Source of the DNA: Pyrococcus horikoshii OT3
Lineage (GTDB): Archaea; Methanobacteriota_B; Thermococci; Thermococcales; Thermococcaceae
Assembly: GCF_000011105.1 (NCBI RefSeq)
Contig: NC_000961.1
Location: 372,001 to 436,000 of the forward strand
DNA: 64,000 nucleotides
Direction of reading: 5' to 3'
Of the stretch, positions 1-64,000 are shown piece by piece. Under the pieces are notes generated by a model. It was not told where the DNA came from. It searched no databases and saw only the letters and a list, made by a program, of their open reading frames with translations. Position numbers and translations under genes: made by a program. Each line of letters starts with the position of its first letter. Position 1 is the stretch's first letter.

Positions 1-241
1 TTTAAGTTTTTGGGTATTCATTTACTTGTGAAGGGTTTTAGGGTTTTCTTCCTGAGGCTCATCATGACAAGTTGCCCAAAACTCCTTTTGGTGTTGTTAT
101 GGTTGGAGTTTTAGTCTTAACTTGGTAAACTTGAGGATCTTGAAAAGAGGTTTGATAAATTGATGATGAGCTTACAAACATTGGAGCTCACGTTGTGGAT
201 TTGTACTCAAAAGTTCTGAAAATTGGCAATCTTGCTGTGGT
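1..241 (+). other. Degraded coding remnant, no intact gene
   Basis: No open frame covers this stretch, but short protein-like pieces appear in shifting plus-strand frames, for example a segment reading DELTNIGAHVVDLYS near 160-215. This suggests an old gene broken by several indels. I cannot name the family. It lies next to a broken toxin gene, in keeping with a decaying accessory zone. Confidence 0.3.
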
Positions 242-563
242 TCACTCTTCAACGATCTTAACTTTTAGGTTTGAGACTTCTGCAATGTCTGAGAAGTCTT
301 TATCTTTCGTTATGAGTTCTTCGCCATTGTTAATGCAAATTGACGCGATCAACAAGTCAGCAAAAGTTTTTGGTTTTCCCATTTTTAAAAGCTCTTCCTG
401 AATCTTATGGGCTAGGAGAAAATCCTCAACGGTTGGGAATAAAACATTTCCATAAAACTTCTTATACCTCACTATCGCTGGATATTTAACAAAAGTCACT
501 CCCGTTATATTCTCTCTAATCTCCTCCTCGACCTATAATGACGCTTGTGTCTAGTACAACCAT
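242..563 (-). pseudogene. vapC: VapC-type PIN-domain toxin, disrupted
   Basis: The gene would start at an ATG (563) that overlaps the end of the vapB frame. It opens with MVVLDTSVII, the first PIN strand with its catalytic Asp, and then runs into a stop after a few codons. In the next frame the protein resumes as VEEEIRENITG and continues to 242 with the later PIN elements: the central Glu region, a TFADLLIASI helix and a TKDKDF acidic site. A short deletion plus frameshift near 533 therefore removed the region just after strand one. The usual VapC length of about 130 residues fits the reassembled protein. VapC toxins are Mg-dependent RNases, and this one is probably inactive. Confidence 0.75.
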
Positions 564-772
564 TTAACTCTCTCCTTCTCCTTTTCCCTAACGTAAACGT
601 CATCTGAAATTTCTTCCTCAACCTCTTCTACACCTAGAATTTCCCTCAATTTATTAATAGACATAATTCTTGGCGAAATTTCGGCTAATGCCATATTTAT
701 AATCTCTCTAAGCTTTTCCTCATCAACCCACTCCGGAACCCTTATAGTGACAACTTTACTCAAACAACCCAC
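551..772 (-). CDS. vapB: VapB-like antitoxin
   Basis: This protein of about 70 residues lies directly upstream of, and overlaps, the broken vapC. The N-terminal part (VVTIRVPEWVDEEKLREII) resembles the short DNA-binding part of VapB/RHH antitoxins. The C-terminal half is acidic and ends in a basic, aromatic tail (KERVKWLY), like toxin-wrapping tails. It would bind its own promoter and neutralise VapC. Its toxin is disrupted, so it is probably an orphan. The start is uncertain: GTG at 772 or TTG at 763, which follows a GGAGTGGG ribosome site. Confidence 0.7.
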   Translation of the reverse strand: MGCLSKVVTIRVPEWVDEEKLREIINMALAEISPRIMSINKLREILGVEEVEEEISDDVYVREKEKERVKWLY

Positions 773-1400
773 TCCAAAAATTTGTTAATGCTAAATCTTT
801 TAAATTTTAACTTTAAAACTGTTAAAGAAACAGTCCAAAAATTAATTTGGACAAGTCTTAAGTAAGTTACAAGTTCAACAAGGGAAATTCTCAAGCTAAT
901 TAACTACGGACACATTAGGGTAGTTCCAATAGAGATTATTGTTCCTTTGATAAAATAAAAGGTGAATGAAGCCCTTTCAATTCTCCAGGAAGCTTTTGAA
1001 GTCCAAGAGGTATAATGAAATTATCATGAAAACTATTCGGGAGAGGTTAAAGTCATTCTAAACACAATAAAAAGGCTAATTCTTTTGCCTTTGTAATCAT
1101 GATTACGGGAAGGTTTTTATATTGCTTTTTTGTAATCATGATTACAGGAGGGGTGGTGTTATCCCTATAGATTTGGAGAGTTTGAAGGCTAATATCCTGG
1201 AGTAGGACATAAAAGACCACCGCGCAAACAGGAATTACCTTGCGACCCTTGTACAAGCAAAAGGTCAAGGTAAAGCTCGTAACCGGTAAGAGTTACAAGA
1301 GTTCAAGGATGGGTTGGACAATTAGCTTATCCTAACAATATCCCTACTTTTGAAAGCTAAGTTTTTATGGAAAGATGTAGGCATAATGGTGGTGTAACTT
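773..1400. other. Gene-poor stretch with decayed coding scraps
   Basis: No intact gene is seen in these 628 bases. Weak protein-like pieces occur around 880-1010 (plus strand, GHIRVVPIEIIVPLIK) and 1160-1290 (plus strand, IPIDLESLKANIL, then KDHRANRNYLATLVQAKG), each broken by stops. Two perfect palindromes flanking a TATA-like box are listed separately. The stretch looks like decayed genes left beside a once functional promoter. Confidence 0.4.
1093..1145. promoter_or_regulatory. Twin palindromic operators flanking a TATA-like box
   Basis: The perfect 14-base palindrome GTAATCATGATTAC occurs at 1093-1106 and again at 1132-1145. Between them lies GTTTTTATAT (1113-1122), a good archaeal TATA box. 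The symmetry around the TATA suggests two binding sites for a dimeric repressor. The core TAATCATGAT recurs at the start codon of the ATPase gene at 26177. No intact gene follows here, so the operator may be an orphan of a decayed gene. Confidence 0.5.
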
Positions 1401-1691
1401 ATGAAATTTGAGGTTATTATCCTTCCAAAAGTCTCAAAGAAGTCCAAAAAATACTTATCAAAGTCTCAGTTGGAAAAATTGAGTAAGTTCTTTAAGACTT
1501 TGGAGTTTGACCCTCTCCCAGTGGAGCGATATGATGTTAAACCTGTTAAGGGAAAGCGTTCCGAAATTGGGAAGGGAAAACTTTATCGTTTTAGAATTGG
1601 AGATTATAGGGTATTCTACACCATTCTTTGGGACGAGAAAGCAGTTGTCATAGTCGATATTAAGTCGAGAGAAAAGGCATATAAAAAGTAG
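1401..1691 (+). CDS. relE: RelE/ParE-family toxin (archaeal RelE type)
   Basis: At 96 residues it is the usual RelE length. The fold signature is visible: an N-terminal strand and basic helices rich in Lys, then the central LYRFRIGDYRVFYTI strand pair typical of RelE, and a C-terminal VDIKSREKAYKK. It resembles archaeal aRelE, a ribosome-dependent mRNA interferase, in the GDYRV motif and the Arg/Lys-rich tail. GGTGGTGTAACTT precedes the ATG and serves as ribosome site. The gene ends exactly where the convergent RelB-like frame ends. In standard loci the antitoxin lies upstream on the same strand; here no antitoxin is seen upstream. Confidence 0.85.
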   Translation: MKFEVIILPKVSKKSKKYLSKSQLEKLSKFFKTLEFDPLPVERYDVKPVKGKRSEIGKGKLYRFRIGDYRVFYTILWDEKAVVIVDIKSREKAYKK

Positions 1692-1919
1692 TCAGTCTAA
1701 ACCTACATCTTTCCTAAACTCTTCAATGGTTAACCATTCTCCGCTTTTATAAGCCTCCTCGGCTTCTCTTATGAGTTGATCAGCTTCTTCATCGTCTATT
1801 TCCTCGGCTTCCAATTGTTGGGCTTTTAGTTTAAGTAATTCAATCTTAATATTCTCTAACCTCTTTTCAATATCCTCAATCTCTCTAATTAAGTTGCGAA
1901 CATTTATAACTTCACTCAT
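1692..1919 (-). CDS. relB: RelB-like antitoxin, convergent to RelE
   Basis: This acidic protein of 75 residues has a long coiled-coil N-terminal half (IREIEDIEKRLENIKIELL) and a C-terminal EWLTIEEFRKDVGL, a typical RelB toxin-binding tail. The ATG at 1919 is preferred over an upstream frame opening because GGTGGTG precedes it. It lies tail to tail with RelE: the two stop codons abut at 1691/1692. If it is the partner, the pair is expressed from opposite strands. The lack of a clear DNA-binding N-terminus matches archaeal aRelB. The function is inferred from the tail and the neighbour. Confidence 0.7.
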   Translation of the reverse strand: MSEVINVRNLIREIEDIEKRLENIKIELLKLKAQQLEAEEIDDEEADQLIREAEEAYKSGEWLTIEEFRKDVGLD

Positions 1920-2013
1920 CTTTTCACCACTATCACATTTCACTTTAAGGTTAAAATACTTTCCCTCACTAATGGATTTACTGTTAGAATAAGCTAACGA
2001 ATAATATGGGTTA

Positions 2014-2293
2014 ATGTATATGGGGGTCGACTATATTGACGGGAGTGCTGTGGCACTCGTTGGCCTTTTAATTCCGGAATTCTTCCAGAGAAAAGTTACT
2101 CCACCTGAGAGGCTTCAGCTGTTCTTAAAGCCGCTCTACAATGGCGATTCTGGGAATTTGTCTTGTATTCTTTTGCTGTAATGCTTATATTAGGCGTGGG
2201 GTGGAAATGCCAAAAGGCTTGTTGAGAGCGAGATACTTTTCATACAAGAGAGCTTAGGCAATAAGATTAGAGATTTGATTATGGATGCACTTG
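2014..2293 (+). pseudogene. Decayed reading frame interrupted by a transposon-like scar
   Basis: An open stretch from the ATG at 2014 gives 55 residues (…GLLIPEFFQRK…PERLQLFLK…) and stops at 2181. Protein-like sequence resumes as RLVESEILFIQESL…IRDLIMDAL in the same strand up to 2290, where a GGGGCTGTTT transposon-like end begins. I do not recognise the family. The pattern suggests a gene broken first by indels and then by an insertion. Confidence 0.35.
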
Positions 2294-2518
2294 GGGGCTG
2301 TTTCGTAAATAGTTAAAAGTGTAGAGTTTGTTGGGGTTTGTAGAACGAAATTTTAAATGTTCTTGTGGTGAATTTTGGGGTGATGTGGCAGTCCTCGGTA
2401 TGTGGGGTTTTAAGCCCGAATAAGGACTTGTGGGGAGTCTCCGTTCCCCTATAATGAAAAAGGGAGGGTGGAAGGTCAGCCGTAACGACATTACGCAAAT
2501 CACGGCTGACCAGAACGG
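2294..2518 (+). mobile_element. IS-like terminal segment, copy 1
   Basis: The segment opens with GGGGCTGTTTCG and ends with a conserved block around 2476-2518 (GTCAGCCGTAACGACATTAC…GACCAGAACGG). A second, inverted copy lies at 53054-53258 with the same two ends, the shared GGGGAACGG and the same block. The two copies differ by many substitutions and indels. Similar length (about 205-225 bases) and matching ends indicate two decayed copies of one element. Its TATA-like and protein-like content suggests the 5' end of a transposase gene. The family is not certain; the GGGGCTGTT end resembles IS6-type ends. Confidence 0.5.
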
Positions 2519-3229
2519 TTACTGGGTATTTACATGGTGAAGGTTAAACACTTTCCCTTTAGGTTGTTTGGAGACAATTAGAAAGCTCGTTCAGCACTTC
2601 AGCAACAATAACCCAAACCGCCAGCCCACTCAAAAAGTGACTTATCGCGTCTGCATTGGTTCACTCCCTATGAAAGAGGTCAATTGTCGTAGAAGGGACA
2701 TTCACAAGTGAAACATGAACGACAATGAAATTAGCCTTTCCGAAAAATCGTAAATCTGTGAAAGCTCTATTTTGGATAGTAAACTTGTATCCAAAACCAT
2801 GAACAAAAATGAGCATTAGTTGAAAAACTATGAACTTGCCTATAGCTGGTGGGTAGTTATAGGATGGAGGGGGCATTAAATAAATACACTACCTCCATTT
2901 GGTTGACCTGGCTTATACCCTAACACATACAATGTGGGGTGATAAGTCACGTGAGTTTCTCACGTGACTCTGTGCATCATGCAACTCCTTACCTCAACAC
3001 AAAAGTGGAATTAAAAAGGAGCCCGCAGAGGGCTTATTTCCGAGTCAATAGTAAGGGCAAATGGGCATTCCTCTAAACGTTAAACAAAGCCCTAACGCCT
3101 TCCCTTTTAGGCAGATAACAAAAATCATTAGATGTAATCAGTTTAAAATAACTGAGAACTGTTGGTCAAATAATGGGAAGACTTATGTTTATTCTAAGCA
3201 TAAAATTGTAGATGTAACAGGGTGAGAAC
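2519..3229. other. Decayed sequence downstream of IS-like end
   Basis: No intact gene is seen. Plus-strand fragments read as broken protein in changing frames, for example QHFSNNNPNRQPTQKVTYR near 2590-2650 and FRVNSKGKWAF near 3035-3070. They may be remains of the same transposase. A perfect hairpin at 2946-2968 is listed separately. The last 60 bases lead into the gene at 3230. Confidence 0.4.
2946..2968. repeat. Perfect 10-bp stem hairpin
   Basis: GTCACGTGAG, a 3-base TTT loop and CTCACGTGAC form a perfect inverted repeat of 10-base arms. No T-run follows on either strand, so it is not an obvious terminator. It could be an operator or a relic of a mobile-element end. Confidence 0.6.
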
Positions 3230-3700
3230 ATGGAGAAGAGGAGTAAGAAGGTAAAAGTACACAGGGAGAAGTTTGAGAGGGCCGTTGAGTTGCTTGAGAA
3301 TGGGGTGTCCCCCAGGAGGGTGGCCAAGGAGCTCGGGCTCTCCCTCAACCAGGTATACTCGATAGCGGAGCACCTAGACATCTACTTGGACTTAAGGGAG
3401 CTCGAGGAGGAAGTTACGAGGCTTAGGAAGACTAGGGACCAGTTGAGGGAGGAGATTGCCACCATGTTAAGGGAAGTGACTTCCCTTATCAAGGTCTTGA
3501 AGTACTTTGAAGCGGTTGTGCTGGCAGACCTCATGGAGCTGGAGGATTTAAAGAAGACCTACGGGGCACTCAACCCCAGGATGGCCAGGATGTTATTTAG
3601 TCTTATGGAATATTATGCGAGGTTGTTGGAGGAGTTTGAGAAGAATAGGAAGGTGTTGGAGGATAAGGCAAGACGTTTAGAGGAAATAGGGAAAATCTGA
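3230..3700 (+). CDS. HTH and coiled-coil DNA-binding protein, unknown role
   Basis: The protein has 156 residues. Residues about 10-45 form a helix-turn-helix of the resolvase/Hin or sigma-like type (AVELLENGVSPRRVAKELGLS). A strongly charged coiled coil with heptads follows (LRELEEEVTRLRKTRDQLREE), then a helical domain to the end. It starts at an ATG after GGTGAG. Its sequence is clearly more GC-rich than the flanking AT-rich scraps, which hints at a different origin. The layout (HTH plus long coiled coil) suits a plasmid or virus partition or regulatory protein, but that is inference; I do not recognise a named family. Confidence 0.7.
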   Translation: MEKRSKKVKVHREKFERAVELLENGVSPRRVAKELGLSLNQVYSIAEHLDIYLDLRELEEEVTRLRKTRDQLREEIATMLREVTSLIKVLKYFEAVVLADLMELEDLKKTYGALNPRMARMLFSLMEYYARLLEEFEKNRKVLEDKARRLEEIGKI

Positions 3701-3806
3701 GTAGGTTTACATACTACTTTTAGAAAATTTCTAAAAAATGGTATCGTGTATAAACCCCTTTTGAAAAGCGTTTTTAAAAGTGGTGTGTGCACGGGAAGTG
3801 TAAGTA

Positions 3807-4085
3807 TCAATTCCTGGGTTTATAGTGACCCAGTAGTAGAACCTCTATAACCTCTCCGGGCTTTATTCCTATGACATCCCTTAGGGCTTTTGGAATAATT
3901 ACGGAACCCTGCTCACCTACTCGAGCTGTGAAGGTACCTTCCTTCGGTTCCTCACCTTCATACTTTACTATTTTAATTTCAACAAAATCACCCTGCTCTA
4001 TTCCATAGAACTTTCGAGTGCCTGCTGGAATAATGATCCTCCCTATTCTATGAACTGTTGTATGGAATTTTGCTAAAACATCCAC
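3807..4085 (-). CDS. AbrB/SpoVT-type DNA-binding protein with two swapped-hairpin motifs
   Basis: In 92 residues there are two AbrB-like beta motifs: HRIGRIIIPAGTRKFYGIEQGD (first half) and EQGSVIIPKALRDVIGIKPGE (second half). Each carries the IP…R…G…GD/E pattern of the swapped-hairpin fold. AbrB proteins bind DNA as dimers; a tandem copy in one chain is also found in archaeal regulators. The start is a GTG at 4085 after GAGGG. It could be a general regulator or the antitoxin of a lost pair; no toxin gene is adjacent. Confidence 0.8.
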   Translation of the reverse strand: MDVLAKFHTTVHRIGRIIIPAGTRKFYGIEQGDFVEIKIVKYEGEEPKEGTFTARVGEQGSVIIPKALRDVIGIKPGEVIEVLLLGHYKPRN

Positions 4086-4196
4086 ACTGGTTCCCTCAAA
4101 TCTTGTACTTCTCTATTGATTTAAGGATAGTGGTTCTCGAAAACCTTAAATATCATTTTATGAAATTTTACATCAAAATATGATGTGGTGAGCAAG

Positions 4197-4517
4197 ATGG
4201 TGCTCCTGGAGGAGGTAGAGGCGATTTTGGAAAAGACAAAGCTTAGGCTTATTATTCAAGAAAAAGCCAAGATTTCAGAGGCTAAAGTATTTGATTTGAT
4301 AGTTCTTGGTAGGGATAACAATATGATAGGACTAGTCTTGTTGAATAGAAAACCAAAGAAGTATAGTTTCAATTCATCTTTTAATTTAAAGCTGTATTAT
4401 CTTTGGAAAGACAGAAACAAGCTCTATGTCCAAGAAACCACTACTAACGAGGTAATCCCCCTAGAAATCGAGGAGCTTGATGCTTTTATCGACTTAATTT
4501 TGGGAACATCTAGGTAA
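4197..4517 (+). CDS. Hypothetical protein, 106 residues
   Basis: The family is not recognised. The N-terminus is helical (VLLEEVEAILEKTKLRLIIQEKA) and the middle is mixed alpha/beta with IGLVLLNRKPKKYS. An acidic end contains LEIEELDAFIDLIL. The ATG at 4197 is chosen because GGTGA (4187-4191) lies six bases upstream; a GTG at 4185 is also in frame. A TATA-like stretch lies near 4155-4170, so it is probably a single transcription unit just before the rml operon. Confidence 0.6.
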   Translation: MVLLEEVEAILEKTKLRLIIQEKAKISEAKVFDLIVLGRDNNMIGLVLLNRKPKKYSFNSSFNLKLYYLWKDRNKLYVQETTTNEVIPLEIEELDAFIDLILGTSR

Positions 4518-4534
4518 TTTTATCCTATCTCGAT

Positions 4535-4547
4535 AAATTTTTATTTC
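4535..4547 (+). promoter_or_regulatory. Promoter of the rml operon
   Basis: AAATTTTTATTTC forms a TATA box. Transcription would start about 26 bases downstream near 4567, just before the GGTGG ribosome site of rmlA. Confidence 0.55.
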
Positions 4548-4576
4548 ACACTAGAGTATTAACGATGGTGGATACA

Positions 4577-5635
4577 ATGAAAGCCCTCATCCTCTCAGGC
4601 GGCTATGGGACTCGATTAAGGCCCTTAACTTACTCTCAGCAGAAACAGTTAATTCCGGTAGCCAATAAGCCTGTATTGTTTTATGCAATTGAAGATGTAA
4701 TTGAAGCTGGTATTCACGAGATTGGAATAGTTGTCGGACCCAATGCTGATCTAGTGAAGAAGACAGTTATGAGCGTTGACTGGGATGCCAATATTGAATT
4801 CATCTACCAGGGTGAGCCAAAGGGGTTAGCCCATGCAATCCTCGTTGCTAGGGATTACTTAGGAGATGAAGACTTCGTCATGTACCTAGGGGATAACATC
4901 CTAAGAGAAGGAATAGTTAGGCATAAAGAGCACTTTGAAAAGAGTGATTACGACGCTAGCATTCTCCTCTGTGAGGTTCCTAATCCCCAGCAGTTTGGAG
5001 TTGCCGAGCTCAGCGAGGATGGAAAGACTATAAAGAGACTGGTAGAGAAGCCGAAACACCCGCCGAGTAACTTGGCCTTGGTAGGTATCTACTTCTTCAG
5101 ACCAATAATCCATGAAGCGGTGAGGCACATAAAGCCCTCATGGAGGAACGAGCTGGAGATCACGGATGCTATTCAATGGCTAATCGATAACGGGTACAAG
5201 GTGGGGTGGACAAAGGTAACGGGCTGGTGGAAGGATACTGGAAAGCCTGAAGATTTGCTCGAGGCTAATAGGCTAGTCTTAGATGAGATAGAGAAAGAGG
5301 TTAAAGTGGAGACAAGGGCGAAGATAATTGGTAGGGTTAAAATTGAAGAGGGAGCCCAAATAGACGAGAATTCAGTAATAAAAGGCCCGGCCGTGATAGG
5401 TAAGAATGCCGTGATAAGGAACGCCTATATCGGGCCTTACACGAGTGTAGGAAACAATGTCGTGATTGAAGATACTGAGGTTGAGGACTCAATAGTAATG
5501 GATGACAGTATTATCGTAGGAGCAGGGAGAATTGTGGAAAGCATAATAGGGAGAGGAGTAAAGATAATAAAAGGGAACAGCCACCCGATGGGAAGAAGGC
5601 TAATTATTGGTGATAACTCGCAAATAGTGCTGTGA
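4577..5635 (+). CDS. rmlA: Glucose-1-phosphate thymidylyltransferase
   Basis: It joins dTTP and glucose-1-phosphate to give dTDP-glucose, the first step to dTDP-L-rhamnose. Residues 7-16 (SGGYGTRLRP) are the nucleotidyltransferase signature, and EKP (…LVEKPKHPP) lies further in. After about residue 240 comes a left-handed beta-helix with repeated isoleucine/valine hexapeptides (IKGPAVIGKNAVIRNAYIG). This is the long RmlA type of archaea and actinobacteria (about 355 residues). The ATG at 4577 is used because GGTGG precedes it. Genes rmlB, rmlC and rmlD follow closely as one operon. Confidence 0.95.
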   Translation: MKALILSGGYGTRLRPLTYSQQKQLIPVANKPVLFYAIEDVIEAGIHEIGIVVGPNADLVKKTVMSVDWDANIEFIYQGEPKGLAHAILVARDYLGDEDFVMYLGDNILREGIVRHKEHFEKSDYDASILLCEVPNPQQFGVAELSEDGKTIKRLVEKPKHPPSNLALVGIYFFRPIIHEAVRHIKPSWRNELEITDAIQWLIDNGYKVGWTKVTGWWKDTGKPEDLLEANRLVLDEIEKEVKVETRAKIIGRVKIEEGAQIDENSVIKGPAVIGKNAVIRNAYIGPYTSVGNNVVIEDTEVEDSIVMDDSIIVGAGRIVESIIGRGVKIIKGNSHPMGRRLIIGDNSQIVL

Positions 5636-5645
5636 GGTGCATTCG

Positions 5646-6647
5646 ATGAAACTCTTAGTGACTGGAGGAATGGGGTTCATTGGGAGCAACTTCATCCGCT
5701 ATATCCTAGAAAAGCATCCAGACTGGGAAGTAATAAACATAGACAAGCTAGGATATGGCTCAAATCCGGCTAACCTAAAAGATCTGGAAGATGACCCTAG
5801 GTACACCTTCGTGAAAGGTGACGTAGCTGACTACGAGCTCGTTAAGGAATTGGTGAGGAAAGTTGATGGGGTAGTGCACCTAGCAGCAGAGAGTCACGTC
5901 GATAGGAGCATTTCTTCGCCTGAAATATTTCTCCACAGCAACGTTATAGGAACGTATACTCTCCTCGAGTCAATAAGGAGAGAAAACCCCGAAGTTAGAT
6001 TTGTACACGTGAGTACTGATGAAGTCTACGGCGATATTCTGAAGGGTTCATTTACGGAAAATGACCGTTTAATGCCCTCCTCCCCATATTCTGCGACGAA
6101 AGCGGCCAGCGATATGTTAGTTCTCGGGTGGACAAGGACTTACAACCTGAATGCATCGATAACGAGGTGCACAAACAACTACGGCCCCTATCAATTCCCG
6201 GAGAAGCTCATTCCAAAGACTATAATAAGGGCGAGCTTGGGGCTTAAGATACCCATATATGGTACTGGGAAGAACGTTAGGGATTGGCTATATGTGGAGG
6301 ATCACGTTAGAGCAATTGAGCTTGTCCTGCTCAAAGGTGAATCCAGGGAGATATACAATATCTCAGCTGGAGAAGAGAAGACAAACCTGGAAGTAGTTAA
6401 GATTATTTTAAGGCTCATGGGCAAAGGCGAGGAGTTAATAGAGTTAGTTGAGGATAGACCAGGGCATGACTTACGCTATTCCCTGGATTCTTGGAAGATA
6501 ACCAGAGACCTAAAGTGGAGACCAAAGTACACTTTTGATGAGGGAATTAAGAAGACCATTGATTGGTATTTAAAGAATGAGTGGTGGTGGAAGCCTTTAG
6601 TTGATGAGAGGATACTCCACCCAACTCCCTGGAAACTAAAATGGTAG
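5646..6647 (+). CDS. rmlB: dTDP-glucose 4,6-dehydratase
   Basis: This NAD-dependent short-chain dehydrogenase-type enzyme turns dTDP-glucose into dTDP-4-keto-6-deoxyglucose. It has the Rossmann motif GGMGFIGSN (7-15), the catalytic Thr-Asp-Glu in STDEVYG (around 123-129) and the Tyr148/Lys152 pair in PYSATK. The substrate loop TNNYGPYQFPEKLIP is conserved. Its length of 333 residues is normal. The ATG at 5646 follows GAGGTG, ten bases after the rmlA stop. Confidence 0.96.
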   Translation: MKLLVTGGMGFIGSNFIRYILEKHPDWEVINIDKLGYGSNPANLKDLEDDPRYTFVKGDVADYELVKELVRKVDGVVHLAAESHVDRSISSPEIFLHSNVIGTYTLLESIRRENPEVRFVHVSTDEVYGDILKGSFTENDRLMPSSPYSATKAASDMLVLGWTRTYNLNASITRCTNNYGPYQFPEKLIPKTIIRASLGLKIPIYGTGKNVRDWLYVEDHVRAIELVLLKGESREIYNISAGEEKTNLEVVKIILRLMGKGEELIELVEDRPGHDLRYSLDSWKITRDLKWRPKYTFDEGIKKTIDWYLKNEWWWKPLVDERILHPTPWKLKW

Positions 6648-6743
6648 CAGGTTTAGTGGATAAAGATTCTTGAGGATTCACGTCTCAAGATAATTTGGAG
6701 TTTGATAAAACAGATATAGGAAGCTCTCAAAGAGGTGGTGAAG

Positions 6744-7301
6744 ATGCCCTTTGAGTTCAAGAGGCTTGAAATTCCCGATGTGGTCTTGATAAAGCCAAAG
6801 GTTTTTGAAGATGAAAGGGGTTTCTTTATGGAGACCTACAAAAAATCCGACTTCGAAAAGGCGGGAATTAAGGGTGAGTTTGTGCAGGATAATCATTCTA
6901 AGTCTAAATACGGTGTCCTTAGGGGCTTGCACTTTCAGAGGGGATCCTATGCCCAAGCCAAGATAGTTAGATGTATAAGGGGAGTTATATATGATGTTGC
7001 AGTGGACTTGAGGAGAAACTCGCCAACGTTTGGGAAGTACGTTGGAGTAATTTTGTCCGAATACAACAAGTACCAGCTCTACATTCCGAGGGGGTTCGCC
7101 CACGGATTTGTAGTTTTAAGTGATGTCGCCGAGGTTGTATACAAGGTGGACAACGTATATGCCCCGGATTATGAAGGTGGTTTGATATGGAACGATCCTG
7201 ACGTTGGAATTAAGTGGCCAATTGAAGATCCAATTCTCTCGGAGAAGGATAAGAAGTGGCCCACTTTGAGGGAGCTAATAGAGAGAGGATGGGTGTTCTA
7301 G
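6744..7301 (+). CDS. rmlC: dTDP-4-dehydrorhamnose 3,5-epimerase
   Basis: This cupin enzyme epimerises dTDP-4-keto-6-deoxyglucose at C3 and C5. The substrate arm DERGFFMETY, the catalytic His63 in LRGLHFQ, and the VRCIRGVIYDVAVDLR and GFAHGFVVL segments are all conserved. At 185 residues it is the normal length. The ATG at 6744 follows GGTGGTGA. About 95 bases separate it from rmlB, with no sign of a separate gene between. Confidence 0.96.
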   Translation: MPFEFKRLEIPDVVLIKPKVFEDERGFFMETYKKSDFEKAGIKGEFVQDNHSKSKYGVLRGLHFQRGSYAQAKIVRCIRGVIYDVAVDLRRNSPTFGKYVGVILSEYNKYQLYIPRGFAHGFVVLSDVAEVVYKVDNVYAPDYEGGLIWNDPDVGIKWPIEDPILSEKDKKWPTLRELIERGWVF

Positions 7302-7310
7302 GTGGTTGCA

Positions 7311-8174
7311 ATGAGAATTGCAATAATAGGGGCAAATGGGCAATTAGGAACTGATCTCGTGGAGGTTTTTGGTAATGATCCAGAATTCGAAGTTGTTCCA
7401 TTAACGCATAAAGACCTTGACGTTACAATTCCGGAGAGTTTGAAAGTGCTAAAAGAAATTAAGCCAGATGTCCTTATTAATACTGCTGCTTACGTTAGGG
7501 TTGATGATGCAGAGCTTTATCCCGAAAAAGCCTTTGCCGTGAATGCAATTGGTGCTTTGAATGTTGCAAGGATTGCCAATGAGATTGATGCCGTTAATGT
7601 TTATATCAGCACGGATTACGTTTTCGATGGCGAAAAGGGGGAGCCATATACCGAAGAAGATGTGCCGAACCCGATAAATGTTTATGGTGTGAGTAAGTAT
7701 ACGGGAGAAATTTTCACCAGGAATTATTCTCCCAAGCATTACATAATTAGGGTGGCGAGCCTCTACGGGAAGGCCGGGGCGAGCGGTAAGGGCGGGAACT
7801 TTGTGGAGTGGGTGATTGAGAAGGCAAAGCATGGAGAAGAGCTCAAAATTGTGGACGACCAGTTCATGAGTCCAACCTATACCAAAGACGTTGCCAGAAC
7901 TTTGAAAGAGTTTTTAAAGCTGAGGTCGGAGTTTGGGGTTTACCATATGGTTAATGAGGGCTTTTGCTCGTGGTACGAGTTTACCGAGGCAATATTTGAT
8001 GTTTTAGGCTGGAATGTCGAGATAAAGCCCATAAAGTCAAACGAGCTCAACAGGCTGGCGAAGAGGCCAAGGTTCTCTGCGCTGAAGAATGAAAAGCTGG
8101 AAAAAATTGGGCTAAGAATGAGACATTGGAGAGAAGCCTTGGAAGAGTATTTAAAGGAGAAGGGTTACGTGTAG
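7311..8174 (+). CDS. rmlD: dTDP-4-dehydrorhamnose reductase
   Basis: It makes dTDP-L-rhamnose, the last step of the pathway, with NAD(P)H. The nucleotide-binding GANGQLG (7-13), STDYVFDG (100-107) and the Tyr125/Lys129 pair in YGVSKYTGE are present. The length of 287 residues is typical. The ATG at 7311 follows GGTGG, nine bases after rmlC. It closes the complete rml operon. Confidence 0.95.
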   Translation: MRIAIIGANGQLGTDLVEVFGNDPEFEVVPLTHKDLDVTIPESLKVLKEIKPDVLINTAAYVRVDDAELYPEKAFAVNAIGALNVARIANEIDAVNVYISTDYVFDGEKGEPYTEEDVPNPINVYGVSKYTGEIFTRNYSPKHYIIRVASLYGKAGASGKGGNFVEWVIEKAKHGEELKIVDDQFMSPTYTKDVARTLKEFLKLRSEFGVYHMVNEGFCSWYEFTEAIFDVLGWNVEIKPIKSNELNRLAKRPRFSALKNEKLEKIGLRMRHWREALEEYLKEKGYV

Positions 8175-8264
8175 AGGTCTTCGGATTAAGACGAGGCTCT
8201 CAAGAAGTACAGCGAATAGTCCCCCAATGTCTCCCATAGTGCTCCCATCCTTGGATGCTTTTTC

Positions 8265-8696
8265 TTGAGCTTTTCTACCAAGGAATTTTACCTCAGCAGA
8301 CCTCCATACATTGAAGCAAAAACTGAGATGGTGAAGTCGCTGTTCATTAACAGCTATCCTACGATGTTTAGAGTTTATTCTTTAGAGGACCTTCTTGCAA
8401 AGAAAATTGTTGCTCTATACAACCGTATGGAGGGCAAGGACATTTATGATGTCTTTCATACCCTCGACATGAAGTTTGAGATGGAAAAATTCCTGAAAGC
8501 GTTGGAGCTTAACACAAAGTTTTACCTCATCGAGGGAGATTTCTGGGACGAGTTAATCAGAAATTTAAGTCAGGCAAAGAAAAATGCCCTTCAGATCGGC
8601 AGTTCAACCAACCACTTTATTTCCAAGAGCCTCCGCCCGAACTAGGAGGAGCTAATTGAAAGCCTAGGCTTCAGGATAGAAGAACTTTTTAAATGA
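8265..8696 (+). pseudogene. AbiEii/AbiGii-type nucleotidyltransferase, C-terminal remnant
   Basis: The readable part corresponds to the second half of AbiEii-family proteins. EDLLAKKIVALYNR and GKDIYDVFH match the family's conserved Lys and Asp motifs. The N-terminal half with the nucleotidyltransferase GGT motif is missing upstream. A TAG at 8643-8645 interrupts the frame, which continues in phase (EELIESLGFRIEELFK) to a TGA at 8694. AbiE toxins transfer nucleotides to tRNA; this copy cannot be active. It lies where the island was rearranged, next to a truncated flippase. Confidence 0.75.
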
Positions 8697-8729
8697 CAGC
8701 CTTTAAAGCAAAGGAGGGAAGTGAGTCTC

Positions 8730-9008
8730 ATGAGTGAGTCAAGTCAGGCTTTGCAAAGGATTGTGAGGGGGACAGGGATAGTTTTTGCTGGGACTCTTAT
8801 TTTGATGTTCTTTGGATTTTTGAGTAGGGCTATAATGGCAAGGTACTTCTCTGTGAGCGAGTATGGAGTGTTTAACCTAGCTTTAACAGTTCTGAGCATC
8901 GTCCTTGTTGTGGCGACGCTGGGCTTTCAGAATTCTCTTCCCAAGGAAGTGGCGTTTTACAGGGAGAGGAAGCCTTCGAGAGTTAGAGAGCTGGTTCCAA
9001 TATTGTAA
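8730..9008 (+). pseudogene. Wzx-type polysaccharide flippase, N-terminal fragment
   Basis: Only about 92 residues remain of a protein normally 430-500 long. It keeps the first two membrane spans and MOP/PST flippase signs (FFGFLSRAIMARYFSVSEYGVFNLAL, in shorter terms RxxMARYFSxxEYG). The start ATG follows GGAAGTGA and looks functional, but the frame ends abruptly at 9008, just before a gene on the other strand. An intact but different flippase lies at 10263. It is probably the scar of a replaced export gene. Confidence 0.8.
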
Positions 9009-9037
9009 ACTATATTTTAAACTTCAGTCTTTGGACA

Positions 9038-10153
9038 TTAAATCTCAATGAAATCATTATATTTTTCGTCGTCCTTTGCAAATTCTTGGAGCCTTTTGGC
9101 TCTTTCGGCAAGGTAATCACAACCAGTCCTTTCCAAGGAGCTGATAAAGTTGTATGGTAAAACGTTCAAAAATTTCCTTAGTTCTTCTTTCTTTATTTCT
9201 GGAGGAACTTCTTGCAGTCTTTCTATTATTAACTCCAGTTCCAGTAAGCATTGGCTCAAAGCATGTTCAAGGTTTTTCTTGATTTCAGGGACAAAGTAGA
9301 GTGGATATAAGAATATAACAAGATCCGCAAAAATTACCCTAAAGATGGGCTCTATCATGTTTAATATCCATGTCGCTTCATTCTGACTTATTCTGCCACT
9401 CTCAAATTGATCAACTGTATACAGGGCGAGAGAACGCAATATGTGGGTTAATCCTTCGATAAATGCCAATATCGATTCGAACTCCGCTAAATCAGATTTT
9501 TCTATTCTCTTTTCCTCTATCTCCCTTGCCATGGTTTTTATTTTATTTGAAAAATTATTTCGCATATATTCCCCGATTTTTCTAAGGATGTATGCAGTAG
9601 CTCCTACGTTTTGTGATTGAATGCTTTTGGAAGATATTCTGTAGATTTTCCAAAGTGTATCCCCTTCCGTAATGCTATAGATTTTTAAGAACTTGTCAAT
9701 AAGCACTTTTGGATTGAACAGAATGAAAGAATCATATACAAAAAGAGGGAGGATTATGAGATTAAATGTGCCCCATATGTATGCCAAGCGTAGTGAAGAG
9801 GGGTTAAGGTTTCCTGCATTTTGTAACAATGTTAACATCAGGACAATTGAAGCTGCATAAGAAATAAATACCAGCCAGAATTCAATGTTTTTGCGATATA
9901 CGTTGAGAACAACTTCTGAATACTCTTTTAGTGTGAGCTGAACTCCCACAAGCATCATGGTTATGTATATAGCTATAATTGTTCCCTCCACTTGGGCCAA
10001 TGCACTCAGGAAGTATCTAATATCCTCTGGATCAACATTTTGAAAGAATCCGAGCTCTAAAAAGATATACACTATCTCCACACTTATTATAAGGGACAGG
10101 ATATAGGATGGCAGGGGTTCATGTTCTTTTAGTGCCCTTATTAATCCGTGCAT
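9038..10153 (-). CDS. Membrane protein with four N-terminal spans, unknown function
   Basis: At 371 residues it shows four hydrophobic stretches in the first 160 residues (starting about 17, 55, 90 and 125). A long, mostly helical cytoplasmic-type domain follows, with several charged heptads (EIEEKRIEKSDLAEFESILAF). The layout recalls DUF2254-like membrane proteins, but I see no decisive motif. It lies on the opposite strand, between a flippase fragment and the intact flippase, so it may have come with the rearrangement. Nothing ties it directly to polysaccharide synthesis. Confidence 0.65.
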   Translation of the reverse strand: MHGLIRALKEHEPLPSYILSLIISVEIVYIFLELGFFQNVDPEDIRYFLSALAQVEGTIIAIYITMMLVGVQLTLKEYSEVVLNVYRKNIEFWLVFISYAASIVLMLTLLQNAGNLNPSSLRLAYIWGTFNLIILPLFVYDSFILFNPKVLIDKFLKIYSITEGDTLWKIYRISSKSIQSQNVGATAYILRKIGEYMRNNFSNKIKTMAREIEEKRIEKSDLAEFESILAFIEGLTHILRSLALYTVDQFESGRISQNEATWILNMIEPIFRVIFADLVIFLYPLYFVPEIKKNLEHALSQCLLELELIIERLQEVPPEIKKEELRKFLNVLPYNFISSLERTGCDYLAERAKRLQEFAKDDEKYNDFIEI

Positions 10154-10262
10154 GAGGATATTAAGAAGTTTTTGACTTAAAAGCGTTAGTACTAAGAGAG
10201 CAGATAATACAGCAATTTTAAAAAGCTAAGTATTTCATCAAATTTTTGAGCGAGGTGCAATC

Positions 10263-11561
10263 ATGAACACAGTCCAGAGAATTGCAAAGAATATGGCTGT
10301 GCTATTTCTTGCCAGAATCGTTAGTATGCTATTCGGATTTTTCTATGTGATGTATACTGCAAGACATTTGGGTCCGGCGAATTATGGTATCCTATCATTT
10401 GCCTTAGCTTTAAATGGCATATTTGGGGTTATCGCCAACTTTGGCCTTGATCCTTTGACCGTCAGAGAGGTTGCGAGAGATAAGACCCTGGCAAGGAAAT
10501 ATCTTGCAAATGGACTTGTACTGAAGCTGTTATTCGGAACACTAACATTTTTGATTGTTTTTGTAGTTGTGAATCTCTTAGGCTATCCCGAAATCACGAG
10601 AAAAGTTGTATACATAATAACCCTGTCTACTATCATTGCAGGACTAAATAATCTGTTCAATGACATCTATCAAGCGTTTGAGAGAATGGAGTTTATATCC
10701 ATCGGGCAGATTCTGCAGAGTGTGTGTTCTTTGATTTTTGCGATAATTGCGATAAAGCTCGGCTTGAACGTGGTGTATTTTGCGGTGATTTATCTTATTG
10801 TGAATTCGATTGTTTTGGGGTATCATGTCGTTATAACAACCTGGAAGTTTTTAAAGCCAAAGATTGAGGTTGATTTCAACTTTTGGAAAAGCGTTGTAAG
10901 GGAAGCGTGGCCGTTTGCTGTGACATCTATTTTTGTATCAATTTATTATCAAATTGACATTGTGATGCTCTCTTATATGAAAGGAGACAAAATTGTTGGA
11001 TGGTATAATGCAGCATATAGACTAGTATTGATATTATTAATTATCCCACAAATTTATTTTGCTACTGTCTATCCAGTAATGTCAAAATTTTATAGTATTT
11101 CAAAGGATAGCCTTAGGTCCATCTTTGAACGCTCTTTCAAATATATGATGATAATTGGTATTTCAATTGGTCTTGGAATAACGTTATTGGCTGATAAGAT
11201 TATTCTATTAGTCTATGGAGATGAGTTCGCGCCAGCAACAATTGCTTTACAGATTTTAGTCTGGTCAGAAGTTATATCTTTTGTGAATATAGTTTTTGCT
11301 AATCTCTTAAATGCAACTAATAATTCATTACTAAACACTAAACAAACACTAATTTCAGCTATTTTAAATGTGATACTCAATTTCATCCTAATCCCCAAGT
11401 ATAGCTACATTGGTGCTGGTTTAGCAACAGTATTAACAAAAATAGTATCTTTAATAATACTCATAAAATTTATTAAAAGGTTAGACTTTATGCCAAGATT
11501 GAAATGGTTTGACAAGGAAGATATAGAAATATTTAAGACTGTTTTAGGACTAAGGAGGTGA
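10263..11561 (+). CDS. Wzx-type polysaccharide flippase
   Basis: At 432 residues with about 12-14 predicted spans, it is a MOP-superfamily exporter that flips lipid-linked oligosaccharide across the membrane. The N-terminal pattern LARIVSMLFGFFYVMYTARHLGP with NYGILSFALAL is characteristic. It starts at an ATG after GAGGTG and is followed by the next gene with overlapping stop and ribosome site. It belongs to a different subfamily from the fragment at 8730. It is the first gene of the AT-rich glycan operon that runs to 20 kb. Confidence 0.88.
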   Translation: MNTVQRIAKNMAVLFLARIVSMLFGFFYVMYTARHLGPANYGILSFALALNGIFGVIANFGLDPLTVREVARDKTLARKYLANGLVLKLLFGTLTFLIVFVVVNLLGYPEITRKVVYIITLSTIIAGLNNLFNDIYQAFERMEFISIGQILQSVCSLIFAIIAIKLGLNVVYFAVIYLIVNSIVLGYHVVITTWKFLKPKIEVDFNFWKSVVREAWPFAVTSIFVSIYYQIDIVMLSYMKGDKIVGWYNAAYRLVLILLIIPQIYFATVYPVMSKFYSISKDSLRSIFERSFKYMMIIGISIGLGITLLADKIILLVYGDEFAPATIALQILVWSEVISFVNIVFANLLNATNNSLLNTKQTLISAILNVILNFILIPKYSYIGAGLATVLTKIVSLIILIKFIKRLDFMPRLKWFDKEDIEIFKTVLGLRR

Positions 11562-11566
11562 AGAAA

Positions 11567-12928
11567 ATGACCTTTGCAATTTATTTTTCAAAGAAATATA
11601 ATGTATACCTAAAAAATTCCGAAGAATTTTTGCCTTATATGAACCCACAATTCTATTTCTATAACTATGATACAAGCCTTCTAGAGAAGATAAATATGTT
11701 GCAAGCTAAACTTAACTATTTAATCCAAGCTTTGAGTAATGGAAGTTACTTTGATATTAAATCAGTATTATTTAACTCGTTAAATACTATTAATATCTCA
11801 TATATTAGGAATGATTTACTTTTTATTAAATATTTGTTAGAGAGCATAGAAAGTACCGAGAAAACAGAAAATAAAAAAGAAGTATTGTATATCTCATCAG
11901 TAATAAATAATATCTGTACAAAGAAAAAAGCACACATCTTTGAGGTTTTATTCATTATCAAATATATATATCAGTTACTACATAACTACGTAGACTTATT
12001 TGATTTAAAAAATAGAACTAAAATAATTAATGTCAAAACCAGAGCTATGGAAAATCTCAATGACCTTCCTGCTACAGTATCACCCATATTGCTGTCTTTA
12101 AAGGGGTATGTCTCAAATAATCTAAAGGACTACATAGTCGATTTCTATATTCATGGAAGCATATCAACAAAAGACTTTACCAAGTTTAGTGACTTAGATA
12201 CTGCAATAATATTAAAAGATGACACGCTTTTAGACATTGATAAGTTTGCAAGGTTTCTCAAAAGTAATTTTCGTTCCATAAAGTATTGCTATCAATTTAA
12301 CTTGTTGCATCACCATGGACATTACATATTAACTGAGCGTGATCTTCAATATTATAATCAGGCTGTATTACCAGCAGAAGTATTTAGATATTCAACTCCA
12401 CTATTTGGGAATGAAGAGATAAGATTTAATGTTAGAGATTCTACATTTGAACATTTTAGCTTGGTATGGAATGTGATTCAATATTTCAGAAGAAGTTACG
12501 TTTTACATTTCAAGAATATTAACAATATGTATAAATTTAGGTTTTTCGTAGCAACTATTTTATTTCTCCCCGTGATTTTTCTCGAAACTAAGGGGATTTA
12601 TGTATATAAAAAATACTCATTTGATTTAGCAAAGAGGTATTTCTCTACTGAAGAATGGGAAGCAGTTGAAATTGCCAGCGAATTTTGGAGGAACTGGGAT
12701 TATAAACCGCCATTTCTAGTTAGATTAAGTTCAATTATCTCCTTAAGGCTTATGCACAACTATAAGATATTTGACTCATTTTTAGCAAATTATCCAAGTA
12801 AATTACCATCATCAATTCAAAAGACAATTTCAAGAGAAAAATTTTTTGAAAAGTCTATAATTTTTAGTGAAGCTATAGCAGATGACTTATATCATTCCTT
12901 TATAAAACTGTGGAGGTGGAACCGATGA
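11567..12928 (+). CDS. Nucleotidyltransferase-fold protein 1, unknown substrate
   Basis: The protein has 453 residues. In its middle, about residue 195-225, HGSISTKDFTKFSDLDTAII matches the polymerase-beta type motif (G-S, about 12 residues, then D-x-D). This is seen in nucleotidyltransferases such as MNT and CCA enzymes. The N-terminal 180 residues are helical; after the motif come HHHGHYILTERDL and LFGNEEI. The ATG at 11567 follows GGAGGTGA inside the flippase end. The next gene (start 12925) overlaps by four bases and has the same motif. It could transfer a nucleotidyl group to a glycan or protein. Very AT-rich. Confidence 0.75.
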   Translation: MTFAIYFSKKYNVYLKNSEEFLPYMNPQFYFYNYDTSLLEKINMLQAKLNYLIQALSNGSYFDIKSVLFNSLNTINISYIRNDLLFIKYLLESIESTEKTENKKEVLYISSVINNICTKKKAHIFEVLFIIKYIYQLLHNYVDLFDLKNRTKIINVKTRAMENLNDLPATVSPILLSLKGYVSNNLKDYIVDFYIHGSISTKDFTKFSDLDTAIILKDDTLLDIDKFARFLKSNFRSIKYCYQFNLLHHHGHYILTERDLQYYNQAVLPAEVFRYSTPLFGNEEIRFNVRDSTFEHFSLVWNVIQYFRRSYVLHFKNINNMYKFRFFVATILFLPVIFLETKGIYVYKKYSFDLAKRYFSTEEWEAVEIASEFWRNWDYKPPFLVRLSSIISLRLMHNYKIFDSFLANYPSKLPSSIQKTISREKFFEKSIIFSEAIADDLYHSFIKLWRWNR

Positions 12929-14079
12929 GAGAATTTTATTTTTATGGATACCCTACTCAGCTTTCGATTTCTACATATGAGGAAGTTCTAAGTGAGTATG
13001 TAGATTTAATTTCTCAAGATGACAACGTCTTAGCAGTGTATCAAAGTGGAAGCATTTCTGTCCCAGGCATCTCAGATTTAGACATTTTCATAGTGTTGGA
13101 TGATCCCTTTAATAAAAATACAATAGAGGTACTTAGGAACTGGAGAAGAGATATGACATCAAGATACATATTTTACCATTCACCATTTATTATATCAAAA
13201 GAAGATTTCCCCAGCATAAAATATGTCCATACAGCATTTAATTTGAGAAGGATATATGGTAGTGAGATACCAATTATAAATCCTAGCAATGATGAGATAA
13301 CCTTTATTAAAATCCTAAATATCCTAGATTGGTCTTATATATTGACAGTTTCTCTTTCAGAAATGTTCCTTCGTCGTAAGATACATATGCGAACAGCACT
13401 AATGACACTTGGAAGTGTGGCTCATACTCTTGCACTTGCTCAAGATATTCTGGGATGCAAAGATTATAGAAAAATTATTCGTTCTATACGGGCTTTCCGT
13501 AGAAACTTTTTTAAGCTCCCAGACCATGGATACAAGTATAGAATGCCTGATTTAATAATAAAATCGTTTGAGGCTCTCATAGATATAGTCAAGCACGTAA
13601 CAGAGTATATGTTGAGTATGGAATACATATATTATGATGTACATAAAAATATTAAATTACAAGTAAGACCTGATTTAATTATTAACTTTAAAAGCTATAA
13701 AAGCACTTATGATATCTATAATGGTAAATTAATTAAAGTATTAGCTATACCAATAATTGCCATTGAACTTCCAAATACATTTTTGATCATTAATTCAGAA
13801 TACTCTAAATATTGCTCACAAGGTATTCTAAAAGTTTATAGAATTAACTCTTACTACAATTTGCATTTAGATAATGACTTTAAACATGTTATTCAAAAGA
13901 GAATGACACTTTTTAATAAGATAATTAAATATATTCCAGAAGATTTTACACAATACATTCCAATAAATTTTTATTCTAAACAAGACCTCTGCAGCAACTC
14001 GTACTTTATTAGAACAATATTTAGGACAGTAATTAACGAATTAAAATATTTAGCAAATCAATTTAGATTCAAGAGGTGA
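12925..14079 (+). CDS. Nucleotidyltransferase-fold protein 2, unknown substrate
   Basis: The protein has 384 residues. Near the N-terminus (about 40-60) SGSISVPGISDLDIFIVL is the G-S…D-x-D active-site motif. A following region (SPFIISKEDF, then RRIYGSEI) matches in layout the protein encoded just upstream, so the two look like distant relatives. The ATG overlaps the previous stop (ATGA) and GGAGGTGG precedes it, indicating translational coupling. The two probably act together. The role is unknown; the operon suggests modification of the exported polysaccharide or its lipid carrier. Confidence 0.75.
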   Translation: MREFYFYGYPTQLSISTYEEVLSEYVDLISQDDNVLAVYQSGSISVPGISDLDIFIVLDDPFNKNTIEVLRNWRRDMTSRYIFYHSPFIISKEDFPSIKYVHTAFNLRRIYGSEIPIINPSNDEITFIKILNILDWSYILTVSLSEMFLRRKIHMRTALMTLGSVAHTLALAQDILGCKDYRKIIRSIRAFRRNFFKLPDHGYKYRMPDLIIKSFEALIDIVKHVTEYMLSMEYIYYDVHKNIKLQVRPDLIINFKSYKSTYDIYNGKLIKVLAIPIIAIELPNTFLIINSEYSKYCSQGILKVYRINSYYNLHLDNDFKHVIQKRMTLFNKIIKYIPEDFTQYIPINFYSKQDLCSNSYFIRTIFRTVINELKYLANQFRFKR

Positions 14080-14086
14080 TAACACA

Positions 14087-15133
14087 ATGAAAATTTCAGC
14101 CGTTGTAGTCACGTTCAATCGTAAAAAACTCCTTTTAGAGTGTCTAAATGCTCTCAGAAACCAAACATACCCATTAGATGCTATTTTTATAATAGATGGG
14201 CCTTCAACTGACGGAACTCCTGAAGCTCTGTTAGAGTGTGGATACATTAAAGAGCTTCCTCCAAAAAAAGGCAACTGGTCATGGGAAACAAAAAACGTTA
14301 TTTACAGCCCAATTAACAATAAGCCTATAAAAGTTTATTACGTTAGGCTTTATAAGGATGTAGGAGGTTCAGGTGGGTTCTATGAGGGGGTAAAACGAGC
14401 CTATGAAGAAGGATATAATTGGATTTGGTTAATGGACGACGATGCAGAGCCAAGAGAGGATGCGTTGGAGAAATTGATAAGGTATATGAATCTACCGGGA
14501 GTTATTGCATTGGCCCCTACAGTAATTCGACCAACTGGGGAGATATCCAAGCCCCACAGAGGTATTTTATGTTTTAAGAAGATTTTTCCGATGATTCAAA
14601 TTCCTTTGGATGAGTCTAAATACAAAAGTAATCAGCCAGTTCAAATCGACTTTGTATCGTTTGTAGGTCCACTAATAAAACGGGATGCAATTAAAATTGT
14701 AGGGTTTCCTAAAAAAGAGTTCTTTATACATCATGACGATGTTGAATATTCTATTCGATTGAGAACCGTTGGAAAAATATATCTAATTCCAGACAGTGTG
14801 ATAATTCATAAAGAAAATATAAAGAAAACAAGTTTAATCAAAAAGAGATTTCTGGGAAAGACAATATACAGAATACCGTATAACAAGCTTTGGAAAACTT
14901 ATTACGGGACTAGAAACTTAACATATCTTGGTAGGATATATTCAAAAAGCAAGTTTAAATTCTATTTTAAGTTACTAAAACGATGGGCAGTCTCTGTTGG
15001 TGCAATAATTCTATTCGACGATCATAAGATCAAGCGCATTCAGTTTATAACCTCTGCATATCTTGATGGTCTTAGGGGTAAGTTTGATAACGAAAAACCC
15101 AAAAGAATACTGTATGGAGGGAAGAAGGAATGA
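14087..15133 (+). CDS. GlfT-like GT2 glycosyltransferase
   Basis: This GT-A fold enzyme has 348 residues. It has VVVTFNRKKLL at the start, the VGGSGGFYEG block (about residue 92-101) and WIWLMDDDAEP with the metal-binding Asp cluster (about 114-124). HHDDVEYSIRL comes later with the candidate base. These motifs mark the subgroup that includes galactofuranosyl- and rhamnosyltransferases. The next gene, overlapping by four bases, encodes a UDP-galactopyranose-mutase-like flavoprotein, which makes galactofuranose the best substrate guess. The acceptor is unknown. Confidence 0.85.
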   Translation: MKISAVVVTFNRKKLLLECLNALRNQTYPLDAIFIIDGPSTDGTPEALLECGYIKELPPKKGNWSWETKNVIYSPINNKPIKVYYVRLYKDVGGSGGFYEGVKRAYEEGYNWIWLMDDDAEPREDALEKLIRYMNLPGVIALAPTVIRPTGEISKPHRGILCFKKIFPMIQIPLDESKYKSNQPVQIDFVSFVGPLIKRDAIKIVGFPKKEFFIHHDDVEYSIRLRTVGKIYLIPDSVIIHKENIKKTSLIKKRFLGKTIYRIPYNKLWKTYYGTRNLTYLGRIYSKSKFKFYFKLLKRWAVSVGAIILFDDHKIKRIQFITSAYLDGLRGKFDNEKPKRILYGGKKE

Positions 15134-16452
15134 AAATTGGAATCCTTGGTGGCGGTTTGGCAGGGCTTTCCTTAGGATACTTCCTTAACCAAAGGGGTTA
15201 TGATTTCACAATCCTCGAAAAGAGCTCAGAAACATCCGGATTGTTAAAATCAGTTCAGATTGATGGGTTTACCTTTGACGTGGGTGGCTCTCATATTATC
15301 TTCTCAAAGGACCGTGAGATACTCAACTTCATGGTTTCATTGCTTAGAGACAATGTTGTGAAAAACCGCAGGAACACCAAAATCCTTTACAAGGGACACT
15401 ACGTAAAGTATCCCTTTGAAAATGGCTTGGCTGACCTACCAAAGCAAGACAACTTTGAATGTTTATATCATTTTATCCAAAACCTCATCGCAAAAGAGAA
15501 AGGACTATTGAAACCTCCAAGAAACATGAAGGAATGGTTCTATTATATGTTCGGCAGAGGAATTGCAGAAAAATACTTGATACCTTACAACGAGAAGATC
15601 TGGAAATATCCCTTAGAGAAAATGAGCACGGTATGGGTCGAGAGAATACCCCAACCACCAGTTGAGGACATAATAAAGTCCTCTCTTGGGATTCCAACTG
15701 AGGGCTACGCCCACCAGCTTTACTTCTACTATCCAAAAGTTGGAGGGATACAAAGCTTAGCAAAAGCCTTTGAAGAGCCAATAAAAGACAAAGTAATTAC
15801 AAACTTTGAAGTCAAGAAGATAAAAAAGGAGGATGGAAAATGGATTGTATCTAATGGAAATAAGGAATTTGGATTCAACAAGATAATTTCTACCATTCCA
15901 CTGCAAGAGCTGATTAAAGCCCTAGAAGACGTGTCTATGGAAGTTATCGAGGCCGTGAATAATTTGAAGTTCAATTCACTAATAACGGTTGGCATAGGAG
16001 TTGATAAGCCCAAGCTTAATGACTTTTCATGGTTGTATATCCCAGACAAGGATGTTTTAACCCATAGGGTTAGCTTTCCTTCGAACTACTCACCTTATGT
16101 AGCCCCTCAAGGGAAGTTTTCAGTTCTGGCTGAAATAACTTATAGAGAAGGAGACGAGATCAGCAAAATGAAAGACAAAGAAATTGCAGAGAGGACAGTA
16201 GAAGATTTGGATAGACTTGGGATAATTAACAAAGACGATGTAATCTTGACGACTGTGTATAGATTCAAATATGCTTATGTAATCTACGACCTAGAATACA
16301 AGAAAAACCTTAAAACGATCTTCGCTTATTTAAAGACCGTAGGAATCGACAGCATCGGCAGGTTTGGGGGCTGGGAGTATGCGAATATGGATGCAGTAGT
16401 TAAAACAGTGATGGAATATGTCAAAAACCAGATCGGGAGTAACTGGGCATAA
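15130..16452 (+). CDS. UDP-galactopyranose mutase-like FAD protein
   Basis: This FAD-dependent protein of 440 residues starts with the dinucleotide motif GILGGGLAGLSLGY (3-16). It then has ETSGLLKS and FDVGGSHIIF, as in UDP-galactopyranose mutase and related protoporphyrinogen-oxidase-like enzymes. The FAD domain closes with GRFGGWEYANMDAV near the C-terminus, where such proteins bind the flavin. It overlaps the GlfT-like gene by four bases. UDP-galactopyranose mutase would supply UDP-galactofuranose. Other amine-oxidase-like roles remain possible. Confidence 0.8.
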   Translation: MKIGILGGGLAGLSLGYFLNQRGYDFTILEKSSETSGLLKSVQIDGFTFDVGGSHIIFSKDREILNFMVSLLRDNVVKNRRNTKILYKGHYVKYPFENGLADLPKQDNFECLYHFIQNLIAKEKGLLKPPRNMKEWFYYMFGRGIAEKYLIPYNEKIWKYPLEKMSTVWVERIPQPPVEDIIKSSLGIPTEGYAHQLYFYYPKVGGIQSLAKAFEEPIKDKVITNFEVKKIKKEDGKWIVSNGNKEFGFNKIISTIPLQELIKALEDVSMEVIEAVNNLKFNSLITVGIGVDKPKLNDFSWLYIPDKDVLTHRVSFPSNYSPYVAPQGKFSVLAEITYREGDEISKMKDKEIAERTVEDLDRLGIINKDDVILTTVYRFKYAYVIYDLEYKKNLKTIFAYLKTVGIDSIGRFGGWEYANMDAVVKTVMEYVKNQIGSNWA

Positions 16453-16505
16453 GAGAAATGGAAATCCGGAATTTATCTAAGTTAAGCAGAAATACGGTGA
16501 GCTTA

Positions 16506-17669
16506 ATGAAGGTATCAATCCTAACACCTAATTTTTCTTCAAATTGCCTTGGGAGAGCATACTTGCTGGCTCAGCTAATCTCTCAATTTTCCGAAGTTGA
16601 AATTGTTGGACCAGCTTTAGCTAAGGATGTTTGGGAACCGTTGTCGAATCAAGCAGATATTCCCTTCAAGGTTATTAATTGGAGCTCAACTGCTTTCATT
16701 AAAAAAATATCTTCAGCCGTTAGCGGAGATGTTATTTACGCATCAAAACCGCTGATAAATAGTTTTGGTGTAGCCCTGATTATTCATCAAAAAACAGGAA
16801 TTCCAGTAATATTAGATATCGATGATTGGGAACTTGGGTTTGTTAAAGATTCTGCAAATTCGGTGTTTAAGTTACCATTCTACGCGTTTCCCCATAGATT
16901 TAATGGTTTTCAATCTATTTCTGATGTTTTTTTGTTAGAGAAGACTGCACAATTATTAAGAGAAGAAATCTCAATAACAGTCTCTAATTCTTTTCTTCAA
17001 AAAATGTTTGGCGGAACAATAATCTGGCATACAAGAGATGAAAATGTGTTTAACCCTAAAAAATATGATCCTGAGGAGTCTCGAAGAAGTTTTGGAATTC
17101 CTGAAGATAAGGTAGTACTAATGTTCTTTGGAACTCCTAGACCTCACAAAGGTCTTGAAGAATTAATTCAGGCAATATACACTACTGAAGAGCTCAGAAA
17201 CAACCAAGAGCTCACCCTTGTAATTGGAGGCATTGGGAAAGATCTATATTCTCAAAAGATAGCACAACTTGGAAAGAAACTTTTGGGTGATAAGGTAATT
17301 TTCATTGGGCACGTTCCCTTTGAGGAAACCCCAAAAGCTGTTGTTGCAAGTGACATATACATAATCCCCCAAAAGAAAACATACGCCTCTTTTGGCCAGC
17401 TTCCAGCAAAGCTATTTGATGCAATGGCTATGGCCCGTGCCATAATATCAACTAATGTCTCAGATATTCCAAGAATTTTAGATGGGGTTGGAATAGTGAT
17501 CTCATCAGAGACATTAGAGAAAAATTTAAGCGAGGAAATACTATATCTTGTTGAAAACCTAGATGAAGCACGAAAATTAGGAACGAAAGCTAGGAGAAGG
17601 TTTGTGAAATTATATGGATTTAATCCCATGAGAAAAAAGCTTGAAAGAATACTTAGAACAAAAACTTAG
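16506..17669 (+). CDS. GT4-family glycosyltransferase
   Basis: This GT-B enzyme has 387 residues. The C-terminal half has the usual donor-binding pattern: FFGTPRPHKGLEELI, then PAKLFDAMAMARAII with the glycine/alanine-rich segment near the E-x7-E position. The N-terminal half begins MKVSILTPNFS. The ATG at 16506 is chosen because GGTGA stands just before it; an in-frame ATG at 16458 gives an unlikely 16-residue extension. It follows the mutase-like gene. The sugar is unknown. Confidence 0.85.
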   Translation: MKVSILTPNFSSNCLGRAYLLAQLISQFSEVEIVGPALAKDVWEPLSNQADIPFKVINWSSTAFIKKISSAVSGDVIYASKPLINSFGVALIIHQKTGIPVILDIDDWELGFVKDSANSVFKLPFYAFPHRFNGFQSISDVFLLEKTAQLLREEISITVSNSFLQKMFGGTIIWHTRDENVFNPKKYDPEESRRSFGIPEDKVVLMFFGTPRPHKGLEELIQAIYTTEELRNNQELTLVIGGIGKDLYSQKIAQLGKKLLGDKVIFIGHVPFEETPKAVVASDIYIIPQKKTYASFGQLPAKLFDAMAMARAIISTNVSDIPRILDGVGIVISSETLEKNLSEEILYLVENLDEARKLGTKARRRFVKLYGFNPMRKKLERILRTKT

Positions 17670-17696
17670 CAAAGTGAAGAGCAAGGGGGTAGTAGG

Positions 17697-19064
17697 ATGA
17701 ATATGGATTGGGTCGAGAGTCTAAAAAAGAAAATCAAAGATAGGTCTGCAATTATAGGAATTGTCGGTTTGGGATATGTTGGGTTACCTTTAGCAGTTGC
17801 TTTTTCAAAAAAGTTCAACGTAATTGGATATGACATCAATACTAAAAAGATAGATAGCCTCAAAAAAAGGAAATCATACATTGAGGACGTTAGAGATGAT
17901 GAAATAAATCTAAACCGATTACAACCAACAAACGATCCCGAAGACCTTAAAAAGTGTGATTTCATCATTATTACTGTGCCCACACCTCTCAGAGAGGATA
18001 AAACTCCGGATTTATCTTATGTGAAAGACGCTGCTAGAACTGTTGGAAGAATTTTGAGAAGAGGCCAGTTTGTTATTTTAGAGAGCACTACATATCCTGG
18101 AACTACCGAAGAGGTTTTAATTCCAATTCTAGAAGAGGAAAGTGGGTTAAAGGTAATTGAGGATTTTGGTGTAGCCTATTCCCCCGAGAGAATTGACCCT
18201 GGCAATAAAAGGTACAAAATTGAGAATACTCCTAAGGTTGTCGGTGGCTTAACTCCAGAGTTTACAGAACTAGCATCAATGCTCTATGGGAGTGTAATTG
18301 AAAAAATTGTTCCAGTAAAAGATTGCAAGACTGCCGAAGCCGTCAAAATGCTCGAAAATGTTTTTAGAAATGTTAACATTGCGTTAGTTAATGAGCTGGC
18401 ATTAATTTTCGAAAAAATGGGGATAGATATCTGGGAAGTAATTGAGGCTGCAAAAACAAAGCCTTACGGCTTTATGGCGTTTTATCCTGGCCCTGGAGTT
18501 GGGGGACATTGTATTCCGGTGGATCCATACTACCTATCATACAGGGCAAAGCAGTTTGGGATAATCCCAAGATTTATCGAAACTGCTGGGGAAATTAATA
18601 ATTATATGCCTGTACATACAGTAAATTTAGCCGAGACAGGATTAAGAAAAATTGGAAGGAAAATTAGAGGCGCGAAAGTTGCTGTATTGGGCCTAGCATA
18701 TAAGGCGGATATTAGTGATACTAGAGAATCTCCTGCAATTAAGATCATTGAAGAACTAATTGAAAGAGGGGCGCAAGTTAAGGTTTATGATCCTTATGTA
18801 AAATCAGTTAGAACAAAATTTGGAACATTTAGGGTCACTGAGACTCTTGAAGATATTTTAAAATGGAGTGATTGTGTTATCTTTGTTACAGACCATTCAC
18901 TATTCAAGGAAAAAATGGAAGAGATCCTAAAAATCTTCGGAGAAACATCTACGAAAAAGGTAATTGTAGACAGTAGAAACATCTTCGAAAAAGTTTCCCC
19001 GAGCACGTTTTTTAATTCTAAGTTAGAGTACATAAAACTAGGTTTTGGACTAGGAGGCGAATAA
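17697..19064 (+). CDS. UDP-sugar 6-dehydrogenase, WecC/WbpA type
   Basis: This NAD-dependent dehydrogenase oxidises C6 of a UDP-sugar to the uronate. Residues 21-30 (GIVGLGYVGL) are the NAD motif. YSPERIDPGN (around 161-170) and the catalytic Cys272 in GVGGHCIPVDPYYL are conserved. The length of 455 residues fits. The sequence resembles UDP-N-acetyl-mannosamine/glucosamine dehydrogenases more than UDP-glucose ones, so an amino-uronic acid is likely in the glycan. It starts at an ATG after a GGGGGTAG site. Confidence 0.9.
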   Translation: MNMDWVESLKKKIKDRSAIIGIVGLGYVGLPLAVAFSKKFNVIGYDINTKKIDSLKKRKSYIEDVRDDEINLNRLQPTNDPEDLKKCDFIIITVPTPLREDKTPDLSYVKDAARTVGRILRRGQFVILESTTYPGTTEEVLIPILEEESGLKVIEDFGVAYSPERIDPGNKRYKIENTPKVVGGLTPEFTELASMLYGSVIEKIVPVKDCKTAEAVKMLENVFRNVNIALVNELALIFEKMGIDIWEVIEAAKTKPYGFMAFYPGPGVGGHCIPVDPYYLSYRAKQFGIIPRFIETAGEINNYMPVHTVNLAETGLRKIGRKIRGAKVAVLGLAYKADISDTRESPAIKIIEELIERGAQVKVYDPYVKSVRTKFGTFRVTETLEDILKWSDCVIFVTDHSLFKEKMEEILKIFGETSTKKVIVDSRNIFEKVSPSTFFNSKLEYIKLGFGLGGE

Positions 19065-19066
19065 CA

Positions 19067-20071
19067 ATGGAAAAAGGGTTAGTAAGTGTTGTATTGCCTA
19101 CATATAACAGAGCGAAAGTTCTACCTCGTGCTATTGAAAGCGTACTAAATCAGACATATACCAATATAGAGCTTATTATTGTTGATGATGGTTCTAGGGA
19201 TAATACAAAAGAGATAATTAGAGAGTTTCAAAGCCAGGACGAGAGGATAGTATACCTAAGGAATAAGCGGAATTTAGGTGCGAATGCTGCTAGGAATATT
19301 GGTATTATGCATTCAACTGGGGAGTTTATAGCATTTATGGATAGTGATGATATGTGGTTGCCTTGGAAACTGGAGCGTCAAATTAAAATTATGTATTCGT
19401 CTTTGAATTCGTACCCTATTGTGTACTCAGGATTTATCAGAATATACAAAACGGACAAAAATAAAGTGATATTAAGTTATTATCCCCAAAAATCCCCTCC
19501 AGTTTCAGCAGATAGTACCTCAATACATCTCAATCTCTTGACTAATGCAAATTTTATTTCAACGCCAACTGTATTGATTCCTGCATTGTATATTAGGCAG
19601 AACAAATTGCTTTTTGATGAAAAGATGCCTCGATTGCAAGACTGGGAATTCTTTCTCCGATTATCAAAGCATTGTAATTGTAACTTTAGGTTTATTCCGG
19701 AACCATTAGTTATAGCGTATGTACAACCCGATAGTATCTCCATGAATCATAAAAAGTTCATAAAAGCTTTAAAAATCCTCTACACTAAATATTATTCTAA
19801 AGTTAACAATCAAGAAGCTTTAAGTACTTTTTATTTTTTAATGGGATATGCAATGTTTTTGTTGGGCAACATTGATGAAAGCCAGCATTATTTGGCAGTT
19901 TCATTAGAATTAAAAAAGAAAAACATCCCAACACTCTTTTTGTGGGCATCTCTTAAGTATCTTTCTCCAGCAGTTGCACATAGGATGAGGGAACTCTACT
20001 TCAAGATTTCAAATTATATTGCTAGCAAGCGTTTAAATATAGATTTTTCTAAATACATTAAGGGCATTTGA
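19067..20071 (+). CDS. GT2-family glycosyltransferase
   Basis: This GT-A enzyme has 334 residues. VVLPTYNRAKVLPRAIESVL begins at residue 8, IIVDDGSRDNT follows, and FMDSDDMWLPWKLE carries the DxD metal site. A C-terminal helical region of about 120 residues is not assigned. It starts three bases after the previous stop and is the last plus-strand gene of the operon. Its 3' end overlaps the convergent membrane-protein gene by 39 bases. The sugar is unknown. Confidence 0.88.
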   Translation: MEKGLVSVVLPTYNRAKVLPRAIESVLNQTYTNIELIIVDDGSRDNTKEIIREFQSQDERIVYLRNKRNLGANAARNIGIMHSTGEFIAFMDSDDMWLPWKLERQIKIMYSSLNSYPIVYSGFIRIYKTDKNKVILSYYPQKSPPVSADSTSIHLNLLTNANFISTPTVLIPALYIRQNKLLFDEKMPRLQDWEFFLRLSKHCNCNFRFIPEPLVIAYVQPDSISMNHKKFIKALKILYTKYYSKVNNQEALSTFYFLMGYAMFLLGNIDESQHYLAVSLELKKKNIPTLFLWASLKYLSPAVAHRMRELYFKISNYIASKRLNIDFSKYIKGI

Positions 20072-21802
20072 GGAATATATCTTGTTCCATTCTACTCTTG
20101 GGGATAATATTCTTAGGGGATTGTATGGCACTTTATATACAAACTGATGAACTTTAATTGGATGAAAGAGCATATAAGTCCTTATTCCAATAACCGGGCA
20201 CTTAACGGTTTCAAAGCTTCTCGTCAATAATTCATCGTTTATTTCTTCCGTTTTCATCCCCAAAATAGATAGAACATATGCATAATATTCATCAGAGGAA
20301 ACACAAGTAATATTGTGTACTTTAGCAAAATTTGTGTATTGCAATTCAGACAATATCAATGAATATCTAAAACTATCCTTTTCATAATAAGACATGCCGT
20401 CTATGCTTACATATTGGGGCTCTGTTAGGGTTAAAGTGAAGTAAATTGCAACTGTAATAACTCCCATAAGTTTTATTAACTTAGATTTATGGATTAGTAT
20501 GTTACTTACCCCAATAGCTACAGGAACAGACAGGAACATCTCTGAAAAATACCACCATCTATGAGCAAGAAGTGCGAAACCTAATAATCTTGGGATGCTA
20601 CCTAATACTGCATAACTACCTCCAATTAGGATAGTCAACGCTAAAATCTTATCTGACACTATTTCCTTTATACCACGCCTAAATAATAGTATTGCTATAC
20701 CAATTAATGCAAGAATATGGTAAATTATCACAGGGATAACTCCAATCACTAAATCAAAAAAGTGTATTTTCGTTTTCATTACTGCGTATCCTCTAATTAA
20801 TTTCGTTGCTATAAGACCAGTCTTCAAAATATCCAATATTTTTGGAGTATGACCTGAAATATAAGTCCACCAAAAATACACAACAACTCCTGATAATATA
20901 ATCAACATGAATGTCTTTTTACTTGCATCTCTCGAGGATTTTAATATACTCTCATGGATCATCAAAAGCATGAACACAGAACCTAACGCAATAAACATAG
21001 CAATTGTTGAAATGCTATGAGTAATACTAAGAGTAAATGAAAAAATCAACAGTAACAAATACACCTTAGGAGATATATCCTCATTGAGAAATTTGAATAA
21101 GCTCCAAAATACTAGTGCTAAATAAACCCCTCCAAGACTATTTGGAATTGGATTTCGAAGCATAAATATGAAGTGTTCAGCTGAGATGGTTATTAACACT
21201 ACAAGGAAATTTAGACCAGATGATCTTTTAAAAATATACCTCGATAAAAGATATGTTATCATTGAAACTATTAATAATTGAGGCAAAGAAATCGAGAACA
21301 TAACAGCACTTTTGTAATCTATACTCTCTATATATCTCATAACCACAATCAATATGTGAAAGACAGGCATCCGTGAGTATTGTACTTTTGATGACGCGTA
21401 CATTCCGAAGTATTGGGACTGGGAATAGGGAATTCTCCCAGTTCTTACAATATCATTATTGAATTTCATATGGAACCATGGATCTACCCCAGTAACAAGA
21501 GGAAACAGATAATATTGAGAGATAACAAACGTAAAAATAACTAACAATAAAAACAAAAATGTTACTAACTTAGTTCCTGTATCTAAGTTACAATTTAAAT
21601 TTAGAGATAATATAGCCAAGGACGTTAGGATAATACTAGCAGATATGTAAAACACGGATGGTCTAGTATACGGATCTCTTCTATCATATAAAACAAAAAT
21701 ACTTCCTAAATATATGACAATTAGAGCAAGTATCAGCATTTTAATCTGAATTTTACTCCAATTACTATCCCGGCATGATTGAGCAACAATTAAGTTGACC
21801 AT
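20033..21802 (-). CDS. GT-C-like multi-span membrane protein (glycan transferase or polymerase)
   Basis: The protein has 589 residues and about 12-14 hydrophobic segments. After the first spans, TGVDPWFHMKFNNDIVRTG resembles the first-loop Asp motif of GT-C enzymes such as oligosaccharyltransferase STT3, and GMYASSKVQYSRMPVFHIL follows. A C-terminal soluble part of about 130 residues ends the chain. It may polymerise or transfer the glycan at the outer membrane face; this is inferred from topology and context. The ATG at 21802 follows GAGGG. The rhamnosyltransferase-like gene lies 10 bases upstream in the same operon. Confidence 0.7.
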   Translation of the reverse strand: MVNLIVAQSCRDSNWSKIQIKMLILALIVIYLGSIFVLYDRRDPYTRPSVFYISASIILTSLAILSLNLNCNLDTGTKLVTFLFLLLVIFTFVISQYYLFPLVTGVDPWFHMKFNNDIVRTGRIPYSQSQYFGMYASSKVQYSRMPVFHILIVVMRYIESIDYKSAVMFSISLPQLLIVSMITYLLSRYIFKRSSGLNFLVVLITISAEHFIFMLRNPIPNSLGGVYLALVFWSLFKFLNEDISPKVYLLLLIFSFTLSITHSISTIAMFIALGSVFMLLMIHESILKSSRDASKKTFMLIILSGVVVYFWWTYISGHTPKILDILKTGLIATKLIRGYAVMKTKIHFFDLVIGVIPVIIYHILALIGIAILLFRRGIKEIVSDKILALTILIGGSYAVLGSIPRLLGFALLAHRWWYFSEMFLSVPVAIGVSNILIHKSKLIKLMGVITVAIYFTLTLTEPQYVSIDGMSYYEKDSFRYSLILSELQYTNFAKVHNITCVSSDEYYAYVLSILGMKTEEINDELLTRSFETVKCPVIGIRTYMLFHPIKVHQFVYKVPYNPLRILSPRVEWNKIYSSNALNVFRKIYI

Positions 21803-21812
21803 AACTTAACCC

Positions 21813-22994
21813 TCACAAGCTTTTAAGGGCAATATTAAAAAGTTTCTCATACTCCCTCGCAACCTTCTCCCAGTTGTACTGCCTCTTTATCCTCTTAATC
21901 TGAGTCTTCTTTATAAGTCTTAAGTCGAACTCTCCCCTCTCAAGCATCTCTATTTTGTTGGCTAAATCTTCAGCATCTTTAAAGTATATCCCTCCTTCCT
22001 GCAGGACTTCCTTATTAAAAGGTACGTCATAAGCTAATACAGGCCTCTTAAACAGCATTTGCTCAAGCAAGGAGGGATTTGTCCCTCCAACTTCATAGGC
22101 GTGGATGTAGGCGAAGCAGTTCTTCCTCAAAACTCCCAAAACTTTCTTGTCGTAAATCGGATCAAGCAATAGTATGTTCTCGTTGTCTTTGGCTAAGTTG
22201 AAAAGGTACTTGCTGTATGGATCTTTCTCGTTGAAGTTTCCAACGATGACAAGCTTCTTTGTTGAGTTAGCTTTTTTAAATCCTTCAATCTCCATGTGAA
22301 TGTTGTTCTCCGCAACTATCCTCGCTACCGTGAGATAATAGCCCAAAGGTTCGAGATTAAACCTACTAAGTATCTCTTTTTCTTCTTCTACCGAGAATTC
22401 TGAAGAAATTAGCTCCCTTGCCCCATAGGTAATGTAGACGACCCTTCTGGGTTTGTGTCTCTTTTCTAAGTGCTCTTTAATCCCAAGAGAATCGGCAACC
22501 ACTATATCGGGAAGTTTGCATGAAAGGTATTCCATAAAATACATATAAATTATGGTAGCAAAGTATATTGGAAACAAATAAAACGGCACAAAATAACTCC
22601 TCTTTATTAGTCTCCTCCACTCAACCCCGTCAGGGTTTATAAGAACTTTCTTCCCTCTAAGCCTTGCCAATATCGCTGCCAGGGAACTGTCCGGCCCAAG
22701 AAAGTAAAAAAGCTCAATATCTTTCTCATGGTTTGCGAGCATGTATGCTGTATTGGTAAAGTCGTTTATTGAAGGGATACTTGTGCTCTTGCTCTCAATT
22801 GCGGGTGAGTGGACTCTTATTATTCTATTGTATTCATCTTCAAAAAACTTGGTGTCTTCGTGCATAACATAAAACTTAAAAGCATCCTTTAATCTTGACG
22901 TAAGCTCCTCTACAAACGTTTCTGTCCCCCCATATTTCGAGGGAATCCCGCGCAGTCCAATGATCGCTATTCTAGGTTTTTCCAATTCCACCAC
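21813..22994 (-). CDS. Rhamnosyltransferase-like GT4 protein (DUF1972)
   Basis: The protein has 393 residues. The N-terminal domain has AIIGLRGIPSKYGGTETFVEEL, the DUF1972 signature seen in bacterial rhamnosyltransferases. The C-terminal GT4 domain has GGTNPSLLEQMLFKRPVLAY, the donor-binding E-x7-E-like site. It probably uses the dTDP-rhamnose from the nearby rml operon. Start choice is uncertain: GTG at 22994 or a TTG nine bases later, both after GGTGGTGG. It lies between the AglJ-like and GT-C-like genes on the minus strand. Confidence 0.85.
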   Translation of the reverse strand: MVELEKPRIAIIGLRGIPSKYGGTETFVEELTSRLKDAFKFYVMHEDTKFFEDEYNRIIRVHSPAIESKSTSIPSINDFTNTAYMLANHEKDIELFYFLGPDSSLAAILARLRGKKVLINPDGVEWRRLIKRSYFVPFYLFPIYFATIIYMYFMEYLSCKLPDIVVADSLGIKEHLEKRHKPRRVVYITYGARELISSEFSVEEEKEILSRFNLEPLGYYLTVARIVAENNIHMEIEGFKKANSTKKLVIVGNFNEKDPYSKYLFNLAKDNENILLLDPIYDKKVLGVLRKNCFAYIHAYEVGGTNPSLLEQMLFKRPVLAYDVPFNKEVLQEGGIYFKDAEDLANKIEMLERGEFDLRLIKKTQIKRIKRQYNWEKVAREYEKLFNIALKSL

Positions 22995-23020
22995 CTACTG
23001 ATTGGCACTCTTTTCCCTGA

Positions 23021-23935
23021 TTACTTCATTCCCTCTCTTATTATCCTTTTCATTTCACTCATACTCTTAAACATGTAACCAAGCACAAATCCCACAGCTA
23101 TAAACTGAACCCCTCCAAGCACAAGGATAGCAACAACTATTGCAAGTAGATCATGAGAAACATGATGGAACCATTCATAAACTACATACACTCCAGTAAT
23201 CAACCCTAGTAGCAAGAATAGCCCACCTAGGAAATACAAGTACTTCGCTGGATTGTACCTAACGAGGAGCTCGATTATGGCTTTTCCGATCCTCCAGCCG
23301 TCCTTAATCGGATGCAGATTGGCCTTTCCTTTCCTCTTGTAATAGTTTATCGGAACCTCAGCGATCCTAAAACCCTTTGCAACCGTCTCAACGGTGAGCT
23401 CTGTCTCAACTTCAAAGCCGTGCTTCTTCAGCTCAACGCTCTTGTACAATTCCTTTGTGAATGCCCTATAACCGCTCAGCATGTCATAAACCGGAACGCC
23501 GTACAGAAACCTAAACAAAGCATTGAATATCTTGTTTCCTATCAAGTTTAGTCTGGTAAATGCTCCATCTTCAAAGTTTTCTAGCCTATTTCCAATGACA
23601 TGCTCCGCAATTCCCCTCCTTATTGGTTCAAGCATCTTTTCAACATCCTTAGGATCGTAAGTCCCATCTCCATCTATTAGAACAACGACTTCACTGTCTA
23701 TGAGCTTGAAGGCTTCGGCAACGGCTTGGCCCTTTCCCTTTCCCGTTTGAAGAACCACTTTTGCACCCTTTTCTTTTGCGATCTCCCTAGTCCTATCCGT
23801 GCTGTGCCCATCGATGACGAGAATATTGTTATACCCGAGCTTCTTAAACTCCTCTATGACCCAGCCTATTCCCTCTTCCTCGTTCTTCGTGGGAATGAGG
23901 ATCGTAACATCCTCGGGAGTAATGTTCCTCTCCAT
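23021..23935 (-). CDS. aglJ: AglJ-like dolichol-phosphate glycosyltransferase
   Basis: This GT2 enzyme has 304 residues. TILIPTKNEEEGIGWVIEEF and VIDGHSTDRT start the GT-A domain, and LIDGDGTYDP holds the metal site. MLSGYRAFTKELYKS and the C-terminal PINYYKRKGKANL are family signs. Two membrane spans (about 230-250 and 265-290) end the protein. AglJ in archaea loads the first sugar of N-glycans on dolichol phosphate; assignment rests on similarity, since several dolichol-phosphate transferases share this form. It starts at an ATG after GGAGGG and is the first gene of the minus-strand operon. Confidence 0.8.
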   Translation of the reverse strand: MERNITPEDVTILIPTKNEEEGIGWVIEEFKKLGYNNILVIDGHSTDRTREIAKEKGAKVVLQTGKGKGQAVAEAFKLIDSEVVVLIDGDGTYDPKDVEKMLEPIRRGIAEHVIGNRLENFEDGAFTRLNLIGNKIFNALFRFLYGVPVYDMLSGYRAFTKELYKSVELKKHGFEVETELTVETVAKGFRIAEVPINYYKRKGKANLHPIKDGWRIGKAIIELLVRYNPAKYLYFLGGLFLLLGLITGVYVVYEWFHHVSHDLLAIVVAILVLGGVQFIAVGFVLGYMFKSMSEMKRIIREGMK

Positions 23936-24088
23936 GAAGTGCCCTCCCTATTGTAAGCTAAAATTACCTCCAGTTATACTACTCTCTGTAGGTTATCTTA
24001 AAATCCCTCTTTTAAAAGTTTCTCGTTAAATCAAACTGGAGATTTCTGTAGAATAAATTAAAACCTTCTGTGATAAAGTCAACTAAAC

Positions 24089-24098
24089 CTTTTTATCC
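24089..24098 (+). promoter_or_regulatory. Promoter of the GT4 gene at 24121
   Basis: CTTTTTATCC lies 28 bases before the ATG and there is no ribosome site, so the mRNA is probably leaderless. The 185-base divergent region also feeds the minus-strand aglJ operon. Confidence 0.5.
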
Positions 24099-24120
24099 CT
24101 TTCCCTTCAACCTATGACAA

Positions 24121-25131
24121 ATGAGGATCCTGATGATAGGACACTATCCCCCCCACAGGGGAGGCGTCGCAAGGCACGTCAAGGATCTGGTAGACTACCT
24201 CTCCAGGGAGCACGAAGTCCACGTAATAACCTACGGAACTGTAAAGGGTAAAGGGGAAAACGTCAGCTACGTTAAGGTACCCAACATCTTCGGGCTAAGG
24301 GGGACTTCCTTCACTCTCTTAGCATCTAAGCTAGGGGTAAAGCTACACAAAAAACTTAACTTCGATCTGATCCACGCCCACTACGTGGGTACAACGAGCT
24401 ACGCTGGCGTCCTAATAAAGGAAAGAACTGGTTTACCTTTGGTTGTGACAGCTCACGGGAGCGACCTTGACTTCACCTCAAAGCTACCCCTCGGTAGCTA
24501 CTACGTTAAAAAATCTCTCATTAAAGCTAATGCAGTAATAGCCGTGAGCCACTACTTAGGAGTTAAAGCTAAAATGCTAGGTGCTGAAAACGTCAAGGTA
24601 ATTCCGAACTGGGTTACCAAAACTGGGAAATCAAGGGGGGAATACATAGCGTTCATAGGTAGGTTAACCGAGTACAAGGGGGTTGAGGATTTCATAGAGC
24701 TTGCTAAGTTATTCCCCCAGGAAAAGTTCGTCGTGGCTGGAGAAGGTCCCCTCTTAAAGAAACTAATGAAGGAAAGTCCCAAGAACGTAAAATTCTTAGG
24801 GTACAAACCCAGCGAGGATGTTTTGAGTAAAGCAAAGGTTTTGATCCTACCCTCTAAGAGAGAGGGCTTCGGTTTGGTTATCCTTGAAGCTAACTCCTTT
24901 AAGGTTCCATCCCTTGGGAGGAGGGTAGGTGGGATAAGGGAGATAATAAGGGATGGGAAGAACGGTTATACGTTCTCAGCCCTTGATGAGGCGTACGAAT
25001 ATTTAAAAGAGCTCCTGAACCCTAAGAAGGGGAGGAAAGCTGGGGCGATCTCTTACAGGATTTCAAGGTTCTACAGCATGGAGGAGTCATGCAAGAGGAT
25101 CCTTAAGGTCTACGAGGAGGTGGTGGGATGA
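24121..25131 (+). CDS. GT4-family glycosyltransferase
   Basis: This GT-B enzyme has 336 residues. IGHYPPHRGGVARHVKDLVDYL (residues 6-27) is the acceptor-side glycine-rich loop. The donor side has FIGRLTEYKGVEDFI and the E-x7-E motif in SKREGFGLVILEANS. It acts on an unknown sugar, likely in glycan or glycolipid synthesis. The leaderless start fits the TATA at 24089. The next gene, sua5, starts inside its last codons (ATGA overlap), so both are on one mRNA. Confidence 0.88.
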   Translation: MRILMIGHYPPHRGGVARHVKDLVDYLSREHEVHVITYGTVKGKGENVSYVKVPNIFGLRGTSFTLLASKLGVKLHKKLNFDLIHAHYVGTTSYAGVLIKERTGLPLVVTAHGSDLDFTSKLPLGSYYVKKSLIKANAVIAVSHYLGVKAKMLGAENVKVIPNWVTKTGKSRGEYIAFIGRLTEYKGVEDFIELAKLFPQEKFVVAGEGPLLKKLMKESPKNVKFLGYKPSEDVLSKAKVLILPSKREGFGLVILEANSFKVPSLGRRVGGIREIIRDGKNGYTFSALDEAYEYLKELLNPKKGRKAGAISYRISRFYSMEESCKRILKVYEEVVG

Positions 25132-26150
25132 CGATAATAATAAACATGAGATCCGGGGTTGACGAGGTTAAGCTTAGGATAGCTGCTAAGCTAATAAGGG
25201 AGGGTAAGCTGGTGGCTTTTCCCACGGAAACAGTCTATGGCCTAGGAGCTGACGCCTTGAACGAGAGAGCTGTAAGGAGGATATTCGAAGCCAAGGGAAG
25301 GCCAGCAGATAACCCATTGATACTTCACATAGCTAAATTCTCCCAGGTTTACGAGCTGGCTAGAGAAGTTCCCGAGGAAGCTAAGGTTTTGGTTGAGAGG
25401 TTTTGGCCCGGCCCATTAACGATAGTCCTCCCAAGGAAGGATGTAGTTCCAGACGTAACTACAGGAGGTTTAGATACTGTCGCGATAAGGATGCCCGCTA
25501 ATGAGATAGCCTTAAAGCTAATAGAGCTCAGCGGAAAGCCCATAGCTGCTCCCTCAGCAAACATAAGCGGAAAACCTAGCCCCACTTCAGCGGAGCACGT
25601 TGCAGATGACTTCTACGGGAAGATAGAGTGCATAATAGATGGGGGGGAGACTAGGATAGGCGTTGAATCGACGGTTATCGATCTAACCGAGCACCCTCCA
25701 GTGCTTTTAAGGCCTGGAGGCTTACCCTTAGAAGAGATCGAGAAGGTCATTGGGAAAGTTAGGATTCACCCAGCGGTATTTGGGAAGAAGGTTGACACAC
25801 CAAAATCCCCGGGGATGAAGTACAAGCACTACGCACCCAATGCGGAGGTTATAGTCGTTGAAGGTCCCAGGGAAAAAGTCAAGGGAAAAATTACCGAGCT
25901 AGTTAAGGAGTTAAAGGAGAGGGGAAAGAAAGTTGGGGTGATCGGTTCAGAAAGCTATAACGCTGACGAGTTCTTCTTCCTGGGTAGCAGCGTTGAGGAA
26001 GTGGCAAAAAACCTGTTCAAGGCTTTGAGGTACATGGATAAAGCTGGAGTTGACGTTGTGATAGCTGAGGGGGTTGAGGAGAGGGGGTTGGGCTTAGCCG
26101 TAATGAACAGGCTAAGGAAGGCCTCGGGCTATAAGATCGTCAAGGCTTAA
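25128..26150 (+). CDS. sua5: Threonylcarbamoyl-AMP synthase (Sua5)
   Basis: It makes threonylcarbamoyl-AMP from threonine, bicarbonate and ATP for t6A at position 37 of tRNAs; Bud32 of the KEOPS complex is also in this window. The N-terminal YrdC domain has FPTETVYGLGADA, KGRPADNPLILH and APSANISGKPSPTSA. The linker KSPGMKYKHYAP and a C-terminal Rossmann-like domain mark the long Sua5 form (340 residues). It overlaps the upstream glycosyltransferase gene by four bases. Confidence 0.94.
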   Translation: MTIIINMRSGVDEVKLRIAAKLIREGKLVAFPTETVYGLGADALNERAVRRIFEAKGRPADNPLILHIAKFSQVYELAREVPEEAKVLVERFWPGPLTIVLPRKDVVPDVTTGGLDTVAIRMPANEIALKLIELSGKPIAAPSANISGKPSPTSAEHVADDFYGKIECIIDGGETRIGVESTVIDLTEHPPVLLRPGGLPLEEIEKVIGKVRIHPAVFGKKVDTPKSPGMKYKHYAPNAEVIVVEGPREKVKGKITELVKELKERGKKVGVIGSESYNADEFFFLGSSVEEVAKNLFKALRYMDKAGVDVVIAEGVEERGLGLAVMNRLRKASGYKIVKA

Positions 26151-26186
26151 ATATTCGGAACGTGATTATTATAATCATGATCCGAA
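26146..26186 (+). promoter_or_regulatory. Promoter and palindromic operator at an ATPase start
   Basis: CTTAAATATT (26146-26155) is a TATA box about 26 bases before the ATG at 26177. The start codon sits inside TAATCATGATC, which shares TAATCATGAT with the twin palindromes at 1093 and 1132. Transcription would begin at or next to the ATG, so a protein bound here would block it. Autoregulation is an inference. Confidence 0.45.
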
Positions 26187-27520
26187 AATTTGTCAACAGG
26201 AAGAGGGAGCTTGAAACGCTTGAGAAGCTCTACGAGAAGGGAGCTAACCTAGTGGTGATCTATGGAAGGAGGAGGGTTGGAAAGACAGCGCTTCTGAGGA
26301 AGTTCCTTGAGGAGAAAAGGGGGATCTACTTCCTCTGCTCCAGAAGGGGGTATGAGAAGGATTTGAAGAGGTTCTCACAGGAGTTAAGTAAATTCTTCGG
26401 AATCCCCTTAAGCTTCGAGGATTTTGAAGATGCTTTCGAGTTCCTCTCAAAGCAGGGAAAACTCGTGGTAGTCATTGATGAGTTTCCCTACCTGATAGAA
26501 TCTTACAAACCGGTAGTTTCAGTTTTCCAGAGGATAGTCGATTTAGTGCTCGAGGGTTCAGAGGTTATGCTTATCCTCTGCGGGTCGAGCATTGGAATGA
26601 TGGAAAAGGATGTGCTCGGCTATAAAGCTCCGCTCTACGGGAGGGCCCAGGGGATAATGAAAGTTAAACCGTTCCGATTCTTTGACATGGTAGAGTGGTA
26701 TGGGAGGGATTTTGAGAAGCTTGTTAGACTCTATGGAGTGACTTGGGGAGTTCCTAGGTACATGGAGTTCTTCAGGGAGGGGAGCGATGAGGAGATAATA
26801 AGGAACTTCTTCGATCCCTCCTCCTTCCTCTTCAACGAGGCTAAGCTACTTTTAATGGAAGAGCTTAGGAATCCAGCAGTTTACGGAGAGATAATAGAAG
26901 CAATAGCCCTGGGAAACACTAGGCTGAGTGAGATAGCTAACTATTCAATGATCGACGCTAAGGATCTTCCGGCTTATCTAAAAACCCTCCAGGAGCTTGG
27001 AATAGTTAAGAGGATAACTCCAATAACGAAGAGGAACGCTAAGAGAGGGGTATACGTCATTGAGGATGAGTACTTCAGGTTCTACTACCGCTTCGTGAAT
27101 CCCTATTACGAGGAGATAGAATCTCTGAATCCCGAGCCTGCTATAGAGGATTTCAGGAAGAACTTCAACTCCTACCTTGGCGAGACCTTTGAGAAGGTAT
27201 CGAAAGAATTCCTCCTCGCAATTGGGGATTACCCAAAGATCGGGAAGTGGTGGTACAAAGGGGAAGAGATTGACCTGGTAGCTTTAAATGAAAGGGAGAA
27301 GAAAGCTCTCTTTGTGGAGGTCAAGTGGAGGGGGTTGAAGGAAAGGGAAGCTAAAAGAATTTTAAAGAGGTTAGAGAAGAAGAGCATGCTAATAAATCTC
27401 GATGGCTGGATTAAAGATTATGGTGTTATAGCTAGAAGGGTTGAAGGTAAGGAGTCGTTGAGGGATGAAGGATGGCTGGTTTGGGATCTTGAGGATTTTA
27501 ATAGCTTAGTAGGTGATTAA
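26177..27520 (+). CDS. Archaeal ATPase with C-terminal nuclease-like domain
   Basis: This P-loop ATPase of the archaeal STAND-like family has 447 residues. It has FVNRKRELETLEKLY at the start and the Walker A motif YGRRRVGKTALL (about 31-42). VVIDEFPYL is Walker B, followed by LCGSSIGMME as sensor. A winged-helix part comes next, and the C-terminal domain (GEEIDLVALNEREKKALFVEVKW) has the E/D…E-x-K pattern of a DUF234/PD-(D/E)XK-like nuclease. The cellular role of the family is not settled; links to mobile elements are common. The ATG at 26177 matches a leaderless start. Confidence 0.88.
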   Translation: MIRKFVNRKRELETLEKLYEKGANLVVIYGRRRVGKTALLRKFLEEKRGIYFLCSRRGYEKDLKRFSQELSKFFGIPLSFEDFEDAFEFLSKQGKLVVVIDEFPYLIESYKPVVSVFQRIVDLVLEGSEVMLILCGSSIGMMEKDVLGYKAPLYGRAQGIMKVKPFRFFDMVEWYGRDFEKLVRLYGVTWGVPRYMEFFREGSDEEIIRNFFDPSSFLFNEAKLLLMEELRNPAVYGEIIEAIALGNTRLSEIANYSMIDAKDLPAYLKTLQELGIVKRITPITKRNAKRGVYVIEDEYFRFYYRFVNPYYEEIESLNPEPAIEDFRKNFNSYLGETFEKVSKEFLLAIGDYPKIGKWWYKGEEIDLVALNEREKKALFVEVKWRGLKEREAKRILKRLEKKSMLINLDGWIKDYGVIARRVEGKESLRDEGWLVWDLEDFNSLVGD

Positions 27521-27521
27521 T

Positions 27522-27721
27522 ATGTCGATAAGAAGAGAAATCTCTACCAGGGATCTCCTCAAAATATTAGGTGAAGAGTTTGAGAAGAGAATTAAGGAGA
27601 CTCCAATCGAAAAGTATGAGGAGTATTATGTGAAGGCTAGAGAAGCGGAGTGGAAGCGCCTAAGAAGCTTTACGACATGAAGATACCGTACTGGGAAGCA
27701 CTAAATCCCTGCAATGAATAG
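27522..27721 (+). pseudogene. Small charged protein, frameshifted
   Basis: An ATG at 27522 after AGGTGAT opens a 52-residue frame, MSIRREISTRDLLKILGEE…, ending at 27680. After RLRS the phase is lost. One base forward, the protein resumes as KKLYDMKIPYWEALNPCNE and stops at 27721. A single-base loss near 27663 explains this, and the original would have had about 65 residues. It follows the ATPase gene by one base. Its function is unknown; a small partner of the ATPase is possible. Confidence 0.55.
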
Positions 27722-27752
27722 AATGGCTATTGAGAGCAAACCTTATATTATA

Positions 27753-27800
27753 TACCATGTAAATTACATACGGTGTAAATTATATGCCATGTAAAAACTT
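27753..27800 (+). repeat. Three tandem 16-bp repeats over an ATPase start
   Basis: TACCATGTAAATTACA, TACGGTGTAAATTATA and TGCCATGTAAAAACTT follow one another directly. The third overlaps the start codon at 27784. They share the core CCATGTAAA/GGTGTAAATT. A TATA-like stretch (CTTATATTATATAC) lies just upstream at about 27742-27755. The arrangement suits a cooperative operator. Confidence 0.5.
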
Positions 27801-28887
27801 CTTCACCACGAGGCCTATCATGGAGGAAGATTGTCTATGGGATAAAAGGAGGAAGATCGTTGACGATCTCTTTCGTACCGTTCTTAGGGGAAACATTGCA
27901 ATTCTCCTGGGCCCAAGGCGAGTTGGAAAGACGAGCGTTGTTAACGTGATCTCTCAAAAGTTCGCAAAGAGGAGGAACCATCACTACATCTACTTTAACT
28001 TCTCTAGGTTCATCGGAGCTAGGGCTATCTCAATAGCGGATATAGAACCAAAAAGGACGTCTTTAAAGCTCATAACTACAAGCAAGAGCTACGTCATTTC
28101 ATTGAAAGGAATATCCGTTGAAGTGAGAAAGACGAGCATCGAAGAGTTTACATCGGACTTCTCAACCTTAGTAAGGATATTATCCCAGAATTCTGAGAGG
28201 GGGCTCCTCATCTTTGACGAAGCCCAAGTGCTCGCTAGGTTAAAGAACTTGGACTTCCGCGGCCTTATACAGGAGATAACCGATAGCTATCCAAATATAT
28301 CGATGATCTTCACCGGTTCAATGCCCGGGCTACTTATAGAGTACTTAAACCCAGGGCCAGATAAACCAAACTTTATGCGCGCTTCCGAAACCTTTACCCT
28401 CTCACGCTGGAACGTTGAAGAAGGATTGGAGTTTCTGAAGAAGGGCTTTGAAAGTTACGGCATTAGCGTAAGGAACGAACTTGAGCTTGAGAGAGCTGTA
28501 AAAGAACTGGGAGGGATTCCTGGTTTTATCTCTTACTATGGAATAACAGTGATTAACCTCGTGAGAAGTGGAGTTCCAGTAGAAAAGGCCCTTCCAAGGG
28601 CCCTGGAGGAGAGCAAGAGGTATGCCCTTGAAGAGTGGAAGAAGGATCTGGAAGCGTTCCTAAACGTCTACAACAGCCCGATTTACGTTGAGGTAATGAA
28701 GGTTCTGGCAAGTTCATACCCAACCGCTCTCAAGGGAGCGGAAGTTTACAGGAGGATGAATAGGGCACCAAAGAGGATCCAGCACATATACAAGTACCTC
28801 GACGTTCTGGAGAAGGTTGGCTTCATACGCTCAGAGGGAGGTAAGTACTGGATAGAGGATCCGATCCTTAGGGAGCTATTAACATAG
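27784..28887 (+). CDS. Archaeal ATPase (STAND-like P-loop)
   Basis: The protein has 367 residues. [18 protein letters not shown] is followed by Walker A in [13 protein letters not shown] (about 40-52) and Walker B in [19 protein letters not shown] comes next, then a winged-helix C-terminus ([27 protein letters not shown]). It belongs to the same broad family as the ATPase at 26177 but lacks the nuclease-like domain. Family role is unknown. Tandem repeats cover the start codon, suggesting autoregulation. The ATG at 27784 gives the family's usual N-terminus. Confidence 0.88.
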
Positions 28888-28895
28888 CCCTGTCA

Positions 28896-28935
28896 AAAGG
28901 GTAAGCATTTTAAGGTACCCCTTTACTTACCCTTT
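28896..28935 (+). promoter_or_regulatory. Inverted repeat around the purA promoter
   Basis: AAAGGGTAAG (28896-28905) and CTTACCCTTT (28926-28935) form perfect 10-base inverted arms. Between them lies the TATA-like GCATTTTAAGGTA (28905-28917). An operator for a purine-responsive repressor is a reasonable guess; as RNA the second arm would lie in the leader. Confidence 0.5.
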
Positions 28936-28945
28936 GGTAAGGAGT

Positions 28946-29965
28946 ATGCCGAGCGTTATAGTTGTAGGCGGTCAGTGGGGAGATGAAGGGAAGGGCTCAA
29001 TAGTGGCTTACCTTTCTCTCCATGACGAGCCTGAGATAATAGCTAGGGGCGGCGTTGGAACGAACGCTGGTCACAGCGTGGTCATAAACGGGAAGAAGTA
29101 TGCGGTAAGACAGATCCCGACTGGCTTCATGCAGACGAAAGCGAGGCTTTTGATTGGGGCCGGAGTTCTAGTCGATCCTGAGGTCTTCTTCCACGAGCTC
29201 GAGCAGTTGAAAGACTTTAATGTTAAGGATAGGGTTGGGATAGATTATCGCTGCGCAATAATAGAGGAGAAGCACAAGCAACTGGACAGGACCAACGGTT
29301 ACCTACATGGAAAGATCGGAACCACCGGGAGCGGTTGCGGACCTGCTAATGCTGACAGGGTTATGAGGAAGGCCAAGCAAGCAAAGGATGTTAAGGAGCT
29401 TGAACCTTATTTAACCGACGTAGCCCAGGAGATAAACGATGCCCTGGATGAGGGTTCCCTAGTCCTAGTTGAGGGAACGCAGGGCTTTGGGCTCAGCCTC
29501 TACTATGGAACGTATCCTTACGTAACTTCAAAGGATGTTACAGCTTCATCTGTTGCAGCTGACGTTGGGATAGGCCCAACTAGGGTTGACGAAGTTATAG
29601 TTGTCTTCAAGAGCTTTCCCACTAGGGTGGGTGCGGGACCCTTCCCCACGGAGATGCCAATGGAGGAAGCTGACAGGCTTGGCCTCGTTGAGTACGGAAC
29701 GGTAACCGGGAGGAGAAGGAGGGTTGGCTGGTTCGACTTTGAGATGGCCAGATATTCAGCTAGAATAAACGGGGCCACGATGCTTGCCGTCACGATGCTC
29801 GACAAGTACGACAAGGAAGCCTTTGGAGTTACGGATTACGACAAGCTACCCAGGAAGGCTAAGGAATTTATTGAAGAAATAGAGGAGAGGGTTGGAGTTC
29901 CAGTGGGATTGATAAAGACGGGCCCTGAGCTTGAGCACATAATAGATAGAAGGGATACCATCTAG
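28946..29965 (+). CDS. purA: Adenylosuccinate synthetase
   Basis: It joins IMP and aspartate using GTP, the first step from IMP to [16 protein letters not shown] (residues about 7-19) is the GTP P-loop with the catalytic Asp. [13 protein letters not shown] carries the catalytic His, and [14 protein letters not shown] follows. At 339 residues it is the short archaeal form; bacterial enzymes have about 430. The ATG at 28946 follows GGAG and removes an implausible four-residue extension. An inverted repeat surrounds its promoter. Confidence 0.96.
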
Positions 29966-30005
29966 CTTTAAATTTCCTATCCCTATTTTTCTTTTGGTGG
30001 TGTTG

Positions 30006-30764
30006 GTGTTAGCCGAGATCATAACCGTAGGGGATGAGCTTTTAACGGGGAACACCGTTGACAGCAACTCGGCTTACATAGCCCAAAGGTTAACCGAGAA
30101 GGGCTTCTGGGTGAGGAGGATAACCACGGTTGGCGATGACGTTAAGGAGATAGAGAACGCTGTAAGGGAAGCAATCTCAAGGAAGCCAGAGGTTTTAATA
30201 ATCTCCGGTGGACTAGGTCCCACTCACGATGATGTAACTATGCTTGGAGTTGCAAATGCAATAGGTAGGAAGCTTAAGCTTTGCGAGGACTGTTTGGAGA
30301 GGATAAAGGAGTTCTATGAAGAGCTGCACAGGAAAGGGTTGATAGACGATCCAACCCTCAACGAGGCCAGGAAGAAGATGGCATACCTCCCTGAAGGATC
30401 AGAGCCCTTAAATAACACCGAGGGAGCAGCTCCGGGGGCTTACGTGGAGTATGAAGGGGTAAAGATCTTCATTCTTCCTGGGATGCCCAGGGAAATGAAA
30501 GCCATGCTGGAAAGCGAAGTCCTACCGAGGCTCGGGGAAAGGAAGTTCGTTCAGAAAAAGTTCTTAGCAGAGATAACGGATGAGAGCAAGCTCGCTCCAA
30601 TCCTGGAGGATACGATAGAGAGGTTCAAGGTTAAGATACACTCATCCCCCAAGGGATTCGGGAAGTACATAGGGATAATAATCTTCGCCGAAGACGATGA
30701 AGTTATCGGGAAGGTAATAAGGTACATAGAGGGTAAGGGGATAAAGTTCAGGGAAGGCTGGTAA
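30006..30764 (+). CDS. CinA/MoaB-like molybdopterin-binding domain protein
   Basis: The protein has about 252 residues. It has AEIITVGDELLTGNTVDSNS at the start, then ISGGLGPTHDDVT, the MoCF-type binding loop, and NTEGAAPGAY with ILPGMPREMKAML. This is the N-terminal CinA domain. The C-terminal NMN deamidase domain of full CinA is absent, so the substrate is unclear; relatives act on ADP-ribose or NMN. The start is one of several GTG/TTG codons (29994-30006); GTG 30006 after GGTGGTG is chosen. It heads an operon with the eIF2B-like and MutS2-like genes. Confidence 0.85.
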   Translation: MLAEIITVGDELLTGNTVDSNSAYIAQRLTEKGFWVRRITTVGDDVKEIENAVREAISRKPEVLIISGGLGPTHDDVTMLGVANAIGRKLKLCEDCLERIKEFYEELHRKGLIDDPTLNEARKKMAYLPEGSEPLNNTEGAAPGAYVEYEGVKIFILPGMPREMKAMLESEVLPRLGERKFVQKKFLAEITDESKLAPILEDTIERFKVKIHSSPKGFGKYIGIIIFAEDDEVIGKVIRYIEGKGIKFREGW

Positions 30765-30766
30765 CC

Positions 30767-31597
30767 ATGCTTCCAGAGAGGGTTCTGGAGATACTCAGGG
30801 AGATGAAGAGAGAAAGAATAAAGGGGGCTAGCTGGCTAGCTAAGAAGGGTGCCGAAGCCTTCTTAACCCTAGCAGAAGAGCTCGATGAATCATTACTTGA
30901 AGATGCTATCATGGAATTAAGGGAAGAGGTCGTTAAGGTGAACCCCTCGATGGCTTCACTCTACAACCTAGCGAGGTTCATACCGGTAACGAATAGGAGG
31001 GATATCCTAAAGTCCAGGGCCTTAGAGTTCTTGAGGAGGATGGAAGAAGCTAAGAGGGAGCTGGCCTCTATAGGGGCTCAACTTATAGATGACGGTGACG
31101 TGATAATAACCCACTCCTTCTCATCAACAGTCCTGGAGATAATTAGGACCGCTAAAGAGAGGAAGAAGAGGTTTAAAGTAATACTCACTGAGAGCTCTCC
31201 AGATTACGAAGGGTTACATCTAGCAAGGGAGCTTGAGTTTTCGGGAATAGAGTTCGAGGTAATAACCGATGCCCAGATGGGCCTCTTCTGTAGGGAAGCT
31301 TCAATAGCCATCGTTGGTGCGGATATGATAACGAAAGATGGTTACGTAGTTAATAAAGCTGGAACGTATCTGCTAGCCTTGGCATGTCACGAGAACGCTA
31401 TCCCCTTCTACGTTGCAGCTGAGACCTATAAGTTCCATCCAACTTTAAAGTCCGGAGATGTAATGCTTATGGAGAGGGATCTAATAAGGGGGAACGTGAG
31501 AATAAGGAACGTTCTATTTGACGTAACCCCATGGAAGTACGTTAGGGGGATAATAACGGAGCTCGGCATAGTCATACCACCGAGGGATATTCAATGA
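30767..31597 (+). CDS. eIF2B alpha-like protein / ribose-1,5-bisphosphate isomerase family
   Basis: At 276 residues it belongs to the eIF2B alpha/beta/delta family. ERIKGASWLAKKGAEAF is in the N-terminal helical part. The Rossmann-like C-terminal half has ILTESSPDYEG, ADMITKDGYVVNKAGTYLLAL and FYVAAETYKFHP. The family includes initiation-factor-like proteins, methylthioribose-1-phosphate isomerase and ribose-1,5-bisphosphate isomerase of the archaeal AMP pathway. The GADMI…KAGT pattern with KF fits all of these, so I leave the reaction open. It starts two bases after the CinA-like gene and overlaps the next by four. Confidence 0.85.
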   Translation: MLPERVLEILREMKRERIKGASWLAKKGAEAFLTLAEELDESLLEDAIMELREEVVKVNPSMASLYNLARFIPVTNRRDILKSRALEFLRRMEEAKRELASIGAQLIDDGDVIITHSFSSTVLEIIRTAKERKKRFKVILTESSPDYEGLHLARELEFSGIEFEVITDAQMGLFCREASIAIVGADMITKDGYVVNKAGTYLLALACHENAIPFYVAAETYKFHPTLKSGDVMLMERDLIRGNVRIRNVLFDVTPWKYVRGIITELGIVIPPRDIQ

Positions 31598-33276
31598 AGC
31601 TCAGGGGAGATGCCAGGGATGTATACAAGAGGATAAGGGGAATGATCGAGAGGGAGATTAAGCTTGAGGAAGCGAAGAAGTTCCTCGATAGGATAGAGCC
31701 TACAAGCGATAAGCTCGAAATATTGAGGAGGCAGGAGTACTTCAAAAAGTCTTTCTCCTCGGTTAAGGAAGAGTTAGAGGATTTTCTGCTTAAGGTTAAA
31801 CCGATAAAATTCAGGAGGGAATTCCTCGACGATAGGGTTTTGATAGTGAGCGAGGATGAAGTTGAAGAGGCCGAGAAGCTAAACCTCTGCATTGTTTCCA
31901 CGGAACCTATAGAAGGTTATGACATAGTCCTGAGCACGATCGGCTATGGAATCGAGGTGGAGCTCAAGCCCTACGAGATAGCGCCTGAGTTATACGTCAA
32001 ACCCCTCTGGGAAAACAGGGGAGTTTTAGAGGCATTAGCAAACGTTTTTCCAAATGGAGTGTCCAGGAAGATTCTGGAAAGGCTCAATGAGCTTGAAGAC
32101 GTTTTTAAAAGGCTAAAGACATTGGAGAACTTAGAGGAGAGGATAAGGGAACTTGAGATAGAGCTCAACAGGAAGATTGAGGAGAAGCTTGAGGACTTTA
32201 AGCTAACCTTAAGCGGGAGGGAACTTGTTGAGTTCATAAGGGCCCTCCGCTCAGGGGATATAGAGGTAGTCCTTTCCAAGTTCTCAGCATTAAACGATGA
32301 GATATTGGATGAGATAAAGAAGACTGAGGAGGAGCTTTCTAAAGAGTTGGGAATCGATGTTGAGGTCTTCCCTAGGGACTATCCCATAGAGGTTCCTCCT
32401 GAAGTAGTTGAATCCTTGAGGAAGAGCGTTGAGAGGGAGTTAAAGCTTGAACTTTACCTAAAGTCTCGAGAAGTCTTGGAGGATATCCTTCCCTACTTAC
32501 CAAAGCTGAAGGAGGAAATCGAGAAGGCTTACGAGCTCGAATTTATAATAGCCTTGAAGAGATTCTCTAAAGGCTTTACGTTCCCGAAGATCGAGGAAGG
32601 TGGGATAGGCTTCGTTAAGGGGAAGAACCTCTTCATAGAAAACCCACAACCCGTAAGCTACTTCGTTGGTAAGGCGAGAGAACCTTTTGCTGGAGTTAAG
32701 GGTTCGAGGGTTGTGATTTTAACGGGGGCCAACAGCGGAGGGAAGACTTCCCTGCTTGAGTTAATGCTTCAAATTGTCGTGTTAGCTCACATGGGACTTC
32801 CCGTTCCCGCTGAGAATGCTTGGGTTGACGTTCTAAATGAAGTCTTCTTCTTTAAGAAGAAGAGGAGTAGTTATGGGGCTGGGGCCTTCGAGGGCTCCCT
32901 AAAAGGTATAGTTAGATCCCTAAGAGGGAAGGGGAAGAAGCTAATATTGATAGATGAGTTTGAAGCCATAACTGAGCCGGGAGCGGCCGTTAAGATATTA
33001 GCAGAGCTTTTAAAGGTTGGAATTTCCAAGGGCTTCTACATAGTTATAGTTTCCCATCTGGGAGAGGATCTCATGAAAGAGCTTCCCGAGGCGAGGGTTG
33101 ATGGGATAGAAGCCAGTGGACTCGATGAGAACTTGAACTTAATAGTTGACAGGCAACCTAAGTTCGGTATCATCGGAAGGAGCACTCCAGAGCTTATATT
33201 GGAGAGGTTAGCCCGGAAGGGTAGGGGAGAGGAGAGGGATATCTTGCTTAAGGTATTAAGAAAATTAAAAAAATAA
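31594..33276 (+). CDS. MutS2-like DNA-binding ATPase
   Basis: The protein has 560 residues. A long helical lever region with heptads (LENLEERIRELEIELNRK) precedes the ABC-type ATPase. Walker A is ILTGANSGGKTSLL (about 374-387) and Walker B is KLILIDEFEAITEP. IVIVSHLGED gives the H-loop. There is no mismatch-recognition domain I and no C-terminal Smr nuclease, so mismatch repair is unlikely; a role at recombination intermediates or stalled ribosomes is possible. The gene overlaps the eIF2B-like gene by four bases. Confidence 0.88.
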   Translation: MKLRGDARDVYKRIRGMIEREIKLEEAKKFLDRIEPTSDKLEILRRQEYFKKSFSSVKEELEDFLLKVKPIKFRREFLDDRVLIVSEDEVEEAEKLNLCIVSTEPIEGYDIVLSTIGYGIEVELKPYEIAPELYVKPLWENRGVLEALANVFPNGVSRKILERLNELEDVFKRLKTLENLEERIRELEIELNRKIEEKLEDFKLTLSGRELVEFIRALRSGDIEVVLSKFSALNDEILDEIKKTEEELSKELGIDVEVFPRDYPIEVPPEVVESLRKSVERELKLELYLKSREVLEDILPYLPKLKEEIEKAYELEFIIALKRFSKGFTFPKIEEGGIGFVKGKNLFIENPQPVSYFVGKAREPFAGVKGSRVVILTGANSGGKTSLLELMLQIVVLAHMGLPVPAENAWVDVLNEVFFFKKKRSSYGAGAFEGSLKGIVRSLRGKGKKLILIDEFEAITEPGAAVKILAELLKVGISKGFYIVIVSHLGEDLMKELPEARVDGIEASGLDENLNLIVDRQPKFGIIGRSTPELILERLARKGRGEERDILLKVLRKLKK

Positions 33277-33383
33277 AACAGGCTAACTAATAAACATATG
33301 TACCTACACAAAATCTATTTAATAACTAACGGTTATAAAAAGAAGGGAGCATAATTATTGAATAAAATAAGTCTGTTTTTTAA

Positions 33384-35349
<1,966 letters not shown>

Positions 35350-35412
35350 CCCTATCCCCAAGTAAATGAACTTCCAAAAGCCTTATATCGATTTAGTGCG
35401 AACTCCCCTAGG

Positions 35413-35583
35413 ATGGGGATGAGGAGATCTCAGACTGCTATCGAATACCTCTTCATGTTGGCCGCGGTTCTATTGCTGATCGCGATAGTGTTTAAGGTAG
35501 TTATCGATACATTTAGAACACTGAACACTTCCGTCGGGGAGTACGTAAAGGTCATTAGGGAAAAGCTTCTCGAGAACCTTTAA
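35413..35583 (+). CDS. Class III signal peptide pilin-like protein
   Basis: This 56-residue protein is short enough to be missed. Residues 1-6 are basic (MGMRRS). QTAIEYLFML then matches the archaeal class III pilin pattern (Q at +1, E at +5, then a hydrophobic stretch), and a hydrophobic helix AAVLLLIAIVFKVV follows. The rest is a short polar tail. A prepilin peptidase should cut before Gln7. The gene ends 12 bases before the start of a membrane aspartyl peptidase. Type IV-like pilus subunits of this size are known in methanogens as EppA substrates; the match is by motif only. Confidence 0.75.
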   Translation: MGMRRSQTAIEYLFMLAAVLLLIAIVFKVVIDTFRTLNTSVGEYVKVIREKLLENL

Positions 35584-35595
35584 GGAGGTGGTTGA

Positions 35596-36780
35596 GTGAT
35601 TCCATTGATCCTCGGCACCATAGTCGGTATTCTCACTTCCTACACCGATGTGAAAACTAGCTATATATATGAGGAGCACTTCTTTCCAACTATTTCCATT
35701 CTCTCAAAGTGGTGGTGCAAAAGGAAAGGTTGTGAATACGAGAGTAAGGGTCCTTACATTCCCATAGTCGAACTCGGGATCCTTTATAATTTATTCCTGG
35801 GGGTGAAGGGTGATAATTTAATTCAAGCTCTTTCCCCCTTCATTGGATTAGTTGTTGGTTTCGCTATAGGTTACTTCCTCTACTATACCGGAGGATGGGC
35901 GAGTGGTGATGTAATAATCCTTGGAGCTTATTCAGCTTTGCTCCCCTTCGCTCCAGCGAAGGCTAAGTATGCGCCTCCCTATTCCCTATATCTCCCACTT
36001 AATTCCCTAAGCATCCTTTTCAACTCGATCCTCCTGATATTTCCCCTTATACTCATTTACTCCTTGATAGGTCTAGCCGTTAAGGGGAAGTTTAGAAGCA
36101 TTTTAGTCCTCTTCAAGGAAGGGTTGGGAGCCGTAGTTGAAGTTACCCTTTGGTTAAACTTCGCCGCAATCCTCTTTGCCTTAGTAAGTATCTATCTACC
36201 TATTCCCAGGATAATAACGCTAATCTTGGCTTTTTTGATAATTTTACTGTTCGGTAAGTTTAGAATAGTCGGGGACATAGCTGGAATTGCTTCCCTCGCA
36301 TATGGCCTTTACCTCCTGGGGATTGAGTATCTAATATATTTCGTGAAGCTCTTCGCGATAGTGTACACCTTCAAGCTCCTCTGGTCCTCGGTTAAGGCCT
36401 TAAGGAGGGAAGTCCTGATAGATGAGAAGGTAGTTGAAGAGCTTAAACCTGGAGACGTTCTTGGAGAGAGGATAGTTTTAACTGGAAGTGGAGTAGTTAG
36501 GGATAGATCTGACTTCTTCGACAAGCTTTCAAAGCTTCTAAGAGGGGAAAGGTACGATCAGGTTAAGGGTGAAGAGGTAGCTGGGTTCAGCGTTGAGGGA
36601 TTAACTGAGGAACAGATAGAAAGGCTGAAAAATCTAGTTAATGAAGGTAAGCTTGAAAATAAATTCCTCGTTAGGAAAGCCATGCCTTTTGCTCCCGCAC
36701 TCTTCCTGGGCTTCTTGACTAGTTACTTCTTCGGCGATGTACTTTGGTGGTTAATCCTTAAGGTTTCAGGCCTTGCCTAG
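35596..36780 (+). CDS. EppA-like prepilin peptidase (class III signal peptides)
   Basis: This multi-span aspartic peptidase has 394 residues. The first catalytic Asp is in SYTDVKTSY (Asp18) and the second in [11 protein letters not shown] (Asp105), the GxGD-like site of A24 peptidases. About nine hydrophobic segments are visible. A soluble insert of about 90 residues ([17 protein letters not shown]…) precedes the last span. It would cleave the class III signal of the pilin at 35413. The GTG at 35596 follows a strong GGAGGTGG. The pair looks like one small operon. Confidence 0.82.
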
Positions 36781-36812
36781 AGTTTTTAAACTCAACCCAT
36801 AATTTCGATGTG

Positions 36813-37154
36813 ATGAAAGTTTACAGGCTCTACCTTAGGGATGAGTACCTGGAGATGGTTAAGAGCGGGAAGAAGAGGATAGAGGTTAGAGTTGCTTATC
36901 CCCAGCTTAAGGGGATGAAGAGAGGGGATAAGATAATATTTAACGATGAGGTTCCGGCCGAAGTTATAGAGGTGAAGCACTACGAAACCTTTAGGCAGGT
37001 ACTCAGGGAGGAACCGATAGATAAGATATTTCCAGATGAACCTAGCTTTGAGAGGGCCTTAAGGAGGTTTCACAACCTCTACCCGAAGTGGAAGGAAAAT
37101 CGCTATGGCGTCATAGCGATAAAATTCAAGCTCCTGGGGAGGGAAAGGAAGTGA
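36813..37154 (+). CDS. ASCH-domain protein 1
   Basis: The protein has 113 residues. [25 protein letters not shown] is the ASCH/PUA-like RNA-binding start, and the RGDKIIFND strand follows. ASCH domains bind RNA or modified nucleotides. The TATA-like AGTTTTTAAAC (36781-36791) lies 27 bases before the ATG at 36813, so the mRNA is leaderless. The next gene, also ASCH, overlaps by four bases. Confidence 0.85.
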
Positions 37155-37723
37155 AGAATCTTAAGTTTGACGGTAGGTACAAGGATGACATAATATCGGG
37201 GAAGAAGAAAGCCACCATAAGGCTCGGAAGGAAGGTTAATCTAAAGCCGGGAGAGGAAGTTTTGATCCATGCTGGAGGTTACGTCCTTGGAAAGGCTAGG
37301 ATAACTAGGGTAACTACGAAGAAGGTTTCTGAGCTTACGGATGAAGATGCGAGGAAAGATGGGTTTAAAAGCAGAGAAGAACTTCTTGAAGCTTTAAGGG
37401 AGCACTACAAGTTCGTTAAACCCGATTCCCCAGCTACCATAGTGGAGTTCGAGATGCTCAGCGTTCTCGATAAGCCGATACTCTCGGCTGATTATCCATA
37501 TGAAGGGAACAATCCCATCGAGATAGCGGAACTAGCTTTGGAACATCTAGATAACCTTAGCTTTGAGGAGGTAGCCCTTCTAAAGCTCTTCCTCAAGGAG
37601 GGTAGCCTTAGAAAAGCGGCAATGAAGTTGGGTGGATTGAACAAGAGGTACAAGATCAGGGAAGTCCTTAGGAAAGCGTATGAAGAGCTAAAGAAGAGGG
37701 GAATCATGCAACCTAAGATTTGA
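37151..37723 (+). CDS. ASCH-domain protein 2 with C-terminal helical domain
   Basis: At 190 residues it starts with an ASCH domain ([23 protein letters not shown], then [13 protein letters not shown]). A C-terminal helical part follows ([24 protein letters not shown]), which looks like a winged-helix or DNA/RNA-binding tail. The GTG at 37151 is chosen: it follows GGGAGGG and overlaps the stop of the first ASCH gene. An upstream in-frame ATG would add 21 residues read from inside that gene. It overlaps the convergent bax1 end by 11 bases. Confidence 0.82.
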
Positions 37724-38849
37724 GCATCTCCTTGATCTTCATTATGACATCCTTATAGGGGATCTTCCCCTTCTTCATGAGCAAGACTTCCTTTCCGCTG
37801 AACCTTGAGGCCTTCTCCGCGAATAGCTCGTCGTTAACTATGAGTAACATTTGAATCTTAGCCTTTGATATCTTCTCAAGCTTTCTCTTTAAATAATCCC
37901 TCGTCCAGAAGCCGACTATCTCAACGTAAACCTTCTTATTCCCTTTCTTTATCAAGAAATCTGGGATGTAGGCATAATTACCAACTTTGATTATTTCCGG
38001 CTCGTATATAACATCGACCCCCAGGATCCTCTTTATCTTGCTTGCAAACTCCCTCTCGAGCGAGGAGGAATACTCGATCCTTTCCATAATCTTAGGAAGC
38101 ATTACGCTTTCTTCGCTCGAGAGTTCAAAGATGTAAATCCTCTTGTCTTCAACTACCTCCGCTCTCATCCACCACTCCTCAGCTTTAACTATCCCGGGTA
38201 TAAGTTTAGCGATTGAAGTTCCATACTTCCTGGTGAGCTTTAGAAGGGAAGCTGGCCCGGTAACCTCTATCCCTTCATCGATTACCTCGTACATCAGGCC
38301 GAGCTTCTTCACTCCCCTTAATATCTCCTTGTAGTTTGAAGAAACCTTGAAGGTTAGCCTTACGGCTTCGAACATCAAGGTTTGAAGTAACGAAAGGTTG
38401 TACCTCTTTATCAGCTCCTCTGGATTTATTTCCGGCACTTCCTCCAGTATTTTCTCCTCTTCCCTATCCGCGAATATTGCTCTCTCAATCTCCTCAATGC
38501 TAGCCCCAAAGTGTTCAGCTGCTTCCCTTAGCACCTTAATCCTATCAAACTCGCTCGTCACGTATCCCCTCTCGAAGAGAAACTTCCTAACTTCCCAGGG
38601 ATCTAAGTTAGTTGCCATGGAAAACTTGCACTCCCTCTCGATTATCTTGGCAAAGCCTCTAACCTTCTTGTAGTTACTTGCAGTTTCTAAGTGCCTTAGC
38701 TTTTCCTGTAGTTCAGCATAGCTTTGTCCAATGCTTGATTTAAAGGCTATCAATACTGCTTTGGCAAGCTTTAGATGTTCATCGCTCGCGAAGTTCAGGT
38801 AAATTCTTCCTCTGCTCCTCCTGGCATCGAGGAGTTCCCTGGGAAGCAT
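37713..38849 (-). CDS. bax1: Bax1 nuclease, XPB partner (DUF790)
   Basis: The protein has 378 residues. In archaea DUF790 proteins bind the XPB helicase and act as a structure-specific nuclease in DNA repair. The C-terminal part has YEPEIIKVGNYAYIPDFLIKKGNKKVYVEIVGFW, with the PD-(D/E)xK-like Asp, Glu and Lys. It is divergent to xpb with only 39 bases between starts, which supports the partnership. Confidence 0.9.
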   Translation of the reverse strand: MLPRELLDARRSRGRIYLNFASDEHLKLAKAVLIAFKSSIGQSYAELQEKLRHLETASNYKKVRGFAKIIERECKFSMATNLDPWEVRKFLFERGYVTSEFDRIKVLREAAEHFGASIEEIERAIFADREEEKILEEVPEINPEELIKRYNLSLLQTLMFEAVRLTFKVSSNYKEILRGVKKLGLMYEVIDEGIEVTGPASLLKLTRKYGTSIAKLIPGIVKAEEWWMRAEVVEDKRIYIFELSSEESVMLPKIMERIEYSSSLEREFASKIKRILGVDVIYEPEIIKVGNYAYIPDFLIKKGNKKVYVEIVGFWTRDYLKRKLEKISKAKIQMLLIVNDELFAEKASRFSGKEVLLMKKGKIPYKDVIMKIKEMLKS

Positions 38850-38888
38850 GGAGGAAGTTTTTAAAATCCCCTTAATAACCTTGTCAAG

Positions 38889-40238
38889 ATGAAGCTGTAC
38901 TACGACAGGGGAACGATAAAGATCATAGGTAGCTCTTACGTTCCCTTCGCAAGATGGGATGAGAGGTGTAACTGCTACAGGGCGTTAGCGTATAAATACA
39001 GGGATATAGTTGAGTTTTTAAAATCAGAGGGTGTTGATTTCGAGGATCACGTTCTAGACAATGTTATTCCTTCTCCGTTTTATGAGGATGTTGAGTTCGA
39101 GCTGAGGGATTATCAAAGGGAGGCCGTTGAAAGGTGGATGATGGAGAAGAGGGGGATAATAGTCCTCCCCACGGGATCCGGGAAGACGATAATTGCCATG
39201 GAGATAATGAGGAGACTCTCCGTTTCAACGCTAGTCGTTGTTCCAACTTTGGCCCTTCTTGAACAGTGGAAGGAGAGGCTTTCAATCTTTGGTGAAGTTG
39301 GGGAGTTCTCTGGGAAGAAGAAGGAGCTCAAACCAATAACAGTCACGACTTATGATTCGGCATACATAAATGCTGAACTCTTGGGGGATAAGTTCATGCT
39401 AATAATCTTCGACGAGTGCCATCACCTTCCAGCGGAAGCTTATAGGAACATAGCCCAGATGAGCGTTGCCCCTTACAGGCTAGGTCTTACAGCTTTCCCA
39501 GAGAGATCTGACAATTTACATGAACTCTTACCGGATTTGATAGGGCCTGTAGTTTACAAAAAGGGCCCAGGAGAGCTAATAGGGACTTACTTAGCTCCCT
39601 ACGAGATAGTTAGGATAAAGGTTCCACTCAGCAGGGAGGAGAGGGAGGAGTACAAAAAATACTACGGAATCTTCAAGAGGTACCTTGAGGAAAGCGGAAT
39701 CGAGATAAAGAGTCTCGAAGATTTTCAAAGGATAGTCATGAAGACCGGAATGGATAATAAAGCCTTTAAAGCTCTAAGGGCCCTGGAGAAGTCGAGAAAG
39801 ATAGCCCTGGGCTCAAAAGGAAAAATTGAGGAACTGAGGAAGATACTTGAGAGGCACAGGGGAGAGAAGATAATAATATTCACGAGGTACAACGAGTTAG
39901 TCTACGAGATCTCCAGGAAGTTTTTGATACCTGCTATAACCCATAAGACGGATAAGAAGGAGAGGAGCGAAATATTGAAGAAGTTCAGAAAGGGTATTTA
40001 TAAAGCCGTTGTCAGTAGTCAAGTTCTAGATGAGGGAATAGACGTCCCAGATGCTAGCGTTGGAGTTATAATAAGTGGAACCGGTTCTCCTAGGGAGCTC
40101 ATCCAAAGGTTAGGTAGAATTCTGAGATCTGCCCCAGGAAAGGAGAAGGCGATCCTCTACGAGCTCGTAACCCCGGGAACAGCTGAAGTTAGGATAGCGA
40201 GCAGGAGGCTTAGTGGCTTAAAGAAGCTTAATCAATGA
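38889..40238 (+). CDS. xpb: XPB-type DNA helicase
   Basis: This SF2 helicase has 449 residues. The N-terminal damage-recognition domain comes first. LPTGSGKTI is motif I, FDECHH is motif II, and LTAFPERS lies where XPB has its RED motif, here modified. [11 protein letters not shown] is motif VI. It unwinds DNA in repair together with Bax1. GTTTTTAAAAT at 38857-38867 is 27 bases before the ATG, giving a leaderless mRNA. Its 3' end overlaps the JAMM gene by 11 bases. Confidence 0.94.
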
Positions 40239-40596
40239 CCTCAAGCTCAACTTCCCTCCCCTCACTGTCGAAGGCTTTGACGCTATCCTCATCGTACGGA
40301 AAGGCCGCTATTATATGGATCCCACCGAACTTTGAGAAGAACATGAGGTCCCCTTCGGAGGGATAGGGAAATGGGGATGGATGCGAATGAAAGGTTCCCT
40401 TTATGCTTTCATCGTGGGGCATTAAAGTTAGGTCAAAGTAAACTGAACTCTCCCCGAAGAATCCCTTTGGCACTATGAGTACTTCCTCAAATACTCCATC
40501 CTTCATCCTAAGGAAGCCTGCAACTTCCCTGGGGTAAAACGACTTTGCAAGTTCCAGTAAGTATTCAAGCAGTTCCCTACGAATTTTAACCCTCAT
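40228..40596 (-). CDS. JAMM/MPN+ metalloprotease, desampylase-like
   Basis: The protein has 122 residues. REVAGFL holds the catalytic Glu and [17 protein letters not shown] is the JAMM zinc motif (H-x-H-P-x6-S-x2-D). Small archaeal JAMM proteases of this form remove ubiquitin-like SAMP modifiers. It is divergent to lonB, so two ATP- or Zn-dependent proteolysis genes share one regulatory region. The start is leaderless, matching a TATA box near 40619-40628 on the minus strand. Confidence 0.88.
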
Positions 40597-40605
40597 GTAG
40601 GTGAA

Positions 40606-40628
40606 GTTTATAAAACTGGAATAAAAAT
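40606..40628. promoter_or_regulatory. Divergent promoters of lonB and the JAMM gene
   Basis: GTTTATAAAAC (40606-40616) suits lonB, with a start site near 40638. On the minus strand, CATTTTTATTCC (around 40617-40628) lies about 27 bases before the JAMM ATG. The first in-frame lonB ATG (40627) falls inside this region. Confidence 0.45.
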
Positions 40629-40647
40629 GTTAAGTGGCGAGAGCGAG

Positions 40648-43600
40648 ATGGATGAGGAGAGAATGGATTTAGGGATTGAGTTTGAAACTACTGAGGAGAT
40701 TCCCGTTCCCGAGAGATTAATTGATCAGGTTATAGGTCAAGATCATGCGGTTGAAGTTATAAAAACCGCTGCAAAGCAGAGGAGGCATGTCCTGCTTATC
40801 GGTGAGCCTGGAACAGGTAAATCAATGCTCGGTCAAGCCATGGCTGAGTTACTACCGACAGAGGAGCTGGAGGATATCCTCGTCTTTCCAAATCCAGAAG
40901 ATGAGAACATGCCCAGGATAAAAACGGTTCCAGCGGGCCAGGGAAGGAAGATAGTTGAGGAGTACAGGAGGAAAGCTAAGGAGCAGGAGGGGGTTAGATT
41001 CTATCTCCTCTTCTTCGTGTTCTTCATAGTTGCAATGGCCGTATTCTTGAGCCATGGAGATCCTAACACCCTCCTCCTTGGAGTGTTCGTAATACTCGTA
41101 GCCTTAATGGTCACAGCTAACATGAGGTTCAAGACCCAAGCAATGGTTCCTAAGTTACTGGTCGATAACTCCGGAAGGAAGAGAGCACCGTTCGTGGATG
41201 CAACTGGAGCCCATGCTGGGGCTTTGCTTGGCGATGTAAGGCACGATCCATTCCAGTGCTTTAGTGGCGAAGAAGTCATTATAGTTGAGAAGGGGAAGGA
41301 TAGGAAAGTGGTCAAGCTCAGGGAATTCGTCGAGGATGCCCTTAAGGAACCCTCTGGAGAGGGGATGGATGGTGACATTAAAGTAACCTATAAGGATCTC
41401 CGGGGAGAGGATGTAAGAATACTAACCAAGGATGGATTCGTGAAGCTCCTCTATGTGAATAAGAGGGAAGGAAAGCAGAAGCTTAGGAAGATAGTAAACC
41501 TCGATAAGGATTACTGGCTTGCGGTAACGCCTGACCATAAAGTATTCACATCGGAAGGTCTCAAAGAAGCGGGAGAAATTACCGAGAAGGATGAAATAAT
41601 AAGGGTTCCACTTGTGATCCTCGATGGCCCTAAGATAGCTAGTACCTATGGTGAAGATGGGAAGTTTGATGATTATATCCGCTGGAAGAAATATTATGAG
41701 AAAACTGGCAACGGCTACAAGAGAGCTGCAAAGGAGCTTAATATTAAGGAAAGTACACTTCGCTGGTGGACTCAGGGAGCTAAACCAAATTCACTTAAAA
41801 TGATAGAAGAACTTGAGAAACTTAATCTGCTTCCACTAACTAGTGAAGATAGTAGACTTGAAAAAGTGGCAATCATTTTGGGAGCTCTCTTTAGTGATGG
41901 GAACATCGACAGGAATTTTAATACATTAAGCTTTATTTCAAGTGAGAGAAAGGCCATAGAACGCTTTGTAGAAACGCTTAAAGAGCTCTTTGGTGAGTTT
42001 AACTATGAAATTAGGGATAATCATGAGAGCTTAGGAAAAAGTATTCTCTTTAGAACGTGGGATAGGAGGATTATAAGATTCTTTGTGGCCCTTGGTGCAC
42101 CCGTTGGTAACAAGACTAAAGTTAAACTTGAGCTTCCATGGTGGATCAAGCTCAAGCCATCACTTTTCCTGGCATTTATGGATGGCCTTTACAGTGGTGA
42201 CGGAAGTGTGCCAAGGTTTGCTCGTTATGAAGAGGGCATAAAATTCAATGGGACCTTCGAGATAGCCCAGCTTACTGATGATGTTGAGAAGAAGCTACCG
42301 TTCTTTGAGGAGATAGCTTGGTATTTAAGCTTCTTTGGGATTAAGGCAAAGGTTAGGGTAGACAAAACGGGAGACAAGTACAAGGTTAGACTTATCTTCT
42401 CCCAGTCCATAGACAACGTGCTTAACTTCCTTGAGTTCATTCCAATAAGCCTTTCTCCTGCAAAGAGAGAAAAGTTCCTTAGGGAAGTTGAAAGCTATCT
42501 AGCAGCTGTTCCAGAGTCAAGTCTTGCTGGAAGAATTGAAGAACTTAGAGAGCATTTCAACAGGATCAAGAAGGGAGAGAGGAGAAGCTTCATAGAAACC
42601 TGGGAGGTTGTGAATGTTACCTATAATGTAACTACAGAGACAGGGAACCTCCTTGCTAACGGTTTATTCGTTAAGAACTCTGGAGGTCTTGGAACCCCAG
42701 CTCACCTTAGGGTTGAGCCTGGAATGATACACAGGGCTCACAAGGGAGTGCTATTCATAGATGAGATAGCTACCCTCTCGCTCAAGATGCAACAAAGCCT
42801 TCTAACGGCTATGCAGGAAAAGAAGTTCCCGATAACTGGTCAGAGCGAGCTTTCGAGTGGAGCTATGGTAAGAACGGAACCTGTCCCATGCGACTTCATA
42901 CTAGTTGCCGCAGGGAATTTAGACACGATAGAGAAGATGCATCCGGCTTTGCGTTCTCGTATAAGGGGTTACGGTTATGAAGTATACATGCGCACAACTA
43001 TGCCCGACACCCCAGAGAACAGGAGGAAGCTCGTCCAGTTCGTGGCCCAGGAAGTTAAAAAAGACGGTAGAATTCCACACTTCACTAGGGATGCTGTGGA
43101 AGAGATAGTTAGGGAAGCCCAGAGGAGAGCCGGAAGGAAGGGTCACCTAACGCTCAGGCTAAGGGATCTCGGTGGAGTTGTAAGGGCCGCTGGAGATATA
43201 GCGGTTAGAAAGGGGAAGAAGTACGTAACGAGAGAGGATGTCCTTGAGGCATTGAAATTAGCCAAGCCATTGGAGAAGCAGCTGGCCGATTGGTACATAG
43301 AGAGGAAGAAGGAGTACCAGGTAATAAGGGTTGAGGGTGGTGAGATAGGAAGGGTGAACGGTTTGGCAATAATCGGAGAGCAGAGCGGTATAGTTTTACC
43401 AATAGAAGCTATAGTGGCCCCGGCAGCTAGCAAGGAGGAGGGTAAGATAATAGTCACAGGAAAGCTTGGTGAGATAGCAAAGGAAGCAGTCCTTAACGTT
43501 TCGGCAATAATAAAGAGGTACAAGGGAGAGGATATAAGTAAGTATGACATACACGTCCAGTTCCTCCAAACTTACGAAGGGGTTGAAGGTGATTCAGCAA

Positions 43601-44010
43601 GCATAAGTGTTGCCACCGCTGTTATTTCGGCCCTGGAAGAAATTCCAGTAAGGCAGGATGTTGCAATGACCGGTTCCCTCAGCGTACGTGGTGAAGTGCT
43701 CCCAGTCGGTGGCGTTACCCCGAAGATAGAGGCCGCAATCGAAGCTGGAATTAAGACGGTTATAATTCCGAAGTCTAACGAAAAGGATGTCTTCTTGAGC
43801 CCGGATAAGAGGAAGAAAATTAAGATAATACCGGTCGAGAGAATAGATGAAGTACTTGAAGTAGCCCTTGTTGAGAGCGAGAAGAAGAGGGAACTTATTA
43901 AGAGGGTAAGGGAGAGCTTACCGTTATGGATGGAAGAAACGCCTAGTGGTGAAACCCTTCATGAGCATAAGGGAGGTGCAACTTTACCTCTAGAAGAGAG
44001 CAAAGCTTAA
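40648..44010 (+). CDS. lonB: Membrane-bound Lon protease (LonB) with an intein
   Basis: This ATP-dependent protease is anchored in the membrane. Numbers are counted from the upstream ATG at 40627. Walker A GEPGTGKS is at 59-66, and two spans (around 124-165) follow. Intein residues 211-684 are removed after translation. Walker [12 protein letters not shown] lies after it, and the Ser990/Lys1033 dyad is in GDSASIS and TPKIEAA. The extein junction would read PFQ-SGGLG. I place the start at 40648 because the TATA at 40606-40616 would start transcription near 40638; 40627 and 40663 are also in frame. Without the intein it has about 650 residues, as usual for LonB. Confidence 0.95.
41257..42678 (+). 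mobile_element. LonB intein with LAGLIDADG homing endonuclease
   Basis: This in-frame protein insertion of 474 residues sits between Walker A and B of LonB. It starts with Cys ([10 protein letters not shown]), has [10 protein letters not shown] as block B, and ends GLFVKN before extein Ser. Two LAGLIDADG-type helices are visible, LGALFSDGN and [10 protein letters not shown], so an endonuclease domain is present and looks complete. The residue before the terminal Asn is Lys, not the usual His. Splicing would use Cys1, the terminal Asn and Ser+1. Confidence 0.93.
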
Positions 44011-44035
44011 CAAACCTAAATGGCAGGGATTTGAA

Positions 44036-45094
44036 TTGAAGGTTGAGTTCTTTCTCCTTCTGATTGTTTTCCTTTGGGATGGATACTTCTTTTTTAGATA
44101 CATCCTCGGTATCCTGAGGGGGTATAAGACTAAGGTTTGGGATCCTGAGGTGAGCATAATAATCCCAGCTTATAATGAAGAGGAGAACATAAAAAGAGCA
44201 ATTAAAGCTGCTCTTTCTCAGGATTATCCAGTTAGCGAGGTAATAGTTGTGGACGATGGGAGCGAGGATGGAACGTACGAGAGGGCCAAGGAAATTAAAG
44301 ATCATAGACTTAAGGTACTGAAGATAGATCATAGGGGAAAAGCGGGGGCGATAAATGAGGGTCTTAAAATCGCCAAGGGAAGTGTGATCGTAACTACCGA
44401 TGCGGACTCTTTCATGAGCAAGGATGCAGTTAGGAGGTTAGTTGAGAGGTTTTACTCCGATGATGTTGTTGCAGTTGGGGGCCAAATAAGGGTCATCGTT
44501 GAATCCTTCATGACGCTCGTTCAGGATATAGAGCACCTGAGAATTGCGATGTATAGGAGAGGGAAGGAGCTTGAAAATTTAAGCTTAGCCCCCGGTCCCC
44601 TTTCCGCTTTCAGAAGGGATGTTCTCGAAAAGATCGGTGGGATACAGCGTAGTATAGTTGAAGATTACGCCACGACTAAGATTGTAAAGAAGTATGGAAG
44701 GGTTGTTTACGCGCCGAAGGCTAAACTCTACACTAGAATGCCTATCACCCTTCGAGATCTATGGAGGCAACGAAAGAGATGGTTCTTGGGGGATCTTCAG
44801 CACCATAACCTGAATGACCTTCTGAATCTACTCCTTGGGGATGTAATAGCCCTCCTAGATGTGATACTTCCCTTCATCTTCCTATTAGAGGGTAGTTATC
44901 TCCCCCTTTTAGCCTTCGTGATGTTCGAAGTAATAACCATGGTGATAGCGGTAATCTGGGAGGGAGGCTCCTTAATCGAGGCCCTGCTTTTCCCCGTTGT
45001 CCTCTGGTTCTTGGCCCTCTTCTACCTTTCCCTCCACTTATACGGATACGCTGTCTATGGCTTGAAAAGTTTGCTTAGATTCACTCGTTCCTAG
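44036..45094 (+). CDS. Processive GT2 glycosyltransferase, membrane
   Basis: The protein has 352 residues. An N-terminal span comes first. VSIIIPAYNEEENIKRAIKAAL and VIVVDDGSEDGT begin the GT-A domain, and TTDADS is the metal site. RQRKRWFLGD matches the Q-x-x-R-W motif of processive enzymes such as hyaluronan or cellulose synthase. Three or four spans end the chain. It probably makes a beta-linked polysaccharide or adds sugars to a lipid. The start is a TTG at 44036 after a GCAGGGAT site, so the start is a little uncertain. Confidence 0.87.
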   Translation: MKVEFFLLLIVFLWDGYFFFRYILGILRGYKTKVWDPEVSIIIPAYNEEENIKRAIKAALSQDYPVSEVIVVDDGSEDGTYERAKEIKDHRLKVLKIDHRGKAGAINEGLKIAKGSVIVTTDADSFMSKDAVRRLVERFYSDDVVAVGGQIRVIVESFMTLVQDIEHLRIAMYRRGKELENLSLAPGPLSAFRRDVLEKIGGIQRSIVEDYATTKIVKKYGRVVYAPKAKLYTRMPITLRDLWRQRKRWFLGDLQHHNLNDLLNLLLGDVIALLDVILPFIFLLEGSYLPLLAFVMFEVITMVIAVIWEGGSLIEALLFPVVLWFLALFYLSLHLYGYAVYGLKSLLRFTRS

Positions 45095-45126
45095 ATCTCC
45101 CTTCTAGCATTCAAAAGAGTAACCGT

Positions 45127-45139
45127 GAAATTTTTAAAT
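45127..45139 (+). promoter_or_regulatory. Promoter of the GAPOR gene
   Basis: GAAATTTTTAAAT is a TATA box; the start site would lie near 45160. GGGGGTGATC at 45177-45185 is an excellent ribosome site before the ATG at 45190. Confidence 0.5.
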
Positions 45140-45189
45140 TAAAGAAAGCAAAGTTACACCCTTGGTAGTGGGTGAGGGGGTGATCCACT

Positions 45190-47151
45190 ATGCGCTTTTC
45201 GGTATTAAAGCTAGACGTTGAAAAAAAGGAAGTAAAGCTTGAAGACGTCGACATTCCAGAGGTGTATGGTATAATAGACTATGGAATTCACATCCATAAT
45301 AAGTTGAAAACCTATGAGATTGAGCCTTACGATCCAAGAAACGTAGTGATAATCGGAAAGGGCCCATTTGCGGGCTCCGCGTTACCTGGATCTCATAGGT
45401 TAGTGTTCTTCTACAGATCTCCCCTTTATGGAACTCTGTTCCCCTCAACCATGGGAGGAGCGAGCTATCAATTTCAGCATGTTGGAGTCGACTTCGTAGA
45501 GGTACATGGGAGATCAGAGAAACCAACAGTTGTGATAATGAAGAACGATGGAGAAAACGTAAGCGTAAGCTTTTATGAGATAGAGCTAGAAAAGGTAATT
45601 GAGATCTGGAAAGGTTATAAGGGAGAGGAGGGGGTTTATGCTCTAACCCAATACCTCCTTGATAACCTTTCTCCAGAGTTTGAGGGGATGGAATTTAGGA
45701 TTGCGGTTGTTGGTCCAGCTTCGTTGAATACCAATTATGGAGCTGTCTTTTCTCAGGCCCTAAGAAACGGAAAGAGGGCCATTGGAAGTGAGGACTGGGC
45801 TGCAAGGGGAGGAACGGGTAGCGTTCTGCTGAGGGCCCACAACGTGGTTGGTATAGCATTTGGGGGGAAGAAGAGAAAGAAGAAGTTCCCTGGGGAGGAT
45901 ATAACCAATATGTCAACGGCTAAGAGGATAGTTGAGGGTGTCCACAAGAAGCCTTACAACGATGTCGTTACAAGCGCAACAACGAAGTATAGGTACAATC
46001 CAAAGCTTAGGACTGGAGGAACCTTTGGTGGAAACTACCCCGCTGAGGGGGAACTGGTTCCAATTTTGAACTGGCAGATGCCATACATTCCGAAAGAGGA
46101 TAGGATCAAGTTGCATGAGTTAATAATGAAGTACTATTGGGAACCTTTCAACAAAGAGTCGATCGAGCCCAAGAACTGGACAACGTGCGGTGAACCATGT
46201 CCCGCTGTATGTAAGAAGCACAGGAGAGGTCACCACGTTGAATACGAGCCATATGAAGCAAATGGTCCGCTTAGCGGTAGTATCTCCCTTTACGCAAGTG
46301 ATATTAGCGTTCATGCGGTTGATGCCATGGGTTTCGACGCGATAGAATTTGGAGGAACTGCAGCATGGATATTTGAGCTCATTCACAGGGGGTTGTTAAA
46401 GCCTGAGGAAGTTGGAATAAGCGATAAGCCTAGGTTCAGTAAGGAAGATTTAATGAACGATCCTGAGGGGACCAGCGAGCACAATGCTAAGCTAGTTGCC
46501 GAGTTAGCTCACTCAGTAGCGTTTGCTAAGACTGAAATTGCTAAGATAGTTGGGCTTGGGAAGAGGAAAGCCAGTAGAATACTGGATGAGAAGTTTAAGG
46601 ATAGGCTAAAGTACGGGGAGAGCTTTAAGGATTACGCTGTTTATACCCCTCTGGGTGAGGATGGAGAGATAAATCCAACAATGTACTGGGCTATTGGAAA
46701 CTACATTCCGCTTCCAATTCAAGGTAGGTATTGGACGTTCTATGCCTTCGGAACGTTCCTGGAACCAGAAGAGCTTGCTGAAAAGATAGTATCCTCTGCC
46801 CTCTGGGAATTCTGGTACGACAACGTTGGGTGGTGCAGATTCCATAGGAAGTGGCTAAAGCCTACCCTTAAAACTCTATTCATGGAGGCTTATGGTGAGA
46901 ACGTAGATATGGAGGAGCATGCGAAGAAGCAGATCAGGAGGCTCATAGATTACGCAAAGAAAGCTGGCTACGTTCCAGTCTTCTGGGATAGCATGAGGGT
47001 TATCGACCTGGTCTCAAAGGGAAGTGAGGAATTCGGTAACGAGAAATGGTCCGAGAAGTTTAGAAAGGATAAGATCGGAACGGCCAAGGAATACCTTAAG
47101 AGGGTGCTAGAGGCTTACAGCTTATTAATGGGGACTGACTGGAGGATTTAG
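45190..47151 (+). CDS. gor: Glyceraldehyde-3-phosphate:ferredoxin oxidoreductase (GAPOR)
   Basis: This tungsten-iron-sulfur enzyme oxidises glyceraldehyde-3-phosphate to 3-phosphoglycerate and gives electrons to ferredoxin, replacing GAPDH in the Pyrococcus glycolysis. Four Cys that bind the 4Fe-4S cluster are in TTCGEPCPAVC (333, 337, 341) and GWCRF (549). The tungstopterin loops ARGGTGSV and FGGTAAW are present. The length of 653 residues matches GAPOR rather than AOR (605) or FOR (619). A strong TATA and ribosome site fit its sugar-induced high expression; regulation itself is inferred. Confidence 0.93.
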   Translation: MRFSVLKLDVEKKEVKLEDVDIPEVYGIIDYGIHIHNKLKTYEIEPYDPRNVVIIGKGPFAGSALPGSHRLVFFYRSPLYGTLFPSTMGGASYQFQHVGVDFVEVHGRSEKPTVVIMKNDGENVSVSFYEIELEKVIEIWKGYKGEEGVYALTQYLLDNLSPEFEGMEFRIAVVGPASLNTNYGAVFSQALRNGKRAIGSEDWAARGGTGSVLLRAHNVVGIAFGGKKRKKKFPGEDITNMSTAKRIVEGVHKKPYNDVVTSATTKYRYNPKLRTGGTFGGNYPAEGELVPILNWQMPYIPKEDRIKLHELIMKYYWEPFNKESIEPKNWTTCGEPCPAVCKKHRRGHHVEYEPYEANGPLSGSISLYASDISVHAVDAMGFDAIEFGGTAAWIFELIHRGLLKPEEVGISDKPRFSKEDLMNDPEGTSEHNAKLVAELAHSVAFAKTEIAKIVGLGKRKASRILDEKFKDRLKYGESFKDYAVYTPLGEDGEINPTMYWAIGNYIPLPIQGRYWTFYAFGTFLEPEELAEKIVSSALWEFWYDNVGWCRFHRKWLKPTLKTLFMEAYGENVDMEEHAKKQIRRLIDYAKKAGYVPVFWDSMRVIDLVSKGSEEFGNEKWSEKFRKDKIGTAKEYLKRVLEAYSLLMGTDWRI

Positions 47152-47161
47152 GGGTGGAACT

Positions 47162-47599
47162 GTGGAGATCGACAGGGATTTAATTGAGAGAAAAGGTTAG
47201 TGATATAATATCAACCCTAAACGAGCTGGAAGGAAATAGTTGGGAAAGGTAAAGATGAGTTTCTTTCTTCTTACCTTAAATATGTAGCTAAATACCTGTT
47301 TCTCGATATGTAATCACATAGTCGTTAGAAGTGGAAAGATACCTGGAAGTTATTCAGAGTGCTTTTTAGAGCTCTCAAAGATCGGTGTAATATCAAGAGA
47401 GCTAGCAGATGATCTCTCAAAAATGGCGAAGTTTAGAAACATTCTTCTCCATCAATACCGGAGAATTGATGATGAAGTGGTGTATGAGATTATAATGAAG
47501 GATATACCTCTGACCTTGAGGACTTTGAGAGAGGTGATGGAATACGTTGAGAATGGAAATAGAGGAAAAGATAAGGAAGGCCTTAGAGGGTCATCATGA
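47162..47599 (+). pseudogene. hepT: HepT-type HEPN toxin, frameshifted
   Basis: Starting at a GTG (47162) after GGGTGG, the reading frame EIDRDLIER shifts to KVSDIISTLNELE, then to EIVGKGKDEFLSSYLKYV, then to NHIVVRSGKIPGSYSEC. That is three indels. The last piece keeps the HEPN active site RNILLHQY (R-x4-H-x-Y) and continues in its own frame past the MntA start to 47599. HepT proteins are RNases or tRNA-cutting toxins controlled by the adjacent MntA. Here the toxin is dead, or else the sequence has errors. Confidence 0.75.
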
Positions 47600-47942
47600 A
47601 ATAATCTTTGCTTATCTTCACGGAAGTTTCCTTGTCACCGAGGGTTTTATGGATATTGACATTGCAGTCTACGTGGATGATTCCGTTAGGGATTACCTGG
47701 AGTACGAGCTCTCTTTAGCGGTTGAACTTGAGAGGATGATTGGAAAGGATGTAGACGTTAGAGTCCTCAACGATGCACCTCCAGCTTTCAGGTATCGTGC
47801 AATTAAGGGAAAGGTAATACTTGATCGCGATCCTGAGGTAAGATTAAACTTCATTGAGAGAACCGTATGGGAGTACTTGGATTATGAACCTCTTGAAAGG
47901 AGAATGAGGGAGGAGTTTCTATCCTCGATAAAAAGGGTTTAA
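47547..47942 (+). CDS. mntA: MntA-type nucleotidyltransferase antitoxin
   Basis: The protein has 131 residues. YLHGSFLVTEGFMDIDIAVYV (about 23-43) is the minimal nucleotidyltransferase motif, G-S-x9-D-x-D. MntA proteins disable HepT by adding AMP to its active-site Tyr. The start is taken as TTG 47547, eight bases after GAGGTGAT; an ATG at 47553 is also possible. The gene is intact while its toxin partner just upstream is frameshifted. Confidence 0.85.
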   Translation: MRMEIEEKIRKALEGHHEIIFAYLHGSFLVTEGFMDIDIAVYVDDSVRDYLEYELSLAVELERMIGKDVDVRVLNDAPPAFRYRAIKGKVILDRDPEVRLNFIERTVWEYLDYEPLERRMREEFLSSIKRV

Positions 47943-47974
47943 TATTCCTTGACATTTCTGCACTTGGTGGTGCT

Positions 47975-48673
47975 ATGATAAGGGCGGTGTTCTTTGACTT
48001 CGTTGGAACCCTCTTAAGCGTTGAAGGGGAGGCTAAAACCCACTTAAAAATCATGGAGGAAGTTCTCGGTGACTATCCTTTAAATCCCAAGACCCTCCTG
48101 GATGAGTACGAAAAGCTAACTAGGGAAGCCTTCTCTAACTACGCTGGGAAGCCTTATAGGCCTATAAGGGATATTGAGGAGGAAGTAATGAGAAAGCTAG
48201 CTGAGAAGTATGGGTTTAAGTATCCTGAGAACTTCTGGGAGATACACCTTAGGATGCACCAGCGTTATGGAGAGCTCTATCCCGAGGTTGTGGAGGTACT
48301 TAAGAGCTTAAAGGGAAAGTATCACGTTGGCATGATAACGGATTCGGATACCGAGTACTTAATGGCCCACTTAGATGCACTGGGGATAAAGGATCTCTTC
48401 GACTCGATAACCACGAGCGAGGAAGCGGGCTTCTTCAAGCCTCATCCCAGGATATTTGAGCTCGCCCTCAAGAAAGCTGGTGTAAAGGGAGAGGAAGCAG
48501 TTTACGTCGGAGATAACCCAGTTAAAGACTGCGGGGGCTCTAAGAACCTCGGAATGACGTCAATACTCTTAGATAGGAAGGGAGAAAAAAGAGAATTTTG
48601 GGATAAGTGCGACTTCATAGTCAGCGACTTGAGAGAGGTAATTAAGATAGTTGACGAGCTAAATGGTCAGTAA
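47975..48673 (+). CDS. HAD-family hydrolase
   Basis: The protein has 232 residues. FFDFVGTLL holds the nucleophile Asp8. The usual acid Asp two positions later is Val, as in some dehalogenase-like members, so phosphatase activity is not assured. MITDSD is motif II, and Lys in FFKPHPRIF and YVGDNPVKDC complete motifs III and IV. The substrate is unknown. Confidence 0.88.
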   Translation: MIRAVFFDFVGTLLSVEGEAKTHLKIMEEVLGDYPLNPKTLLDEYEKLTREAFSNYAGKPYRPIRDIEEEVMRKLAEKYGFKYPENFWEIHLRMHQRYGELYPEVVEVLKSLKGKYHVGMITDSDTEYLMAHLDALGIKDLFDSITTSEEAGFFKPHPRIFELALKKAGVKGEEAVYVGDNPVKDCGGSKNLGMTSILLDRKGEKREFWDKCDFIVSDLREVIKIVDELNGQ

Positions 48674-48711
48674 CGGCAGGGTTCATCATTCTTCAGGGGT
48701 AGCAAACTTCA

Positions 48712-49278
48712 TCATCCCATTTCCAATCTTTTCTTTGCCTCATATACCCTCTGTATGAACGTTATCCAGGATAGTATAGCTACCAGGTATACTCCAATTT
48801 TAACGGCATTGAATAGGGATGCTATGAATATTATTATTATCCTCTCACCCCTTTCGGCAATTCCGATGGCTAACGTTCCTGAACCGGCGAGTTCCGCTCT
48901 GCACCTTGAGTAGCTAACCATGTACGAGCCGATTAAAGTTAAGAAAGTTACATCCCACCTGACCAATCCACCCAGGGCTATTCCAAATAATATCGAGGCA
49001 TCGCTAAGCCTGTCAATCGTTGAATCCAGGAAGCCACCAAACTTTGAAACCTTCCCAGTGGCCCTGGCTAGTGCTCCGTCTAAAGCATCTAGAAAAGCCC
49101 CAACCGCTAGTATTATTCCAGCTAAGATTTGATTTTGAAGGTAAAATTCGTAGGAAGCTAGGAGGGTTATCAAGAAACCTATAATGGTTAATTGGTTAGG
49201 GGTTATCCCCAGTGAAGCCAGAGTTTTCCCAATTCTTTCCAGGGGTTGCTTTACCTTCGGCCTTATCTTGCTCAGCAT
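48712..49278 (-). CDS. CDP-alcohol phosphatidyltransferase (archaetidyl lipid synthesis)
   Basis: The protein has 188 residues with about six spans. [20 protein letters not shown] then FLDSTID is the complete D-x2-D-G-x2-A-R…G-x3-D-x3-D motif. In archaea such enzymes join CDP-archaeol with a polar alcohol such as myo-inositol-phosphate; archaetidylinositol-phosphate synthase is the likeliest. Its first 83 bases overlap the end of trm56 in another frame. Confidence 0.88.
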
Positions 49279-49807
49279 ACCCTTGAACCTCCACGACCTT
49301 CTTACCTCTAGCCTGCGGCACTATCTTGATCTTAGCCCCTTTAAACTCTTTTTTCAACCCTTTCCCTTCCAGGAGTCTATCCAGGAGTACAGCTAATGCA
49401 GCAACCTCACTGTGCGGTTGATTTCCTATTGCAACGTTGTAATCCGCTAGTTCATAGACTTCCCTTGGAACCTTTTCGGCCCCAACTATGATCATGAAGT
49501 CTTCGCCTTTTTTGAGCTTCTCCTTTAGCTCTTCAATAACATCATCAACGTGCAAACCGTACATCGTTAGATGAACCTTTACCCCTGTAAATTCTTTCAT
49601 AACCTTCCTCCAATTTCTGTTGAACTCTATAAAGAAAGGCCCACCCCATCTTTTTACAACATCTTCAACGCTCTCCTTGACCTTTTCATCCTCCTCAGAT
49701 GCTATTATTATCCCATCGGCCCCAAAAGCCCTAGCGGTTAAGGCAACGTGAGTTGTAACCCTCTTATCCCTCTCCGGCCTGTGTCCGAGTCTAAGCACCA
49801 CTATCAT
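49196..49807 (-). CDS. trm56: tRNA (cytidine-56-2'-O)-methyltransferase
   Basis: This SPOUT methyltransferase has 203 residues and methylates C56 in the T-loop of archaeal tRNAs. [27 protein letters not shown] is the N-terminal signature. [36 protein letters not shown] carries the trefoil knot SAM loop (residues about 109-144). The ATG at 49807 follows AGGTGAT and avoids overlap with the lipoprotein gene. The last 27 residues are read from DNA that also encodes the start of the CDP-alcohol transferase. Confidence 0.93.
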
Positions 49808-49812
49808 CTTAA

Positions 49813-51405
49813 TCACCTGTAGAGGTTTATGAGCTTCTCCCAATAAATTCTAAAGTCTTCTTCCCAGGGGATATCTCTGTAGAATTTATAGAATGCATCT
49901 ATCGTCTTTTTAAGTTCATTCACATGGACTTTCTCAAGTAATTGCTTAGCTTCCTCGGGTTTCGCGGATGTGAAGAGGAACATTGCGAATATCCTTTCAT
50001 CTTCGTTGTTCATGCTATTAAGCATTATCCTAACCTGAGAGAAAGTTGATGGATCTAAGCTCTTTGAGAGATGGTTAAATAGGGCTTTCTCAGTTATACT
50101 TAGGTATTCTTTGGTGAGATCCTCATGGGCATGACCCGAGGGGCTGGGCTTTAAGGCTACCAACGATTTCCCAAATACGGTAATCTCCTGGTAGATCTTT
50201 GGATACCACCTCGTAGCTATGAACTCTTCTCTGGTTCCGAAGAACATGTGGTTAAAGTCGATAACGTACCACTTTCCCGAGAGGTAGGCCTCTACGAACG
50301 GGCTATAGGTACAATCCGTTTCGCTGTATACGCTTACAATCCTTGCCGGGATGTTGAGGGATCTTAAATACGCAACCATTAGTATCTCTGCTTCTGTAGG
50401 TGATATTGAGGAGGATTCCATGATCTTCTGGGGATCAAGGGTCTTGATCCTCCTCTTCTCTATGACGTAATTTGTGACTATGTGATTGTAAACGGCTTTA
50501 GCTGCTTCAACATCCGAATTCGCAACGGAGAGTAGATCTTCTACGCTCTCCCTAAACATCGTCCTATTCTCTATTTTAGATTTTGAACCGTACATCCACT
50601 CCCAGTATCCGTCAACGATATCATTGTAGAATATCCATTCACTCAAATTCCCGTATATATCTTTCACATCTTCCGGCGAGAGTTCCCAGGGTTTCCAAAC
50701 TATTAAAATATCTTTTTCCCCTATTAACTTACCAGAAACCTGAAGGGATGCATATTCAATAATCACGTACATTCTAACCTTTTCATACCTTGGAGGAACT
50801 TTGAACTTGAATACCACCTTTCCCTTGGAGTTGGCATCTATCTTATTTGGAACTTCCTTATCAATGACTTCAAGATCCTCAGCGCTAACTTCAGCACTAA
50901 CTATATTGACTGGAACAGTTAAATTATTCACGATCTCTCCTGACACGATAATGATCTTTCCTCCCTGAACCTTTGAAGGAACCGTCAAGTTAAGGTTGAC
51001 GCTATCCTTCAGTTCCTCACTCGAAACTTTTATCGTCGTTTCGTATGTTATACCTCTCCAAACCCTATTGAGTTCATCAACTATGTCAAGGTAGGCTTTG
51101 AAGTGATAATTTCCCGGAATTTTCGGCCCCTTTATCGTCCAAATTAACTTAGCAGAATCTCCAACTTTTATTGGATGCTCTAATTTGGGGCTTTGGACAA
51201 TGAAGAACTCCTCCCCCTCGACGACAAGCTTTGCATCGACGATCCCAACCTTTCCAGTATTATTCAGGGTGACTATCAGGTGGAACACCCCACTGGGAGG
51301 TATCGTTGTCCTGTCGATTTCAAATTTAACACTAGCTGGTGATTTTATCAAGCATCCTAAAGCAAGTGTTGCAAGTATTACCACTATTAACTTTAAATGT
51401 TTCAT
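49813..51405 (-). CDS. Lipoprotein with a degenerate transglutaminase-like domain
   Basis: The protein has 530 residues. The lipobox LALGC ends at Cys18, so it is a lipid-anchored surface protein. Two immunoglobulin-like beta domains follow (about 25-225). A transglutaminase-like core (about 300-410) has [15 protein letters not shown] and KWYVIDFNH. The usual catalytic Cys position (before LxxAYLRS) is Thr-Glu, and the His position is not His, so it is probably not an active peptidase. The role may be to bind cell-wall peptides. GGTGAAG precedes the ATG. Confidence 0.78.
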
Positions 51406-51474
51406 AACTTCACCATAGGATTGTAGGTTAAAATGTTAATAAAGTTTATTCAGGTTATTAAGGCATGGGGAGGT

Positions 51475-52805
<1,331 letters not shown>

Positions 52806-52814
52806 GTGATGAAA

Positions 52815-53003
52815 ATGGATGAGATATATAGCAGGCTTAAGGAGATGTTGAGGGTAGAGATATTGGATATAGAGTTCAAGGATGATAAGATAATAGTTTA
52901 CGTCCCGAAGGATGAGGTCAGGCTAGCCGTTGGCTACGGAGGAGCAGTCGTTAAGTCAGCTGAACTAGTACTTGGCAAGAAAATAGAGGTTAGGGGTAGA
53001 TGA
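52815..53003 (+). CDS. Small KH-type RNA-binding protein
   Basis: The protein has 62 residues. KDEVRLAVGYGGAVVKSAELVL holds a GxxG-type KH loop (GYGG) with the flanking helix, like a NusA-type KH half. The ATG at 52815 follows AGGTGATG. It is in the same operon as nadM. Its role in transcription or translation is an inference from the fold. Confidence 0.72.
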   Translation: MDEIYSRLKEMLRVEILDIEFKDDKIIVYVPKDEVRLAVGYGGAVVKSAELVLGKKIEVRGR

Positions 53004-53608
53004 GAAAGCAGGAACTTGAAAACCTTTTTCTTCGTGCTATTCTCTGATTTTATCCGTTCTGGTTAGTCGTGTAATGTCGTTATAACTGACCTTTTCAGTC
53101 TCCCGTCTTCATCATGGAACCTTTGGGGAACGGTAACTCCTCGCATCTTCAGGCATTCGGATCACATGTCAGAGACTGCTTCACTACTGACAAAACTATA
53201 AAAAATTTCGAAAAAAGTCAACAAATGTTTCGCTTGATTCTATCTATGGAACAGCCCCGCGCTTCTAAGACTTAACATAAGGAACTAATATGTAAATTTC
53301 CCACAGCAGAACTGGCCTTAAGAGCTCAAGAAACCCTTAAAGCTAGCTATTGACTTGGGAAAGACCATAGAACCCAGCCAAGCCACGACTTCTGACCTCC
53401 TTCCCGCTCTAAAGGACTGGGCTTTCAAAAGAAAAAGGTAATGACATTTACAAACTCCACAAAAACCACGGCTAACCAGAAACAGCTTGCAATCTCTTTT
53501 TTGCTATTTTATATGTGAAGTAAAAAATTTTCCTCTTCCTTTTCCTTCTTTTAGATTTCGATGGAAACGGTTTTAAGGAGGTTGCATTTAGAAAAGTCGG
53601 GTGAAACC
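53004..53608. other. Gene-free stretch with two mobile-element scars
   Basis: No gene is seen. The first 255 bases include the IS-like end listed separately. After it come about 200 bases with a piece resembling the GC-rich hairpin region at the end of IS200/IS605-type elements (around 53390-53430, GACCTCCTTCCCGCTCTAAAGG). An AT-rich promoter-like tract near 53500-53530 leads to the carboxypeptidase. Confidence 0.4.
53054..53258 (-). mobile_element. IS-like terminal segment, copy 2 (inverted)
   Basis: On the minus strand it starts GGGGCTGTTCCATAGATAG and runs to the conserved block (GTCAGTTATAACGACATTAC… CCAGAACGG). It matches copy 1 at 2294-2518 in the ends, in GTTCCCC and in the 40-base block. 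Many changes separate the two. A TATA-like stretch near 53200 suggests it was the start of a transposase gene. Confidence 0.5.
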
Positions 53609-55108
53609 ATGGAGGAAGTTTTTAGAAATGATACAATTAAGGAGATCCTTCAAAAGTATAGGAGAATTTGGGCTCTAGGGCATGCTCAGAGCGTCCTAGG
53701 TTGGGATCTTGAAGTTAACATGCCTAAGGAGGGAATACTAGAGAGGTCAGTGGCCCAGGGAGAGCTCTCAGTCCTTTCCCAGGAACTGTTGCTAAAACCA
53801 GAGTTCGTTGAACTAGTTGAGAAGGCTAAAGGAATTGAAGACCTAAACGAATATGAAAGAGGAGTTGTTAGAGTCCTTGATAGGCAGATAAGGATAATGA
53901 AGTCCTTCCCGCCTGAATTCCTAAAGGAGGTGAGTGAAACAACTTCAAAGGCTACAAAAGCTTGGGAGGAAGCCAAGGCTAAGGATGACTTCTCGAAGTT
54001 TGAGCCATGGCTGGATAAGATAATCAGCCTAGCAAAGAGGGCAGCGGAGTACCTAGGTTACGAAGAGGAGCCTTATGACGCTTTACTGGATCTTTACGAA
54101 GAGGGTCTTAGAACTAGGGATGTAGTTAAGATGTTTGATGTTCTTGAGAAGGAGCTTAGACCTTTGCTCGAGAAGATACTAGAGGAAGATAAGGTCCCAA
54201 GGGAACACCCGCTAGAGAAGGAGAAATATGAAAGGGAGTGGATGGAGAAGGTCAACCTCTGGGTACTTGAGAAGTTCGGTTATCCTCTAGGCACCAGAGC
54301 AAGACTTGATGTTTCGGCTCATCCGTTTACAACGGAGTTTGGAATAAGGGATGTTAGAATAACAACCCGTTACGAGGGCTTTGATTTCAGGAGAGCTTTG
54401 TTAAGTACGATTCACGAGTTCGGTCATGCACTATATGAGCTTCAGCAGGATGAAAGGTTCATGTTCACTCCAATAGCTGGTGGAGTAAGCCTTGGAATTC
54501 ATGAGAGCCAGTCCAGGTTCTGGGAGAACATAATAGGTAGAAGCAAAGAGTTCGTCGAGTTTATATACCCTGTACTCAAGGAAAACTTACCCTTCATGGA
54601 AAAGTACACCCAGGAGGATGTTTACCTCTACTTCAACATGGTCAGGCCTGACTTCATAAGGACGGAAGCCGATGTAGTAACCTACAACTTCCACGTCCTC
54701 TTGAGGTTCAAGCTCGAGAGGATGATGGTAAGCGAGGATGTCAAAGCTAAGGATCTCCCTGAGATGTGGAACGATGAGATGGAGAGGTTGCTGGGGATAA
54801 GGCCTAAAACCTATAGGGAGGGAATCCTTCAGGATATCCACTGGGCCCACGGAAGCATAGGCTACTTCCCGACCTACAGCATAGGGACGATACTCTCAGC
54901 TCAACTGTACTATCACATAAAGAAGGATATCCCTGACTTTGAAGAAAAGGTTGCTAAAGGTGAGTTTGAACCGATAAAGTCCTGGCTCAGGGAAAAGATA
55001 CACAGGTGGGGCAGCATCTATCCACCTAAGGAGCTACTAAAGAAAGCTATAGGTGAAGATGTAAACGCTGAATACTTCGTTAGGTGGATTAAGGAGAGGT
55101 ATCTCTAG
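53609..55108 (+). CDS. M32 carboxypeptidase (Taq family)
   Basis: This metallocarboxypeptidase of 499 residues is heat-stable and removes C-terminal residues. HEFGH (His269, Glu270, His273) binds the metal and catalyses; HESQSRF follows with the second Glu. DVSAHPFTTEFG and DIHWAHGSIGYFPTY are family blocks. The ATG at 53609 follows GGGTGAAA; an in-frame ATG at 53561 would add 16 residues and give 515. A run of T follows the stop. Confidence 0.94.
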   Translation: MEEVFRNDTIKEILQKYRRIWALGHAQSVLGWDLEVNMPKEGILERSVAQGELSVLSQELLLKPEFVELVEKAKGIEDLNEYERGVVRVLDRQIRIMKSFPPEFLKEVSETTSKATKAWEEAKAKDDFSKFEPWLDKIISLAKRAAEYLGYEEEPYDALLDLYEEGLRTRDVVKMFDVLEKELRPLLEKILEEDKVPREHPLEKEKYEREWMEKVNLWVLEKFGYPLGTRARLDVSAHPFTTEFGIRDVRITTRYEGFDFRRALLSTIHEFGHALYELQQDERFMFTPIAGGVSLGIHESQSRFWENIIGRSKEFVEFIYPVLKENLPFMEKYTQEDVYLYFNMVRPDFIRTEADVVTYNFHVLLRFKLERMMVSEDVKAKDLPEMWNDEMERLLGIRPKTYREGILQDIHWAHGSIGYFPTYSIGTILSAQLYYHIKKDIPDFEEKVAKGEFEPIKSWLREKIHRWGSIYPPKELLKKAIGEDVNAEYFVRWIKERYL

Positions 55109-55125
55109 TTTTTTTATTATTTTTA
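55109..55125 (+). terminator. Oligo-T terminator
   Basis: A T-run (TTTTTTTATTATTTTTA) begins right after the carboxypeptidase stop, the simple intrinsic form of archaeal terminator. Confidence 0.55.
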
Positions 55126-55207
55126 TAACTACGCTAGAAACTGCATTCTGGGTTTTCTGTTCTCGGGAAACTCTTCTCTCTCATTAGGAATTAGCACGTT
55201 AGACATC

Positions 55208-56749
55208 TTAAATCTCCCAGCTTTCTCCATTCTTCAGCAGAATAACCCTCTCTCCAAAAGCCCACTTAAACAGCTCGGGCTTTTCAGTATGTACTGGAAT
55301 AACGTAATCTGGATCAATTTCGTCAATAACCTTTCTCAGTTCTTCTCTGGAGATGTGTCCGGAGGCGTGAAACCCTTTTTCAAAGATCGGCTTTCCATAC
55401 TTATCCACCCTGAATCCATGAACTTCGAAGCCGAAATACTGTAACCAGTTCCATAGTCTGAGAAAGCTGAAGACCTGTTCTTCACCAAAAGCCTCGCTAG
55501 AGGAGTAAATGTAAGTCCCACCATCAGGCATTATGTCAAGTAGGTGGGGCATGTCATAGAACGAGAAGCAGAGGATGTAGTTCTCTTGATTCTTTCTAAT
55601 CTCAAATGGAGAAATATACTGCTCGGCATAATTTCCCCAGACAACGATGCTCTCCCATTTATCTTGAGTAGCTTTTAAGTTGCCATAAATTCTCAAGTCT
55701 TTAAGCCGATTAACATTATCCACCAACTGGAGAGCATGCAGAAAGTAAGCATCTTTTGCCGTAATTACTAATTCTCTTCCGGTATTCTCTGCAATCTTTT
55801 TGAAGATCTCAAGTCTCTCAAAATTTCTTGGAGAGAAATCCGCTATTACAAGCCCTTTGGCTTCTTCAACAATCTTTAGGGCATTTTCATAAACTTCCTG
55901 TTCTGAAACATTTCCATGTTCATCCCTCCCAACCCTTGTCCCCTCGGTTATTAGTATGCTTGAGCTTTTGGCCGCTTTGATAAACTTTCTCGTTTCATCC
56001 CCTTTCCTACCATGTAGCCTGAAATCTCCAGTATAAGCTAAGCTAACGTCTCCTTCAATTATGTAGGCCGTGGCCCCATAGATTGAATGATCCACGTTGA
56101 AAGCCTTGACTTCAAAACCCAAATCTTCTTCCTCAAGAGTTTTTACTTCATTGGGAATGATCTTCTTAGCTTTTGGCGACTCTTGCCCAGGTCTGTAGAA
56201 TAGGAACTCATGAAGGGACTGGACGTGTTCGGTGAGAACAACTTTTCTCGAAGGATAATCTGCCTTTCTGTCGGCTTCTATGATGTAGCCTTCTGGATCT
56301 TTGATCTTTCTGACCTTGTAATAGGGAAGTTCAACTCCAAAGTGGTTACCTCCCGTGGAAGTGTCGTTGATGGCTTTGAGGATTGTAATTGTCATCGGGG
56401 AGCCTACGATTGAGATGTTTTCATCAAGCAGTGTTATGTTTCCAACATGATCTAGGTGAGCATGACTTATCAAAACTGCATTAACTTGGGGCCTTGGATA
56501 TTGACCGACTTCTTGAGCAAGATCTTTTGGAATTAAGTCTCTTCGGTAAATGTTGAGTTTTGGGATTAGGTTGAGTTTCCATAGGTCGTAGATTCCTCTT
56601 GAAGTTCTTTCACCGAGGTATTCCTCATAATAAAGAGAATATCTTGCAAAGTTCATCCCAAAGTCCAAGAAAAGCCCATTTTCGTTTTCCTCTATGTGAA
56701 TCTTTGTCCCGCCAATGGTATCGGCCCCATCATAGATCGTTATTCTCAT
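55208..56749 (-). CDS. MBL-fold, beta-CASP nuclease (RNase J-like)
   Basis: The protein has 513 residues. LISHAHLDHVG is the metallo-beta-lactamase Zn motif, and LAYTGDFRLHG follows with the second Asp. The C-terminal VIPVHTEKPELF carries the last His, and the beta-CASP insertion lies between. Archaeal members are exonucleases or endonucleases of RNA; this is a more distant one than standard archaeal RNase J. The ATG at 56749 follows GGAGGG. Confidence 0.85.
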   Translation of the reverse strand: MRITIYDGADTIGGTKIHIEENENGLFLDFGMNFARYSLYYEEYLGERTSRGIYDLWKLNLIPKLNIYRRDLIPKDLAQEVGQYPRPQVNAVLISHAHLDHVGNITLLDENISIVGSPMTITILKAINDTSTGGNHFGVELPYYKVRKIKDPEGYIIEADRKADYPSRKVVLTEHVQSLHEFLFYRPGQESPKAKKIIPNEVKTLEEEDLGFEVKAFNVDHSIYGATAYIIEGDVSLAYTGDFRLHGRKGDETRKFIKAAKSSSILITEGTRVGRDEHGNVSEQEVYENALKIVEEAKGLVIADFSPRNFERLEIFKKIAENTGRELVITAKDAYFLHALQLVDNVNRLKDLRIYGNLKATQDKWESIVVWGNYAEQYISPFEIRKNQENYILCFSFYDMPHLLDIMPDGGTYIYSSSEAFGEEQVFSFLRLWNWLQYFGFEVHGFRVDKYGKPIFEKGFHASGHISREELRKVIDEIDPDYVIPVHTEKPELFKWAFGERVILLKNGESWEI

Positions 56750-56804
56750 CACAGACCCTCCGTTTAGCAGTTTTCAGCTGTTTAATTATATTTATTATCT
56801 GTGG

Positions 56805-57424
56805 TCAATCAACTTCTATGGCCACGTCAATTCCTGTTCTTTCTTTGATTTTCTTGAGAAATTTCACAGTAGAATTCCCATCACTTGGCATTATTACACC
56901 AAAGCCGTTTCCTATTTCAATAACTCCAGCACTTTTGGGAAGCCTCTCCAAACGGTCAATCCTATACGGGATATGTAAGTTGCTAATGTTAATCCCTCTA
57001 TGCAGGAGAAATATAACTACAGTTGGCAATAAGGTGCTCCACTTGAGCCTTGGAGGTTTTCCCCATCTTTTCCCACCAACAATCTCGAGCTTTCACCAAC
57101 CCTCACGTACACGCTTAATGGACGCTTACCTTTCAAATCCACGTAAAGGAACTTATCAATTGTTGGAGCATTAAATGTACTTACTGGTATCCCATTAACC
57201 TCCAAGGTTTTTATTTTCCCTGGAGGTTCAGGTGATGAGGCTGAGCCTGTGTTGTTTTTTGTGTCTTTGAATCCCTCTCGGAGATTGACTATATTTTTGA
57301 TTTTCTCTTTAGATAACCATGATAGTCTTTTGATGCTTTCCTCTAATGGAAGATGCTTTAGATCTATAACTATAAGAAGTCGATCTCTTAACTTCTTCTT
57401 TGGTTCGAATGCATTACTTCTCAA
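56805..57424 (-). pseudogene. Unknown protein split by a frameshift
   Basis: Two frames adjoin: 57424 to 57017 (RDRLLIVIDLKHLPLEESIKRLSW…) and 57029 to 56805 (…RLPKSAGVIEIGNGFGV…ERTGIDVAIEVD). Near 57060 the first phase passes into the second as GGKRWGKPPRLKWSTLLP, which joins smoothly. So one protein of about 200 residues was broken by a single indel. The upstream frame stays open beyond the TTG at 57424 to about 57485, without an ATG. The family is not recognised. Confidence 0.55.
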
Positions 57425-57511
57425 GGAAACTGATCGTGACTGAAAGCGCAGGTTTTGTGAGATTGAGCTTTCCGTTAGCTCCCTTCCGCTTTAATATTGA
57501 GTGTCAACAAA

Positions 57512-57522
57512 AGTTTTTAATA
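57512..57522 (+). promoter_or_regulatory. Promoter of vapBC
   Basis: AGTTTTTAATA is a TATA box about 31 bases before the ATG at 57548; no ribosome site, so a leaderless mRNA is likely. Confidence 0.45.
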
Positions 57523-57547
57523 CAATTGTAGTTTATTTGTATTGGTG

Positions 57548-57871
57548 ATGGCCGTGGAGAATGCCGTTGATTATCCCATTTCCGTAAGGCTTCCGAGTTA
57601 CGTCGTGGAGAAAATCGACGAACTGGTGAAAAAGAGGAAGTTCAGGAGCCGCTCTGACTTTATCAAGTTCGCAGTCACTTTTGCGCTTGGTCAGATTATG
57701 ATGGAGGAAGCCCGTGAGAGAGCTAAAAACGAGCCGGAAGAGCTTGAAAAAGAGAGAAAGGAAGCGTGGATGCGGCTTAGGGCTGGGGACTTCTCAAAGG
57801 AAGACGAGGAGACTCTCGAGCTCCTGAAGAAGGTTGATGCCAGGTACAAGAGGCTCGGTGGTCGATCGTGA
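57548..57871 (+). CDS. RHH-type antitoxin
   Basis: The protein has 107 residues. ISVRLPSYVVEKIDELVKKRKFRSRSDFIKFAV is the ribbon-helix-helix DNA-binding domain (residues 8-45). The acidic C-terminal half (KNEPEELEKERKEAW…) wraps the toxin. It overlaps the PIN toxin gene by four bases and would repress its own promoter. The ATG at 57548 is placed with a leaderless start; an upstream TTG adds two residues. Confidence 0.85.
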   Translation: MAVENAVDYPISVRLPSYVVEKIDELVKKRKFRSRSDFIKFAVTFALGQIMMEEARERAKNEPEELEKERKEAWMRLRAGDFSKEDEETLELLKKVDARYKRLGGRS

Positions 57872-58308
57872 GGATCGTTATGGACACCAATGTCGTATTA
57901 GCTGGTTTGGTTAATCCAAACGGGCTGGCCGCTCTTTTGATTTTGGCCCTTGATGGGGAAGTACTTGAGAATTACACCAGCGATGAGGGGCTTGAGGAGT
58001 TGATCCTGAAGATAGGTTTGCTGGCTGAAGAGGGTAAGCTGTCGTCGGAGTGGAAGAAGGTTCTCTCCCATTTCGTTGCCAATTCAAAGGTGGTTTCCCC
58101 GTCCAGGAAGTTTAACCTGTCGCGGGATCCTGATGACAATAAGTGGCTGGAAATTGCCTATGAGGTTAAGGCGGCTTGCATTCTCACTTGGGATCAGGAT
58201 CTCCTCGACCTTCGGGATGAGAACCGGGTTCTGAGGTTGGATGATCACTCGGTGGAGGTTCTCACGCCTTCGGAGTTTTACCATAGTGTTATTAAGGCGT
58301 TATGTTGA
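57868..58308 (+). CDS. PIN-domain toxin (VapC-like, COG1569 group)
   Basis: The protein has 146 residues. RIVMDTNVVLAGLVNPNG gives the first catalytic Asp, EGLEELILK the Glu region, and SRDPDDNKWLEIAYEVKAACILTWDQDLLDL the last acidic residues. All metal-binding positions seem present, so this pair may be active, unlike the vapC at 242. It is likely an RNase. The GTG at 57868 overlaps the antitoxin stop. Confidence 0.87.
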   Translation: MRIVMDTNVVLAGLVNPNGLAALLILALDGEVLENYTSDEGLEELILKIGLLAEEGKLSSEWKKVLSHFVANSKVVSPSRKFNLSRDPDDNKWLEIAYEVKAACILTWDQDLLDLRDENRVLRLDDHSVEVLTPSEFYHSVIKALC

Positions 58309-58683
58309 GGTTTTCGCTCTTTTAGAGTGGCATGTTGGTTCTGGTTTTCAACTTTTTGATGTTCTTTTCTTGGATCCCCTCTCTCGCATAAGGCCCCATG
58401 CCCAAACTAAAAAAGAAGCTCCTTCAGAGGCCTTAACTCGTTGAACTCGGAACAATATCCCCACCGAGAAAGAACAAAAGCTGAAATCAGAACCATAACA
58501 AACATGCTTGAGGTTATAAAACATGAGTACGACGGAAAACTACCTCGCTGAGAACTAAAACACTTCGTTCAAAGATTCTCCAAGAATTCAAGGTTCAAAG
58601 AGGTTTGGAGTGAGGATGCTGGAGCTTTACAGAAAATACCGCGCTGGCTCGAAGAATGAGTAATATGTTGAAACCGGCACTAA
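58309..58683 (+). other. Decayed gene scrap
   Basis: No intact gene is present. From about 58445 a plus-strand frame reads PHRERTKAEIRTITNML, EVIKHEYDGKLPR, a stop, then ELKHFVQRFSKNSRFKEVW to a stop at 58661. It is the tail of an unknown protein with one nonsense change. It may belong to a lost mobile-element gene. Confidence 0.4.
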
Positions 58684-59074
58684 CTACTCAGGAGCCTTCT
58701 GAGGAGAGAGTAACGGGAGTTTGAAGGTTCGTATTGCTGCACCCTCAAATGTAACTTCCAAAACTGATTTATTTTCTTTTTTGAGGATAAGGATATCACT
58801 ACCCTTGGATCTCTTAAGAACTCTTTCGAGATCGTACCAGGGAATTTCAACGAGTTCTTTACCCTCAATGTTGTATTTTAAGAATAGTCCTCGTGGAATA
58901 TAAATCTTCACAAAAGCAACTCTCTTCGCCTCTTTTATTTGTAGTGAAGCTCCTTGTTCTGCAACTTCAAGTATCACGACCTTTGAAGGTGTGATTCTCG
59001 CCTATTAAATTAACCGCTGCAACTAGCATATCCACAAGAGGCTTGCCGCTGCTTAATGCGAGCTCAAATGCCAT
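58684..59074 (-). pseudogene. PCNA-like sliding clamp, frameshifted and truncated
   Basis: From the ATG at 59074 the frame reads MAFELALSSGKPLVDMLV, then loses phase at a run of A near 58980 (an extra A in AAAGGTC). It resumes as KVVILEVAEQGASLQIKEA, then RVAFVKIYIPRGLF, then DLERVLKRSKGSDILIL and a TFKLPLLS-like strand. These match the first PCNA domain in order, including LKRxKxxDxLIL. The second domain is missing: the frame stops at 58684 after LPLLS. A standard PCNA of about 249 residues is not in this window. Thermococcales relatives can carry a second PCNA of mobile origin. Confidence 0.75.
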
Positions 59075-59155
59075 GATTTCTCACCATATAGATGTTTGAC
59101 TGGGAGTCAATAAATTTGTCCATTTTGGAATTTTCGTGAGTGGGTAGGCACACAT

Positions 59156-59592
59156 TTAAATTCCCGCTCTTCTTAGAATTTCCCTGCACTCTTCCTCCTT
59201 GATGTATCTTCCAGAGACAGCAATAAACCTCGGTGGCTTAACCGGCTTTGGATACTTCCTCACGTTCTTCAGCTTGAGAACCATCCAGGGCCTTGGCCTT
59301 CTCCCACGAGAGTGCCATTTCTCACGCTCCTTCTCATACTCTCTGAGCTCCTTCGGAGTGAGGAAAAGTTCATCCCATATTTTCTGATGATCTCCTTCAC
59401 GCTTGTAAACTGCTGAACGGCCTTAACTTCTGCCTCTCCAAGTCAAGCTTGATCTTCTCTGGAGGCGTAAAAGACGACCTTCATGCCTAGGATCCGCAGC
59501 CTTAAGGGCTTGACGAAAACCTGTCTTGTCTCCTTCAAGAATCCTATCAACTTTGGGACAGGGAACGTAACACCGACGACTTTCTCTTCCAT
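59156..59592 (-). pseudogene. DUF365 protein with nonsense and frameshift changes
   Basis: The frame starts MEEKVVGVTFPVPKLIG at 59592. It has KPLRLRILGMKVVFYASRE, an in-frame TGA after EDQA, then LGEAEVKAVQQFTS. One missing G near 59390 shifts it to DELFLTPKELREYEKEREKW, and it ends PPRFIAVSGRYIKEE at 59156. DUF365 is a small PUA-like family of archaea, possibly RNA-binding. Two separate lesions make this a true pseudogene. Confidence 0.65.
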
Positions 59593-60307
59593 GCTTTTCA
59601 CTCTGAAATATGTGAATCTCTGCCTGGTAGATATCATCAGGTGTTACATTCCTCAATGACCTGCCAAATAAGTATGTAGCATATAAGAGAAGATTTGACA
59701 TGAATATTAGCTCTTAAGCTGTAGGCAATTTTTGGTTTTGAAAAAATAATTATTGAATTGTTGAGAGGTATGTTTATTTTTGACTCTACCAATATTAACA
59801 ACGAGAGTGGTGCATTGGCCCATTAGATCATGCAAATCTCAAAACGAGGTCCTAAAAGATCAAAAACCCTGAAACACAACCAACATAACGCTGAATTTAA
59901 ACCTCAAGGTCGCAGAATACCTCGGAGAGATGGCCATCAAATATGGGTTGCCTCGAAATCACATCATTGAAATACCAATTCTTTCAGCGATGAATGAGAG
60001 TTATTCTCTATAGGTAAAAAGGAATAATGAAAGGCTTAAGGAGATGTTAAAATAGCCAGTTTACAATAGAGTTTTGAGAACTGAAACAGCACATTTCAGA
60101 CTTGTGAGTTAGGTCTAGTACGTTGACATAAATTGTTTTTGTAAACGCTTTTAACACCGATGAAATTGCATCTGCAATATTACCTTCAATTCTACCTTCA
60201 TTCCCAAGTTCAGAACGAAGAGTAGTATTTACCAGAAAATCTTAAGTTTTTCATGAAATTGTTCAGTAGAGCAATGGGAGTAGTGTTTATGAAAATTATG
60301 GGGTTTT
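59593..60307. other. Gene-free stretch with a transposase-like scrap
   Basis: No intact gene. On the plus strand at about 59775-59825, FDSTNINNESGALAH resembles the first-Asp region of IS1634/IS4-type transposases. Near 59905-60010 a frame VAEYLGEMAIKYGLPRNHIIEIP is seen before stops. Both are short scraps. The tRNA-Gln gene begins after 60307. Confidence 0.35.
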
Positions 60308-60383
60308 TGGTAGCCCCGCCGGGATTCGAACCCGGGTCGCGGGATCCAAAGTCCCGCATGCTTGGCCGCTACACCACGGGGCT
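60308..60383 (-). tRNA. tRNA-Gln (anticodon TTG)
   Basis: On the minus strand the 7-base acceptor stem AGCCCCG pairs with CGGGGCT. The anticodon arm is CGGGA-CTTTGGA-TCCCG with anticodon TTG, and the T arm has GGTTCGAATCC. The CCA end is encoded in the gene. A TATA-like TTTAAAAA lies about 30 bases upstream (60410-60421). Total length is 76 bases with CCA. Confidence 0.95.
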
Positions 60384-60523
60384 ACTCCCAAATGATCGCG
60401 TGTATACCTAGGTTTTTAAACTTAACTTAACCTTCATAGTGTTTATGTTATTTCGATACTACTTCATTAAAATCATAGGAAAAGTTTAAGTAATTAAAAG
60501 TCACCATTCCTATGGTGAATTCG

Positions 60524-62485
<1,962 letters not shown>

Positions 62486-62498
62486 CAACTTGAGTTCC

Positions 62499-63446
62499 TC
62501 ATCCTGGTATATACACTTTTCCCTGGGTTAGGAGGTATATGAATGCTGAATATATAATCAGCAACGTTACAGCGGTCTTCCTTCCAATCTTATTGTTCCT
62601 AAAGAGGGAAACCGTTAGAATTATCATCACGAGAAGGGTTATCGGCATCACGATCTTTACTATGGAGGGGTCAACTCTTATCGGCCTTATCATCGATGCT
62701 ATTCCAATGACCATCAATATGTCAAGTATATCAGCCCCTATTATGTTCCCAACGCTAACGTTTGGAATCTTTTTCAGCGTTGCTGTTAAAGAGTTCGCAA
62801 ATTCTGGGAGGGATGTTCCTATTGAGACCAGCGTAACTCCTATTACCACCTCAGGTATTCCTATAGCCCTCGCTATCTTCACAGCACTATCAACCACTAG
62901 TTCCGCTCCCAGGATTACCATTCCACCCGAAAGGAAGAGGATCAGAACGTCTCTAGTGACGTTACACCTAGATTTTTTCTCAACCTCTTCAAGTTTCACG
63001 TGTTTTCTGTACAAATAGTAGAGGAATGCAGCATATATTAAAACTAGTGTTAATCCCTCTATTCTGGATATCTCCCCGTTACTCATTAGGAGCCAGGCAT
63101 AAAATGTTACCCCAACCATAATCAGGGAATTTTCACTTGCTATCTTATCCACATTAAGGGGCATTATCATGGCCGAAATCGCCAGGATTAGGGCTATATT
63201 TGCTAGGGCGCTTCCTACAGCATTTCCTATAGCTATTCCACTGTTGCCCCTGTATGAGGAGATAGCAGAAACTGTTACCTCAGGTAGGGTTGTTGCAACG
63301 CTCGCTAATACTAGGGCTATCAAAAATTCGCTAACTTTGAAGGCTTCGGCTATCCTCGTTGCCGCTTCAACAAATATATCGCTTCCCTTAATGAGGAGTA
63401 GGAGTCCTGCTGAAAATATTAGGATCTCGAGTATTGTGACTCCCAC
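62499..63446 (-). CDS. Ca2+/cation antiporter (CaCA family)
   Basis: The protein has about 315 residues and 10-11 spans. The two alpha repeats are SVATTLPEVTVS and SIGTSLPEFANS, the ion-binding motifs of Na+/Ca2+ exchangers of the YrbG type. The start is placed at the GTG 63446, which follows GGGAGGT and opens TILEILIFSAGLLLL, the usual N-terminal span. An ATG at 63476 would add ten polar residues. It follows the partial gene at 63489 by a short gap. Confidence 0.88.
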   Translation of the reverse strand: MGVTILEILIFSAGLLLLIKGSDIFVEAATRIAEAFKVSEFLIALVLASVATTLPEVTVSAISSYRGNSGIAIGNAVGSALANIALILAISAMIMPLNVDKIASENSLIMVGVTFYAWLLMSNGEISRIEGLTLVLIYAAFLYYLYRKHVKLEEVEKKSRCNVTRDVLILFLSGGMVILGAELVVDSAVKIARAIGIPEVVIGVTLVSIGTSLPEFANSLTATLKKIPNVSVGNIIGADILDILMVIGIASMIRPIRVDPSIVKIVMPITLLVMIILTVSLFRNNKIGRKTAVTLLIIYSAFIYLLTQGKVYIPG

Positions 63447-63488
63447 TCTACCTCCCAGAGAGGATATGCCGCTCATTTTAAAAATTAT

Positions 63489-64000
63489 TCATAGCCCGAG
63501 ATCTTCTAGGATCTTCTTTATTTCATCCAGTTTCTTCTCTTTTCTGTCTTCTTCTTCGATATCCCCTCCAAGGGTAGCTAATAACTCTTGAACTTGCTTT
63601 TCTAATTTTTTCAGGTTCTCAAATTGAATCTTGAGCTTTTCATAAAACTCCTTCTCTATGGGAGTTACTGGAATTGGGCCCTCAACTTTTTCGGCGACGC
63701 TGTCTAACTTGCTCGTTAGATCGTAAATTTGATTATGAATCCTTATAAAGCTCTTCTCGGGAGGTAGCTCTTTTCCATCTTCTTCCATTGGAAGTCTCAA
63801 TCTTCTAAGCCCAACTATGACTGATGTAAGTTCTGAATATACATCATCTTCTGGAACGGCTATCACTGCGAGTTTCCTGATCTCTTTAAGTAGCTCTACT
63901 AAGTTTTCCTTAAGCTTTTCGAACTCTTCAACGCCCTTTCCGGTAAGTACGTATACCTTTGAGATATCCCTTAGGGATAGGAGGCCCAACTTAGCCTGCA
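63489..64000 (-). CDS. Partial protein, winged-helix type, cut by window edge
   Basis: About 170 residues are visible; the start is beyond 64000, since the frame is open to the edge (…AKLGLLSLRD). LLSLRDISKVYVLTGKGVEEFEKL resembles the wing and last helix of a winged-helix domain. A long coiled coil follows (KLKIQFENLKKLEKQVQELL). It may be a transcriptional regulator; the family is not determined. A TTG at 63989 could mislead as start. Confidence 0.6.
   Translation of the reverse strand, partial: QAKLGLLSLRDISKVYVLTGKGVEEFEKLKENLVELLKEIRKLAVIAVPEDDVYSELTSVIVGLRRLRLPMEEDGKELPPEKSFIRIHNQIYDLTSKLDSVAEKVEGPIPVTPIEKEFYEKLKIQFENLKKLEKQVQELLATLGGDIEEEDRKEKKLDEIKKILEDLGL

Follow-up and report, generated by a model that had tools for sequence, protein, structure and literature searches.

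The gene pair made up of a very short class III pilin gene and an EppA-type prepilin peptidase gene occurs in every genome in which it could be checked and is probably a universal and barely described part of the pilus machine of Thermococcales, an order whose pili have, to our knowledge, hardly been characterised. Judged by gene order, the two genes form a fixed unit in these archaea. As to its role, we lean, with modest confidence, towards a coupled substrate-enzyme unit of an EppA-dependent type IV pilus, in which the pilin would be a constant core or minor subunit. The window herein analysed is a 64,000-nucleotide stretch of Pyrococcus horikoshii OT3, corresponding to positions 372001-436000 of its single 1,738,505-bp contig. 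The features of the pair, in window coordinates, are as follows.

35376..35388 (+): AAAAGCCTTATAT, probable BRE/TATA element ahead of the pilin-eppA transcription unit, its TATA-like octamer centred 34 nt before ATG 35419
35413 (+): alternative upstream prepilin start ATG, giving 56 aa
35419..35583 (+): gene for the predicted headless class III prepilin, 54 aa (PF04021 match, orthologs adjoining EppA, start taken from relatives)
35419..35430 (+): predicted signal peptide MRRS, cut before Gln5 (from the leaders of relatives)
35431..35580 (+): mature pilin of 50 residues, with a hydrophobic helix (1-25) and an amphipathic tail (26-50) (50 residues in 50/50 loci; predicted helix)
35584..35591 (+): Shine-Dalgarno site GGAGGTGG for eppA, immediately behind the stop codon of the pilin gene (read from the sequence)
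35596..36780 (+): gene for the 394-aa prepilin peptidase of EppA type (A24 family), with Asp18 and Asp105 as catalytic residues (PF06819, invariant Asp pair)

Linkage of the short pilin gene to eppA

Using a profile of the short frame, we identified a pilin ortholog in 91 of 94 Thermococcales genomes, each with one strong match of 79-106 bits and with everything else at or below 57.7 bits. EppA was found in 92 of the 94 genomes, one copy each, including all 74 genomes of good completeness. By comparison of coordinates, the pilin gene shares contig and strand with EppA and immediately precedes it in every one of the 91 genomes that carry both; the 92nd EppA match, without the pilin, is a 31-aa end fragment. 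The preliminary description of this DNA had asked whether homologues of the short frame in other Thermococcales keep the peptidase next door, and they do. Nucleotide change within the pilin gene is highest at codon position 3 (0.64), followed by position 1 (0.38) and position 2 (0.22). A chance frame is ruled out by the linkage in 91/91 genomes, the fixed length and the codon-position pattern, and by these comparative measures the short gene is genuine, present across the order and maintained by selection.

In Pyrococcus, the pair is flanked by bud32 upstream and a gene for an ASCH-domain protein downstream, and in other genera by the ASCH-domain gene upstream and a phosphatase-like gene downstream; comparison of these flanks between Pyrococcus and the other genera revealed no third conserved gene in the unit. 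Two overlapping ASCH-domain genes are present in the window, at 36810-37154 and 37088-37723. The first of them, downstream of eppA here, precedes the pilin gene in divergent orientation in other genera, and its shifted place is a sign of local rearrangement.

The frame at 35413-35583 (+) encodes MGMRRSQTAIEYLFMLAAVLLLIAIVFKVVIDTFRTLNTSVGEYVKVIREKLLENL (56 aa from ATG 35413) and ends 12 bases before the GTG start of the peptidase gene at 35596; this spacing, D18 and D105 of the peptidase, and the GGAGGTGG ribosome site were all read correctly in the preliminary description. In most relatives the stop codon of the pilin gene falls within the eppA ribosome site, TGAGGTGNNNNNATG, with a gap of 9 bases between the two genes, and such a layout suggests translational coupling. 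In one genus (g5; L042, L043, L045 and L047), a second small class III pilin of about 61 aa, MRRAQGALEYLFMM..., is encoded directly upstream of the headless pilin and ends about 200 bases before the stop of the short pilin, making a three-gene unit.

Start, cleavage site and shape of the pilin

The frame itself stood as proposed, but its start and mature end, given in the preliminary description as ATG 35413 and Gln7, are probably ATG 35419 and Gln5. In all other relatives the nearest in-frame start is located 3-7 codons upstream of Gln(+1), and in 48 of 50 relatives a TATA-like element precedes the pilin start by 33-48 nt; within the genus the spacing from TATA to start is 33-37, and ATG 35419 gives 34. 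Because both the start spacing of the relatives and the TATA-to-start spacing of the genus point to it, ATG 35419 (54 aa, MRRS|QTAIEY) is probably the start, and ATG 35413 is disfavoured since it would need a nearly leaderless transcript. The leaders of relatives consist of 3-7 residues, are basic and end in A, S or G before an invariant Gln, and the cleavage site is thus probably Ser4|Gln5.

The short protein has the traits of a class III prepilin, namely a short basic leader, Gln at +1, Glu at +5 and a hydrophobic helix. PF04021 (Class_IIIsignal) is matched by all 45 members of the pilin family tested (best E 1.6e-9); the window pilin itself sits at the cut-off of 23.7 bits, with 23.3-23.4 bits (E=6e-5) when searched alone and 23.7 bits, counted as over the cut-off, in the genome search. 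The proposed class III prepilin next to an EppA-like peptidase is well supported. The mature length is exactly 50 residues, with no indels, in 50/50 loci read, and Q1, A3, E5, Y6, A11, L14, L16 and L50 are invariant in 45 distinct mature sequences, the end of the tail being conserved as (L/I)L-E-(N/D/T)-L.

AlphaFold2 returned one continuous helix for residues 2-53 of the 54-aa precursor with a mean pLDDT of 91, and on this model the short pilin is headless, although a lone helix is an easy target and the prediction shows hardly more than that no head domain is present. A profile search of PDB found no solved structure of a pilin relative; the one hit, to a phage packaging ATPase (E 0.08), was taken as chance.

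The peptidase and the dispersed pilus genes

The peptidase frame matches PF06819 (Arc_PepC) with 102 bits against a cut-off of 23.4. The NCBIfam EppA equivalog NF053826 gives 51 bits, below its curated cut-off of 450, and the protein is therefore labelled EppA-type rather than a certified equivalog. Identity to most Methanococci EppA is about 20-25%, and D18 and D105, invariant in Thermococcales EppA, align with Asp in 28/28 well-aligned Methanococci sequences. The second catalytic motif (residues 102-105) departs from a strict GxGD: Thermococcales EppA reads AxGD (WASGD), with Ala102 invariant in 20 sequences, and Methanococci EppA reads GGGD. The predicted structure has a mean pLDDT of 86.5, its best fold match being the FlaK protease 3S0X with a weak E-value of 0.05. 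The linkage in 91/91 genomes, with Gln at +1 and Glu at +5 of the pilin, argues strongly that the peptidase is the cognate one, as had been put forward.

The proposal that the two genes form a small self-contained module failed. Elsewhere in the genome, a frame for an assembly ATPase of 1144 aa precedes two TadC-like frames (582-587 kb), two further small pilins are encoded at 695 kb, and larger class III proteins with DUF2341-type proteins (the minor-pilin locus) at 1198-1212 kb; the TadC and DUF2341 labels were given from position and published layout, not from a family scan. The pilin-eppA pair thus belongs to a pilus system whose genes are dispersed. Within the 1144-aa ATPase frame (contig positions 582096-585530), the T2SSE match spans only part of the profile, and the frame presumably holds an intein, likely of the KlbA type. 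Clade-1 (Epd) pilus genes are likewise described as scattered (PMC4858521, PMC3875500).

Five archaellin genes are located at contig positions 488990-492878, and the fla genes reach 499582. By PF01478 no A24 peptidase besides EppA was detected in this genome, the FlaK model detected no FlaK in a set of nine Pyrococcus genomes, and no FlaK gene was seen beside the fla locus of this genome. The archaellins are trimmed either by a highly divergent FlaK or by EppA as well. EppA might then serve several systems, and the short pilin could belong to another class III structure such as an archaellum base, a pseudopilus or a bindosome-like assembly. We regard this as very improbable: the short pilin carries the signature of EppA pilins and lies far from the fla locus, while the archaellins of this genome start with (R/K)(R/K)G-A(V/I)GIG, without Gln at +1 or Glu at +5.

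Role of the pilin and its likeness to Epd and Tad pilins

If the pair is a coupled substrate-enzyme unit, the prepilin would be inserted into the membrane, its four-residue basic leader would be cut by EppA immediately before Gln+1, and the mature 50-residue helix would be passed into the pilus by the ATPase of KlbA type together with the two TadC-like proteins of the platform. There it would most likely act as a constant core or minor subunit, for example an initiator or base pilin needed by every filament, the bulk of which would be built from the longer, multi-copy, tail-variable small pilins. These other small pilins of Thermococcales are mostly of 51-62 residues and often several per genome, as expected of exposed bulk subunits. 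In the last 16 residues, mean identity is 48% for the EppA-linked pilin against 26% for the other small pilins, and the order is reversed at the N-termini, with 69% for the EppA-linked pilin and 83% for the others. Since the tail is the part exposed in a filament, a conserved tail of fixed length in a single-copy gene points to contact with a constant partner, which suggests a core, base or initiator subunit rather than a bulk one.

A core or minor subunit is thus backed by the invariant Q1 and E5, the single-copy ortholog, the conserved tail, the machine genes in the genome and the precedent of EpdD (MMP1283) in M. maripaludis, where this very small minor pilin is essential for piliation although unlinked to the major pilin (PMC3875500). 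Against it, an abundant major subunit would likewise suit the clear conserved promoter and the leading position in the operon, the ATPase, platform and other pilin genes are unlinked to the pair, and profile comparison shows no orthology with the 53-54-residue pilins of Methanococci.

One close system for comparison is the Epd pilus of M. maripaludis (EppA with EpdA-E). It likewise has a peptidase of EppA type in which the catalytic Asp pair is the same, substrates with Gln at +1 and Glu at +5, and very small pilins, 54-63 residues long when mature, whose genes are separate from those for the ATPase and the platform (PMC3875500, PMC4858521); EppA cleavage in M. maripaludis needs the +1 Gln (PMC4390842). 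The short pilin of Thermococcales differs in its 50 residues and in finding no profile match there. In a group of 36 methanogen genomes around a Methanothermococcus, EppA was detected in 34 and the pilin profile matched in none; methanogen eppA is followed by a class III (EpdA-like) gene and has no headless pilin upstream. With E about 0.01 and a probability of 2-3%, hhalign did not support orthology with the 53-54-residue Methanococci pilins (EpdD-type). A similarly placed glycosylation sequon in those pilins was considered as a lead to kinship, and the profile comparison gave it no support.

Tyr at +6 is present in 58/58 small pilins collected from Thermococcales, a count biased by the set having been gathered mostly with a Tyr-rewarding profile, and in 0/28 from Methanococci, an unbiased count as these came from PF04021; the latter have Phe or Leu instead (Ile and Val once each). 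EppA (arCOG02300) and small stand-alone pilins of Thermococci are already known from the clade-1 census of Makarova et al. 2016, and the portions of it consulted make no mention of a fixed two-gene pilin-EppA unit or of a constant 50-residue pilin.

The absolute linkage in 91/91 genomes, the layout suggestive of translational coupling, the conserved tail and the loss of flanking synteny while the pair stays together would also suit a small membrane partner of EppA, such as a chaperone, an activator or a pseudosubstrate, that is no filament subunit at all. This we hold to be unlikely, because the full class III cleavage motif, needless for a non-substrate, is kept, and because EppA of Methanococci works without such an upstream neighbour in the 36 genomes where the profile found no match.

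In tad loci of bacteria the pilin gene is followed by the peptidase gene (flp-tadV, pilA-cpaA), and this order is common to the Thermococcales pair. Tad/Flp pilins are, like the short pilin, headless and all-helical with E5-Y6; the mature form of Caulobacter PilA is a 45-residue helix (structure 8u1k checked), and its Glu5-Tyr6 pair makes hydrogen bonds in the core (PMC11067988). The headless helix, the invariant E5-Y6 as in the Caulobacter core, the gene order and the clear promoter could together indicate that the EppA-dependent pilus has the short pilin as its major pilin, a headless subunit of Flp/Tad-like kind that polymerises via E5-Y6 and is made together with its peptidase. Such a role is possible and clearly the less probable one, as a single copy, a strictly constant length and a C-terminal tail under conservation are unlike exposed major pilins, the same genomes also encode longer, multi-copy small pilins whose tails vary, and no match to Flp_Fap was obtained. 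The constant core or minor subunit therefore remains our preferred reading.

Membership of the short pilin in the bacterial Flp_Fap family was rejected: this family is absent among those listed at E up to 10, and no Tad pilin was found in PDB with the pilin profile. At the level of sequence comparison, the Tad/Flp likeness is a resemblance and not membership. The Thermococcales system also differs in its larger archaeal EppA-type peptidase with the Arc_PepC domain and in a pilus machine split over several loci. According to published trees, Tad descends from an archaeal system of Epd-like type (PMC6668835), and it is conceivable, though rather doubtful, that the E5-Y6 pilin with EppA is living kin of the ancestral flp-tadV/cpaA pair, with a role as seed or core of the filament. 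If so, the closest archaeal kin of Tad pili would be in Thermococcales, not in methanogens. E5-Y6 offers a concrete sequence link for weighing the proposal that Tad arose from EppA-dependent archaeal pili, a link that is informative because the Methanococci pilins examined are without that Tyr. The short gene adjoins EppA wherever EppA was found whole, and it provides a handle on whether headless pilins seed archaeal filaments.

Besides the pair, the window carries a Lon-like AAA+ protease gene of 1127 aa at 40627-44010 with an apparent intein inside, a Pyrococcus C/D box small RNA (Rfam) at 48664-48719 on the minus strand, and a tRNA gene (Rfam) at 60311-60383, also on the minus strand.
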